Source: Planctomycetales bacterium (GTDB lineage: Bacteria; Planctomycetota; Phycisphaerae; Sedimentisphaerales; Anaerohalosphaeraceae). From it: DNA of 48,475 bases. Positions 1 through 48,475 of the stretch are shown in pieces. The notes under the pieces were generated by a model. It made no database searches. It saw only the letters and a program-made list of their open reading frames with translations, and had not been told where the DNA came from. The position numbers and the translations under genes were made by a program. The stretch spans positions 1 through 48,475 of the forward strand of contig JAKEGM010000144.1 of the NCBI GenBank assembly GCA_022615575.1. Direction: 5' to 3'. Within the stretch, counting starts at the first letter, position 1. Each line of letters begins with the position of its first letter.

Positions 1-3000
1 AGTTTCATCATGTCGAGTTTTCCGGAGCCGAGATGCGGGATTTCGTCGATACCGATGATGTTTTCGCGTTTGGGGATATACAGTTTCGGCAGGTCGCTTT
101 GGGACAGCACCTTATACAGCGTATCGCCCTCAACCTTTTGCCTGTCGTACAGAATCACGATTTGCTCGCCTTTTTTCTCATCCGGCACACTGGTTACCGC
201 CAGCGCCGGCTCATGCAGATTCAGCCCCTGTATTGCCACCTCCTCGATGGTCATGTGGGGGACCATCTCGCCGCCGATCTTGCTGAACCGGCTGAGGCGG
301 TCGTGAATCGTGACAAATCCGTCCTCGTCCACGCTGACAATATCGCCGGTGTTGTACCAGCCGTCCTTGAGAACCTGCTCGGTTTTTTCGGGCAGTTTCA
401 GATAGCCCTTCATCACATTAGGCCCCTTCACATAGAGCAGGCCGGGCTGGCCGAGTTCGACAGGCCGGCCTGTTTCAACATCCAGCACCCTGACCGCCAG
501 TCCCGGAATGGTATGCCCCACCGTACCCTCTTTGGTGCCGACCTGACGTATTCCGCCCACCTGCACATCCGGTATATTGAATGCAATCAACGGGGAACAC
601 TCTGTCGCCCCGTACCCCTCACAGGGACGAACGCCGAACTTCTCTTCAAAGGCATCGATCAGTTTGGTCTTGAGCTTCTCCGCTCCGGCGACAATAAAGC
701 GAACGGTCTTGAAATCGTCCGGCCGGCAGCGGCGCAGGTAGTTGAGCAAAAATGTCGACGTGGCAAAAAACAGCGTTGCTTTTTCGTTTGCTATCGTTTC
801 GCCCACCAGTTTTCCATCGAGGGGATTGGGCACAAAGCAGGCAGGCACTCCTGCAATCAACGGCAGCCACAAGGTACACGTCAGGCCGAATGAATGAAAG
901 AACGGCAGAATGCCGCATAATTTATCGTCTTTGAAGACCTTAAACACCGTCAGGGCACACTCTATATCGCCCTGGATATTGTGATGGGTCAACTCCACCC
1001 CCTTGGGTCTGCCGGAACTGCCGGAAGAGAACAGAATGGCGGCGGTATCATCCGCACTGAAATTACGGCCGACCCGGACCAGTTTTTTACGCGGCCAGAA
1101 CCGCGCCTTAAAGAACGCTTTGCGTTTTTCCGCGTCCGAAATGCCCTCCATCAGGTCTTCCATGAAAAGAACTCCCGGCAGCGACTCCGCCTTCATCTCG
1201 AGTTTTTCCAAAAAGACCCGGCTGGTTAGAACGGCCGTGATCTGGGCGGTTTCAATCATATAGGCCCTGTCGCTTTCAGAGGCGGTGTAGGACATATTCA
1301 CCGCCGTCTTGTTCAGCAGGGCCGCCGCGTAATTGGCCAGCGCCCCGGCCACCGATGAGGGCAAAAAGATGCCGATGCTCTTCTGCCCCGCTGTTTGAGG
1401 TTCAATCTTGTCAGCCAGCGCAGCGGCGGCAATCAATGTTTTGCCGAATGTCAGCCGCTTGCCGGCGGCGTCTGAAATACAGGGTTTATGCCAGTGCTTG
1501 CGGGCGGCCTGAACCAGCGTTTGGCCCAAACTGTGCCGGCTGGATTTTTGGGCGTCGAAATAATCGACCGATAATTCTTCAATCGCCCAGCGAATGTCAC
1601 GACGGGATGAATTCGACGGCAGCGGCTTGCCGAAATGCACGCTGACCGGGCACGGCAGCCGCTGGGGCCAGGCGCTCATCAGATCGCCGTGATAGTGGCT
1701 CAGAATGCTGCCCCACAAACCGCCCAGATACGCCGGGATAATCGGGTAATCCGTTCCCCTGATGATCTTCTCAAAACCCGCATGAAATTTGCCCAGCATT
1801 CCGGTGCGGGTCAGCGCCCCTTCGGCAAAAACACAGACGAGGTATCCCTCATCCAGCGCCCGCCGGGCCTCGTTGAGGGCATTGATAATTTGTTTTGGCT
1901 CGGTGTGGCAGATGGGAATCATCCGTCCCAGCCGAAAGACCCACCCCATCCACGGATTTTTGTAAATGGACTTATCCATCACAAACCGAATCCGCCGCTG
2001 CTGCGTGGCCATCAGCACCACCGCATCCGCCCATGAGACATGGTTGGACACAATCAGAGCCGGTCCTTCGATTGGGATATTTTCTTCGCCCTCGACCTTG
2101 ATTCGATAGACCAGCCGGGTAATCAGCACGACAATCAGCCGCACCAGAAAATCCGGCAGAATCATCACCGTCCCGACAGCCAATGTCAGCGTCAGCAGTC
2201 CCCACACCAAAAACATCCATCGTGACGACACACCCATATTTCCGCAGACAATCTTTACCAGCAATGCCGCCAGAAGGACTCCAATCCACCCCAGAAAGCT
2301 GGAGGCCGCCAGCACCCGTCCCCGTATCTGCCGGGGCGCCTTCCACTGAATGAACGAATGAATCGGAACGATATACAGCCCGCAACTGATGCCCATCAGA
2401 ACAATCAGCATAAAAATCCCCCAGTGGGGATAACTGAGAATCGCCAGCGGAGCCGATGTTTCGACGGCGGAAACCGTCCCCAAGCCGATGGATGTAACGG
2501 CCATTCCAATGGCGCCCAGCGGCACAATGCCCATTTCCACCGTGCGACCGCTGAGCCGTCCGGCCAGATAGGAGCCAATGCCGATGCCGACTGCCGCAAG
2601 CACAAACAAAAAGCCGCTGTCGATATCGCTGTAACCGCAGACCTCCATGCCGTAAGGTATCAGGTTGATCTTGGCAAAGCCGCCAATCAGCATAAAGTAA
2701 GCGCTGGCCCAGATGGTCAGCATCAGTTCGCGGTCATGCCTGACCTGCCGCAGCGTGCTATAGACATCTTTGACAAACAGCAGGGAGGCCCTGGATTTTT
2801 CCCCCACCGGTTTTGTCTTGCCGATGCGCATGCTGGTCAACAGCCCGACGACGGCAATCGCGATACAGACCATGCTGGCCAGACCAAAATTGCGGCCCGT
2901 AATCTTGGCCAGGAACGGTCCGGCGGCAGCGCCCAGAACAATCGACAGATAGGTCATGCTCTCCAGAAAGCTGTTGGCCCTGGAAATCTGGTCTTTATGC

Positions 3001-3401
3001 ACCAGTTCCGGAATAATGCCGTATTTGCATGGGCCGAAAAAGGCGCTCTGGGCACACATCAAAAACAGGGCCGCATAAATCCCCATCGCAAAATTGAAGT
3101 AAAAAATCACACACCCCAGAACCATGATGACAAGTTCTGCAGCCTTGGCTATCACAATGACGGCCTGTTTGCTGAACCGGTCGGCCAGCGTACCGGCAAA
3201 CGGCGTGAACATCAGAAACGGCACCACAAAGATAATGGCCGCAATGGCGTTGATGTCCGCTTTTTTGTCCGCTCCCAGCAGGCCGATTAAAAAGAATATC
3301 ATCAGACCCTGAAACACATTGTCGTTGAGGGCGCCCAAAAACTGCGTGGCGTTGTGCCAGTCAAACGACCGGCTCATCTTCATGGAATGGTCCGTACCCA
3401 C
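1..3401 (-). CDS. LplT-PlsC-Aas triple fusion: MFS lysophospholipid flippase, acyltransferase and acyl-ACP synthetase (3' end outside window)
   Basis: This open frame runs off the left edge, so only about 1133 codons are visible. Residues 1-430 are a multi-helix MFS transporter opening with FLGALNDNVFQ, the LplT-type start. A PlsC acyltransferase follows: NHVSWAD (HX4D) near residue 452 and FAEGALTRTG near 524. The C-terminal third is an AMP-binding enzyme with P-loop SSGSSGRPKG near 790, GYGATECSP, YNTGD and, at the window edge, GSGKLD carrying the expected catalytic lysine, so probably only a few dozen residues are missing. In E. coli LplT imports lysophospholipids and Aas re-acylates them; here all three activities are on one chain, which suggests membrane phospholipid repair. 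GTG at 3401 is preferred because GGGAGG lies 6 bases upstream; ATG at 3383 is the alternative. The family assignment is firm, the substrate is inferred. Confidence 0.9.
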   Translation of the reverse strand, partial: MGTDHSMKMSRSFDWHNATQFLGALNDNVFQGLMIFFLIGLLGADKKADINAIAAIIFVVPFLMFTPFAGTLADRFSKQAVIVIAKAAELVIMVLGCVIFYFNFAMGIYAALFLMCAQSAFFGPCKYGIIPELVHKDQISRANSFLESMTYLSIVLGAAAGPFLAKITGRNFGLASMVCIAIAVVGLLTSMRIGKTKPVGEKSRASLLFVKDVYSTLRQVRHDRELMLTIWASAYFMLIGGFAKINLIPYGMEVCGYSDIDSGFLFVLAAVGIGIGSYLAGRLSGRTVEMGIVPLGAIGMAVTSIGLGTVSAVETSAPLAILSYPHWGIFMLIVLMGISCGLYIVPIHSFIQWKAPRQIRGRVLAASSFLGWIGVLLAALLVKIVCGNMGVSSRWMFLVWGLLTLTLAVGTVMILPDFLVRLIVVLITRLVYRIKVEGEENIPIEGPALIVSNHVSWADAVVLMATQQRRIRFVMDKSIYKNPWMGWVFRLGRMIPICHTEPKQIINALNEARRALDEGYLVCVFAEGALTRTGMLGKFHAGFEKIIRGTDYPIIPAYLGGLWGSILSHYHGDLMSAWPQRLPCPVSVHFGKPLPSNSSRRDIRWAIEELSVDYFDAQKSSRHSLGQTLVQAARKHWHKPCISDAAGKRLTFGKTLIAAAALADKIEPQTAGQKSIGIFLPSSVAGALANYAAALLNKTAVNMSYTASESDRAYMIETAQITAVLTSRVFLEKLEMKAESLPGVLFMEDLMEGISDAEKRKAFFKARFWPRKKLVRVGRNFSADDTAAILFSSGSSGRPKGVELTHHNIQGDIECALTVFKVFKDDKLCGILPFFHSFGLTCTLWLPLIAGVPACFVPNPLDGKLVGETIANEKATLFFATSTFLLNYLRRCRPDDFKTVRFIVAGAEKLKTKLIDAFEEKFGVRPCEGYGATECSPLIAFNIPDVQVGGIRQVGTKEGTVGHTIPGLAVRVLDVETGRPVELGQPGLLYVKGPNVMKGYLKLPEKTEQVLKDGWYNTGDIVSVDEDGFVTIHDRLSRFSKIGGEMVPHMTIEEVAIQGLNLHEPALAVTSVPDEKKGEQIVILYDRQKVEGDTLYKVLSQSDLPKLYIPKRENIIGIDEIPHLGSGKLDMMK

Positions 3402-3451
3402 TGTTCGCCTCCCTGACTTTTGAAATCATCGGTTTTCTACTGACCCTGTTA

Positions 3452-3483
3452 TTTTAGACGGGATGAACAGGATTTACAGGATA
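3452..3483. repeat. Degenerate intergenic repeat, GACGGGAT-AACAGGATTTACAGGAT family
   Basis: The spacer between the triple fusion and the next gene carries a stretch built from TTTTAGACGGGAT followed by AACAGGATTTACAGGAT. The same 13-base opening recurs at about 47128-47140, followed there by TACAGGATTTT. Two distant copies of a low-information phrase in non-coding DNA mark a dispersed repeat family. No gene is visible in this 126-base spacer. Confidence 0.6.
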
Positions 3484-3527
3484 TAATTACAAAAAATCTC
3501 GGTTATCCGATTCCTCCCGCCAAACAT

Positions 3528-4610
3528 CTATTCCGCCTTTTGGCTGCCGCAGTGTTCACAGTACGGCAGAAGTGCGTGGCGGATGCCGCCGCACTGGCCG
3601 CATTTGTCATATAAATTCGTGCCGCAGGACGGACAGCTATACGGTCCCTGCCGTGCCGCATCAACCGATTGGCCGGCCAGAACCTGCGCTTTTTTATGCA
3701 GCCCGCCGATATACCGCAGCGGCCCCGTGCGGATGGGTTTGCTGCAGACCGGGCAGATGCACTTGTCGTAATGCTGCTGATACTGCTTGATGAGCAAATC
3801 CTTTTTCGGCGCGACAATCATCCGAATCAGATAAATCAGAATTCTCACCACGATCGCGGTAACCACCACCCACGCGATATACTTAAAATACCTGCTGGGG
3901 AAATATTCGTGGGCTACCAGCGCAATCTTAACAAATGCCGCCAGGAACGCCGCCCATACCAGCGGCCAGTAAGCCCCCGTACGGAACTTCATGAATAAAT
4001 ACGACACAACCAGAAACACCGGCACCAGAAACGATAATTTGAGAACGGCAACCCTGAACCGGTATTGTTCCAACAGTTTTCTTTCCTTGACACGCGCATC
4101 GTCTTCCAGTTTCTTTGTCGTTTCTGAAATGGCTGACAGGGCATCATCTTTTTGCTGACGCTGTTTGACCAGTTCCGAAATTTCCAAGATGTACTGCTGA
4201 TTCTGCTTTTGGTTTTCCAGAAACCACGTCTGGCTGTCCTGCAGGGTCTTGACGCTTTCAGCAGGAAACTCCTGTCCCTTTTCAATGTATTGCTTCTGAA
4301 TCGAAAGCAGTTGATTCATCGTGGTTTGGAGACTGTTGGTGCTGCTGTTCAACTCCCGCTGCTGTTCCCGGAGCGTATCGATCCGACGGTTCAGACCAGC
4401 AACATCTTTCTGCAACTGGTCACTCTCATCATCTATCTGCTGAGAAACAAATTCACGGCGAACGCTCAGCCAGTCCGGCTGTTTCATTGTGCCGATGTCG
4501 CCCTCAATGAAACTCAAGAGCCAGAAAAACAGCACGCCCAGAACAACCCCCAGCGCCGCAATAAAAAACCGCACACCCCACGACCCTTTTGCTTTTTGTT
4601 TTGTTTCCAT
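3528..4610 (-). CDS. Membrane protein with long coiled coil and C-terminal zinc ribbons, function unknown
   Basis: 360 residues. One N-terminal membrane helix (about 13-35) is followed by a hydrophilic, Gln/Glu/Lys-rich region with coiled-coil character (50-185). Three further hydrophobic segments follow (about 188-207, 213-233, 243-264). The C-terminus has four cysteine pairs: C286/C289, C326/C329, C337/C340 and C351/C354, in CPVC, CPSC, CGQC and CEHC contexts, i.e. two zinc-ribbon units. If the helices are placed correctly, the coiled coil lies on one side of the membrane and the zinc ribbons in the cytoplasm. I do not recognise the family. Start: ATG at 4610 with AAAGG upstream. It shares its strand with the hydrolase gene upstream, but the 134-base repeat-rich gap means co-transcription is uncertain. 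Confidence 0.8.
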   Translation of the reverse strand: METKQKAKGSWGVRFFIAALGVVLGVLFFWLLSFIEGDIGTMKQPDWLSVRREFVSQQIDDESDQLQKDVAGLNRRIDTLREQQRELNSSTNSLQTTMNQLLSIQKQYIEKGQEFPAESVKTLQDSQTWFLENQKQNQQYILEISELVKQRQQKDDALSAISETTKKLEDDARVKERKLLEQYRFRVAVLKLSFLVPVFLVVSYLFMKFRTGAYWPLVWAAFLAAFVKIALVAHEYFPSRYFKYIAWVVVTAIVVRILIYLIRMIVAPKKDLLIKQYQQHYDKCICPVCSKPIRTGPLRYIGGLHKKAQVLAGQSVDAARQGPYSCPSCGTNLYDKCGQCGGIRHALLPYCEHCGSQKAE

Positions 4611-4629
4611 AATTTACCTTTCTTTTTTA

Positions 4630-4770
4630 TCCACAGATTTTATTTTCAATTTTCGATTTTCAAATTTGAAAATTGCAGTTTGAAAATCCCACACTCCGTG
4701 TTCCCTGTATTCCCACATTCGTATATTCCTGTATTCCTGGGTTCTTATGTTCCTAAGTTCTTATGTTCTT
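4630..4770. repeat. AT-rich degenerate short-repeat spacer overlapping the end of the hydrolase gene
   Basis: On the plus strand the spacer has TTTTCAATTTTCGATTTTC phrases near 4645-4665, then loosely tandem 9-11-base units such as GTATTCCTG, TTATGTTCC and TTATGTTCTT from about 4700 to 4770. The tandem units run into the hydrolase gene and encode its last residues and stop codon (EHKNLGT). Confidence 0.65.
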
Positions 4771-5728
4771 GCAGAAAACTCCCTACACTTTCCAACGCCC
4801 GCCGTTTATATTCCATTGCCTCATTGAAGAGTTCATGGTTGGCACCGGGTATGAGTTCGATGCGGACGTTTGGGAATTTCCGGCGGATCAGCCCCAAGTT
4901 GTATTTCCAGTCCACGGTGCCGTCTTTGTCGCCCTGCAGGACCAGAATCTCCCCCTCACAGGAAGGCATTGCTTCGATTTTGTCGTTCCAGTCAAACAGG
5001 GCCTTGACCCACTTGAGCGAAAGGTATTTGGCGTGCAGGCAGTCCTGTGTTTTGTTGAAAATCAGAAACTCCTTATCCGAGGAATTTTTGCGATGGAAAC
5101 GGGCGATCTTATCGGTGAATTGCTTATAAACCCTGTACGTTCCCTTGGACTGCTCATAGGCCGTCCAGTGAAGCAACGGGGCAGCCAGGACGATTTTTTC
5201 AATATCTCCGACGATGTTTTCCAGCATCATCTCAATCAGAATCGCCGCGCCGGTACTGAAACCAACAGCGTAATACGGCCCCTCAAGATGCCTGTGAACC
5301 AGCCGCATAAAATCCTGCGTCGTCTGAATATACTGATCGAACGAATCGATGGCTGCCGTCTCTCCGGAAGAAAGGCCGTGGCCGGGCAGGTCATACACCG
5401 CCGCCGCAAAGCCGTTGTCCAGCAGACACCGAATCAGATGCCGGACTTGGCCGGTATGATTGAGATAGCCGTGCAACAGCACAACCGTCGCGGTATATCG
5501 GGAGGGTTTATACAGATGCGCCGCCAAGGTAAACCCCGCCGATTCAAACGAGCCGAAGCGATGTTCGGCCCCGCACCAATCGCCGTCTAAGCCATAATGG
5601 GAAAAATAATCCACCACCGCCGGCGGATACCCGGCCGGATCGACCTTCTCAATCGGCTCGATGGTCAGTTGGTCCCTCAACGTCGTTGGCTCCCGATTCA
5701 TCGTCTCTTGTTCCATTATTTGTACCAT
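4745..5728 (-). CDS. Alpha/beta hydrolase, serine aminopeptidase S33 / monoacylglycerol-lipase type
   Basis: 327 residues from the chosen start. The fold is clear: VVLLHGYLNH (oxyanion region, about 82-91), YDLPGHGLSSGE (112-123), nucleophile elbow GFSTG with Ser158, an acid in LQGDKDGTVD (Asp269 likely) and GANHE with His298. This matches lysophospholipase/monoglyceride-lipase-like hydrolases; the substrate cannot be read from sequence. No signal peptide is visible. The frame stays open upstream to a TTG at 5755, but GGAGG at 5733-5737 lies just before ATG 5728 (spacing 4, slightly short), so I start there; ATG 5716 is a weaker option. The last codons lie in the degenerate repeat tract downstream. 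It may belong to the same transcript as the Skp-like gene, whose stop is 65 bases upstream. Confidence 0.85.
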   Translation of the reverse strand: MVQIMEQETMNREPTTLRDQLTIEPIEKVDPAGYPPAVVDYFSHYGLDGDWCGAEHRFGSFESAGFTLAAHLYKPSRYTATVVLLHGYLNHTGQVRHLIRCLLDNGFAAAVYDLPGHGLSSGETAAIDSFDQYIQTTQDFMRLVHRHLEGPYYAVGFSTGAAILIEMMLENIVGDIEKIVLAAPLLHWTAYEQSKGTYRVYKQFTDKIARFHRKNSSDKEFLIFNKTQDCLHAKYLSLKWVKALFDWNDKIEAMPSCEGEILVLQGDKDGTVDWKYNLGLIRRKFPNVRIELIPGANHELFNEAMEYKRRALESVGSFLQEHKNLGT

Positions 5729-5793
5729 AACACCTCCAAAAACGCAACTATTCAATCTTTGCGTTTAAAAGCCCCTTCTGCCGACGGATTACT

Positions 5794-6354
5794 CTAAAAA
5801 TTCGGGTCTTCTCTTTCAAGACGCTCGATTTCTTCAGCACTGATGGGCTTGTGGTCCTTTAACTGGCCTATCCATTCATACGCCTTCTGACGCGGATTGA
5901 ATAACTTTGCCAGTTCCATCGTTACATCCACGACTTCCGCATCATCCGCCAGGTAATCGCATTCCCACTTGCTGACAATCACATCGACGCCGGCGGCTTT
6001 AGCAACTTCCGGAATCTTATCTTTGACCTTCTCCAGATATTCATGCATCGGTGCAGTCCCAAACCCTTGTAAATGCATTTTTGCCTGCTGTGCAGGAAAC
6101 CATGCTTCCAGTTCCTTAACCTTTTCAGCATTTCCATCTTTTTTCGCCTGTTCCAGGGCCGCCATCTTTCCTTTTAAAATCTTGTCCCAATGTTCGGAAT
6201 TGCCATACGCAATCGCGATGCCCCGGCTGTCATAGACACCTACCCGCAGCAGTTTCTTTTTTTCTGCCGCACTCACACGCTGAACCGAGTTGAACAGGGA
6301 TGCCGCGCCGAGCGACAACACAACCAATCCTAAAACCATCATTTTGCGTTTCAT
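5794..6354 (-). CDS. Small secreted protein, distantly OmpH/Skp-like
   Basis: 186 residues from ATG 6354 (AGG 5 bases upstream). An in-frame ATG at 6372 would add six residues and has a weaker site. The N-terminus MKRKMMVLGLVVLSLGAASL is a typical Sec signal, probably cleaved after a VSA or SAA site near residues 26-30. The mature part is charged and helical. Its end, with VDVIVSKWECDYLADDAEVVDVT then MELAKLFNP in outline, resembles the C-terminal strand-helix of OmpH/Skp periplasmic chaperones, where a VDxVVxK segment is followed by DVTxxVxxxLN. The similarity is weak and remembered, not computed. The start lies about 40 bases after the radical SAM stop, so the two are probably one operon. 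Confidence 0.75.
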   Translation of the reverse strand: MKRKMMVLGLVVLSLGAASLFNSVQRVSAAEKKKLLRVGVYDSRGIAIAYGNSEHWDKILKGKMAALEQAKKDGNAEKVKELEAWFPAQQAKMHLQGFGTAPMHEYLEKVKDKIPEVAKAAGVDVIVSKWECDYLADDAEVVDVTMELAKLFNPRQKAYEWIGQLKDHKPISAEEIERLEREDPNF

Positions 6355-6394
6355 TTCAACCTTTCCTTTCATTCTAATAATTATCCTTCATACG

Positions 6395-7783
6395 TTAACT
6401 TTCCAAATGCGCAACGAGCGATTTTTTGCAAATTGGAAATCGAAAATCGGCCATTGAAAGTCTCTTTCGGGCCGGGTTGTATCCTCTGATCCCGAACACA
6501 ACCGTCCTGCCGAAGTAGGCCCAGTTCAGGACAAACGGATAAATAAAATGCAACAGGCCTTTTGGAGTACAAAGCCAGCGGACGGCACGACGCACAATCC
6601 GCCATGGGGCATAATACTTTCGGATGACCCAGTCCGCTCCGGCCTGCAGTTGTTCCGGACACATGGACCTGGGTTCATAAACGACATGGCGGTAATCGTA
6701 ATGCTCATAATCCGCATCAATAATGCGGTCTTTCATTTCTTCATAAAGAATCGTTCCCGGCAGCGGCGTCAGAATTGAAACCTGAATGGCATCGATTCCG
6801 ATTTTTTCCAGCATCCTGAAGGTCGCTTCAAAAACGTTGGTTTTATCCTCATCAAAGCCGAAAATCACGCCGGACTCTACAAAAATCCCGTGCCTGTGGA
6901 TTGTGCCAACCGCTTTCCGGTACTTTTGGGGGGCGTTAAAACCTTTCTCCGATTCGGCCAGATTGTGCACATTAAACGTCTCCAGTCCGATGAACAACCC
7001 CACGCAGCCGGCTTTGGCCAATGCGGTCAAGAGCTGCTCATCCTCGGCAATCTCAATGGAGGCCTGGGTAATCCAGTGTTTCTTTAACGGGATTAACTTT
7101 TCGAGCAGAGTCAATGCATAGTCCCGGTTCTGGGTCAGGTTATCATCAACAAACATAAAGAATTTCGAGCCGAAAGAGCCGATCTCGCCAACGACCTCAT
7201 CGACCGGACGGGTGTAATGATGGGCTTTGTAAACGGCGCTGATGGAGCAGAATCGGCACTTGTTTTTGCAGCCCATCGTTGCATAGGTTGCGTTGTGCGT
7301 CGAATACTTCTCCGAATGAATCATCTCTCTGGGCAGTGCTGCAGGAACCGCACCAGCAGCGTTGCCGTAATAGATTCGCTCCAGTCGCCCGCGGCGAACA
7401 TCTTCACACAGGCGAGGCCAGGCCTCGAAGGCAGGCCCAACGACGACCGCGTCTGCGTGCTTCAACGCCGCCTGCGGATTTAAACTTGGAAAAAATCCGC
7501 CCAGCACAACGGGAATATGCTTCTCCTTAAACAAAGCGCACAGCTCAAATGCCCGCGGGGCCGTAGCAGTCATGCAGGTAATACCCACCAGGTCAAAACG
7601 CTCGTTGAGCGGCACATCCTCAATCTGCTCATCTACCAGCCGAATTTCTGCATCCGCCGGTGATAATTTTGCTACCGTTAACAGCGACAGCATTGAAAAG
7701 CGAAAGGTCTTGCCGTTAAACAGCTTCCGGCAAGCGATTTTTCGCCAGTTCCCCGAGGCGGGTGATATCAGCAATATCTTCAT
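6395..7783 (-). CDS. B12-binding-type radical SAM protein
   Basis: 462 residues from ATG 7783, preferred over ATG 7804 because AGAAGG lies 8 bases upstream. Residues 1-135 form a Rossmann-like cobalamin-binding-type domain (MKILLISP, IRLVDE, DLVGITCMTATAPRA, IPVVLGG). I do not see a DxHxxG motif, as is common for this radical SAM class. The radical SAM core has C172-x3-C176-x2-C179 (GCKNKCRFC), FVDDN, GLFIGLET and SGVIFGFDED, and PLPGTILYEEM near the end of the barrel. Members do methylations, ring rearrangements and other difficult C-C chemistry; the substrate is unknown here. It starts 17 bases after the peptide gene and is followed by the Skp-like secreted protein. The final residues (RLSMADFRFPICKK) are read from a repeat of the ATTTTCGATTTCCAATTTGC type, so the natural C-terminus may have been extended. 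Confidence 0.9.
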   Translation of the reverse strand: MKILLISPASGNWRKIACRKLFNGKTFRFSMLSLLTVAKLSPADAEIRLVDEQIEDVPLNERFDLVGITCMTATAPRAFELCALFKEKHIPVVLGGFFPSLNPQAALKHADAVVVGPAFEAWPRLCEDVRRGRLERIYYGNAAGAVPAALPREMIHSEKYSTHNATYATMGCKNKCRFCSISAVYKAHHYTRPVDEVVGEIGSFGSKFFMFVDDNLTQNRDYALTLLEKLIPLKKHWITQASIEIAEDEQLLTALAKAGCVGLFIGLETFNVHNLAESEKGFNAPQKYRKAVGTIHRHGIFVESGVIFGFDEDKTNVFEATFRMLEKIGIDAIQVSILTPLPGTILYEEMKDRIIDADYEHYDYRHVVYEPRSMCPEQLQAGADWVIRKYYAPWRIVRRAVRWLCTPKGLLHFIYPFVLNWAYFGRTVVFGIRGYNPARKRLSMADFRFPICKKSLVAHLES

Positions 7784-7800
7784 ATTCACGGCCTTCTTTC

Positions 7801-8006
7801 TCATATGATTTTTGAGTCCATCGTTTGATTTATAGCGGCATTATGGGTGCTTATAGCGACAGTATGGACATTGATGAGCATGTTTGAGGGGTTGCCAATG
7901 AGGATTTCAAATGCCGGGTCCCCAATACCTTCTTTCCCACGAAGAGAAGCAATATCATCAACGCTATTGCGATTCCCCGAGTTATGCTGTTTGTTTTCGA
8001 TTCCAT
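7801..8006 (-). CDS. Small membrane or secreted peptide gene split over two frames (candidate -1 frameshift)
   Basis: ATG 8006 has AAAGGAG 7 bases upstream. Frame A gives MESKTNSITR then a hydrophobic stretch GIAIALMILLLFVG, like a signal peptide or membrane anchor, and continues out of context to a TAA at 7851-7853 (51 residues). Frame B (-1) has no usable start but reads KEGIGDPAFEILIGNPSNM then LINVHTVAISTHNAAIN and stops at 7801-7803, 17 bases before the radical SAM start. Frame B looks like real protein, frame A after the hydrophobic part does not. The frames join at G GGA AAG (7932-7938), a canonical X XXY YYZ slippery heptamer, giving about 68 residues. A missing base or a decayed gene is an equal alternative. 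No function is known; the position suggests a partner or substrate of the radical SAM enzyme. Confidence 0.5.
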
Positions 8007-8057
8007 TTCATTTCTCCTTTCAAGGTCTTAAGTTTCAAATACATCCGTTTAACATAC

Positions 8058-8073
8058 AACAATCCCCGTGCCA
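8058..8073 (-). promoter_or_regulatory. Sigma-54 (-24/-12) promoter for the peptide/radical-SAM operon
   Basis: Read on the minus strand: C-TGGCACG-GGGA-TTGTT. The -24 element is a perfect TGGCACG, the spacing to -12 is exact, and the -12 element is TTGT instead of TTGC. It lies 53 bases upstream of the peptide start codon and faces away from a divergently transcribed sigma-54 activator, the context expected of its target. Confidence 0.7.
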
Positions 8074-8159
8074 GACACCGGAAGTAATTCTAACTGCTTA
8101 TTTTATAATATTTTATGTGTTTTACGGTGGATTCTTTGATACATTATTTTCTTTTTTTA

Positions 8160-8189
8160 TTGACATATTATGTACAGAGACGGTACATT
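8160..8189 (+). promoter_or_regulatory. Sigma-70-type promoter of the sigma-54 activator; transcript predicted near-leaderless
   Basis: TTGACA at 8160-8165, an 18-base spacer and TACATT at 8184-8189. The start codon preferred for the activator is at 8196, 7 bases past the -10 box, so the mRNA would begin at or very near the ATG, and no Shine-Dalgarno sequence is visible there. Confidence 0.55.
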
Positions 8190-8196
8190 CTATGTA
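8163..8196. promoter_or_regulatory. Tandem ACAT-N3-ATGT dyads, candidate enhancer/operator of the sigma-54 activator
   Basis: Two dyads, ACAT-ATT-ATGT (8163-8173) and TACAT-TCT-ATGTA (8184-8196), have their ACAT half-sites 22 bases apart, i.e. two helical turns. Together they also form ATGTAC-N7-GTACAT (8170-8188). They cover the activator's spacer, -10 box and start codon, and lie about 110-130 bases upstream of the divergent sigma-54 promoter, the usual place for an upstream activating sequence. Confidence 0.6.
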
Positions 8197-9668
8197 TGTC
8201 TAAAATTAAGCTTTCCAACCCGGACAGGACGTTCTTTCAACTGGTTGCCGACGCGACGTTCACCAATCCCTTCAGCGCCGAGCGTGCGGAAATCGACCGG
8301 CGGATCAGCGGGATCAGCGCACCCTCTGACCGCAAACAACAGGTTTCGTATGCTGTTGAAGTCGTCCGTGAACGGCTCGGAACACTGGACCTCCAGGGTC
8401 CCTGCCGTTTTCAGGATTTTGATGCCCGTGACACCCTGCTGATGCGGTACACTTTTCTATTCGAAGTTTATCACGCTTATGCCCCGGCCTTTGACGCCTT
8501 TATCCAGAAACAGCAAGCCGCAGCGTCACCGCTGAAAGTCCCGTTCGCCGCTGAAGCCATTCATGCCCTCATTCGACGCGGTTTTAACGAATCCGAGTCC
8601 GTGTTTTATTTTTCGATGTTTTATCAAATCCGGCGGGCGTTTTATTTTATTGACCGCGGCCTGGTAGGCAAAAGCGACTGCATGCGTAAACTGCGGATGG
8701 ACTTATGGAACAACATCTTCACCTGGGATATCCGCGACTATGAGCAGTACCTGTGGGACAAAATGGAGGATTTTTCGACGCTGCTGGAAGGACCAACCGG
8801 CAGCGGCAAAGGCGCGGCAGCCGCCGCGATTGGACGCAGCGGATATATCCCTTTCGACCCGGCCAAACAACAGTTTGAGGCCAGTTTCACCAGCACGTTT
8901 ATCCCCATAAACCTGTCGCAATTTGCCGAAACGCTGCTCGAATCGGAGCTTTTCGGGCATACCAAAGGGGCATTTACCGGCGCCGTCAGTGCTCACCAGG
9001 GCGTGCTGAGCTTATGCGGACGATATGGGTCAATTTTTCTCGATGAGATCGGCGAAATCAGCATCCCGGCTCAGGTCAAACTGCTGAAGGTTCTTGAGGA
9101 ACGCATGTTCAGCCCGGTCGGCAGCCACGAACAACTCCGTTTTGACGGCCGAGTAATCGCGGCAACCAACCAGCCCGTCCATCAGCTCCGAAGAGAAGGT
9201 AAATTCCGCGCCGACTTTTATTACCGGCTTTGCTCGGACTGCATTCAGGTGCCGCCGCTGTCCCAGCGCGTTGAGGAAAATCCGCAGGAATTGGCGGAAC
9301 TGGTCGAACATTTTACACAGCAGATCACCGGTCGAACCAATCCTGAACTGGTTGGGCGGATTGTTGATATCATCGAACATCGGCTGGGGCGCAGCTACCC
9401 CTGGCCGGGCAATGTAAGAGAACTGGCTCAATGCATCCGCCGGATTATATTGAAACGTCATTATGAGGGGCATGTCTCAATGGACGCAGCGGAGGAGCCC
9501 GATGCCCTGACGGCAGACATCAAAAGAGGTGCGCTGAGTGCTGACCAGGTACTGGATGCGTACTGCCGTATGCTGTACCAGCGACTGGGAACCTATGAGG
9601 AAACGGCACGAATTACAGGATTGGACAGGCGGACGGTCAAAAAACGAGTAAACGGAAAGACTTCCTAA
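8196..9668 (+). CDS. Sigma-54-dependent transcriptional activator with an unrecognised N-terminal domain
   Basis: 490 residues from ATG 8196 (MSKIKLSNPD). The frame is open 27 codons further upstream, but that stretch covers the promoter and is not protein-like. Residues 1-185 are an unfamiliar, probably helical domain without a receiver, PAS or GAF signature. The AAA+ core has Walker A GPTGSGKG (199-206), the sigma-54-contacting GAFTGA loop (259-264), Walker B GSIFLDEIGE (278-287), a sensor region AATNQP and the arginine-finger region RADFYYRL. YPWPGNVREL (401-410) closes the AAA+ part, and the C-terminus has a Fis-like helix-turn-helix, GTYEETARITGLDRRTVKKR (465-484). The presence of GAFTGA means it can open sigma-54 promoters; the nearest candidate is the divergent one at 8058-8073. 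The input signal is unknown. Confidence 0.92.
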   Translation: MSKIKLSNPDRTFFQLVADATFTNPFSAERAEIDRRISGISAPSDRKQQVSYAVEVVRERLGTLDLQGPCRFQDFDARDTLLMRYTFLFEVYHAYAPAFDAFIQKQQAAASPLKVPFAAEAIHALIRRGFNESESVFYFSMFYQIRRAFYFIDRGLVGKSDCMRKLRMDLWNNIFTWDIRDYEQYLWDKMEDFSTLLEGPTGSGKGAAAAAIGRSGYIPFDPAKQQFEASFTSTFIPINLSQFAETLLESELFGHTKGAFTGAVSAHQGVLSLCGRYGSIFLDEIGEISIPAQVKLLKVLEERMFSPVGSHEQLRFDGRVIAATNQPVHQLRREGKFRADFYYRLCSDCIQVPPLSQRVEENPQELAELVEHFTQQITGRTNPELVGRIVDIIEHRLGRSYPWPGNVRELAQCIRRIILKRHYEGHVSMDAAEEPDALTADIKRGALSADQVLDAYCRMLYQRLGTYEETARITGLDRRTVKKRVNGKTS

Positions 9669-9788
9669 CGACTGACGGATTTATGAACGGGCAGCAAAAT
9701 TTTCTCGAACTATTTTCATCGCAGCGTTCCCGAGAAAACCGATGAGTTTTCTCAAAAAGAATTCGTTTCTGTGGGCATTTTTTGCCGA

Positions 9789-9794
9789 TATAAT
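9789..9794 (+). promoter_or_regulatory. Possible -10 box for the ECF-sigma fusion gene
   Basis: A perfect TATAAT lies 77 bases before the ATG at 9871; a matching -35 is weak (TTTCTG, 9766-9771). The spacer 9669-9870 also holds a GAGAAAAC / GTTTTCTC dyad around 9731-9752 with no T tract on the plus strand. No gene is visible in the spacer. Confidence 0.35.
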
Positions 9795-9870
9795 CAAGAA
9801 CATGCGTCCCTTCAAAACCGGCCGGATGCAAAGACACCGTTTAAAACCTGTAAAACCGGAATCGCAGTAA

Positions 9871-12447
9871 ATGGAAACCTACTGGAACAAGAAGCGCATC
9901 GGTCAGTTGTTTTGTGCAGACAGCCAGACACTTGAAGAACTTCTGCTGCGCTTCGGCCCGGCTGTTTATACATGGCTCTATTACCATGTAGGGGCCGATC
10001 CTCAGACAGCGGCTGAGCTGACGGGGTTGGCATTCCGGCAGGCGCTGCTGAATATGCCCCATTTTGAATACCGGCATCAAACGCTGTTCCAGTGGATACG
10101 GAACCACACAAAACAGACACTCGCCGAGGGACTGGCCGGCCGGCCAATCCAGCCGCAGCGGCCATGGGCGTGGTCGAATCTGCCCCCGCAGGTGCTGCAT
10201 ACCCTTTCGTGCCTGCGATCAGAAGCAGTCCCCGAGTCGGTCGCGAGCAACCCATTTGTTCAGGAACTGGTGCAGGCCGCCCTTGCGGAACTGGACCCCG
10301 GCGACTGCGAATTGATGAGGTACCGTTATCATCATCTGGATATGCCGGAGCATATCGCTGAACAACTGGGCATCAGCATCGAAGAGGTGAACAGCCGTCT
10401 TTACCGCTGCCGCCATTCATTCCGCAGGGAATTTGTGCAACTTATCTGTTCGGTCAATCTCGGCTTCTCGGAATCCAGCGCCCCGGGCGGAATTGAGATA
10501 CTGGACGGCAATCTCGAAAAATTGCTCAGCGCAACAGAAATGCACCAGACCCCCACTCCAGCGCAACTTGAATTGATTCGCAGCCGGGTGCTCGAGGCGG
10601 CCGATGAGCTCGCCCGAAATCGGCCTGAACCGAAACCGCTTTACCGCTTTGCCGTAATTCTTTCCGGCGCCGCCCTTATTCTTGTCATTGGTATTATTGC
10701 AGCAATTTTCTATGGACCGGCAAGTCCGAAATCTGCCCCCGAACCGCCGATCGTCACAACCGCACCGCCAACCAATGAACCGGACAAGAAAACCGCCCAA
10801 CCCGCACCGCCGAAACAAAATGAAATCATGCAGATTTTCGAACTTGGCAGGGCGGGTCGCATAGATGCCCTCTTGGAAATTCTCAAATCCGGCCAGCTTG
10901 CGGAGCAGATTGCAGCCGTTCACTTCATCGGAAAACTTGCAGATGAATCCGTTATTGCCCTGCTGGAACAGGCCGAACTTCAGCGGTATCCTGACGGTCC
11001 CGACGACAACCCTTTTGCTCAGGCCATCGACGCAATTTTAAGCCGTTTTCCGGAGGCCGCGTCTCCTGCCGCACGGCCGGCACCGACCCCCGCCGCACCT
11101 GAACCCAACAAACCGACCCCAAAACCAGCCATACTGCGACCCGCTGCAACCGGCACAGTGACCGACTCATCGGGACAGCCCGTCGCCGGCGCTCACATTG
11201 AACTGCTGCCAAACCCGCTGTTTTCAGCAACTCAAATGCCAACGGCTATAGCCAACACACAGACAGACCCCAATGGACACTATCAACTTGTTACGCCCTA
11301 CGAAGGCGCCGTTTTCGTAACCTGCAAAGGAACCCCGAGTTTTACACGGGCGGCCTGGTGCGTCAAAGACACTGCCTGTGTAGTTAATTTCGGCGGCAAA
11401 CCGTCCGTCACCGGCGCCCTGACACAGCAGGACGCCCCCTTTGCCAACCAACCGCTGGTCTTGAGCGACACGCTGGACTGGACAAACGCTTCTTTCCGCG
11501 CAGAAACAACAACCAATGAACAGGGGAACTTCTCCGTCGCCGGTGTTCCGCCCGGAACGTATTATCTCCTGCACAGACAACCGGAACAAAAACTGTCTCG
11601 TCTGGCCGTGTTTGAGGTTCCTTCGCAAAGTGATTTTCATCTTTCGCTGGACATCCGGCCGGTCAGCATCACACTGAACTACCCGCTTGAACCCGGTCAG
11701 CCGGCGCCGGCCAAAGCCGTTTTGACATACGGCTCCGGCTTGCCCGAAGGACTTCTTCAGACGCCAGCGACAATCCAGGAGAAAGGACTTGTTCGGTTTG
11801 AAAGTGTCATCCCCGGGTCATACCTTCTGAACGTTCAGCTGGATACCGGCGTCTGGATTCAGCAGGAAATCGACGTTTCAACAAATCCGGTCGAACAGAT
11901 ATTAGTAAATCCCCCTTTACAGGAGACCGTTACGCTCTTTGGACGGCTGCTGAATCCGGCTCCCGCAAGTTTGTTTCTGGATAACGCCAATCGGCATATT
12001 CGCATTGACCTGACAGCCGGACAGGACGGTTCTTATGAACTTGCCTCGGTGCCAGCGGATATTTATGGTCTGGCCGCCTATTTCCATGGACAGCGCGTCG
12101 AGTTTGCGCAGATTGACTTGCAAAACCAGAGCGAAACGGCGTTTGACATTGATCCAAAAGAATTGATGAAGTCGCTTTGCCCGCTCTACGTCGTGGTTAC
12201 GGATGCCCGGGGCTTGGTTCTTTCAGGCGCCCAGGTCTGGTTGGCCGGAAATGAACATCTGATAGTTGCCCAATCCACCGGCCGAGGGACTTTTTTGGCC
12301 GCACCCGCAGGCAGTTCTACGCTTTCGGCGGCCTATCCGGGTTATCTTTCGTACGAACAAACATTGGTATTGAAGCCATCGGAACTTTCAGCCAAGCCCG
12401 ATTCCGCAAACACTATACACATCCGATTGGGAAATCCTGCCCCATGA
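9871..12447 (+). CDS. ECF-type sigma factor fused to a membrane anchor, HEAT-like helices and carboxypeptidase-regulatory beta-sandwiches
   Basis: 858 residues in one frame. Residues 25-85 resemble sigma region 2 (LLLRFGPAVYTWLYYHV, TLFQWIRNHTKQ) and 135-190 region 4 (LAELDPGDCELMRYRYHHLD, then EHIAEQLGISIEEVNSRLYR, a helix-turn-helix). A membrane helix follows at about 259-281 (AVILSGAALILVIGIIAAIF). Beyond it come a Pro-rich linker, HEAT-like helices (318-394), a second Pro/Ala-rich linker and, from 427, a carboxypeptidase-regulatory-like domain (GTVTDSSGQPVAGAHIELLP) followed by more beta-sandwich repeats with NEQGNFSVAGVPPGTYYLL character. The sigma part would be cytoplasmic and the sandwiches outside, as in a one-protein signal transducer. 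Planctomycetes are known for ECF sigma factors with such C-terminal extensions. No separate anti-sigma gene is adjacent. Release mechanism and regulon are unknown. Confidence 0.85.
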   Translation: METYWNKKRIGQLFCADSQTLEELLLRFGPAVYTWLYYHVGADPQTAAELTGLAFRQALLNMPHFEYRHQTLFQWIRNHTKQTLAEGLAGRPIQPQRPWAWSNLPPQVLHTLSCLRSEAVPESVASNPFVQELVQAALAELDPGDCELMRYRYHHLDMPEHIAEQLGISIEEVNSRLYRCRHSFRREFVQLICSVNLGFSESSAPGGIEILDGNLEKLLSATEMHQTPTPAQLELIRSRVLEAADELARNRPEPKPLYRFAVILSGAALILVIGIIAAIFYGPASPKSAPEPPIVTTAPPTNEPDKKTAQPAPPKQNEIMQIFELGRAGRIDALLEILKSGQLAEQIAAVHFIGKLADESVIALLEQAELQRYPDGPDDNPFAQAIDAILSRFPEAASPAARPAPTPAAPEPNKPTPKPAILRPAATGTVTDSSGQPVAGAHIELLPNPLFSATQMPTAIANTQTDPNGHYQLVTPYEGAVFVTCKGTPSFTRAAWCVKDTACVVNFGGKPSVTGALTQQDAPFANQPLVLSDTLDWTNASFRAETTTNEQGNFSVAGVPPGTYYLLHRQPEQKLSRLAVFEVPSQSDFHLSLDIRPVSITLNYPLEPGQPAPAKAVLTYGSGLPEGLLQTPATIQEKGLVRFESVIPGSYLLNVQLDTGVWIQQEIDVSTNPVEQILVNPPLQETVTLFGRLLNPAPASLFLDNANRHIRIDLTAGQDGSYELASVPADIYGLAAYFHGQRVEFAQIDLQNQSETAFDIDPKELMKSLCPLYVVVTDARGLVLSGAQVWLAGNEHLIVAQSTGRGTFLAAPAGSSTLSAAYPGYLSYEQTLVLKPSELSAKPDSANTIHIRLGNPAP

Positions 12448-12579
12448 ATACGCATTAAAAGACCTTTTATTTTGCATTTCATGGAAATCCATTAAAACCA
12501 CCTTGAAATTTGAGATTTTTCTTGTTATGCTGAATTTTTTAGATACACTATTGCCCTTTGATGCAACTGGAATTAAAAC

Positions 12580-12653
12580 GGCGGTGTAGCTCAGCTGGTT
12601 AGAGCATGGGATTCATAAGCCCAGGGTCGGTGGTTCGAATCCACCCGCCGCTA
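12580..12653 (+). tRNA. tRNA-Met(CAT), elongator type
   Basis: Acceptor GGCGGTG pairs with CGCCGCT (two G-T pairs), the D arm is GCTC..GAGC, the anticodon loop is TTCATAA (anticodon CAT) and the T arm is GGTGG-TTCGAAT-CCACC, with discriminator A. CCA is not encoded. The paired first acceptor position argues against an initiator tRNA. A CAT-reading tRNA-Ile2 cannot be fully excluded by eye. Confidence 0.93.
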
Positions 12654-12655
12654 TC

Positions 12656-12690
12656 GCAAAAAGAAAGCTCCAAGGCTTTCTTTTTGCTTT
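12656..12690 (+). terminator. Rho-independent terminator between the two tRNA genes
   Basis: A perfect 13-base stem, GCAAAAAGAAAGC (12656-12668) and GCTTTCTTTTTGC (12675-12687), with a 6-base loop, begins three bases after the tRNA-Met end and carries its own T tract in the 3' arm. Confidence 0.85.
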
Positions 12691-12729
12691 AATTATAAAT
12701 TGAAATTGTCCTTTTTCAATTTCAATTCC

Positions 12730-12802
12730 GCCCCCATCGTCTAGCGGCCTAGGACGCCGGGTTCTCATCCCGGTAACAGGGGTTCGAGTCCCCTTGGGGG
12801 TA
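12730..12802 (+). tRNA. tRNA-Glu(CTC)
   Basis: Acceptor GCCCCCA/TGGGGGT, anticodon stem CCGGG/CCCGG around loop TTCTCAT (anticodon CTC), T arm with GGTTCGAGTCC, discriminator A, no encoded CCA. CTC rather than TTC means it reads GAG; a TTC isoacceptor would be elsewhere. Confidence 0.93.
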
Positions 12803-13229
12803 TTTAAAAAGCAGTTTGATCCTTTGCAAATATCCTATCTAATTGATAACATAAGAAAATAAAACGACTTACGCTATTAAGCTTTGCTTTTGAAAATATC
12901 GGATTCCCTTTTGTATTTTTGAAATAATTTGAGGCGATTATAGCATAACGTATTGTTTTTAATGAGGTTGCAAAAGTTCTAGAATTCCCCCCCCTGGCGG
13001 TTAACAGAATTACTGAATCATTTCAAGGCAAACCCTACTTTTTTTGCAACCTATCAACGTATTTACAGGAAGATCTCTATTTTTTTCTGCGAGGTACGGG
13101 TATCTCAATGATAGCCTATATGTCACCGCTCCGCACAGAGGCGAGCAGAATGCACAGATAGTTATATTTGATGTAAAATTGAAAAATGACGCAGAGCAAA
13201 AAGCGAAATGAACGCCTTTTGGGGAAGTA
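12803..13229. other. 427-base spacer without a recognisable gene; holds an 11-base inverted repeat
   Basis: AT-rich. AGGTTGCAAAA at 12965-12975 is the inverse complement of TTTTGCAACCT at 13042-13052, enclosing 66 bases with a run of eight C residues (12987-12994). The arms could be the ends of a small decayed element next to the tRNA genes, or a long hairpin. A minus-strand open frame at 13010-13264 is not protein-like and overlaps the His-rich tail. Confidence 0.4.
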
Positions 13230-13394
13230 CTAATGCCCGTGCCTGTGATGAATATCCGGGACATGCGGATGTATGTGGGTCATGGCACGGTGCTTGTGCC
13301 AATGGGAATGAAATCTGTTTAAAATCGCTTCATGGTCGTGGCTGTGATGCTCCTCGTCGTGGTCATGGCCATGCTCATGGTCTAATTCCTCATG
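13230..13394 (-). other. Out-of-frame histidine-rich tail of the EamA transporter
   Basis: In the frame one base on from the EamA stop there are 54 codons ending in TAG at 13230-13232, of which 20 are His: HEELDHEHGHDHDEEHHSHD, later HSHWHKHRAMTHIHPHVP and DIHHRHGH at the end. It has no start or ribosome site of its own. I recall similar His-rich tails fused in frame to EamA transporters of methanogens and other anaerobes. Removing one C from the CC of TATCCATGAG (13391-13400, minus) joins the frames as HAY-HEELDHEH. Confidence 0.7.
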
Positions 13395-14283
13395 GATATG
13401 CGTGTTGTTCGTGCTTTTCGTTTAACAGGCAGATAACCCCGGCCAGCATTATCGGCACGGCACACAAGAATTGAACATCAGGTATCTGCTTGAATACGAT
13501 AAACGACAATAATGCCCCGATAAACGGTGCAGTTCCGAAATATGCGCTCGTCCGTGCCGCACCCAGATTTCGCATCGCCGAGATGAAAAACACGATACTC
13601 ATACCGTATGCAAAGAAGCCGAGCACGGCAGCCAAAACAATATACCCAAAACTTGGCAGACTGTTTCCGAGTGCAAGGGCAATGCCTAATGAAACGATGC
13701 CTGCGCTGAACCCCTTTGCAATCGTAATCGCCAAAGGACCCTTCGCTGAAATATGACGGGTAACATTATTATCAAGTCCCCACAGGACACATGCGCCAAT
13801 AATGCCAATCGCCCCGATTGAAAACCGTAGGCTGCCGGTTTTATCCCATGACAGTATGACGCTTGCGGCGGTGATCAATGCCACCGCAACCCCTATACGC
13901 TTGCCCAAAGCCTCCTTGAACATGATTGCCGCTATCACGCTGGTTGCAACCCCTTCAAAATTCATCAGCAGAGAAGCGGTTGCCGCTGGGGTGTTGCGTA
14001 GGCCGAACATAAGTACGATGGGAGCGGCAATGCCGCCTGCACATATCGCGCCAATAAGCCACGGCACATCTGCTTTGGCAAGACCGGCCTGATCTGTGGA
14101 TTTAACCCGATGGGCAACAACTTTGAACAAAAGCAGACCGATGCCGCTGCCAAGATACAGCAGGGCTGCCATTATTACCGGATCGATCTTGCCCAGCAGT
14201 ATCTTAGCCGCCGGAATACTTGTTGCAAAAAACACCGACGCCAGAAGCGCTTGCACAACAGGGTGATATTTTGAATATGTCAT
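13390..14283 (-). CDS. EamA/DMT-family transporter, probably truncated by a frameshift
   Basis: 297 residues with about ten hydrophobic segments in two homologous halves, the EamA (DMT) pattern: VVQALLASVFFATSIPAAKI at the start, GLRNTPAATASLLMNFEGVA in the first half and LGAARTSAYFGTAPFIGALL in the second. Such exporters move small metabolites or possibly metal-bound species. The reading frame stops in NEKHEQHAYP just where a His-rich cytoplasmic tail begins in another frame, so the intact gene probably ran 13230-14283. Start: ATG 14283 with AAAAGAG upstream. The gene is alone between the tRNA pair and the Bat operon, with more than 400 bases of spacer on each side, which would fit an acquired cassette. 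Confidence 0.85.
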   Translation of the reverse strand: MTYSKYHPVVQALLASVFFATSIPAAKILLGKIDPVIMAALLYLGSGIGLLLFKVVAHRVKSTDQAGLAKADVPWLIGAICAGGIAAPIVLMFGLRNTPAATASLLMNFEGVATSVIAAIMFKEALGKRIGVAVALITAASVILSWDKTGSLRFSIGAIGIIGACVLWGLDNNVTRHISAKGPLAITIAKGFSAGIVSLGIALALGNSLPSFGYIVLAAVLGFFAYGMSIVFFISAMRNLGAARTSAYFGTAPFIGALLSFIVFKQIPDVQFLCAVPIMLAGVICLLNEKHEQHAYP

Positions 14284-14701
14284 TGCTCTTTTAACTGCAC
14301 CTTATCTATTCGAATTTCCTTTGCAGTTTAACGGAGATAAACCTTTTCGGCAATAGTGCTTTTTAATTACGCCCCATCTCGTCAGCAGCGTGCCAAGAAT
14401 GGCACTGCAATACTTAATGCAGCATACCGCCGCGAGGCCACTTGCTCCAAACCTTTTTTAGGTAGAAATCGTGAAAACTTAGCCATCATCGCAAGATTTC
14501 CAGATTGCCTAAGGCGACAACACCTTGTATAATTATATTGAGTTTTTGTCCTAAAAACGTGGTTTATGCCGCTATCGACAGGTCGATAAGAACGGGACAG
14601 GTGGATATAGCAGTTCGATAATCGTCCAGCCAGCCGTAACTTTCAGGCGGTTCGCTATCCAGAACGTTTGACCTTTATGGGCAAACCGGGTTTTTTCGAA
14701 T
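14284..14701. other. 418-base spacer, no gene recognised
   Basis: No reading frame with protein-like composition and no tRNA. The frames around 14560-14680 are short and interrupted; if coding, they are remnants. No clear promoter or terminator was found. Confidence 0.4.
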
Positions 14702-15523
14702 TCAATAAACGTCAATCAGTTCAGCTGCATCGTCGGGAATCCAGCCGCCACTGTCATCGGAAAGCGCTATGTGAAGCCAGCCGGGGCGAGTTTCAAGAAC
14801 GTCAAATTCTGTCCCTTCATGAAGCGGTTCCTTAAAACTGGGTGTATAATTTTCGCCATCGCCCTGACGAGCGACAACTTGTTTTGCCGTGATAACCCCG
14901 CATATCTTACTTGCCTGCATTCGATATTCGATTACAACCGACAGCAGAAAACAGAGCATCAAAATGCCGCCGGTGAACGCCGATGCTGTTCTCGCCGTAT
15001 TTCTGCCGAACCAGATTTCCGTTGTGATACAGAGGCACACGATTCCAAAGAAAATACACGCCAGCAGAAATTTTGTTTTCAACGAAAAATCATAATGCCA
15101 GAAAAACAGCGTCTGCAGGACACGTTTCTCGGTTTTTACGGGGATTTTGTCGATTTGTCTGCTGCGCGCAAACGCCAGATTCTTTTGAATGTTTTCATCG
15201 GAACCATCGATTTTTACAGCCCTTCGGTAATTCAAAACGGCCTTGCCAACCTGACCCTGCAGCAAATAGGCATTGGCCAGATTATAATATAAGCGGGCGT
15301 TTTTGACCGGGCCTTCATTTATGATTTTCTCATAATTGAGTATCGCTGTTTCATAGTCCCTCTGGGCCTGCTCCGAATCCTTGGCCGAATTGGCCCTTCG
15401 AAAGCTTTCATTCGCCTGGATGTACAAGACGTCTATTTGTTCTTTCGGCAATCCGGCTTCCCCCCGAAGGGACGCTGTGAATACAAAAAGGGAAACAATC
15501 AGTATTTTTCTAATCGCCGTCAT
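14702..15523 (-). CDS. batE: BatE-like TPR / SH3-domain membrane protein
   Basis: 273 residues. A Sec signal (ILIVSLFVFTASLRGEA) precedes TPR helices (YNLANAYLLQGQVGKAVLNY then RRAVKIDGSDENIQKNL), two membrane helices (about 153-171 and 187-203) and a C-terminal SH3-like domain (VVARQGDGENYTPSFKEPLH, PGWLHIALSDDSGGWIPDDA). This TPR-2TM-SH3 order is that of BatE proteins in aerotolerance operons. The ATG overlaps the batD stop (ATGA), so translation is coupled. It is the last gene of the operon. Confidence 0.85.
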   Translation of the reverse strand: MTAIRKILIVSLFVFTASLRGEAGLPKEQIDVLYIQANESFRRANSAKDSEQAQRDYETAILNYEKIINEGPVKNARLYYNLANAYLLQGQVGKAVLNYRRAVKIDGSDENIQKNLAFARSRQIDKIPVKTEKRVLQTLFFWHYDFSLKTKFLLACIFFGIVCLCITTEIWFGRNTARTASAFTGGILMLCFLLSVVIEYRMQASKICGVITAKQVVARQGDGENYTPSFKEPLHEGTEFDVLETRPGWLHIALSDDSGGWIPDDAAELIDVY

Positions 15524-17349
15524 TTTTCGGATTTCTTTTCAATGATTTTAATCAGTTCGATAGCTTCTTTTATCGCGGAAACATCCAGATTTCCTTCGGC
15601 GGATGCATACCGGGCCGCTTCGCAACTGGCGACAGTGTCTTTGTATTTTTCGGCAATTTGCCTGTCGTTTGTTTTCGCAAGGAGAATTTCAAGGCAGTCA
15701 TTCGACGTCAGCGATCCCGCAACTTTATCAAATCGGCTGCCGATATACTGTTTCATCGCCAAGGCCAGACGTTCATGTCCCCGTGCGCTGTCAGAAGAAG
15801 CCATCTCTTTTAATTGGATGATGGTTTTAGCGGCGGCGGTTCGTCTGCGTTTGGCCGCCGTTTTTTCGGGAGTCGTGCAGGTCAGGGATTTCGCCAGAGA
15901 ACTGACTATTAACAGCCCCAACGGTGCCGCCCATATTAATAAATAAGGCATCATGACAGACGCCCCTAACGGGGAAAAGGTCTGGTTTATCAGAGTACCG
16001 GGGCCTTCATAATTCGCAGAAAGCCCCTTCTTAATCGCTTCCACTTCTTTATTGACAGGCGAAAAGTCAAGGCCTTCCAGGTCCACATTGGTAAGTATTT
16101 TGGTCGGCAAGACGTCGAGCGGTATCGGTTCGGTTCTGGCAATTTCATAGGCGCCTTTGGTCACATCAAAATACGCCAGCGGGATGGGGGGTATCCGGGC
16201 AACCTTGTCGCTGCCGGCACGTATTGTCTGGGTAAAAATCTTATAGCCGTTTTCAATGACCGGCGAGGCCCGTTCCGCCGGAATCTTAAAATTATCGGCT
16301 AATTCGGGAATTCCTTCCAATGCCGGCCATTGAACGGGCGTTAAATACTTTCCGCCGCCGATCTTGAGAGTCAGTGTAATCGGATCCCCAACATTGATCT
16401 TTGTCGGGGCGGCAGACGCTGAAATGGTATATTGGCCGACCAACTCGTAGAATCCGGCCGGCTTGCCTTCCTCGGGAAGCGGCAAGACCGTCAGTTTCAA
16501 GGGCTGCGCACTGACCAAAAATCGTTTATATTCTTTCTGGGAACCGAAAAAACCGTCAAAAAAACTGTCTTGTGAACGCGCCGTACCAACCGCCACATCG
16601 GCCGACACCGACGCCGGCGGCAATGCGATGTCGCCGGCATGTTTGGGAATCAAAATCTTGCTGAAGGACAGCAGGATTGAATCCCTGCCGTTATGGACTG
16701 TGCGGGTTTGGCCGGCGCGGACAATAGTGCCGTTGCCAAGGTCGTATTCTTTGGCGGGTTCACCGGATGCATCCGGCTCTTCAATATAAAAATCATCGCC
16801 GGTAAAGGCGGGGATATTGAATCGGAAATTGCCGATATCCGCCGAGATATAGAACTTTACGGTCATCATTACCGGCTGACCTACGTAACACTGCTGCTCT
16901 GATAAAGCAACTTCCAAATCCAGCAGTTCTGTTGTGCCGGGCTTGAGAACATTGATCGCGACCGCATTGGTTTTGTACGTCTTTCCGTCAAGAGTAACCG
17001 TTACCGGCGGAAGCTGCGCAGGCCCAAGCATATTACAGACGAACGAATAACTCATGACATACCGTTTGGCGACATTTTGCGTGGTCTTGCCGTTTATAAT
17101 ACTGATGGAGGTCTGCGAAAGGTCCCGGTTGCCGGCGCTTTGAGGGCTGTATTGGGCTAACGGAGCAAGGTCGGCCTGTCCGGCTTTATTATCGCCGTCT
17201 ATAATGATATGATAACCGAAACTTTCTCCGACATAAATATCCTTCGATGCATCAACCTGCGCAAAAACACTCACTTCGGCCGTTGCATTTTCAATTAGAA
17301 GCCACCAAAAGATCAAGAGAACGAAACTGATTTTTGCAAAAGACCTCAT
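15520..17349 (-). CDS. batD: BatD-family protein (oxygen-tolerance domain)
   Basis: 609 residues. A signal peptide (FVLLIFWWLLIENATAEVSV) is followed by the BatD pattern of repeated beta-sandwich segments: VFAQVDASKDIYVGESFGYH, LSEQQCYVGQPVMMTVKFY and ISASAAPTKINVGDPITLTL are the typical 'gives/needs/has property X' strands. A membrane helix lies near 470 (MPYLLIWAAPLGLLIVSSLA) and a cytoplasmic helical tail follows. It is thought to act with the BatA/BatB VWA proteins in a membrane complex; the biochemical role is unknown. One base separates its start from the batC stop. Confidence 0.85.
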   Translation of the reverse strand: MRSFAKISFVLLIFWWLLIENATAEVSVFAQVDASKDIYVGESFGYHIIIDGDNKAGQADLAPLAQYSPQSAGNRDLSQTSISIINGKTTQNVAKRYVMSYSFVCNMLGPAQLPPVTVTLDGKTYKTNAVAINVLKPGTTELLDLEVALSEQQCYVGQPVMMTVKFYISADIGNFRFNIPAFTGDDFYIEEPDASGEPAKEYDLGNGTIVRAGQTRTVHNGRDSILLSFSKILIPKHAGDIALPPASVSADVAVGTARSQDSFFDGFFGSQKEYKRFLVSAQPLKLTVLPLPEEGKPAGFYELVGQYTISASAAPTKINVGDPITLTLKIGGGKYLTPVQWPALEGIPELADNFKIPAERASPVIENGYKIFTQTIRAGSDKVARIPPIPLAYFDVTKGAYEIARTEPIPLDVLPTKILTNVDLEGLDFSPVNKEVEAIKKGLSANYEGPGTLINQTFSPLGASVMMPYLLIWAAPLGLLIVSSLAKSLTCTTPEKTAAKRRRTAAAKTIIQLKEMASSDSARGHERLALAMKQYIGSRFDKVAGSLTSNDCLEILLAKTNDRQIAEKYKDTVASCEAARYASAEGNLDVSAIKEAIELIKIIEKKSEK

Positions 17350-17350
17350 T

Positions 17351-18457
17351 TTACCAGTCCTTTTCCACTTTCTGGTAACCCCCGAGCTGAAGGATTTGCC
17401 GCTGTTCTTTTTCCTGTTGTTCCTTGTCCAAGATTTCCTGCGCCGTTGTATCCGGGGCGGCAGAGGGCTTTTCTTCGGCCTGCTGTTGCTGCTGACCGGA
17501 CTGGTCGGATACCTGCGGCTGCTGGTTCTGTTCTTTCCCCTGCCGCTGCTCCTGATTTTGCTGGTTATTTTGCGATAATTCCTTTAAGGCGTTATCAAGG
17601 TGTTCGGCAGCTTTGTCCTCGGCCTCCCTGGCCGCACCGCCATTGGGCGTTTTTAGCTGCATTTCAGCATCGGATTGAGCATTCATGGCCTGCTGGAGTT
17701 CGGATGCGGCCTTCTGCATCTGCGGGGGCGGAGAATCACCGGCCCCCTGCTGCTGAATTTGCTGCATGGTTTGCTCGGTTTTGTCCTTAATCTGCGATTG
17801 TTCCCGGGCCTGCTGCTCATAGCTGTCTTCCGCCTGCTGCGGGCTGATTTTTCCCGCATCCGCATCGTTCTTTATCTGCCCGGTTTTTTGCGCCAGCGTT
17901 TTTTGCCGGCTGGCAAGTTCCTCAAGCTGTTTCTGAAGCTGCTGCTGTTCTTTCTGCTTGTTGATCTGGTCGATAATATCCTTGATGGTCAGCCGGGCCA
18001 CTTCGATATTTCGGGCGGCATTTTGGTTTTGGGGATTGATTTCCAACGCGCTCCGCCAGCAAACAATGCTTGTTTTCAGGTCCTCCAGGGCTTTCTGAAG
18101 ATTAGAGTCCTTCTGTTTGGACCCTTGCTGAAAATAACAGTTGCCGAGGTTGTATTTGGCCTTTTCAACCAATTTCATATCTTTACTGTCTGCGGCGACT
18201 TCGTTATAGAGATCAATGGCCCTGGTCAAATCGCCAAGCTGAAAGCAGCAATTGGCCTTATTGAATTTCGGTTCCGGTATGTGCGGCCGGTCAAGGAGTG
18301 CCCGGTCATAGTCCTTGATGGCATCTGCATAATTTCCCCCAGCATACAACCGGTTGCCCTGCCGTATCAAATCCTGCACAGAATCCGCCCGCGCAACCGG
18401 CGTCAACGCCCACACGATGGCGGCTATAAGGATTATTTTAACCTCTTTTTCTTTCAC
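17351..18457 (-). CDS. batC: BatC-like TPR protein with Gln-rich C-terminus
   Basis: 368 residues from a GTG at 18457, with GGGAG 10 bases upstream. A signal peptide (IILIAAIVWALTPVARA) is followed by three or four TPRs (GNRLYAGGNYADAIKDYDRA, NKANCCFQLGDLTRAIDLYN, KYNLGNCYFQQGSK). A long Gln/Glu-rich, coiled-coil-prone tail follows, a common feature of TPR proteins in this operon. It overlaps batB by 20 bases, which implies coupled translation. It is presumed to be a periplasmic scaffold for the VWA partners. Confidence 0.85.
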   Translation of the reverse strand: MKEKEVKIILIAAIVWALTPVARADSVQDLIRQGNRLYAGGNYADAIKDYDRALLDRPHIPEPKFNKANCCFQLGDLTRAIDLYNEVAADSKDMKLVEKAKYNLGNCYFQQGSKQKDSNLQKALEDLKTSIVCWRSALEINPQNQNAARNIEVARLTIKDIIDQINKQKEQQQLQKQLEELASRQKTLAQKTGQIKNDADAGKISPQQAEDSYEQQAREQSQIKDKTEQTMQQIQQQGAGDSPPPQMQKAASELQQAMNAQSDAEMQLKTPNGGAAREAEDKAAEHLDNALKELSQNNQQNQEQRQGKEQNQQPQVSDQSGQQQQQAEEKPSAAPDTTAQEILDKEQQEKEQRQILQLGGYQKVEKDW

Positions 18458-19451
18458 TCGTCAGGTACTCCCATACGATCAATACCAATCCCAGAATCAG
18501 GAAAATCTGGAATTTTTCATCATACTTCAACATCGTTGCGGATTCAAGCTCTCGCTTTTGCCCCGCAGCAATCAGCCCCTCGTAAATCTGCCCCAGGTCC
18601 AGCGTCGTCCCCGGCTCTACCGACAGATATTTTCCGCCCGGTGTAGCAGAAACAACCTTGCGCAGCGTATCCGCATCCAGTTTAGACCATACTTCTTCGC
18701 CTTGATACTTTAGAAACGTTTGCTCGCCCTGGGACCCTGTAATCGGAATTCGTGAACCTTGATTTTCATCGCCCAGCCCAATGGCAATAATCCGTATGCC
18801 TTCTTTGGCGGCTTTTTCGGCAGCCTGGGCCGGAAAACTGTCGTGATCTTCGCCATCCGTAATCAAAACAATATCCTTAAACTCCCGGCTCTGCCGGTCA
18901 AACACATCTTCCGTGGCCTTGCGAATGGCGTCTCCGATCATCGTGCCGCCCCGAATGGTGCTTTCCGTCGACAGATCCGCCAGCACCATCCGCACAAAGG
19001 CATAGTCCTGCGTCAATGGGCATTTGACCGCTGCGTTGCCGGCAAAGGTCACTACCGCGATGCGGTCGCCCTGCAGCGTTTCCATCAGGTCTTGTATCGC
19101 TATTTTAGACCGTTCGAGCCGGCTCGGCTTGATGTCTTCGGCCAGCATTGAACGGGACGTATCCAGCAGGATGCAGACGTCTCGGCCCTGCTGTTTTATC
19201 TTTTGCGACTGCGGGTTCCACCGGGGCTGCGTCAGCGCTGTCACGATGATCACGAAAGCCGCAATCAGCAAAAACGCCTTGAATATTTGCCTTGTCATGC
19301 TCACGGAAACATTGATCTTCTTCAGCATATCCGTCGTTGCCAGCATTTTCAGCGTTCGGGCTTTGCGCCAGAAGCACCAGACATAAGCCGGTATCAGGAT
19401 TGCCGGCACTGTAAATAACAACCACAAGGCGCTGTCATTGCCTAAGTTCAT
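18438..19451 (-). CDS. batB: BatB-like VWA-domain membrane protein
   Basis: 337 residues. N-terminal membrane helices (8-27 and 58-75) flank a short cytoplasmic loop. The VWA domain begins at about 90 with the MIDAS motif DTSRS (D97, S99, S101), a threonine in RGGTMIGDAI and an aspartate in LITDGEDHD, so the metal site is intact. A final helix (FQIFLILGLVLIVWEY) anchors the C-terminus. The paired VWA proteins of this operon type span the membrane on both sides of the domain, as seen here. Confidence 0.88.
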   Translation of the reverse strand: MNLGNDSALWLLFTVPAILIPAYVWCFWRKARTLKMLATTDMLKKINVSVSMTRQIFKAFLLIAAFVIIVTALTQPRWNPQSQKIKQQGRDVCILLDTSRSMLAEDIKPSRLERSKIAIQDLMETLQGDRIAVVTFAGNAAVKCPLTQDYAFVRMVLADLSTESTIRGGTMIGDAIRKATEDVFDRQSREFKDIVLITDGEDHDSFPAQAAEKAAKEGIRIIAIGLGDENQGSRIPITGSQGEQTFLKYQGEEVWSKLDADTLRKVVSATPGGKYLSVEPGTTLDLGQIYEGLIAAGQKRELESATMLKYDEKFQIFLILGLVLIVWEYLTSERKRG

Positions 19452-19469
19452 ATTTTCTATCGTCCCCTT

Positions 19470-20561
19470 TTAAGGAATTTTACGAAACAGGGTACAGTGA
19501 GCAAAAATTTCCAGAGTCAGCGCCGCCAGCGCCCCCAACGTCCACAGCCCAAAACGTTCCGAATATTGAGCGTATTGAATCGATTTAACCTCGGTCTTTT
19601 CCAATTCATTGATTTTCTCGACGATTTTTTCAAGCGTTTCCGCATTGTCCGCCCGGCCGTAAAACCCGCCGGTTTTCTCCGCAATCGCCCTGAGCAGGTT
19701 TTCATCGAGATTCTGCCCTGTCGGCATCTTGTAGTCCCCCAGAGGCGTTTGGATGGTGGTATAGGACTGCGCAGAACCGATACCGATAGAATAGATTTTT
19801 ATCCCCCATTTTCGGGCCAGTTCGGCGGCCTGAAGGGGGTCGTATTGACCGGCGTTGTTCATGCCGTCCGTAAGCAGGATGACAACCTTGCTTTTGATAG
19901 TGAAACCGCCCTCCTCCGTATCGGCCGTTTCCTGACCCGATTCGAGAAGTTCGGCTTTCCGCCGCTGCAGCTCTTCTTCGGCCTTTTGGAGCCGGGCGGC
20001 GGCCAGGGCAACAGCATCGCCGACAGCCGTTCCATCCTCGCCGCGAATCCGGACGATTTCTGTTTTTTCCAAAAATTCAAGCAGTACGGTGTGGCTCAGC
20101 ACCAGAGGACAGGTTGTATCGGCAAACCGGACAAAGGTAATCAATCCGACAAGGTCGCCGCTTCTGCCGGTTAATCCCTTTTTGTTGCCGGCGATAAAAT
20201 CCGCAAAGACCTTTTTGACCACTTCAAAACGGTTCAGTTTTTCGCCGAAATAATCCATTTCCTCCTGCATACTGCCGGAACGGTCCGCCACGACCTCGAT
20301 TGCCACTCCTTCCGTCGAAATCTCGGACAGTTTTGTCCCCTTCCGGGGACGGGCAATCGCCACAATCAAAAGCGCGATGCAGACAAACCGCAAGATGTTC
20401 AGCACCGGCCGGAATTTTTGCCGCCAGGAAACCGGACACTGCCGAAAATCCTTCAGCGTAGGGAATCGCACGGCGGCCGGAGTTCGCCTTCGCCATTTAA
20501 GATAGGCCATGACCGGCAGCAGCAACAACAATAACAACACCCAGGGAGAATACAGTTCCAT
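19470..20561 (-). CDS. batA: BatA-like VWA-domain membrane protein
   Basis: 363 residues. The N-terminus (SPWVLLLLLLLPVMAYLKW) and helix 2 (ILRFVCIALLIVAIARPR) form the aerotolerance-regulator N-terminal module. The VWA MIDAS is DRSGS (D93, S95, S97), with the threonine in EDGTAVGDAV and an aspartate in LLTDGMNNAG. The domain is longer than in BatB because of a Glu/Lys-rich insertion near 185-205. A C-terminal helix (LWTLGALAALTLEIFAH) anchors it. Its start abuts the lipoprotein stop directly. Confidence 0.88.
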   Translation of the reverse strand: MELYSPWVLLLLLLLPVMAYLKWRRRTPAAVRFPTLKDFRQCPVSWRQKFRPVLNILRFVCIALLIVAIARPRKGTKLSEISTEGVAIEVVADRSGSMQEEMDYFGEKLNRFEVVKKVFADFIAGNKKGLTGRSGDLVGLITFVRFADTTCPLVLSHTVLLEFLEKTEIVRIRGEDGTAVGDAVALAAARLQKAEEELQRRKAELLESGQETADTEEGGFTIKSKVVILLTDGMNNAGQYDPLQAAELARKWGIKIYSIGIGSAQSYTTIQTPLGDYKMPTGQNLDENLLRAIAEKTGGFYGRADNAETLEKIVEKINELEKTEVKSIQYAQYSERFGLWTLGALAALTLEIFAHCTLFRKIP

Positions 20562-21620
20562 TTATGTGTTCACCGCCTCAGTAATTTGCTCAGATTTTAT
20601 ACCCGTTACGTCAATTTTCTTCTCTTGTGACTTGGTGGTTTCGATAAAATCCCTGACCAAATCGAAGGTTTTTTGAATTTGCTCCGTCGTTGGCGTATAT
20701 TTTGCGAATTTCACCAGGTCACAATGCTGCAGAAACTCCCCCATCCGCTTCTGATCCGGCCCGGCCAGCACATTGGCAAAAGAGAGTTCGGCCAAAAACT
20801 CTTCGGTGGTTCTTTCCGGCGCCTTAAGATCGAAGCGATGCTCAATATAATGCCGGAGAATATCGCTGATACGCTCATAAAACTCCTTCATTTTGCCCGC
20901 ATTTATCAGGTTTTGTTCTACCAGCGTCCGCAACCGGTCATACGCAATCTCATGGGCCGGCCTGAAAATCCGAACCGGCTTTTTGGCCTGTCGGCCACGC
21001 CGCAGCAGCCAGAAAATCAGCCCCAGGATGAGGCCGGCTGCGGACAGCGCCCAAACCCACCCGTAAAAAGGTTTAGACGACAGGGCCACCACTCCCTCAA
21101 TGTCAGCGATTTTCAGTCCGGCTCGCTGTTCGCCCAAAAGTGAAGCCACTTCAATATCAATCGGCTCAGTGGCAAGCGTGTGCTTGTCATCGTTGGGCGT
21201 ATTGATGCTCTGAAATTCAAACGTAAAAGCAGGCAGGGAATAAGTCCCTGACACAAAGGGCTCAAGTTTATACCGACAGGTCCTGATAACCGTATTGTTT
21301 TCGCCGAGTTTGCTGCCCACATTGTCCCAGTCAACAATGCCGAAATTTTCGAAAACGTTATCCAACGGAGGTATCGTAACATCATAACCGGGTTCAATCC
21401 GAGTTTCAAACTCAAGCAGCAGCGTATCGGCGATTGTAACCTTTGTTTGATCGAGCCGGACATGGACCGTCAAGGGACCGCGCTGATACTCTTTGTCGAA
21501 CTCGAAATTTTTCGCCTGTTTTTTGTCATTCGCCACTTTTTTACAGCCCGCACCTGACAGCAGCAGACAGCAGCAGACCAGCAGATACAAAATAAACGGT
21601 TTCAGGTGCTTTTTTGACAT
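20562..21620 (-). CDS. Lipoprotein of the Bat operon (BatD-like N-part, DUF4381-like C-part)
   Basis: 352 residues. The lipobox LSGAGC places the lipidated Cys at residue 26. The region 45-165 is a beta-sandwich with the BatD-like phrase VRLDQTKVTIADTLLLEFET. A membrane helix at about 185-206 (GWVWALSAAGLILGLIFWLL) is followed by a basic stop-transfer and a cytoplasmic helical domain (FYERISDILRHYIEHRFDLK, TTEEFLAELSFA) of the kind found in short proteins of moxR/VWA operons. A lipidated N-terminus plus an internal helix would tether it twice. The role is inferred from context. Confidence 0.8.
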   Translation of the reverse strand: MSKKHLKPFILYLLVCCCLLLSGAGCKKVANDKKQAKNFEFDKEYQRGPLTVHVRLDQTKVTIADTLLLEFETRIEPGYDVTIPPLDNVFENFGIVDWDNVGSKLGENNTVIRTCRYKLEPFVSGTYSLPAFTFEFQSINTPNDDKHTLATEPIDIEVASLLGEQRAGLKIADIEGVVALSSKPFYGWVWALSAAGLILGLIFWLLRRGRQAKKPVRIFRPAHEIAYDRLRTLVEQNLINAGKMKEFYERISDILRHYIEHRFDLKAPERTTEEFLAELSFANVLAGPDQKRMGEFLQHCDLVKFAKYTPTTEQIQKTFDLVRDFIETTKSQEKKIDVTGIKSEQITEAVNT

Positions 21621-21629
21621 CGTTCTATC

Positions 21630-23030
21630 TCACGGCTGTTCTTTGGCGGCGTCTGAAGAGTTCCCGGTCTTGTTCTGTTCCGTATCGGTCAACGCTGACG
21701 TATGAATAATCACGCCATATTTATCCATCATCTGCCTGATCAGATCGCCCTGAACATCCTGCCGTTTCTGATTCAACAGCGACGAAGTCACCTGCTGCTT
21801 GACCTCCTCAAATGTTTTCTGCCTTGGGGAATCTTTTTGGCAAACTTTAATAATTTCCCATCCCTTTTCGGTCTTGAACGGTTCCTGTAAAACGTCTCCC
21901 GTATCAGCGGCAAGGATTTTTTCGTTAAGCTCCGCAGATTTGCCGATACCCGGAACATCATCTCCTTTTTTGACATCAGCATCCATCATGCCGCCGCTGT
22001 CCTGGGTATTCGGATCGGCTGAAAACGCCTTCGCCAATTCGCCAAAATCCTCGCCGTTATTGATGCGTTTTATCAGTTCGTCGGCCTGCGGCCGGTCCTT
22101 GACAAGAATATGGCCGATTCTTGCTTTGGCGGGTTCAACATAATCCGCTTTATTTGCCTGATAGTATGTCTGAAGGTCAGATTCCGTGATATGAATTTTG
22201 TCGGCAAGCTCTTTATTCATCAATTGCTGACTCAGCGCGCCGCGGACCACCCCCTCGATAAAGCGCTTAACATCCGGCTGTTCGGACAACTCTTCTTCCA
22301 TGGCCTGACGATACAGGACTTCCTGCACAAGCCAAGATTGAAGAAATTCCTGCCGGGCCGAGGGGGCCTTATACTGTTCGAGTACTTTTGTTTTCTGTTC
22401 GTCCCGCTGCTCTGCGGTCATAAAGGCCGCCAGAGGGGCAAGCTGGTCGTCAATGGCCTTTTCGATCAACGCATCAAGGTCGGCATTGGTGATTTTTTCC
22501 GCACCGATTTCGGCGACGATTTTGCCGCCGCTCATCCCGGAGGGCTGGATGCTGGTGCGGTCCATTAATTCGTATCGCAGGGCCGAGAATTTGCCGAGTT
22601 TTTCAAAACAATCCCTGATATGTGCCGTAATCGACTGCTCCAATTCGGGAAGCGCAGCGGTGATTTCACTGCGGTAGAAGTACTCAATCGCCTCATCGTA
22701 CCTCCCCGCCTTTTCAAGCAGTGTACCGATCTGGAAAAGTATCTTGGCGCGCTCCGCATCCGGCATCTCTGCAGATGCCAGATAATCCTGCCAGACCTCG
22801 GCGGCTCGTGTGTACAAACTGCGGTCGGCCAGTTTGGACGCCAAGTCTTTGACTTTCTCCTGCGACAGGGACAAAGCAGGATTTTCGGACGGCGGGTTTT
22901 GACAAAAAGGATCGAAAAGGTTTATAACAGCCAAGCCGACCAACACAACAAGCAAAAGAACGGATATAATGGATGCAAAAGGCGTTTTCGATTTCTTCGC
23001 CGGCAGCGAAAAGTCCAGTTTTTCTTCCAT
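21630..23030 (-). CDS. Membrane-anchored PpiC/SurA-type peptidyl-prolyl isomerase with TPRs
   Basis: 466 residues from ATG 23030, chosen because GAGG lies 8 bases upstream; the frame extends to a GTG at 23039 that overlaps this site. One membrane helix (ASIISVLLLVVLVGLAVINL) is followed by TPR-like helices (55-150), a SurA-N-like helical segment and a parvulin domain (ARIGHILVKDRPQADELIKR, FGELAKAFSADPNTQDSGG). It would fold or hold exported proteins in the periplasm. A parvulin inside a Bat operon is not part of the standard set and suggests it serves the Bat complex or its substrates. Confidence 0.85.
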   Translation of the reverse strand: MEEKLDFSLPAKKSKTPFASIISVLLLVVLVGLAVINLFDPFCQNPPSENPALSLSQEKVKDLASKLADRSLYTRAAEVWQDYLASAEMPDAERAKILFQIGTLLEKAGRYDEAIEYFYRSEITAALPELEQSITAHIRDCFEKLGKFSALRYELMDRTSIQPSGMSGGKIVAEIGAEKITNADLDALIEKAIDDQLAPLAAFMTAEQRDEQKTKVLEQYKAPSARQEFLQSWLVQEVLYRQAMEEELSEQPDVKRFIEGVVRGALSQQLMNKELADKIHITESDLQTYYQANKADYVEPAKARIGHILVKDRPQADELIKRINNGEDFGELAKAFSADPNTQDSGGMMDADVKKGDDVPGIGKSAELNEKILAADTGDVLQEPFKTEKGWEIIKVCQKDSPRQKTFEEVKQQVTSSLLNQKRQDVQGDLIRQMMDKYGVIIHTSALTDTEQNKTGNSSDAAKEQP

Positions 23031-23075
23031 AACATACACCTCGCAAAGTATACCCTGTTATCAACGATACCTGCG

Positions 23076-23951
23076 TTAATACCGTTTATGCCTCATATGA
23101 AAAAATTTCACCAAATCCCGTATATACGGCCTGTCGGTGCTGATACTGATACAATCAACATGGATGGTCCGCAACATATTTTTTAGATGCTCAAACCGCT
23201 GAGCACTGGCGATGCTGTATGTATTCCTGAAACGCCTGCTGGAGGTATCAATGAGAATCGTCTCTCCTGTCTCCGCATCCGCAAATTCGATCAGACCGAT
23301 ATTGGGCAACACCATTTCCGCAATATCCCGAACCGAAACGGCGATCACATCATGCCGCTTGTTAAGCAGGCTCAGGGGCTTCTTGAAATCGGTTTCAATA
23401 AAATCAGACACTAAGAAGATCGACGCTTTTTTTCGCAGAATCCTGGCCAGATAATCCAGCGCCTGGCTGATGTTCGTTTTTCGTTTGGGCATTTTAAAGT
23501 ACAGCAGTTCCCGAACAAGCCGCAGCATGTGGCTGATGCCCTTCTTGGGCGGGATATACAGCTCTGTGCGGTCGGTAAAAATCAAAAGGCCCACTTTGTC
23601 GTTGTTTTTTGCCGCGGCAAAAGCTAGCACAGCGCAGAATTCCGCCGCTAGTTCGTTTTTGGCCTTGTTGACCGTTCCAAAGTCCCCCGATGCACTCAAA
23701 TCAACGGCGAACAGGACGGTCATTTCGCGTTCCTCGACAAAACGCTTTATATAGGGCTTTCCGGTACGCGCCGTAACGTTCCAGTCAATCGTTCGGATAT
23801 CGTCCCCCGGCGTGTATTCCCGGACTTCATCGAATTCCATACCCCGGCCTTTGAAAACGCTTTCATACTGGCCGGCAAAACTGGCATCAACCGCCTTCGA
23901 TGTATAGATTTCAATCTGCCTGATCTTTTTTATGAGTTCCTGGGGTATCAT
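23076..23951 (-). CDS. DUF58 protein (VWA-like, MoxR partner)
   Basis: 291 residues. The DUF58 signature is clear: GRGMEFDEVREYTPGDDIRT then IDWNVTARTGKPYIKRF, followed by a degenerate VWA core (VLFAVDLSASGDFG) in which the MIDAS serine pattern DLSAS is present. No membrane helix, so cytoplasmic. DUF58 genes nearly always follow moxR, and the pair is thought to act as a chaperone for the downstream VWA/Bat proteins. It starts 21 bases after the moxR stop. Confidence 0.9.
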   Translation of the reverse strand: MIPQELIKKIRQIEIYTSKAVDASFAGQYESVFKGRGMEFDEVREYTPGDDIRTIDWNVTARTGKPYIKRFVEEREMTVLFAVDLSASGDFGTVNKAKNELAAEFCAVLAFAAAKNNDKVGLLIFTDRTELYIPPKKGISHMLRLVRELLYFKMPKRKTNISQALDYLARILRKKASIFLVSDFIETDFKKPLSLLNKRHDVIAVSVRDIAEMVLPNIGLIEFADAETGETILIDTSSRRFRNTYSIASAQRFEHLKNMLRTIHVDCISISTDRPYIRDLVKFFHMRHKRY

Positions 23952-23972
23952 GGTTCATGCTCTTGAGCGGTA

Positions 23973-24962
23973 TTACGGAACCTCGATATTGTCAAAAATC
24001 ATCTTAATGACATCGTCGCTGGTTTTGTCTTCGGCTTCGGCCTCATAACTGACGATGACTCTGTGCCGCAAAACATCCGGGCCGATGCTTTTCACATCCT
24101 GAGGCGTCACATACCCCCGCTGCTGAAGGAACGCGTGGGCTTTGGCCGCGATTGCCAGATAGATGGTGGCTCTGGGCGAAGCCCCATAGCTGATGAAGTT
24201 GCCCATTTCAATTTTGTAGCTGCCCGGATTGCGGGTGGCGCAAACAATGTCCACGATATAGTCCTTAATTTTTTCATCAATATAAATTTCATCAATAATA
24301 CTTCGGACCTCCGTGATATCTTCAGGCGTGATAACGGGCTTAATGTCAAACTGCTTGTTGGTCACCGCCATCCGGTCAAGGATTTGACGTTCTTCATTTT
24401 TACCTGGGTAGTCGATTTTAAGTTTCAGCATAAACCGGTCGAGCTGAGCTTCCGGCAGAGGATAGGTTCCCTCCTGTTCAATCGGATTCTGGGTGGCAAG
24501 CACCAGGAAAGGGCTGGGCATCGGAAAGGTTTCGTCGCCGATGGAGACCTGCCGTTCCTGCATGGCCTCCAGCAAAGCACTTTGAACCTTGGCCGGCGCC
24601 CGGTTGATTTCATCGGCCAGAATAATATTGGCGAATATCGGCCCCTTGCGGGTGTAAAAATTCCCGTCTGACGGGCGATAGATCTGCGTACCGATCAAAT
24701 CGGCCGGCAGCAGATCGGGGGTGAATTGTATTCGCCGGAAATTGGCGCGGATTGCCCGGGACAGCGTGGTCACAGCCATGGTTTTGGCCAGACCGGGTAC
24801 ACCTTCCAGCAAAATATGGCCGTTGGCCAATAGTCCGATCAGCATCCGCTCCAGCATGTAACGCTGACCCACGATGACCTTGTCGATCTCCCCAAGCAGT
24901 ACCCGCACAAATTCGCTTTTTTCCTGTACCAAATTTCCGATCCGTTTGACATCTGTCGCCAT
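23973..24962 (-). CDS. moxR: MoxR-family AAA+ ATPase, first gene of the Bat operon
   Basis: 329 residues from ATG 24962, which has GGAGA 9 bases upstream. The open frame continues to an ATG at 25100, but those 46 residues do not resemble the family. Walker A is GVPGLAKT (54-61), Walker B LADEIN (115-120), sensor 1 ATQNP and the arginine finger lies in EAQLDRF; the lid ends in SYGASPRATIYLAIAAKAHA. MoxR ATPases act as chaperones that insert cofactors or assemble VWA-containing complexes. It leads a same-strand run of nine genes with gaps of about 50 bases or less or overlaps, so one transcript is likely. Confidence 0.92.
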   Translation of the reverse strand: MATDVKRIGNLVQEKSEFVRVLLGEIDKVIVGQRYMLERMLIGLLANGHILLEGVPGLAKTMAVTTLSRAIRANFRRIQFTPDLLPADLIGTQIYRPSDGNFYTRKGPIFANIILADEINRAPAKVQSALLEAMQERQVSIGDETFPMPSPFLVLATQNPIEQEGTYPLPEAQLDRFMLKLKIDYPGKNEERQILDRMAVTNKQFDIKPVITPEDITEVRSIIDEIYIDEKIKDYIVDIVCATRNPGSYKIEMGNFISYGASPRATIYLAIAAKAHAFLQQRGYVTPQDVKSIGPDVLRHRVIVSYEAEAEDKTSDDVIKMIFDNIEVP

Positions 24963-25257
24963 AAAGAAATTCTCCGTTTGAATTTCACTTTTGTTAGATG
25001 TTTCAGACAATACGCACCCCCCGCCCTGTGCCGGCGAGGATTTTAACGGCACACCACCGTTAAAGTCAATATCTACGACCTGTCCCCGAAAATTGTTCAT
25101 GTTGCCCCCCCCAAAAAAAACGACCTTCCGGGAAGCAGATTAACTCCCTGTCAATAAAGAAGTTACCGCACTGTTTGTCCGGGGAAATTTTCAGGCCGCT
25201 TACATGGCGAATCCTTGCTTCTTTCTGTACGTTCTTTTTTTTCAAGAGAATAGACGC

Positions 25258-25312
25258 AGAATTGGATAAAAAAACAGCCCTCCCCCCGCTTTGACGGCAA
25301 GGGGGCCATGGG
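25258..25312 (-). terminator. Probable terminator of the efflux operon
   Basis: On the minus strand, just past the YhhJ-type stop, GGCCCCCTTGCCG..AAGCGGGGGG forms a GC-rich stem with a small bulge and runs through AGGGCTG into a T7 tract. It separates the efflux operon from moxR. The remaining spacer to 25100 has no visible gene. Confidence 0.55.
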
Positions 25313-25322
25313 GGCCCGGAAG

Positions 25323-26447
25323 CTACTTTGTCACCGCGATTGATTTGCGGAAGAGGGCCATACTGTACACAAAGAAGCCAAGGCCGACCCCGCCCACGAT
25401 GAGAAATTGAGACCAGACCGCACTAATCCCGCCGCCGCGATAAATGATCACCTGCGAAAAGCTGACAAAATGCCGTGACGGCAGCAAGTATGTCATGCGC
25501 TGCAGCCATTGGGGCTGGCTCTCGACCGGTGTACTGCCGCCGGAAAGGAGCTGTATCACGATAATCACCAGCATGATTAGAAGTGCAAACTGAGCCATTG
25601 ATCGCGAGATCGTTCCCAGAAATAAGCCCAGCGCTGTCGTAAAGAAAAGATAGAGGATGACACCGCAGAACCACAGCACGATTGAACCGGCAAATGGAAC
25701 CTGCAGCGCCTTCATAACTACCAAAAAGAGCGACAGCCCCGTTGCGATAAGAATCACCAGGCCATTCGCCCAAACCTTCGCCATGGCGATCTCAAACGAT
25801 GTCAGGGGCATCACCAGGAGGTGTTCCAGCGTCCCATGTTCGCGTTCGCGGATCACAGCGGCGCCGCACAGAACGATTGTCAGCAAACTTATCTGATTGA
25901 TGATGGCCACGACGCTTTTAAACCAGGAGGATTCTCCGTTTGGATTGAACAATCTGCGAACGACTAGATTGATGGGCTGCGGCGGCGTTACATCCGTGCG
26001 GGAAAGAAAACTGGCGATGCGGTCATTGATGATGTTCTTGATATAGTTGGAGCCGATACCGGCCTGCTGCATGGCGGTTGCGTCGATATTCAACTGGATA
26101 TCCGGCTGCTGGTCCGCTCTAAGATCACTTTCAAACATAGGCGGAATTATAACGACAAACATGAATAGACCTTTGTCCATCGCTTCTTCGACCTCACTTG
26201 CAGCGATCAGTTCAGGTACCTGAAAACGCGGCGGATAAAACGCATTGATCAGTTCCTTGGACAAGGCCGAACCGTCCTCGTCCACAAAGGAGATGGAGGC
26301 ATTATTGACCTCACTGGAAGTCCCGGTCGCCTGGACATAGATCGCCAGCGTGAATGCGTAAAGGACGAACAGCACCATCACCAGATCGCACAACAGACTG
26401 CGAATTTCCTTGAGCCCAAGCCATAGGATGTTCAGCAACGTGGTCAT
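25323..26447 (-). CDS. ABC-2 type permease, YhhJ-like
   Basis: 374 residues. One N-terminal helix (LVMVLFVLYAFTLAIYV), a large external domain (about 45-180, with FVDEDGSALSKELINAFYPP) and five C-terminal helices with the ABC-2 signature AAVIREREHGTLEHLLVMPL followed by TSFEIAMAKVWANGL. This is the architecture of E. coli YhhJ and YbhR/YbhS. It starts 2 bases after the RbbA-type stop and would pair with the permease part of that protein to form the export channel. It has no ATPase of its own. Confidence 0.9.
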   Translation of the reverse strand: MTTLLNILWLGLKEIRSLLCDLVMVLFVLYAFTLAIYVQATGTSSEVNNASISFVDEDGSALSKELINAFYPPRFQVPELIAASEVEEAMDKGLFMFVVIIPPMFESDLRADQQPDIQLNIDATAMQQAGIGSNYIKNIINDRIASFLSRTDVTPPQPINLVVRRLFNPNGESSWFKSVVAIINQISLLTIVLCGAAVIREREHGTLEHLLVMPLTSFEIAMAKVWANGLVILIATGLSLFLVVMKALQVPFAGSIVLWFCGVILYLFFTTALGLFLGTISRSMAQFALLIMLVIIVIQLLSGGSTPVESQPQWLQRMTYLLPSRHFVSFSQVIIYRGGGISAVWSQFLIVGGVGLGFFVYSMALFRKSIAVTK

Positions 26448-26449
26448 GG

Positions 26450-29230
26450 TTATTTCTCCTGCTTTCTTAAGCCGACCAAACTCACTGCCCAGAGAATCGG
26501 GATGCAGCAGGCCAGAAAAACAAGGTCCTGAACCATAAGAGCAGGTCCAAGCCCTTTGGTATAAGCGCCGACACTGGAGTGCATGTAGTAAGTTGTCGGC
26601 CAGATCAAACCAATGAACCGGGCGTTGCCTTCAAGCGTTGAGACCGGCTGTAATAAACCAGAGAACTGGATCGTCGGCACAATGGTGAGAATCGCCGTGA
26701 CGAAAACGGCCGCGACCTGGCTGCTGGTAAAGGTCGATGTTACCATTCCCACACCGGTTGTCGCCGTCACATAAAGCAGCGTACACAGGGTCAGCATCAG
26801 AAAGCTCCCCTTGATCGGTACGCCGAAAACGAGCAATGCCATGGCCGCTAAAATAAAAAAGTTTATCATCCCGATCACGATATAGGGTATCTGTTTTCCC
26901 AAGAGGTACTCCATTCTTCCGGTCGGCGTAACATAGAAGTTGATCATGGAGCCCAACTCCTTTTCACGGACGATGCTGACCGACATGAGAATCGCCGGTA
27001 TGAGAATCAGCAGCAGGGCCGGAACACTGGGTACGATCGAGTAGATGCTTTCAAACGTCGGATTGTACATATACCGGTCCTGGATATTGGCGGTGAATTT
27101 CTTTTTGTCGGTATCGAGGCCGCTGGCAGGATCGTTAAGCAGGGTGTTGTGAACACCTTGCGCATACTGCGCAATCGTCTCTCCACGGAATGGGTTTGCG
27201 CCGTCCACTTGGGCCGAGACATCCGGTTTGGAGCCCTTGCGGACATCCCTGCCGAAATTCGGGGGAATCTCGAGGACCAGAGAAATGTCATCCGATTGAA
27301 GCCGTTTGAGGGCATCCTGGTCGGAGCCAATCGGTTCAGTCGGGATAAAGTAACGTTCCGATGCGGCGAACTGCTCAAGATAGGCGCGGCTTTCCGGCGA
27401 CCGGTCGAGATCGAACGTCGCATAGCGAATATTTTCTACATCGGTCGTGATTCCAAAGCCGAAGACGAGCATCAGCAGCGCCGAACCAATGAAGGCAAAG
27501 GCCAATCGCACCGGATCACGGCGGATCTGCATGGTTTCATTGTAGGTGTATGCGAGCATCCGAACAAGCTGCAGTTTGAAGTCGGATTGCTTGGCCGGTG
27601 ATGGCGGGGGCACAGGTTTTTCAACTGCCGGTGCGCTGATGGCCGCTTCATCCTTGCTTTTACCACTGGGCGCAGCACCGACAATTGCATCCTCCATATA
27701 GGCGATAAAGGCGTCCTCCAAACTGGCAGCGCCGCGCGTTTCTATCAGCTTCTGCGGAGCATCACAGGCCAGGACTTTCCCCGCATTCATGAGCGATATC
27801 CGGTCACAGCGCATTCCTTCATTCATGAAATGGGTTGTGACGAAGATCGTTACGCCCTGCTTTCGCGAAAGATCAATCAGCAGTTCCCAGAAACTGTCCC
27901 GGGCCACCGGATCGACCCCCGACGTGGGTTCATCCAAAATCAGGATTTCCGGTTCATGCAGAACGGCCACCGCCAGCGACAGCCGCTGACGCAAGCCCAT
28001 CGGCAGATCCTCCGCCAACGAATCCAGATGCGGACCCAATCCGAATTTTTCGACCAGCTCTTCGATACGCGCTTTGGCCTTCTCAGGCGTAATGTGATAC
28101 AGGCGAGCATCCAGGACCAGGTTCTGGCGAACGGTCAGCTCGCCGTAAAGCGAGAACGCCTGCGTCATGTATCCGAGGCGTTTGCGGACTTCGATGCTTC
28201 CGGCTTCAACCGAATGGCCGAAGAGCGTCGCGGTTCCCTCAGTGGGAGGCAGCAGTCCGGTCAGCATCTTCATGGTGGTGGACTTGCCGCAGCCATTGGA
28301 GCCGAGGAAGCCGAAAATTTCACCCCGCTCGATAGACAGGGTCACGTGGTCGACAGCGGTAAAGCTGCCGAAACGGCGCGTCAGGCCCTTGGCGTCGATG
28401 GCAATTTCCGATTCGGCGGCAGCGCGAGGCGGAATGATGAGTTCCGTATGACCCATGCGTTTCTCCTCGGGCAGCAGAGCAATGAAGCATTTCTCCAAAT
28501 CCTTAGTGCCTGTCCGCTCCATCAGTTCCGCCGGCGTTCCCGTTGCCAGCACACGTCCGGCGTCCATCGCAACGATCCAGTCCCACTGCTGAGCTTCGTC
28601 CATGTAGGCGGTGGAAATAATAACACTCATACTGGGACGGCCTGCACGAATATCGTCAATAAGCGTCCAAAATTGCCGCCGGGAGAGCGGATCAACGCCG
28701 GTGGTGGGTTCATCGAGAACAAGAAGATCCGGTTCGTGGACCAATGCGCCGCAGAGTCCCACCTTTTGTTTCATTCCCCCCGAGAGTTTTCCGGCGGGGC
28801 GTCCGGGGAAAGGCCCAAGTCCGGTGGCATCGAGCAGTTCTTTAACTTTGGTCGAACGCTCCGCTGCAGACAGACCGAAGAGTCGCGCCATGAAATCGAC
28901 GTTGTCATGAACGCTGAGTTCCAGGTAGAGGTTTTTGCCTAACCCCTGAGGCATGTACGCGATTTGCGGGCACACAATACGTCGATGCCGGACGTCAGCG
29001 ATGTCTCCATCCAGAACAGTCACACTCCCGTGCTGCAGCTTCTTGGAGCCGGCTATCAGGGCCATAAGCGTCGACTTACCGACGCCGTCAGGCCCGACTA
29101 TGCCAACCATGCAGCCGCTTGGAACATCGAGAGAAATGCCATCGAGCGCCACAACGCTCCCATAACGATGGGTGACGTCCTTAATGGAAACGACCGGCTT
29201 GCCGTCGGATTCTGAAACGCAAAACTGCAT
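26450..29230 (-). CDS. rbbA: RbbA-type protein: two ABC ATPase domains fused to an ABC-2 permease
   Basis: 926 residues, close to E. coli RbbA. ABC1: Walker A GPDGVGKST (46-54), signature LSGGMKQKVGL (149-159), Walker B LLVLDEPTTGVD. ABC2 (about 275-500): Walker A GSNGCGKST, Walker B ILILDEPTSGVD, but LPMGLRQRLSL in place of LSGGQ, so one composite ATP site may be weak. After a Pro-rich linker comes a permease (one helix near 578, an external domain with SDDISLVLEIPPNFGRDVRK, five C-terminal helices around SIVREKELGSMINFYVTPTG). E. coli RbbA was described as a ribosome-bound ATPase, but the co-transcribed adaptor and outer-membrane factor argue for export here. It starts 3 bases after the outer-membrane-factor stop. 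Confidence 0.92.
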   Translation of the reverse strand: MQFCVSESDGKPVVSIKDVTHRYGSVVALDGISLDVPSGCMVGIVGPDGVGKSTLMALIAGSKKLQHGSVTVLDGDIADVRHRRIVCPQIAYMPQGLGKNLYLELSVHDNVDFMARLFGLSAAERSTKVKELLDATGLGPFPGRPAGKLSGGMKQKVGLCGALVHEPDLLVLDEPTTGVDPLSRRQFWTLIDDIRAGRPSMSVIISTAYMDEAQQWDWIVAMDAGRVLATGTPAELMERTGTKDLEKCFIALLPEEKRMGHTELIIPPRAAAESEIAIDAKGLTRRFGSFTAVDHVTLSIERGEIFGFLGSNGCGKSTTMKMLTGLLPPTEGTATLFGHSVEAGSIEVRKRLGYMTQAFSLYGELTVRQNLVLDARLYHITPEKAKARIEELVEKFGLGPHLDSLAEDLPMGLRQRLSLAVAVLHEPEILILDEPTSGVDPVARDSFWELLIDLSRKQGVTIFVTTHFMNEGMRCDRISLMNAGKVLACDAPQKLIETRGAASLEDAFIAYMEDAIVGAAPSGKSKDEAAISAPAVEKPVPPPSPAKQSDFKLQLVRMLAYTYNETMQIRRDPVRLAFAFIGSALLMLVFGFGITTDVENIRYATFDLDRSPESRAYLEQFAASERYFIPTEPIGSDQDALKRLQSDDISLVLEIPPNFGRDVRKGSKPDVSAQVDGANPFRGETIAQYAQGVHNTLLNDPASGLDTDKKKFTANIQDRYMYNPTFESIYSIVPSVPALLLILIPAILMSVSIVREKELGSMINFYVTPTGRMEYLLGKQIPYIVIGMINFFILAAMALLVFGVPIKGSFLMLTLCTLLYVTATTGVGMVTSTFTSSQVAAVFVTAILTIVPTIQFSGLLQPVSTLEGNARFIGLIWPTTYYMHSSVGAYTKGLGPALMVQDLVFLACCIPILWAVSLVGLRKQEK

Positions 29231-29233
29231 AGA

Positions 29234-30874
29234 TCAACGCTCCTGTTCAGGATTTTCCAAAACGGGCTTATCCTCGGATAACGTCTCCACGTCTGCCTGC
29301 TTGCGCGTGGATTCAATCAAACGGCCCCAGTCCGTCCGTTCCTGCATCTCGGCCTGCGTGCTTTCTGCAATGATTGGTTGGCCCCGGCGCAATTCCCACC
29401 CTCCGCCCAGTGCCTTGTAAAGGGCAATCAAATTCGTGGCAAGGGAGGAGCGTGCCTGAGCCAAGTTATTTTCCTCCTGCAGCAGGGCGCGTTGCGTATC
29501 TAACACACGCTGATAATCCACCGCGCCTTCCCGATATTGCACCAAAGCAATCTCCACTGACCGCTGGGCAGCATTTACGGAGTTCTGCTCAAACACTGTC
29601 GCTTCCTGGTATTTGAGAAAACCGGTCAGCGCATCGTCCACTTCCTGGGCCGCCCGGAGCACGGTGCCCTGGTAATTGACGAGCAATTGCTGAAACCGTG
29701 CGTCCTGAATGCGCACGTTGTTCTCGATGCGGCCGTAATTGAAAATGGGCCACCGTATTCCCGGGCCAAAGGAATAGAAAAAGCTGTCGCCGTCCGACAT
29801 ATCGCCAAAGTCCGCATTGCCGGACTGCACCCCGCCGTGATCGCTGCTTTGAAACCCAACTTCACCGAAAAGCGAAAAACTGGGATACAGATCCGCCTTG
29901 ACAATACCGATGTGGGCACACTGCGCAGCGGCGGAAAGCTCGGCGCTGCGGATATCCGGCCGCCGCCGCAGCAGTTCGGCCGGCATGCTGACCGCCACTT
30001 CACAAGGCGCCGCGGGAATTCCTTTGTGCTCACTCAGTAACGCGTCAAAGGCACCCGTCGGCTCTCCTAACAGCGTGCTCAAGGCATTCTGCGACTGCTG
30101 CAATCTGGCCTGCAGCTGAGGAATGGACGCCCGGGTGCTCTCTAATAACGCAAGCGCCTGGGTCACATCCAGTTCCGTGGTGGCGCCATTGCGGAAACGA
30201 GAGTCGGCAATCTGCAACCCTTCCTCCTGAACTTTGATGTTTGCACTGGCCAGCTCAATGAGCACCTCAAAAGTACGAATCACCGTATAGGTGCGGGCAA
30301 CTTCCGCTGTGAGCGTGACAATGGCGTCATCATAGTCGGCCTCCGTAGCCATCAAACCGGCCTGAGCGGCTTCCACATCCCGCCGAAACTTGCCCCAGAA
30401 ATCCAGTTCCCAAACCGCGTCAAAACCCACCTGGTAATCCCAGAAATTTCGGTCGCTGCCGTAATTGTTGGCCGCATTCTTGCTAAGCCCCACCCCTGTC
30501 GCACTGCCGAAAACCTCCTGCTGCTGGGGGTACTGCCCCCCGATGGCAACGGCCAACCTGGCGCGGGCTTCCAGAATCCTCAGACCAGCGATCTGCAACG
30601 GCAGGTTTTGCTGGTAGGCGAGCTGGATTAACTCATCGAGTGTCGGATCATCAAACGCTTTCCACCACAGTTTGTCAACGTCCGTCTGAGTCCTAACCCG
30701 CGGGTCGCCTGTTTCGCTCCAGTTTTCTGCAACGTTGGTTTCGGGTTTCGTGAAGTCAGGGCCGACCGTACACCCGCTAAGCCCCAACATCATACTCAGC
30801 AGCAAAACCGCACCGACAATCACCAACGGCTCTCCGGACATCGCTGACCTTGCATTGTTATGGTTGTACATCAA
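29234..30874 (-). CDS. Outer-membrane efflux lipoprotein, NodT/OprM-type TolC family
   Basis: 546 residues. Lipobox LGLSGC with Cys35, followed by TVGPDFTKPE, the characteristic opening of NodT/OprM factors. Two OEP repeats follow: LGLSKNAANNYGSDRNFWDY, VWELDFWGKFRRDVEAAQAG in the first and FGPGIRWPIFNYGRIENNVR in the second, each with long heptad-rich helices for the periplasmic barrel. Start uncertain between the two ATGs at 30874/30871 and ATG 30841. Its presence in the operon makes a complete envelope-spanning pump. Confidence 0.9.
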   Translation of the reverse strand: MMYNHNNARSAMSGEPLVIVGAVLLLSMMLGLSGCTVGPDFTKPETNVAENWSETGDPRVRTQTDVDKLWWKAFDDPTLDELIQLAYQQNLPLQIAGLRILEARARLAVAIGGQYPQQQEVFGSATGVGLSKNAANNYGSDRNFWDYQVGFDAVWELDFWGKFRRDVEAAQAGLMATEADYDDAIVTLTAEVARTYTVIRTFEVLIELASANIKVQEEGLQIADSRFRNGATTELDVTQALALLESTRASIPQLQARLQQSQNALSTLLGEPTGAFDALLSEHKGIPAAPCEVAVSMPAELLRRRPDIRSAELSAAAQCAHIGIVKADLYPSFSLFGEVGFQSSDHGGVQSGNADFGDMSDGDSFFYSFGPGIRWPIFNYGRIENNVRIQDARFQQLLVNYQGTVLRAAQEVDDALTGFLKYQEATVFEQNSVNAAQRSVEIALVQYREGAVDYQRVLDTQRALLQEENNLAQARSSLATNLIALYKALGGGWELRRGQPIIAESTQAEMQERTDWGRLIESTRKQADVETLSEDKPVLENPEQER

Positions 30875-30882
30875 GGCGCCTC

Positions 30883-31929
30883 CTATGATTGTTCATTTAA
30901 GGGGTTCACGCTGTCGTCCGGCTGCTTTCGCGGCACCACAAGATTCTGCAGCCAGTCCGGCCAGACAGCGGATTCATCCAACTGGACATATCCGACACCT
31001 CGGACACCCGTCTTGATATACTCAATATAAGAGGAGACCAACTCTTCGGGCATCTTGATTTTGACGCGAAACATCAGCTTGTCACGCTCGCTGCGCGTCT
31101 CGACCTGCTTGGGAGTGAACTGCGCTTCCGGAGACACGAAGGTGACATTTCCGGCAACAGCCCGGCCGGAAGCATTGTCACCCAGCATCCTTGCTTCGGC
31201 GCCAATCTTGACTTTGGCGGCCTGTTCCGAAGGAAGGAATATCTCCATATAGACATCTTCCAGGTTCACCAGCGTCAGCGCCTTGCCGCCGGCAGCCAGT
31301 ACCTCGCCAACTTCGACCAGGCGATAAAGCACCCTTCCGCGGACGGGGGACCTGAGTGTCGCATCGTCGATACGGGTCTGGATTGTCGCCACGTCTGCCT
31401 GTGCAACTTCAACTTCCTGCAGAGCCGTTTGCAGCCGTGCTTCTTCTTCCGTCAGAGAGGCCGTAGTTGTTTCCAGTTTTGTCCTGCGGACATCCAATTC
31501 CCGCTGCGAGCCGGCGCGTTCCTCGACAAGCTTTCGGGCGCGTTCGACCTCTATTCCGGCAAGTTTGATCTCACTTTGGGATCTGACAATGGCGGCCCGG
31601 GCGATTGCCAGACGTTCCTGGGTGGCTGCAACATTTGCCCTGGCAGAAGCCAGCTCCGCTTCCAGCGTGACGGTGTCAAGCTGAACCAGAATCTGCCCCG
31701 GATCGACGAGATCGCCTTCGTCAACGAGGATTTCCTTAACCCTGAGCGGTTCCTTGGCGGCGGCATCGACCAGTTTGGCCTCGAGCCGTCCGTTACCTGA
31801 GGCAAACCCCTCCGGCAGCGAGAATTGCTTCGCCTTCCAATACCGATAGCCGAAGAACACAATGCCGGCAATGACGACCGCAAAAAAGACGATCCTCCTT
31901 AGAGATTTTGGGGAAATTGCTTGGGACAT
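30883..31929 (-). CDS. HlyD-family membrane-fusion adaptor, YhiI-like
   Basis: 348 residues. One membrane helix (IVFFAVVIAGIVFFGYRYW), a split lipoyl-like domain (VKEILVDEGDLVDPGQILVQ and ATLRSPVRGRVLYRLVEVGE), a long alpha-hairpin between them (about 90-195) and a beta-barrel (LVNLEDVYMEIFLPSEQAAK). It is the first gene of the four-gene efflux operon, 8 bases before the outer-membrane factor. In E. coli the neighbour of rbbA-yhhJ is likewise an HlyD protein, yhiI. The substrate is unknown. Confidence 0.9.
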   Translation of the reverse strand: MSQAISPKSLRRIVFFAVVIAGIVFFGYRYWKAKQFSLPEGFASGNGRLEAKLVDAAAKEPLRVKEILVDEGDLVDPGQILVQLDTVTLEAELASARANVAATQERLAIARAAIVRSQSEIKLAGIEVERARKLVEERAGSQRELDVRRTKLETTTASLTEEEARLQTALQEVEVAQADVATIQTRIDDATLRSPVRGRVLYRLVEVGEVLAAGGKALTLVNLEDVYMEIFLPSEQAAKVKIGAEARMLGDNASGRAVAGNVTFVSPEAQFTPKQVETRSERDKLMFRVKIKMPEELVSSYIEYIKTGVRGVGYVQLDESAVWPDWLQNLVVPRKQPDDSVNPLNEQS

Positions 31930-31986
31930 AGGTGACTCCTGTGATTTTATCGTTCTCTCTTTTCCTTATTTCCTGCACTTGGTATC

Positions 31987-32014
31987 ATTATAGTAATGTT
32001 TCCCATACAATCAA
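31987..32014 (-). promoter_or_regulatory. Promoter of the efflux operon
   Basis: Minus strand: TTGATT, 16-base spacer, perfect TATAAT, 58 bases upstream of the adaptor ATG. The spacer reads GTATGGGAAACATTAC, an imperfect dyad that could seat a regulator. Confidence 0.6.
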
Positions 32015-32112
32015 GATTTTTTTTACGGAAATTGACGGGCCCGATAGAGCATCGGGCCGGGGCGGAGAAAACTCCCCACGCCCCTCTTGCCTTGCAAAAT
32101 CGCTCAGGTGCG

Positions 32113-32874
32113 TCAACGGCCTATATGTTCAACGGCTCTGAGAAGCGGGTCGCCGGAAACTTTCACAAGCCCGGAGAGCGGTCGATTCATCTCCTCAATC
32201 AGAAAAACAGCACCGCCAACCGAAATCGCGCAAACAATTAAAACTGTCAATACCGTTTTATTGGACGGCGCACAAAGCCCGATGCTGCCGAAAAGAATCA
32301 CAAGCCAGGACAGCAGAATCAGATAAAACACCGGCGGCAGCGAGAGCTGCGCCCGCTCGATCGTCAGCCATCGCACTTGCAGTATTTCCCTGCAGAGCTG
32401 CACCGCTTCCGATTGAAACATCCGCTGCCAATCGTTTTGCGGGGTCAGCCCGAGCATCTCGACCATAACGGCCTCCGCGGCGGGCGGCGTTTCAAAGGCA
32501 AGTTTATCTATCTCCGCCGCCTGTTCAGGCCAGCAAATCTTTATCTGCTCAGCAACAAGGCTGCGGAGCATCTGGCGGATCGGCTCCGTTTCCGGACCGT
32601 ACCGGACCATCGTACGGTCAAGCATGATGAGTTTTGCGCTGCCCTGCGAGATTGCCGCCCCCATTTCATCGAACGAATTCTTTGCCGAACTGACTAAAAG
32701 ACTCAGCACCAGCGCACAGAGCGTCGCAATCAGACCCGACCCCATCTTCACCGCGTCTCTCGAATCGCCGGTCAGATGATGGTCCGGCAGGGTATTACGA
32801 AGCAGCAGGCCGGCGACCGCCCCGCCCAAAACACACACAAATGCACCTATCCCAATAACCCAGGCACTCATCAT
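32113..32874 (-). CDS. DUF4239-like (bestrophin-like) membrane protein
   Basis: 253 residues. Two N-terminal helices (AWVIGIGAFVCVLGGAVAGL; SGLIATLCALVLSLLVSSAK), a soluble central helical part (70-180) and two C-terminal helices (LPPVFYLILLSWLVILFGSI; VLTVLIVCAISVGGAVFLIE). This 2+2 arrangement, with LVLSLLVSSAKNSFD after helix 2, is that of DUF4239 proteins, a family of unknown function. The start ATG has GGGAG 6 bases upstream. Monocistronic by context: own promoter and a different operon downstream. Confidence 0.75.
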   Translation of the reverse strand: MMSAWVIGIGAFVCVLGGAVAGLLLRNTLPDHHLTGDSRDAVKMGSGLIATLCALVLSLLVSSAKNSFDEMGAAISQGSAKLIMLDRTMVRYGPETEPIRQMLRSLVAEQIKICWPEQAAEIDKLAFETPPAAEAVMVEMLGLTPQNDWQRMFQSEAVQLCREILQVRWLTIERAQLSLPPVFYLILLSWLVILFGSIGLCAPSNKTVLTVLIVCAISVGGAVFLIEEMNRPLSGLVKVSGDPLLRAVEHIGR

Positions 32875-32902
32875 TCAATTCTCCCGCAGAATTCTTTTGC
32901 AA

Positions 32903-32930
32903 AGTATATTCATATATTCGTTCTGTGCAA
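32903..32930 (-). promoter_or_regulatory. Promoter of the DUF4239-like gene
   Basis: Minus strand: TTGCAC, 16-base spacer, TATACT, 29 bases before the start codon. Confidence 0.55.
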
Positions 32931-33020
32931 GGTTTAAAATGGCTTTCCTCCTGACTTCCGGGTTCCTACCCCCAAATAAAGACGCTCCGTACAGCGATAT
33001 GAGAAATTCCTTGGCGCAAC

Positions 33021-33050
33021 AAAAAAGGCGAGGAAAAACCTCGCCTTTTC
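33021..33050 (-). terminator. Rho-independent terminator of the choice-of-anchor protein gene
   Basis: Perfect 11-base stem AAAAGGCGAGG (33023-33033) and CCTCGCCTTTT (33039-33049) with a 5-base loop, 20 bases past the stop. On the minus strand it ends in a T6 run. Confidence 0.9.
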
Positions 33051-33069
33051 GTGCTTACTCATCGAATCC

Positions 33070-34236
33070 TCACGAAGCAAGATCAGCCATCAAATCATTA
33101 ACTTTTGCGTTCAGCACCGATACGGCATCTCCCACAACGAAGTCCTGCGGTTTAGCAACGCCATCCATTTTCTTGGCGATATCGTCCAATTGCGCAGCTG
33201 CAAGCTGATAGGCGCCCGCATTAATCAAATCGCTGGCGGCTTCAATCATATTGCGAAGTGCATTGAGACGTTTTTCGGGGCTGTTGCCCGGACCGTAACC
33301 CAGTAGTGTTCCACCGGCTGCGGAAGCATCAAAATAGTTCAGAATATCCCGTATCTGCTGCTGGGGCGGAACATCCACAACAATGCCAACACCGCCCAGA
33401 ACCACTTCCACCAGTGATTCATCCGCATCGTCACTGACAATCTGAACAATGGCTGCTGCAGCACCGGCAGCGTCCGGTATAAAGGTTACTTCAAAATCGA
33501 CACCAAGCGATGTATTGGGAGCAATCACCAGCGGAGCCGCGGGGCCAGCGGTAATAGCGAAATCAGCGTCGCCGGCTATCGTCACCGAAGAAACATTCAG
33601 AGCGGCTGTTCCATAATTGTATATCTGGACCAGAACCGTTGTGCTCTGCCCGACTTCGACATCGCCAAAATCCCAGGAAAGCAGAGCCGGCTGCACATAA
33701 ATCTCCGGGCTGGTCTGGGGAGGAACATCCGGCCATCCCAGGTTAATCCGTGCATCCGGGTCCAACACCACGGGAACCGAGAATGCGCCGCCGTTTTGGT
33801 AAAGGCCGCTCAATACAAACTCGGATGGACTGGCGGTGTTGTTAACAATTTCGGCTACCGATTCATCCTGCGGCGTTCCATTCACGGCAAAAGCCGACCC
33901 GTAAACCGTCACGATTGCCGTATATCCAACTACTAACGAATTTTCGATTGTCCCGCTGTGAATATCCACGGTGCTGCCTTCCAAGGCCAAAAGCCAGCCG
34001 TCCGCATAGCCCGGACCGCCTTCTGTAATGACGCCCCCATCAAGCGTCAGAGCCGCATCCGCAACCACGGTCTGACCGTACAAAACACACCCTTGCCCGA
34101 CAGTGGCGGTTTGACCGCCGTAGAGAAACACATATGACTGACCACACACATCCTCCGCTATGGCCGCAGACGAAAGTCCCACGACCATCGCACACAACAA
34201 AACCACCCTGCCCAACATCTCATTTTTCTTCGACAT
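33070..34236 (-). CDS. Secreted protein with a choice-of-anchor D (ASPM-SPD-2-Hydin-like) domain
   Basis: 388 residues. Signal peptide (MLGRVVLLCAMVVGLSSAAIA) cleaved near residue 27. Residues 30-170 have a beta-helix-like rhythm (LYGGQTATVGQGCVLYGQTV, STVDIHSGTIENSLVVGYTA). From about 190 comes an Ig-like module, SWDFGDVEVGQSTTVLVQIY then NYGTAALNVSSVTIAGDADF, typical of choice-of-anchor D / Hydin-like domains in planctomycete surface proteins. The last 90 residues are helical (EKRLNALRNMIEAASDLINA). No dockerin repeat or C-terminal anchor is seen. AAGGAAAG lies 5 bases before ATG 34236. Confidence 0.8.
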   Translation of the reverse strand: MSKKNEMLGRVVLLCAMVVGLSSAAIAEDVCGQSYVFLYGGQTATVGQGCVLYGQTVVADAALTLDGGVITEGGPGYADGWLLALEGSTVDIHSGTIENSLVVGYTAIVTVYGSAFAVNGTPQDESVAEIVNNTASPSEFVLSGLYQNGGAFSVPVVLDPDARINLGWPDVPPQTSPEIYVQPALLSWDFGDVEVGQSTTVLVQIYNYGTAALNVSSVTIAGDADFAITAGPAAPLVIAPNTSLGVDFEVTFIPDAAGAAAAIVQIVSDDADESLVEVVLGGVGIVVDVPPQQQIRDILNYFDASAAGGTLLGYGPGNSPEKRLNALRNMIEAASDLINAGAYQLAAAQLDDIAKKMDGVAKPQDFVVGDAVSVLNAKVNDLMADLAS

Positions 34237-34273
34237 TGTTACTTTCCTTAAAAAACTTTAATGAAATATTTTT

Positions 34274-34289
34274 GTCTTGATGTCAAGAC
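34274..34289. promoter_or_regulatory. Perfect dyad GTCTTGATGTCAAGAC, candidate operator
   Basis: Seven-base arms with a 2-base centre, 38 bases upstream of the choice-of-anchor gene. It embeds a TTGACA (-35-like) on the minus strand; the matching -10 17 bases on (CATTAA) is weak. Confidence 0.4.
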
Positions 34290-34827
34290 ATTACGGTCTT
34301 TATCGGAAAAACCACGACGTTTTCTCAAATAAATCGGCTTTGTTCTTCTTGACTCCTCGCCACCGGTATCAGGCATTAGTGTAAAGAAAATAAGGAGTTA
34401 GAACATTTTTAAAAAATTGGAAATTGGGTTTGTTTTTGAAAAGAGGATATCCACAAATTACACTGCTGATTGTGGACAGAGATTTGCCGCTTGTAAAGCC
34501 ATAAACACAAAAGAGGCCGCACCAAACAACCTCACGAGTTGCCTTAAAAACCGGTGTTCTCCCTTTTTCCCTTCCATCATCCCTCGCTACTTATCTGAAA
34601 ATCTCAAACTCTGGGTGTAATTATATAGGAATGTTTGAAGGATGTCAAACAAATTTTTCATTTTTCACCAGGATTAGCGAATTTTATTGGACATACACAC
34701 TCGCCCGAGACAATACATAGGCACAATTGGGGGTATTAACCAGTTATTGTCGCTTTTCGTGTCGTAAATCCAATTCTTCAAATGAGAAATATTCCAAAAT
34801 ATTCCTTAGTTTAGGTATTTTTACCGA
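34290..34827. other. AT-rich spacer without a recognisable gene
   Basis: No protein-like frame. It contains AAATTGGGTTTG at 34421-34432, shared with the repeat-rich spacer at 46481 and 46581. A possible short plus-strand frame at 34417-34620 has no ribosome site and a composition like non-coding DNA. Confidence 0.4.
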
Positions 34828-34857
34828 TTGACTTATATTTTTCAATTTCGATACAAT
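34828..34857 (+). promoter_or_regulatory. Promoter of the dockerin-like secreted protein
   Basis: TTGACT, 18-base spacer, TACAAT; transcription would start near 34864, about 285 bases before the ATG. Confidence 0.65.
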
Positions 34858-34863
34858 GTTTGC

Positions 34864-35149
34864 AATGAGATGTTCAAGAGAGGTACGAGCGTCGAAATCC
34901 GTCCCTAAAAACGTCTTTTATGGGTCGTTACGTTTTTCAGGGTGTGTGTGTGGTGCGGCGTTGCCGCTAACAAGGGGGGATCAGGAGAAAGCAAATGCTT
35001 TCGGTGTTTCGGAAAGAGAAGATTTCTTCAGAAGGCCGTCAATCCCTGTTTTCTTATCTATCTCCAGAGAAAAATATCCCAATGGACTGCGCAGGTGTTC
35101 TGCGCAGCTTTTGACATAAGAACGAACTAAATTTTATGGGAGAATTAAA
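34864..35149 (+). promoter_or_regulatory. Long structured 5' leader
   Basis: Two strong hairpins: CCCTAAAAACGT (34903-34914) with ACGTTTTTCAGGG (34930-34942, one bulge), and CTGCGCAG-GTGTT-CTGCGCAG (35087-35107) followed by CTTTTG, like a weak terminator. The short open frames inside (34856-35119, 34942-35130) are not protein-like. It matches no riboswitch class I can recognise. Confidence 0.45.
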
Positions 35150-37489
35150 ATGAAGAATGTGCTGTATCTTTTAATGCTGTTTGCTGTTTGTGCCTCTGTG
35201 ACGGCCGGTTTTTCCTATTCGGTCGGCGGAAAGGTGTACACCTCCGGGACAGGAACCGTTGTACCGAATGCGACAGTTACATTCGAGATCGAATTTGTGC
35301 CCGGATCCAACATCTGGACCAACGCTTCGACAATCACGGCCAATGATGGGTCCTATTCCTTCAGCACCACCTCGGATACCGACCCCAAGGGCAAGAATAT
35401 GCGGCTCAAGGCGTCCAAGAATTTTCTTGCTGGCGGCAAAACGTGGGTATGTGCCGGTTATTCGGAAACATGGGACATCTGGATGTCGTCCACAGTCGGT
35501 ATCAATCCAGATCTGTCGGTCGTAGTTGAACCATCCCATTTTGCTCATGTCGGCACACAATTACCGGTCACCACGGTGGCCTATCTGGATCAGACCGGCA
35601 TGTCGGTTGAAGTCCAGCAGTTTGTGGTTAAGCTGGCGTGGAATCCGGCTCAAATGGATCTGGCACGTGTCCAACGCTCACTGGATTCATTTTTTGATGT
35701 TACCGACTTTGTTTTTACCGGCCCCGGTTCGGCTGATGTTTATGGGCAAGCTCCGTGGCCGGTGTCAATCCCGCCGATTGTGCCGGAGTCGTTTTTTGAT
35801 GTGTTCTTTGATGTGATTCTGCCGCCGGAATCTATGCCCGCCATCTCAACAGTAACGGTGTCTGATAAGTCGGAATTGTATGATGGCGTGATGGAAATGC
35901 ATTATCCTTATCAGCATCAGAGCGAGTATTTGCTCGGTGAACCGGAAAAATGCAAGGCGGGTTTTCTGATTGACAGCTACCATGAATGGGAAGAGGCATT
36001 GAATGCATCACGGCCGCAGGCCAACATCCGCCCGGCAACGGAGACCCATTGGCAGCAGTATATGAACTACTGGAACGACCCGCTGACAGAAAAAGATGGT
36101 ATGCCGTATCCGCCCAGTACATTTATCCCCGCTGCCTGGCCTGATGGGATGCTGTACGTTTACGGCGGAGGCGGAGGCGGCGGCATGCCGGAGGATGCCG
36201 GTCTTGTGATGGCGTGGGGTACAAATCCCCCGCCGCAGGAAGGCAACTATGCTTCCGCATGGCAATGGGATTACGGACTGGACCCGGATTTGTCCAACTG
36301 CACGATTCAGGTTACCGTTTCTCCGATGACACCCAACATCAATATTGTGTCGTTTTCGATTGTGGACATTGCCAACCGGATGCGGACATGGTGGTGGAGT
36401 GTTCCAGCGGCTATTCCGTCGGGAGGCCCGACAACCGTCAAGATTAATACGGCCATTGCGGGCATCGGCGCCGCTACGCCGCCGGCAACGGGATATATGA
36501 ATGTACCGGGCTTTGACATCACCCAATCGCAGTTCTTTGATGTGGATGAAAACTTCCAGTACATTTTCGGGCAGCAGCCGGTACCCCCGCCCGGACAGCA
36601 GGTTTTTGTCTATGGATGGAACTACTGGCACAACCTGCTGGTCACAAAAAATACACAGGCGTATAAAGGCACGTGGCCCAAGTATTCACAGCCGCCGGTG
36701 GTGCTGGACCCGAATGATACTGTACCGATGATTTCCGGCTGGGATGAAATCTCCGTTTACAAGCCGGGGCAATGGCCCATCATGGCCGACGATTGGGTCT
36801 GCCTGGATGAGCGGCCTGTTACAGACATTCACTGGTGGGGCTCGTTCAAGGGTTGGATGCAGCCGTATCTGCCGCCGGTGCTGCCCAAGGCATTCCATCT
36901 GGGCATCTGGACAGATGTGCCCGTCGGTCCGAATGAACAGTTCAGCCATCCGGGAACACTCATCTGGGAGCACGTTTGCGATAACTGGGTGTGGAATTTT
37001 GCCGGATATGATCTAGATCCAAGGTGTAATTATCCGGGAATGCCGTGCGAGAAAAACGAGGCCTGCTTCCAGTTTAATCAGCTTCTCAGCGAAGACGATT
37101 GGTTCTTCCAGAAACCCAGCGAGGATCCGGACCATCCGAATATTTACTGGCTCAGCATTGCGGCGATTTACGACGACAACGCAACTATTATGAATCCGTG
37201 GGGCTGGAAGACCCGTCCGCACCTGTTCAACGATGATGCGGTTCGGATTTTCATGACGACCGATGGCATCTGGCCACCCAATGTTGGTTCGGTCTATGGC
37301 AACGGCATCCCTGTCCAGATTCCGGAATATCCGGATCCCGAGGGCGAAACATGGGATTTGGCCTTTGAACTGACGACAAATAAGAAACCGCCCTGCCATA
37401 ATCTGGATGGCGATATCAACCATGACTGCATCGTGGACTTGAAAGATTTTGCGGATATGGCAAGCGATTGGCTCAAGACCTCGTCATAA
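35150..37489 (+). CDS. Large secreted protein with a C-terminal dockerin-like repeat
   Basis: 779 residues. Signal peptide MKNVLYLLMLFAVCASVTAG. Residues 22-105 resemble a carboxypeptidase-regulatory sandwich (VGGKVYTSGTGTVVPNATVT, then ITANDGSYSFSTTSDTDPKG). About 125-245 looks cohesin- or Ig-like. The large centre (270-740) is rich in Trp, Pro and Asp with no enzyme signature I recognise. The end, LDGDINHDCIVDLKDFADMA followed by SDWLK, is a single dockerin-type EF-hand loop (DGDINHDCIVDLKD), a common C-terminal tag in Phycisphaerae secreted proteins. ATG 35150 has GGGAGAA 7 bases upstream. It is probably exported and surface-attached or protein-bound; the function is unknown. Confidence 0.85.
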   Translation: MKNVLYLLMLFAVCASVTAGFSYSVGGKVYTSGTGTVVPNATVTFEIEFVPGSNIWTNASTITANDGSYSFSTTSDTDPKGKNMRLKASKNFLAGGKTWVCAGYSETWDIWMSSTVGINPDLSVVVEPSHFAHVGTQLPVTTVAYLDQTGMSVEVQQFVVKLAWNPAQMDLARVQRSLDSFFDVTDFVFTGPGSADVYGQAPWPVSIPPIVPESFFDVFFDVILPPESMPAISTVTVSDKSELYDGVMEMHYPYQHQSEYLLGEPEKCKAGFLIDSYHEWEEALNASRPQANIRPATETHWQQYMNYWNDPLTEKDGMPYPPSTFIPAAWPDGMLYVYGGGGGGGMPEDAGLVMAWGTNPPPQEGNYASAWQWDYGLDPDLSNCTIQVTVSPMTPNINIVSFSIVDIANRMRTWWWSVPAAIPSGGPTTVKINTAIAGIGAATPPATGYMNVPGFDITQSQFFDVDENFQYIFGQQPVPPPGQQVFVYGWNYWHNLLVTKNTQAYKGTWPKYSQPPVVLDPNDTVPMISGWDEISVYKPGQWPIMADDWVCLDERPVTDIHWWGSFKGWMQPYLPPVLPKAFHLGIWTDVPVGPNEQFSHPGTLIWEHVCDNWVWNFAGYDLDPRCNYPGMPCEKNEACFQFNQLLSEDDWFFQKPSEDPDHPNIYWLSIAAIYDDNATIMNPWGWKTRPHLFNDDAVRIFMTTDGIWPPNVGSVYGNGIPVQIPEYPDPEGETWDLAFELTTNKKPPCHNLDGDINHDCIVDLKDFADMASDWLKTSS

Positions 37490-37499
37490 GCCGTCAAAA

Positions 37500-37519
37500 C
37501 GGGGGCATGAAAACCCCCG
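37500..37519 (+). terminator. Short GC hairpin after the dockerin-like gene
   Basis: CGGGGG-CATGAAAA-CCCCCG starts 11 bases past the stop. It has no T tract and sits just before the main terminator. Confidence 0.4.
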
Positions 37520-37545
37520 AACCTGTGAGTGTTTTGTTATAGAGA

Positions 37546-37575
37546 GGCCGATACCCGTGGGGTATCGGCCTTTTA
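37546..37575 (+). terminator. Rho-independent terminator of the dockerin-like gene
   Basis: Perfect 11-base stem GGCCGATACCC-GTG-GGGTATCGGCC followed by TTTT. Confidence 0.9.
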
Positions 37576-37676
37576 ACAACCGATTTTCCGCTGTTTGGAA
37601 ATTAGGTCTTGATTTTTTCACGTCTTTTCGTATCGTAGGACCCCTATACCAGGTAAAAAATACGGAGAGACCTTCT

Positions 37677-38879
37677 ATGACCAACAGTACCATTACCGCC
37701 CCGAAAGGGTTTTTGGCGGCGGGGCTGCACTGCGGCATCAAAGAGTCCGGCCGTCCGGACCTGGCGCTGGTGTATTGTCCGACAGGCGCCCGGGCGGCGG
37801 CGGTCTTTACCACCAATGCCATCCAGTCAGCGGCGGTAACCGTCTGCAAGCAGCATCTCGCCGGCGGTTCCATCTGTGCCGCCGTCATCAACAGCGGCAA
37901 CGCCAACACCTGCACCGGCGTCAAAGGACTGGCTGCGGCCAAAACAATGTGCAGCAGGGTTGCCGGGGAATTAAAGATTCATACCGAACAGGTCTTGATC
38001 GCATCGACCGGCATCATCGGCCATCAGCTCCCCCTCCCGAAAATTACCGCCGGCATTACTCAGGCCGCTCAGCAGTTAGGCGAGAGTCGAACTGCCGGAC
38101 AAAATTTTGCCCATGCAATTATGACCACGGACACCCGCTGCAAACAGGCGATTCGCACCGCGGATATCGACGGCAAAACCGTCACGCTGGCGGGTACCGC
38201 CAAAGGCGCAGGCATGATCGGCCCCAATATGGCCACGACCATCAGCGTTGTTACCACCGACATCGCTATCAGCAAGCCCTTATTGGCAAAGGCCTTCAAA
38301 AACGCTATCGGAGTTTCTCTAAACCGCCTGACCGTGGACGGCCATCAGAGCACCAACGATACGGCCATGATACTGGCATCCGGTCTTGCGGAAAACAGCC
38401 CCATCAAAACACAGGACGCCGGCTATCGCCGTTTTGAACGTGTATTGGCGGATTTATGCAGCGATTTGGCCAAACAAATGGCCCTGGACGCCGAGGGCGC
38501 TACCCGGATGTTCAAGGTCGAAGTCAACGGCGCCTCCAAGCAAGATGATGCCCTCAAGGCCGCCCGCGCGGTCGCCAATTATGATTTGGTCAAATGCGCT
38601 ATTCACGGCGGCGATCCCAACTGGGGACGAATTATCTGCGCAGTCGGCTCCAGCGGCGTAAAACTTGACCCCGAAAAACTGTCATGCAAAATCGGCCCTG
38701 TTTTCGTCTTTCGCCGTGGAAAACCGACAAAATTTAACGCCAAAAAGGTTTCGGATATTATTTGTCGAAAAGAACACACAATCACCGTTGATCTTGGTGT
38801 CGGGAAATACCACGATTTCTGTTACGGCTGCGATCTGGGCAGGGACTATGTGACAATCAATGCGGATTATCACACCTAA
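37677..38879 (+). CDS. argJ: Glutamate N-acetyltransferase / amino-acid acetyltransferase (ArgJ)
   Basis: 400 residues from ATG 37677, with GGAGAG 7 bases upstream; the open frame extends 76 codons further but through the terminator and promoter. ArgJ transfers acetyl from N-acetylornithine to glutamate in the cyclic arginine pathway, and some forms also use acetyl-CoA. The self-cleavage site is intact: KGAGMIGPNMAT with cleavage expected between A186 and T187, T187 being the nucleophile. STGIIG (110-115) supplies the oxyanion residues. INSGNANTCTG and GDPNWGR are further family marks. TTGATT-N16-TATCGT upstream (about 37611-37638) may be its promoter. No other arg biosynthesis gene is adjacent. 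Confidence 0.95.
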   Translation: MTNSTITAPKGFLAAGLHCGIKESGRPDLALVYCPTGARAAAVFTTNAIQSAAVTVCKQHLAGGSICAAVINSGNANTCTGVKGLAAAKTMCSRVAGELKIHTEQVLIASTGIIGHQLPLPKITAGITQAAQQLGESRTAGQNFAHAIMTTDTRCKQAIRTADIDGKTVTLAGTAKGAGMIGPNMATTISVVTTDIAISKPLLAKAFKNAIGVSLNRLTVDGHQSTNDTAMILASGLAENSPIKTQDAGYRRFERVLADLCSDLAKQMALDAEGATRMFKVEVNGASKQDDALKAARAVANYDLVKCAIHGGDPNWGRIICAVGSSGVKLDPEKLSCKIGPVFVFRRGKPTKFNAKKVSDIICRKEHTITVDLGVGKYHDFCYGCDLGRDYVTINADYHT

Positions 38880-38960
38880 GTGGCTCAATAACCGCCATTT
38901 AAGGTGTTTGCGGCGGTCAAAATGCCCACCCGGGGCAAAATCTCAATGAATCAATTGAAA

Positions 38961-39006
38961 AACCTTTATAAAAAAAGGTTGAAAACGGTCTCGTAATCGA
39001 TACACT
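38961..39006 (+). promoter_or_regulatory. Promoter of hppA with an overlapping dyad
   Basis: TTGAAA (38979-38984), 16-base spacer, TACACT (39001-39006). AACCTTT (38961-38967) and AAAGGTT (38974-38980) form a 7-base dyad touching the -35 box, a possible operator or hairpin. Confidence 0.55.
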
Positions 39007-39063
39007 GTGTGCAATTTTAAATCAAATTCTTCATTTTACTTAAACTTTGAAAGGAAACAAGAA

Positions 39064-41490
39064 GTGAAAGGATTATTAAAATTTGGAGCATTGGGGCTGC
39101 CTTTGCTGGCGCTCTCGGTAACTGCCATGGCGGCAGAGGACACCGCCCAAGCCGTAGCGTCTGTCGCCGGCAACAGCGACGGGATGATTCAACTGGTCTG
39201 GTGGCTGGCTCCTGTCAGTTCGGTATTGGCCATTGTGTTTGCCTACTATTTCTATAAGAAGATGATGGCCGCTCCGGCCGGCAACGCAAAGATGGTTGAG
39301 ATTGCCATGGCCGTCCGCGAAGGCGCATTTGCCTATCTCAGACGGCAGTACTCGGTCGTCGGATTTATTTTCATCATACTGCTGGTTATTTTCAGCATTT
39401 TGGCTTACTTCGGCGTCCAGAACCCGTTTGTGCCTATAGCGTTTCTGACCGGCGGTTTCTTCAGCGGTCTGTGCGGCTTCCTCGGTATGAACACCGCCAC
39501 TAATGCCTCATCGCGTACAGCACAAGGCGCCAGCGAAGGGCTTAATCGGGGTCTTCAGGTCGCCTTCCGTTCGGGCGCCGTGATGGGCCTGGTCGTTGTC
39601 GGCTTCGGCATGCTGGATATTTCGCTGTGGTACTGGCTGCTGGACCAGCTGATTTATTCCGCTGAACACATGCAGACCGGATTGAAACTGTTCGGCGTAA
39701 CGCTGGTGCATGCCGGAATGAACCCGGATCACAAATTGGCGGAAATCACAACGACAATGATTACCTTCGGCATGGGCGCTTCAACGCAGGCCCTGTTTGC
39801 CCGTGTCGGCGGCGGCATCTATACCAAGGCGGCGGATGTTGGCGCCGACCTGGTCGGTAAAGTCGAAGCCGGTATTCCCGAAGACGACCCGCGCAACCCC
39901 GCTACGATTGCAGACAATGTCGGCGATAACGTCGGCGACGTAGCCGGTATGGGCGCTGACCTGTACGAAAGCTATTGCGGCTCGATTCTGGCAACCTGTG
40001 CATTGGGCGCAACATTGCCTGCCATCGCTGTAACGATGAGCGGCATCAGCCCGCTGAAGGCCGTGATGGCCCCGATGATTGTGGCCGGCGTCGGCAATCT
40101 GCTGTCCATTATAGGCATCTTTATGGTCCGCTGCAAAGAAGAAGCGACGCAGAAAAATCTGCTGCGGTCTTTGTTCATCGGCACCTTCGGAAGTTCATTT
40201 TTTATCTTGATTGCCATGGCGATTATGGCCTACATCGGCTGGATTACGTGGGGCGTATTTGGGTCCATCATAGCCGGTCTGCTGACGGGCGTCATTATCG
40301 GCCAGCTAACGGAATACTACACCTCCGATGAATACAAGCCCACCCGGGGCATTGCCGATCAGGCCGTCATGGGACCCGCGACTGTCATTATTGACGGCTT
40401 CGCGACAGGAATGCTCTCCAGCGCCCTGCCGGTAGTCGTCATCTGTGCCGGTATTCTGGCGGCGTTTATTTTTGCCGGCGGTCTTCAAAACTTCTCTCTG
40501 GGTCTGTACGGTATCGGCTTTGCCGCAGTCGGTATGCTTTCGACGCTGGGCGTTACCCTGGCCACCGACGCTTACGGTCCGATCGCCGACAACGCAGGCG
40601 GAAATGCGGAAATGGCCGGTCTGGGACCGGAAGTTCGCAAACGGACGGACGCTTTGGATTCACTGGGCAACACCACCGCCGCCACCGGCAAGGGGTTTGC
40701 CATTGGCTCAGCCGCTTTGACGGCATTGGCCCTGCTGGCGGCCTATATTGAAGAAATCCGCATCTGGATTCAGCGGCTTGCAGGCGACGGCATCTATAAA
40801 GTGGGCAATGTTGAGTTCACCGCCGAATCGGTCAAGGCCGCATCCGTTGACCAACTGGCCGCTGCGATGAACCTGTCAATTTTGAACCCCAAACTGTTGT
40901 GCGGCCTGTTCCTCGGTTCGATGATGGCATTCCTGTTCTGTGCCCTGTCCATGAAGGCCGTGGGACGTGCGGCCGGGGCGATGGTTGAAGAAGTTCGCCG
41001 GCAGTTCAGGGAAAAACCGGGCATTATGAAAGGCACGGACAAGCCGGATTATGCCCGCTGTGTTTCGATTTCAACAGCCGGCGCTCAGCGTGAAATGATT
41101 CTGCCCAGTTTGCTGGCAATTATTGTACCGGTAGCAACCGGTTTAATACTGGGAGTTTCCGGCGTGATTGGTCTGACGGCAGGCGGTGCGGCTTGCGGTT
41201 TTGTGCTGGCCGTAACACTGAATAACGCCGGCGGCGCATGGGACAATGCCAAGAAGTACATCGAAAAAGGCGCTCATGGCGGCAAGAAGCTCCCGGACGG
41301 CAGCAAGAACCCCGTTCATGCCGCAGCCGTGGTTGGTGATACTGTCGGCGACCCGTTCAAGGATACCTCCGGCCCCAGCTTGAACATTCTGATCAAGCTG
41401 ATGACGATGGTCTGTGTCGTATTTGCCGGTGTGGTCGTTAAGTTCTCACCCATTATTGCCCAATGGCTGCACCTGGGAACGAATTATTGA
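39064..41490 (+). CDS. hppA: Membrane-bound ion-translocating pyrophosphatase, K+-dependent type
   Basis: 808 residues from GTG 39064 (AAAGGAAA about 7 bases upstream); the frame opens earlier at 39007, but only across the promoter. It couples pyrophosphate hydrolysis to H+ and/or Na+ pumping with 16 helices. Catalytic signatures are intact: [20 protein letters not shown] and [36 protein letters not shown] near 510-530 and [19 protein letters not shown] at the end. At the position that separates K+-dependent from K+-independent enzymes it reads [10 protein letters not shown] (Ala539, Gly542), not GNTTKA, indicating the K+-dependent class. The pumped ion cannot be settled by eye. An N-terminal signal-like helix ([14 protein letters not shown]) precedes the core. 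It would let an anaerobe recover energy from biosynthetic pyrophosphate. Confidence 0.95.
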
Positions 41491-41521
41491 TTGACGCTCG
41501 ATTGATTATCGATTAGCTTAC

Positions 41522-41557
41522 GGGAGCGTCTCCCATTTGATGGGGACGCTCCTATTT
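41522..41557 (+). terminator. Rho-independent terminator after hppA
   Basis: GGAGCGTC-TCCCAT..ATGGGG-ACGCTCC forms a nearly perfect 14-base stem followed by TATTTT. Confidence 0.85.
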
Positions 41558-41579
41558 TCTTTATTCTGACAGAAAAACA

Positions 41580-41993
41580 ATGAAAGAAACCCCAAAAAAG
41601 ACAACCAAAAAGAAACCGTCAAAAGCAGCCGCCAAGGCACCTAAATGGTCCTCTGACAAGGAGCTAGCGCTGGCGGCGGCCCGTATCGCCCGTGAACGGC
41701 ACTGCACCGACATTACGGTTTTGGACCTGACGGGAATCAGTCCGGCGACCAACTATTTTGTGATCGCTACCGGCACCAGCAACCGGCAGAGCCGCACCGT
41801 GGCCGATGAAATCTCGCAGGAAGCCAAGAAGCAGGGACATCGGCGATTCGGCATCGCCGGCTATGAGCATGGCCAGTGGATTCTGCTGGATTTTGTCACG
41901 GTGGTGGTGCATATCTTCGACGCCGAACACCGGGACTATTACAATCTTGAGATGCTCTGGGGCGATGCGAAGCAATTGACGATTGACGACTGA
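41580..41993 (+). CDS. rsfS: Ribosomal silencing factor RsfS (Iojap family)
   Basis: 137 residues. A Lys-rich start (MKETPKKTTKKKPSKAAAKA) precedes the conserved core: ITVLDLTGISPATNYFVIAT, GTSNRQSRTVADEI, YEHGQWILLDFVTVVVHIFD and RDYYNLEMLWGDA. RsfS binds uL14 and keeps ribosomal subunits apart in starvation. The last residues (KQLTIDD) and the stop are read from a TTGACGATTGACGACTGACG repeat of the dispersed intergenic kind. argS begins 11 bases later, so the two are probably co-transcribed. Confidence 0.93.
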   Translation: MKETPKKTTKKKPSKAAAKAPKWSSDKELALAAARIARERHCTDITVLDLTGISPATNYFVIATGTSNRQSRTVADEISQEAKKQGHRRFGIAGYEHGQWILLDFVTVVVHIFDAEHRDYYNLEMLWGDAKQLTIDD

Positions 41994-42004
41994 CGACCGG
42001 AACA

Positions 42005-43771
42005 ATGAAACGACTTGCCGATATTCTGGAACAAAGGATTTCCGCCGCTCTGCAAAAAGTAACCGGGCAGGCGTTTGCGGCAATGGTGCGTGTGGCGGCT
42101 GAACCGAAATTCGGCGATTATCAGGCCAACGGTGTAATGGCCGCAGCCAAACAAGCCAAAACGAACCCCCGGCAGTTGGCAGAACAGGTCGTCGCGGCTT
42201 TGGATATTCAGGATATTTGCGAAAAACCTGAAATCGCCGGGCCGGGATTTATCAATCTGCGTCTAAAAGACAGTTTTCTCGCCGCCCGATTGCTTGAAAT
42301 GAACACCGACAAAGACCGGCTGGGTGTCGAAAAAACCGACACGCCCCAAACCGTCGTCGTCGATTACTCCGGCCCCAACATCGCCAAACAAATGCACGTC
42401 GGCCACCTCCGCAGCACCATCATCGGCGACTGCATCGCCCGGATGTACGACTTCGAAGGCCACACCGTCATCCGCCAAAACCACATCGGCGACTGGGGAA
42501 CCCAATTCGGTATGCTTTGCGCTCTTTTTGACGAGAGATTTTTACAAATAAGTGATGTAACTCCTACAAGAAAAATATTGGGTGAACTCGAAGCCTTTTA
42601 CATAGAAGCGAAAAAAAGATTCGACTCAGATGAACAATTTGCAAACACTGCTCGTTTTGCCGTAGCTGGTTTGCACTCTGGAGAAGGACCATGGCGTACA
42701 TACTGGGAAAGTATAGTAAGAGAATCTGAAAGGCACTACTGTGAAATCTATGAAAAACTTTCTGTGACTTTAAAAGACAAAGATATTCGAGGCGAAAGTT
42801 TTTACGCCGACAAATTGGCGGATGTTGTCCAAACCTTGAAACAAAATGGGCTGGCGGTGGAGTCGGAGGGGGCGATTTGTATTTTCCCGGAAGGATTTAA
42901 GAATAAAGAAGGCGAGCCGCTCCCTGTTATTATTCAGAAGTCCGATGGGGCGTTTTTGTACGCCACGACGGATTTGGCCGCCCTGCAGTTTCGCGTTCAG
43001 GAACTGCACGCCGACACGATTATCTATGTAACCGACGCCCGGCAGGCCCAGCATTTTGCGATGCTGTTTGCCGTCGCCAAAATGGCGGGCTGGACGGATG
43101 ATACCATTGAACTGATGCACATTACCTTCGGCACCATGCTGGGCGAGGACGGCACGCCCTTTAAAACCCGCACCGGCGGAACGGTCAAGCTCAAGGACCT
43201 GCTCGATGAAGCCGTGCAGCGGGCTGCCGCCGTCGTGGAAGCAAAAAATCCCGACCTGCCCGCCGAACAGAAAGCATCAATCGCCCGCGCCGTCGGCATC
43301 GGCGCGGTCAAATACGCCGACTACTCCAACAACCGCAACAGCGATTACATCTTCAGCTTCGACAAAATGCTCGCGATGGAAGGCAACACCGCCCCGTATA
43401 TGCAGTACGCCTACGCCCGCATCAAGTCCATCGAGCGCAAGGCGGCGGGCAAAGATGTTGATATCGAAGGCGAACTGGCGGGCATCACAACGCTGACCTT
43501 TACGGACGAGGCCGAAAAAGACCTGGCCAAGCTGCTGATTCGCTACGACCAGGCGATTGACGCTGCCGTGCGGGAATGCCGCCCCAACTATCTGACCGGC
43601 TACCTGTACGACCTGTCACAGGCGTTCAGCCGGTTTTACAGCGCATGTCCAGTTTTACAGGCGGATGCCCGACAGCGCCCCCTGCGGCTGCTGCTGTGTG
43701 ATCTAACCGCACGCACGATTCGGCACGGCTTGAGTGAGTTGCTGGGCATTGAGGTCGTTGAGCAAATGTAG
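42005..43771 (+). CDS. argS: Arginyl-tRNA synthetase
   Basis: 588 residues, normal for ArgRS. The class I HIGH motif is HVGH (131-134) in SGPNIAKQMHVGHLRSTIIG. There is no canonical KMSKS, as usual for this family; FKTRTGGTVKLKDLLDEA occupies the place. The C-terminal anticodon-binding helical domain has MQYAYARIKSIERKA and LSQAFSRFYSACPVL. The block 42525-42790 is much poorer in GC than the flanks (about 38% against 60-65% by hand count) and uses AGA and ATA codons that the rest avoids, although the frame is intact. This looks like a recombined segment. Confidence 0.95.
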   Translation: MKRLADILEQRISAALQKVTGQAFAAMVRVAAEPKFGDYQANGVMAAAKQAKTNPRQLAEQVVAALDIQDICEKPEIAGPGFINLRLKDSFLAARLLEMNTDKDRLGVEKTDTPQTVVVDYSGPNIAKQMHVGHLRSTIIGDCIARMYDFEGHTVIRQNHIGDWGTQFGMLCALFDERFLQISDVTPTRKILGELEAFYIEAKKRFDSDEQFANTARFAVAGLHSGEGPWRTYWESIVRESERHYCEIYEKLSVTLKDKDIRGESFYADKLADVVQTLKQNGLAVESEGAICIFPEGFKNKEGEPLPVIIQKSDGAFLYATTDLAALQFRVQELHADTIIYVTDARQAQHFAMLFAVAKMAGWTDDTIELMHITFGTMLGEDGTPFKTRTGGTVKLKDLLDEAVQRAAAVVEAKNPDLPAEQKASIARAVGIGAVKYADYSNNRNSDYIFSFDKMLAMEGNTAPYMQYAYARIKSIERKAAGKDVDIEGELAGITTLTFTDEAEKDLAKLLIRYDQAIDAAVRECRPNYLTGYLYDLSQAFSRFYSACPVLQADARQRPLRLLLCDLTARTIRHGLSELLGIEVVEQM

Positions 43772-43781
43772 GAGCCGCGGT

Positions 43782-44189
43782 ATGAAAGTGATAAACGAAC
43801 CTCTTTCCGTCAAAACGCACAAGCGAAACGAGATGATTGATATCACCGCAGACGTAGCGGACATCGTCGCCAAAAGCGGCATTGATATCGGAATGGTTAC
43901 AGTCTTCTGCCCCCACACAACCGCCGCCGTTACTATCAACGAAAACACCGACCCGGATGTGACGCACGATATTCTCCTGACCCTGGAGGAATTGATTCCA
44001 CATCTGCGCAAAGGATACCGGCACAACGAAGGCAATAGCGACGCCCATGTGAAATCCTCGCTGTTCGGCGTCAGTCAAACCGTGTACATTCAAAACGGAG
44101 GGTTGAAGTTAGGCACTTGGCAGGCAATTTACTTCTGCGAATTTGACGGCCCACGGCATCGAAACGTCCATCTTTCGATCTTCGGCTAA
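43782..44189 (+). CDS. yjbQ: YjbQ family protein (UPF0047)
   Basis: 135 residues from ATG 43782, with GGAG 8 bases upstream, 10 bases after argS. Conserved marks: TVFCPHTTAAVTINEN (the HTT triad), RHNEGNSDAHVKSSLFG and LKLGTWQAIYFCEFDGPRHR. The family is a small trimeric beta fold; E. coli YjbQ has a weak thiamine-phosphate-synthase activity, but the true role is not established. Confidence 0.93.
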   Translation: MKVINEPLSVKTHKRNEMIDITADVADIVAKSGIDIGMVTVFCPHTTAAVTINENTDPDVTHDILLTLEELIPHLRKGYRHNEGNSDAHVKSSLFGVSQTVYIQNGGLKLGTWQAIYFCEFDGPRHRNVHLSIFG

Positions 44190-44219
44190 AGATTGTACTT
44201 CCGTAATGCGCAAAAAAAT

Positions 44220-44274
44220 GGCGAGGACAGCGGCTCCGTCTGGGGGGGAAAACGGACAGCCACTTCGCCTCGCC
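44220..44274 (+). terminator. Nested hairpin downstream of yjbQ, terminator or structured RNA
   Basis: Outer stem GGCGAGG (44220-44226) with CCTCGCC (44268-44274) encloses GGCTCCGT..ACGGACAGCC. It has no T tract after it, so a simple intrinsic terminator is not certain. Confidence 0.4.
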
Positions 44275-44451
44275 GAGGATTATAGTAAAGTCAGGTTATC
44301 CCGACCTGCCATTCTACTCACATCACTATATCGACATTTCTGTAAGTTGTCAATGGTGTTTTCGTAAAAAAGAACAAAAAAAGATTTATTTCTGTATTAT
44401 GTATATCTTTATATACACATATAGACATTAGTGCCGTTCTGACGTTTGCGC

Positions 44452-44480
44452 TTGCATCCGGCGGGAATCTGGCGTACCAT
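44452..44480 (+). promoter_or_regulatory. Promoter of the topoisomerase VI A gene
   Basis: TTGCAT, 17-base spacer, TACCAT, 53 bases before the ATG. A dyad TGTATAT-CTTT-ATATACA lies just upstream at 44400-44417. Confidence 0.5.
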
Positions 44481-44532
44481 TAGCGATACCTTGGATTTCT
44501 GAAAACCATTAAGAAAGGACGCATTTGTTTTT

Positions 44533-45627
44533 ATGGCAAAAACCAAACAAACTTCCGCCGCCGAACGCATTACGGACAATGCTCGGCAGGTATATAATAC
44601 GATTCTGGCCCGTCGAAAACCCACGATGAATACCCCTATTCGCTCCCTGTCGAACGTGAAATATCACGCCAAAAAGGGGCATTTTGAGATGAAGGGCAAT
44701 ACCAAAAGCCGCACCCTGACGGTCAACACGGTCAAGACCTTTGCCCAGACGCTGAAAATGATGGCCCTATCCAAAGAACTGATCGACGATGATAACATGG
44801 CGACCAAACGAGAGGCCTACTACATCTCCAAAAACTGGGGCAAAGCCGGCTTTGACGAACAGCCCGAATCCGACACGGTCATGGACGATATGGAGGCCAT
44901 GTTCGGCGTCAACCGCGAGCAGCTCCGGTTTGTGCCGGAGGAAAAAGGCGGCGACGTGGCCGGAGAACTGATTGTTCTGGACAAAGACGGAAGCGGAAAA
45001 ACACTCAAAATCGACTGCACCCGTTTCGGCTCGGGGGCGTATTCCATCCCTATCAACGTCGAAGAACTGGGCTTTCAAAGCAAGGCCAAATTCATTCTGG
45101 CCATCGAAACCGCCGGCGCATTCCAGCGATTAGTCAAGTGCGATTACTGGAAAAAAACCAACTGTATTCTAATCAGCATGGGCGGTGTGCCAACGCGGGC
45201 CTGCCGGCGGTTTATCCGGCGGCTCAGCGATAAACTGAAGATTCCCGTCTATGCGTTTGTCGATGGCGACCCCTACGGCTACTTCAATATCTATCGAACT
45301 CTGAAAGTCGGCTCCGGCAACGCGGCGCATCTGAACGAGTTTTTCTGCGTGCCGCAGACCAGTTTTCTGGGCGTAACGCCGCAGGACATCATCGACTATA
45401 AGCTTCCGACCCATCCGCTGAAGGATGTGGACATCAAGCGGGCCAAAGACGCATTGAAAAACGACCCCTTTGTGGCACACTATAAACCGTGGCAGGAAGC
45501 CATCAACCAGATGCTCAAGATGGGCGTGCGTGTCGAACAGCAGGCCTTCGCCAAGCATGGGCTGGATTTTGTCGTGGATCAGTACCTGCCGGACAAACTG
45601 AAACATCCGAACAAGTTTCTTCCCTGA
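44533..45627 (+). CDS. top6A: DNA topoisomerase VI subunit A (Spo11 family)
   Basis: 364 residues. The 5Y-CAP domain has TKREAYYISKNW; by comparison with Spo11 RDxxY the catalytic tyrosine should be Tyr97. The Toprim domain has the acidic residue in LAIETAGAF (Glu192) and the DxD in FVDGDPYGYF (Asp244, Asp246). VPTRACRRFIRRLSDKLKIP is also characteristic. Subunit A cleaves DNA, and the ATP-driven strand passage needs subunit B (GHKL ATPase), which is not in this window: upstream is a 343-base spacer, downstream yggS. Topo VI is mainly archaeal and plant; scattered bacteria including planctomycetes carry it. AAGAAAGGA lies upstream with a slightly long spacing. Confidence 0.93.
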   Translation: MAKTKQTSAAERITDNARQVYNTILARRKPTMNTPIRSLSNVKYHAKKGHFEMKGNTKSRTLTVNTVKTFAQTLKMMALSKELIDDDNMATKREAYYISKNWGKAGFDEQPESDTVMDDMEAMFGVNREQLRFVPEEKGGDVAGELIVLDKDGSGKTLKIDCTRFGSGAYSIPINVEELGFQSKAKFILAIETAGAFQRLVKCDYWKKTNCILISMGGVPTRACRRFIRRLSDKLKIPVYAFVDGDPYGYFNIYRTLKVGSGNAAHLNEFFCVPQTSFLGVTPQDIIDYKLPTHPLKDVDIKRAKDALKNDPFVAHYKPWQEAINQMLKMGVRVEQQAFAKHGLDFVVDQYLPDKLKHPNKFLP

Positions 45628-45650
45628 GCCAAAATAAAGAATGCGGAATC

Positions 45651-46370
45651 ATGGGCGTCATAGCGGATAAATTGAAGAAGGTTCAGGACGACATTGCCGC
45701 TGTTTGTGCGCGCTGCGGCCGGAGCGAAAAATCCGTCAAGACCATCGTGGTCACCAAGACCGCCTCAATGCAGGCCATCCAGGAGGTCATTCGGGAAGGC
45801 ATCGTCGATTTGGGCGAAAACCGCGTTCAGCATTTAAAGCAGATTTCCGATGAAGTGGATGCCTTTTTGAAAGAAAACAAAGACAACGCCGCGATCCCCG
45901 CCGAGATTCAGTGGCACATGATTGGCCACTTGCAGCGGAACAAGGTCCGCCAGACGCTTCAGGTCTGCCGGGTCATTCATTCGGTCGATACGCTCCGCCT
46001 GGCCGAAGAAATCAATACGCAGGCCCACAAGATGGGGATTCACGTCAATGTGCTCGTGCAGGTCAACTGTTCCGGCGAGGCCCAGAAATACGGGGCGCCG
46101 GTCGGGGCGGCCGTTCACCTGGCCGAACAGATTGACACGATGCCCAACCTGCGTCTGATCGGGCTGATGACGATGGCCCCGCTGACGATGGATAAGGACT
46201 GCGTGCGGGCCAGCTTTGCGCGGGCACGGGAACTTTTTGAGGAAATCCGCGGCGAACGCATCGCCGGAGCCAAATTCAAGCATCTCAGCATGGGCATGAG
46301 CCAGGACTACGAAATCGCCATCGAAGAAGGCGCCACGATGCTCCGTATCGGCTCGGCTATCTTCAGCTAA
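45651..46370 (+). CDS. yggS: YggS-family PLP-binding protein (pyridoxal phosphate homeostasis)
   Basis: 239 residues from ATG 45651, 23 bases after the topoisomerase stop; the frame opens earlier inside that gene. The PLP lysine is K36 in VVTKTASM. GENRVQHL, WHMIGHLQRNKV, IHSVDTLRLAEEI, VNCSGEAQKYG, GLMTMAP and LSMGMSQDYEIAIEEGATML are the family blocks in order. It has the barrel of alanine racemase without the second domain and buffers PLP. Confidence 0.95.
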   Translation: MGVIADKLKKVQDDIAAVCARCGRSEKSVKTIVVTKTASMQAIQEVIREGIVDLGENRVQHLKQISDEVDAFLKENKDNAAIPAEIQWHMIGHLQRNKVRQTLQVCRVIHSVDTLRLAEEINTQAHKMGIHVNVLVQVNCSGEAQKYGAPVGAAVHLAEQIDTMPNLRLIGLMTMAPLTMDKDCVRASFARARELFEEIRGERIAGAKFKHLSMGMSQDYEIAIEEGATMLRIGSAIFS

Positions 46371-47164
46371 TGTAACGCAGGCATCCCCAAAGGCCGCAAT
46401 TGGCTTTGTTTCGTTTTTTTGCGTTTTTGCTTTGAAACCACAGATTATAAATAAATAATAGAAACAGCGTTTTACAAAAAAAATTGGGTTTGGTTGGCTT
46501 TGCTTTTGAATCAGCCGCCAGCTTTCAGCTTTCAGCAACCAGCTAAAGGAAAAGAACTTATAGCGATTTTGAAACTTAGAAAATTGGGTTTGCTTTTTAA
46601 AAAAAGCTGCCGGCAACCAGCTACCAGCTTCCAGCAAAAAACCACGGAGTTTAAAATTGTATATTGGATATTGCAGAGTGCATATTGCAATTGACGATTT
46701 TTTAGCCCTTTGCATCTTCTTCCCCCCCATTCCCTTCATTTTACAATACTCATTTTTCAATTTACAATTTATAGTGTATTGTAGCAGAAGTTTTGTAATT
46801 GTCAAACAAAAAAAGTCTATAGTCCTGAGGCATGAGGCCAGAGGATGGCTGTTTTTAACCGCGAATGAACGCGAATTTACGTGAATAAGGAAAGACCACA
46901 GATTACACGGATTTCTTAAATTGTAAATTGGATATTGTAGATTGTAAAATGTAATTGACGATGGACGAATGACGATTGATGACTGGTAACTGCTGACTGC
47001 TTTTTGCTCCTTCATATTCAATTTTCAAAGTTCAATTTTCTATTTTCAATTATTGCGTATTATACCATAAATTAGATAAATGTCAAACTTTTTTAAATAT
47101 TTTTTTGACACCGATTAACATGGATTTTTTAGACGGGATTACAGGATTTTCTCTGAAAAGGTGC
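46371..47164. repeat. Repeat-rich intergenic region with at least five degenerate repeat families
   Basis: About 790 bases with no gene. Recognisable phrases: ACCACAGATTACACGGATTTC (two forms, near 46437 and 46893), CCAGCTTTCAGCTTTCAGCA and CAACCAGCTACCAGCTTCCA (46511-46545, 46609-46634), CGCGAATGAACGCGAATTTAC near 46859, TTGACGATGGACGAATGACG near 46954, TTCAATTTACAATTTA/TTCAATTTTCAAAGTTCAA near 46760 and 47020, and TTTTAGACGGGATTACAGGAT near 47128. AAATTGGGTTTG occurs at 46481, 46581 and 34421. These are phrases of 15-40 bases, repeated with variation, unlike IS elements or CRISPR. Confidence 0.7.
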
Positions 47165-48475
47165 CTACCCTTTTATCTTTCTCGTGATTATCTTAATCAT
47201 ATCGCTGCCGTAAATCCACCGGCCGCCGTTCAATCTTGAAACAAGCGTTATCTGCGCTTTATCGTCAACCGGCAAAATACCTGTAACATCCGCCGTATCA
47301 AAAAATCCCGTCAGATACCATGCCGCATCTTGCACTGAATAAATCAGGGTCTGGCTTTTAGCTTCAATTTCCGACTGCCCGATAACCAAAAGCATCGGCT
47401 GGTTCGGAACGAACTCCGGCTCTTGCTGGCCCTCAAACACAAGCCGCCCGCTAATCTGGCCCCGATTGTTGTCGATATTGATTGTCTGCGGCAGCATTTT
47501 TGCCGGGATTTCTATCGCTTCGATTACTGTTACAATACACGAATTTGGCTTCGAATCCTCAATCCCGTCATTGACAATAAGTGTAATTGTATGCTCCCCA
47601 ACCGGCAAAACCACATTGGGTTCGGCCTCCGTCGCAATCAATTCATTGGCGTCGTTGTACCAGGAATACTCCAACGCATCTCCATCCGCATCAGACGACC
47701 CCGTGCCATCCAACGTTACTTCCGCATACCCATCCACCCACGCAAAAGCCGTAACATCATTTGCATCCGCCACCGGCAGAGTATTCACAAATTCCCACCA
47801 CAAGCGTGGATAATCTTTACCATTATGAATACCCCATATTTCATCCATACCATTTTCTGTCTCACCAATAAAATCCCATCCGGCAAAAATGAAAGTTGAA
47901 AGTGTCTGCATTTCAGACGTTGTTTTTCCAAGGACACCTGTGGGGTCGGGTTCCAGATTTCCAATACCACTAACTACCTCGGAAGTTTCAATGTCCCAAA
48001 AGCAGTGGCTAAGGTTTCCTTGCCTAACATATCCACACAATCCACCAAGATTTCGTGTGTTATCATCCTCTTTTACTGTGCAGGCAGAATAACAATTACT
48101 AATAACACCCCCTAACATTATTCCACATAGGCCGCCAATACCGTTAGACGATCTGGCATCATGAACTAATCCCATAGAATAACAATCCCTAATTTCACCA
48201 TCATAGTTAGTTCCGCATAATAAACCCATCCCATTAGATTGGTATCCTTGCATAGTCAAATTTGTAACATTACAATTCCTGACATCGCCCCCATTTCCTC
48301 CGCATATTCCTCCAAGTGAGTTTCCATTTCCATAGAGAAACGATTGCGTGATATAGCAATTTCGGATACCGCCGTCATTTTTGCCGCACAAAACAGCGGC
48401 GAAAGACTGATAATTATATATCCTGGCATTGCTGTTTTTAATGCCGAGATTAGCAACCGTTCCATTCGGACCAAC
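47165..48475 (-). CDS. GLUG-repeat / PKD-domain surface protein (5' end outside window)
   Basis: The frame is open to the right edge (437 codons visible plus stop); the TTG at 48391 is not a real start. The visible part opens with NGTVANLGIKNSNARIYNY, then repeats of the GLUG type at about 25-30 residue spacing: VLCGKNDGGIRNCYITQSF, GICGGNGGDVRNCNVTNLTM, LLCGTNYDGEIRDCYSMGLV, GLCGIMLGGVISNCYSACTV, GLCGYVRQGNLSHCFWDIET. Then come MQTLSTFIFAGWDF and WGIHNGKDYPRL, usual for GLUG proteins, and a PKD-like sandwich (VTLDGTGSSDADGDALEYSW, EHTITLIVNDG). The last 110 residues are a beta-rich module without a sorting signal I recognise. GLUG repeats form a beta-helix seen in adhesins and IgA peptidases. 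Confidence 0.88.
   Translation of the reverse strand, partial: VGPNGTVANLGIKNSNARIYNYQSFAAVLCGKNDGGIRNCYITQSFLYGNGNSLGGICGGNGGDVRNCNVTNLTMQGYQSNGMGLLCGTNYDGEIRDCYSMGLVHDARSSNGIGGLCGIMLGGVISNCYSACTVKEDDNTRNLGGLCGYVRQGNLSHCFWDIETSEVVSGIGNLEPDPTGVLGKTTSEMQTLSTFIFAGWDFIGETENGMDEIWGIHNGKDYPRLWWEFVNTLPVADANDVTAFAWVDGYAEVTLDGTGSSDADGDALEYSWYNDANELIATEAEPNVVLPVGEHTITLIVNDGIEDSKPNSCIVTVIEAIEIPAKMLPQTINIDNNRGQISGRLVFEGQQEPEFVPNQPMLLVIGQSEIEAKSQTLIYSVQDAAWYLTGFFDTADVTGILPVDDKAQITLVSRLNGGRWIYGSDMIKIITRKIKG

Follow-up and report, generated by a model that had tools for sequence, protein, structure and literature searches.

Within the window, by which we mean the whole stretch of 48,475 nucleotides analysed here (contig JAKEGM010000144.1 of a Planctomycetales bacterium), a gene encoding a sigma-54 activator diverges from a row of minus-strand genes that specify a small open reading frame (ORF), a B12-type radical SAM enzyme, a secreted protein, and lipid and membrane proteins (Table 1). 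A -24/-12 promoter box and two dyads that are candidate enhancers lie in the region where the two arms meet.

Table 1. Features of the locus, in coordinates of the window.
Feature	Position	Strand	Basis or remark
LplT(MFS)-PlsC acyltransferase-acyl-ACP synthetase (Aas) fusion	3-3401	-	Incomplete, cut by contig end
Membrane protein, coiled coil and C-terminal zinc ribbons (family F7)	3528-4610	-	Profile search
Alpha/beta hydrolase, phospholipase BipL-like (family F1)	4745-5755	-	NF052543, 232.4 bits; Hydrolase_4, 2.7e-29; true start probably ~5700
Secreted ~190-aa protein, weakly Skp/OmpH-like (family F5)	5794-6372	-	Profile search
B12-binding-domain radical SAM enzyme, 462 aa from conserved MKILL start	6395-7783	-	CxxxCxxC; BchE/HpnJ/AprD4-type fold
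Small ORF, 51 aa, one transmembrane segment	7851-8006	-	Good Shine-Dalgarno (SD) sequence; not conserved
-24/-12 (sigma-54) promoter, TGGCACGGGGATTGTT	8058-8073	-	Start predicted ~8048; sequence and conservation in relatives
Sigma-70-like promoter of activator, TTGACA-N18-TACATT	8160-8189	+	-35 at 8160-8165, -10 at 8184-8189; best promoter-like site in 1-10000
Dyad 1, proximal candidate enhancer, ACATATTATGT	8163-8173		Centre ~-121; overlaps -35 of activator's own promoter
Dyad 2, distal candidate enhancer, ACATTCTATGT	8185-8195		Centre ~-143; overlaps activator -10, abuts start codon
Sigma-54 activator (bEBP), 490 aa	8196-9668	+	Profile matches, alignment of relatives

An earlier note on this DNA had described the activator, the two matching dyads and the -24/-12 box as a self-contained sigma-54 circuit, and all of these elements are present. 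By itself the box is unremarkable, with 1.9 occurrences expected in the window at up to one mismatch, yet its position is kept in relatives: we found it in 28 of 29 planctomycete loci (4.1 expected from shuffles) and in 37 of 51 loci from other phyla (5.8 expected). Both dyads fit ACAT-N3-ATGT without a mismatch, where 0.15 matches with up to three mismatches would be expected in the window, and the dyad recurs in 25 of 29 planctomycete loci and 35 of 51 loci from other phyla, against 1.8 and 2.6 in shuffles. The two sites are spaced 22 bp apart. In most relatives their centres fall at about -120 and -143 relative to the predicted start, grouping at -119 to -123 and -141 to -146, and the few exceptions are displaced by ~11 bp, a helical turn. 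At the level of sequence, the dyads therefore lie where the upstream activating sites of a bEBP belong, some 100-150 bp upstream of a -24/-12 promoter. An Rfam search of positions 3000-10000 returned no match. As the spacing of box and dyads is kept across phyla, rpoN was detected in the genome, and the exact double dyad occurs nowhere else in its 2.4 Mb, the description "self-contained" fits, and comparison of relatives confirms the predicted unit of divergent activator, enhancer and sigma-54 promoter more strongly than was first claimed.

The activator itself carries the hallmarks of a bEBP: a match to Sigma54_activat (PF00158; 141 bits, 2.9e-41), Walker motifs, GAFTGA and a C-terminal HTH, as expected from the plus-strand activator described earlier. 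An all-helical N-terminal domain (residues ~1-190) precedes the AAA+ domain with GAFTGA (~191-430) and the HTH (EETARITGLDRRTVKKR). Orthologues are present in 27 of 59 relatives at 52-78% identity, with GAFTGA and ...LDRRTVKK invariant or almost so in the alignment. For the N-terminal domain, earlier called unrecognised, no Pfam family covers most members, the PDB holds no relative by sequence, and a Foldseek search with the structure model (mean pLDDT 60 overall, confident for the helical N-terminal part only) gave nothing below 0.1.

RtcR has the closest AAA+ sequence, and in the RtcR-rtcBA system (RNA repair), as here, the sigma-54 operon is divergent from the activator gene. We nonetheless rejected assignment to RtcR or another CARF regulator, because the match is limited to the AAA+ part. 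The RtcR model NF038308 scored 186.6 bits against a cut-off of 650 and aligned from residue 194 only; PADLOC RtcR_PspF2 scored 200.9, and the PADLOC CARF models align from residue 191 at the earliest, so that the CARF domain is left unmatched, the N-terminal domain here being predicted all-helical. Moreover, neither rtcB nor rtcA is amongst the annotated neighbours. In the phage-shock locus PspF-pspABCDE, a divergent bEBP has two enhancers that cover its own sigma-70 promoter and serves a sigma-54 operon with a membrane role, and our locus shares the divergent bEBP, two predicted enhancer sites over the activator's sigma-70 promoter and an operon with a membrane role. PspF, however, lacks an N-terminal sensor domain and serves the Psp proteins, whereas the activator described here has a helical domain of ~190 residues and lipid enzymes as predicted targets; it scored 149.1 bits with TIGR02974 against a cut-off of 443.55. 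The activator is best read as a member of a bEBP family that has not been described before and whose sensor domain is helical, and the searches made found no prior literature on this activator/promoter circuit.

The activator would be supplied from its own promoter, an arrangement with overlapping dyads that is common to most planctomycete orthologues. Translation most likely starts at 8196, immediately past dyad 2, rather than at 8115. This start codon lies only 7 nt past the -10 element and has no SD, so the mRNA is probably leaderless. Since the dyads cover this promoter, binding of the activator should repress its own gene.

The first enzyme encoded downstream of the sigma-54 box clearly belongs to the B12-type radical SAM proteins (PF04055, 47.7 against a gathering score of 29.5; PF02310, 38.1 against 32.1), and its residues C179, C183 and C186 are invariant amongst aligned relatives. 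Its gene does follow the small gene on the minus strand, as the earlier note had it, but not at 17 bases: the ORF spans 6395-7804, and the distance is 46 bases to its first ATG (7804) and 67 bases to the start that relatives also have (7783). The small gene exists too, with the strong ribosome site ascribed to it. That the 51-aa peptide is the substrate or partner of the enzyme, in a sigma-54-induced module akin to those that make RiPPs, could be argued from its place between promoter and enzyme gene, from small ORFs at the same place in L051, L063, L065 and L073, and from MgmA, a protein methylase, being amongst the enzyme's closest structures. A RiPP precursor should be conserved beside its radical SAM maturase, and this peptide is unconserved even in the closest sister genome, in which an unrelated ORF takes its place while identity stands at 75% for the enzyme and 78% for the activator. 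The gene next to the promoter is that of the radical SAM enzyme in at least five loci (L052, L059, L069, L070 and L072). Furthermore, the "peptide" of G002 is matched by the VIT-VWA leader of G008, at a score of 82 where the null reached 41 at most, the enzyme's Pfam matches are radical SAM and B12-binding only, without SPASM or RRE, and the neighbouring genes are lipid genes. We therefore regard this module as very improbable and rejected the ORF as a RiPP precursor on its lack of conservation; judged from sequence, it is probably not the enzyme's target. Comparison of homologous loci, which the earlier note had proposed, thus divided its claims, in that most relatives keep the box and the peptide is not kept.

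The small ORF is probably either what is left of a leader whose VIT-VWA gene has been lost, or a small membrane protein specific to its lineage. The idea of a genuine, fast-evolving membrane protein, for instance one that regulates the activator or the acyltransferase complex, draws on the good SD, the transmembrane segment and the transmembrane-bearing small ORFs that occupy the same place in several genomes. We think this improbable, given the absence of detectable sequence conservation, the many loci that have no small ORF, and the likeness to VIT-VWA leaders, which extends from G002 to the window's own ORF (score 46, where the background peaks at 37).

The predicted operon extends beyond position 5794, through the hydrolase and the membrane protein to the LplT-PlsC-Aas fusion, with gaps of 126-134 bp that leave room for other promoters or terminators. 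The "Skp-like" gene of the earlier note is a secreted ORF whose likeness to Skp is weak (OmpH, PF03938, 17.6 bits against a gathering score of 32.4). Similarly, the hydrolase is a homologue of BipL rather than an equivalog, its NF052543 score standing against a cut-off of 450. The fusion exceeds the cut-off of NF006386, the model for acyl-[ACP]--phospholipid O-acyltransferase (1316.1 bits against 1221), has Pfam MFS, acyltransferase and AMP-binding domains, and so shares the full three-domain architecture of LplT-Aas lysophospholipid re-acylation; it differs from that system in its setting, with a phospholipase-like hydrolase and a radical SAM enzyme as neighbours, all under a sigma-54 switch.

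Related loci bear out this lipid content. In the set of 20 loci that reach 5 kb or more upstream, the hydrolase is present in 14, the acyltransferase fusion and the radical SAM gene in 12 each, and BcrAD/HGD genes in eight. Some relatives insert PlsA/Ger-type ester-reductase genes, and one (L059/L097) has a Ger-like architecture of two BcrAD_BadFG domains, DUF2229 and HGD-D, as set out in PMC13274423. These clusters, holding radical SAM and Ger/PlsA-type genes, resemble the Mss/Ger pathway for membrane-spanning and ether lipids, homologues of which were previously reported in Phycisphaerae (PMC13274423, PMC11868695). The window's own genome (~90% complete) differs, since a search of it for DUF2229 (Ger/PlsA) proteins came back empty, and ether-lipid synthesis is thus not implied here. 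In Desulfobacterota, the same activator family adjoins ketoacyl-synthase megasynthases and a YihG-type LPAAT.

Other relatives insert a VIT-VWA protein and a rhombosortase, a pair recalling the VIT-VWA protein with a dedicated sorting enzyme (TIGR03788; TIGR03902). Here the rhombosortase match is above its cut-off and the TIGR03788 match below, and the pair is set beside a sigma-54 bEBP and is absent from the window. It occurs in the clusters of L056, L064 and many Desulfobacterota, and opens the gene row in 13-14 loci, and so the theme may extend past lipids to the envelope. The activator could accordingly be a general envelope-stress switch that answers to a damaged envelope, with the VIT-VWA surface protein and rhombosortase as ancestral targets and the lipid genes as later additions. 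Outside the Desulfobacula group these are the commonest first genes, in several phyla, and LplT-PlsC genes frequently share their clusters; however, the window and most nearer relatives lost or never had the pair and kept the hydrolase and acyltransferase, and we consider such a switch unlikely, though worth bearing in mind. Of the "inducible peptide-modification or envelope-stress module" first suggested, the envelope is partly right, the peptide is unsupported, and the genes present speak for phospholipid remodelling.

We rather favor a locally acting sigma-54 switch that a planctomycete of anaerobic type would devote to remodelling its membrane phospholipids. Basal activator would come from the sigma-70 promoter, and its helical domain would sense a cue, probably membrane or lipid state. 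The activator would then oligomerise on the two dyads ~120-143 bp upstream, where it should also repress its own promoter as PspF does, and its AAA+ GAFTGA motor would open sigma-54 polymerase at the -24/-12 box. Of the products, which we expect to be co-transcribed, the phospholipase-like hydrolase would release lysophospholipid, the fusion would flip and then re-acylate it, and the radical SAM enzyme probably has an acyl chain or some other lipid as its substrate. Its closest structural matches (AprD4, MgmA, CysS) act on non-lipid substrates; Tes is not amongst its listed profile matches (E up to 1) or fold matches, an absence that proves nothing.

More tentatively, the whole cross-phylum family, with its own sensor domain and an operator TRCAT-N3-ATGYA paired 22 bp apart (~-120/-143), might be a dedicated regulator of membrane acyl-chain remodelling in anaerobes, a role that would take in ether- or membrane-spanning-lipid chemistry, catalysed by enzymes of the B12 radical SAM and PlsA/Ger types. 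The locus bears on how bacteria switch on such unusual lipids; PMC13274423 asks what conditions tune PlsA/Ger homologues. It offers a candidate regulator with a predicted binding site and promoter, a set conserved in several phyla, planctomycetes and Desulfobacterota amongst them. A membrane-lipid switch would also agree with an older proposal that sigma-54 chiefly controls the bacterial exterior (PMC3162934). The activator family also occurs in a record from Desulfocicer vacuolatum DSM 3385, a named strain, which makes these predictions testable.

The window is the entire contig G000:C102 from a draft genome of 2.39 Mb (~90% complete) whose nearest named relatives are Phycisphaerae/Sedimentisphaerales MAGs. 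The genes and motifs that an earlier note had read from its sequence were present on re-examination but needed correction on three main points. The radical SAM gene does not follow the small ORF at 17 bases, as its start common to relatives is 7783; the label "Skp-like" for the secreted gene is weak; and the operon does not end there, as three further genes reach the contig end.

Features of the sigma-54 locus
Feature	Position	Strand
LplT-PlsC-Aas fusion	3-3401	-
Zinc-ribbon membrane protein	3528-4610	-
Hydrolase	4745-5755	-
Secreted gene (weakly Skp-like)	5794-6372	-
Radical SAM enzyme	6395-7783	-
Small ORF	7851-8006	-
Predicted start	~8048	-
-24/-12 box	8058-8073	-
TTGACA	8160-8165	
Dyad	8163-8173	
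TACATT	8184-8189	
Dyad	8185-8195	
Activator	8196-9668	+
Sigma-70 region-4-like/repeat protein	9871-12447	+

The proposed arrangement of activator, enhancer and sigma-54 promoter was borne out by motifs whose positions are conserved in relatives. Of 59 relatives, 27 carry an orthologue of the activator (52-78% identity), among them 8 of the 9 congeners sampled, and in most of these 27 a box lies on the divergent side ~120-130 bp from the activator start. The motif counts covered the window and those of the best 80 activator relatives whose loci extend far enough upstream. The box (at most two mismatches) was found in 28/29 planctomycete and 37/51 other-phylum loci, versus 4.1 and 5.8 in dinucleotide shuffles, and the dyad TRCATNNNATGYA (at most one mismatch) in 25/29 and 35/51, versus 1.8 and 2.6 expected. 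Since the sequences within each group are kin, the loci cannot be counted as independent events; the expected dyad numbers, moreover, are optimistic because the motif was derived from sequences including some of those tested. Dyad centres lie at -119 to -123 and -141 to -146 from the predicted start, or, in a few loci, one helical turn closer (107-110 and 129-132). The genome encodes RpoN and contains a single exact double dyad; its remaining matches all carry 3 mismatches and are about as numerous as in a reversed control. The circuit is a real, deeply conserved regulatory unit of known kind with a newly defined operator. Elsewhere in the genome, TGGCACRNNNNTTGYW is matched exactly at five more places (C17:955, C62:6212, C77:1717, C124:10396 and C139:22174; none in the reversed control), and these boxes may constitute a small additional sigma-54 regulon.

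TTGACA and TACATT form the top sigma-70-like site in the first 10 kb of both strands (10 of 12), and both hexamers are overlain by the dyads. The activator ATG lies 7 nt past the -10 and lacks a Shine-Dalgarno sequence, a layout common to most planctomycete orthologues; the exceptions, L054 and L055, have a longer leader carrying one. From this arrangement of promoter, dyads and ATG we infer that the activator mRNA is leaderless and that the activator represses its own promoter.

The AAA+ part of the activator is closest to RtcR. Its N-terminal ~190 residues matched no Pfam or PDB family and are predicted to be all-helical (pLDDT mostly 65-90 to residue ~150), unlike CARF. The protein encoded next to the activator, which joins a sigma-70 region-4-like segment (below the Pfam cut-off) to carboxypeptidase-regulatory-like repeats, stays beside it in L051 and L055.

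The small ORF had been proposed as partner or substrate of the radical SAM enzyme, a reading that was to fall if most relatives lacked box and peptide; most relatives keep the box, and the peptide is not conserved. The closest sister, G007 (activator 78%, radical SAM 75% identical), has an unrelated 63-aa frame at this position, and the promoter is directly followed by the radical SAM gene in five loci (L052, L059, L069, L070 and L072). A VIT-VWA gene stands first in L056 and L064. A 31-aa ORF in G002 aligns with the leader of the G008 VIT-VWA protein (score 82, whereas the highest of 249 background N-termini reached 41), and the window's small ORF with a G005 leader (46; next background score 37, after one entry of equal score that we took to be the same G005 protein, still present in the background set). 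Given these leader alignments and the relatives' gene content, the small ORF is most simply read as a leftover leader; a fast-evolving small protein is less likely, and a conserved precursor peptide it is not.

The radical SAM enzyme has invariant C179, C183 and C186 and a B12-binding domain above cut-off; its best families, BchE and HpnJ, both score far under theirs. Its predicted fold (pLDDT 73) is nearest AprD4 (Z 21.4, rmsd 4.1 over 367), followed by CysS and MgmA. A radical SAM gene of at least 43% identity occurs in 13 genomes (the window's own included). In 12 of them it lies inside the cluster of the activator; in the thirteenth (G020) it sits where a contig ends. The gene context suggests a lipid substrate, which the fold does not settle.

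The fusion scores 1316 (curated cut-off 1221) as acyl-[ACP]--phospholipid O-acyltransferase, and the hydrolase best matches phospholipase BipL (232, under its cut-off of 450). Across the 20 loci whose upstream sequence reaches 5 kb or more, the hydrolase is present in at least 14, the fusion and radical SAM gene each in at least 12, Skp-like in at least 9, BcrAD/HGD in at least 8 and VIT-VWA in at least 3, all minima because several contigs end too early. Relatives encode a protein of 1452 aa in which two BcrAD_BadFG domains are joined to DUF2229 and HGD-D, the architecture reported for glycerol ester reductase Ger (PMC13274423); a DUF2229 search of the window's own ~90% complete draft gave no match, and this genome therefore offers no ground for claiming ether chemistry. 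Judged by gene content, the activator-linked genes have membrane lipid and surface in common, not peptides, and the predicted output is lipid remodelling rather than peptide modification.

A genome-collection scan with the activator N-terminal domain returned 345 relatives, the best 80 of which come from records named as planctomycetes, Desulfobacterota, Gammaproteobacteria, SAR324, Nitrospinaceae, Pedosphaera and Pontiellaceae. In Desulfobacterota the family faces ~3,200-aa ketoacyl-synthase/acyltransferase/ACP megasynthases, in most cases followed by a YihG-type LPAAT (Desulfobacula-type loci L106, L120, L127, L132, L138, L142-L146, L149, L152, L156 and L157), which resembles a regulated fatty-acid pathway of polyketide style. 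In other Desulfobacterota it faces VIT-VWA plus rhombosortase. Most VIT-VWA proteins of 11 loci (L082, L086, L094, L098, L100, L107, L111, L118, L119, L124 and L136) end in a GxGTG/GPVGP-TM-basic tail, and most of their genes adjoin rhombosortase, possibly a surface protein with its own sorting enzyme, controlled by sigma-54 in several phyla. At G021:C15 (L057/L084), the sole locus of the 20 lacking any upstream lipid genes, a search upstream found no sigma-54 box, and two activator-family genes stand side by side.
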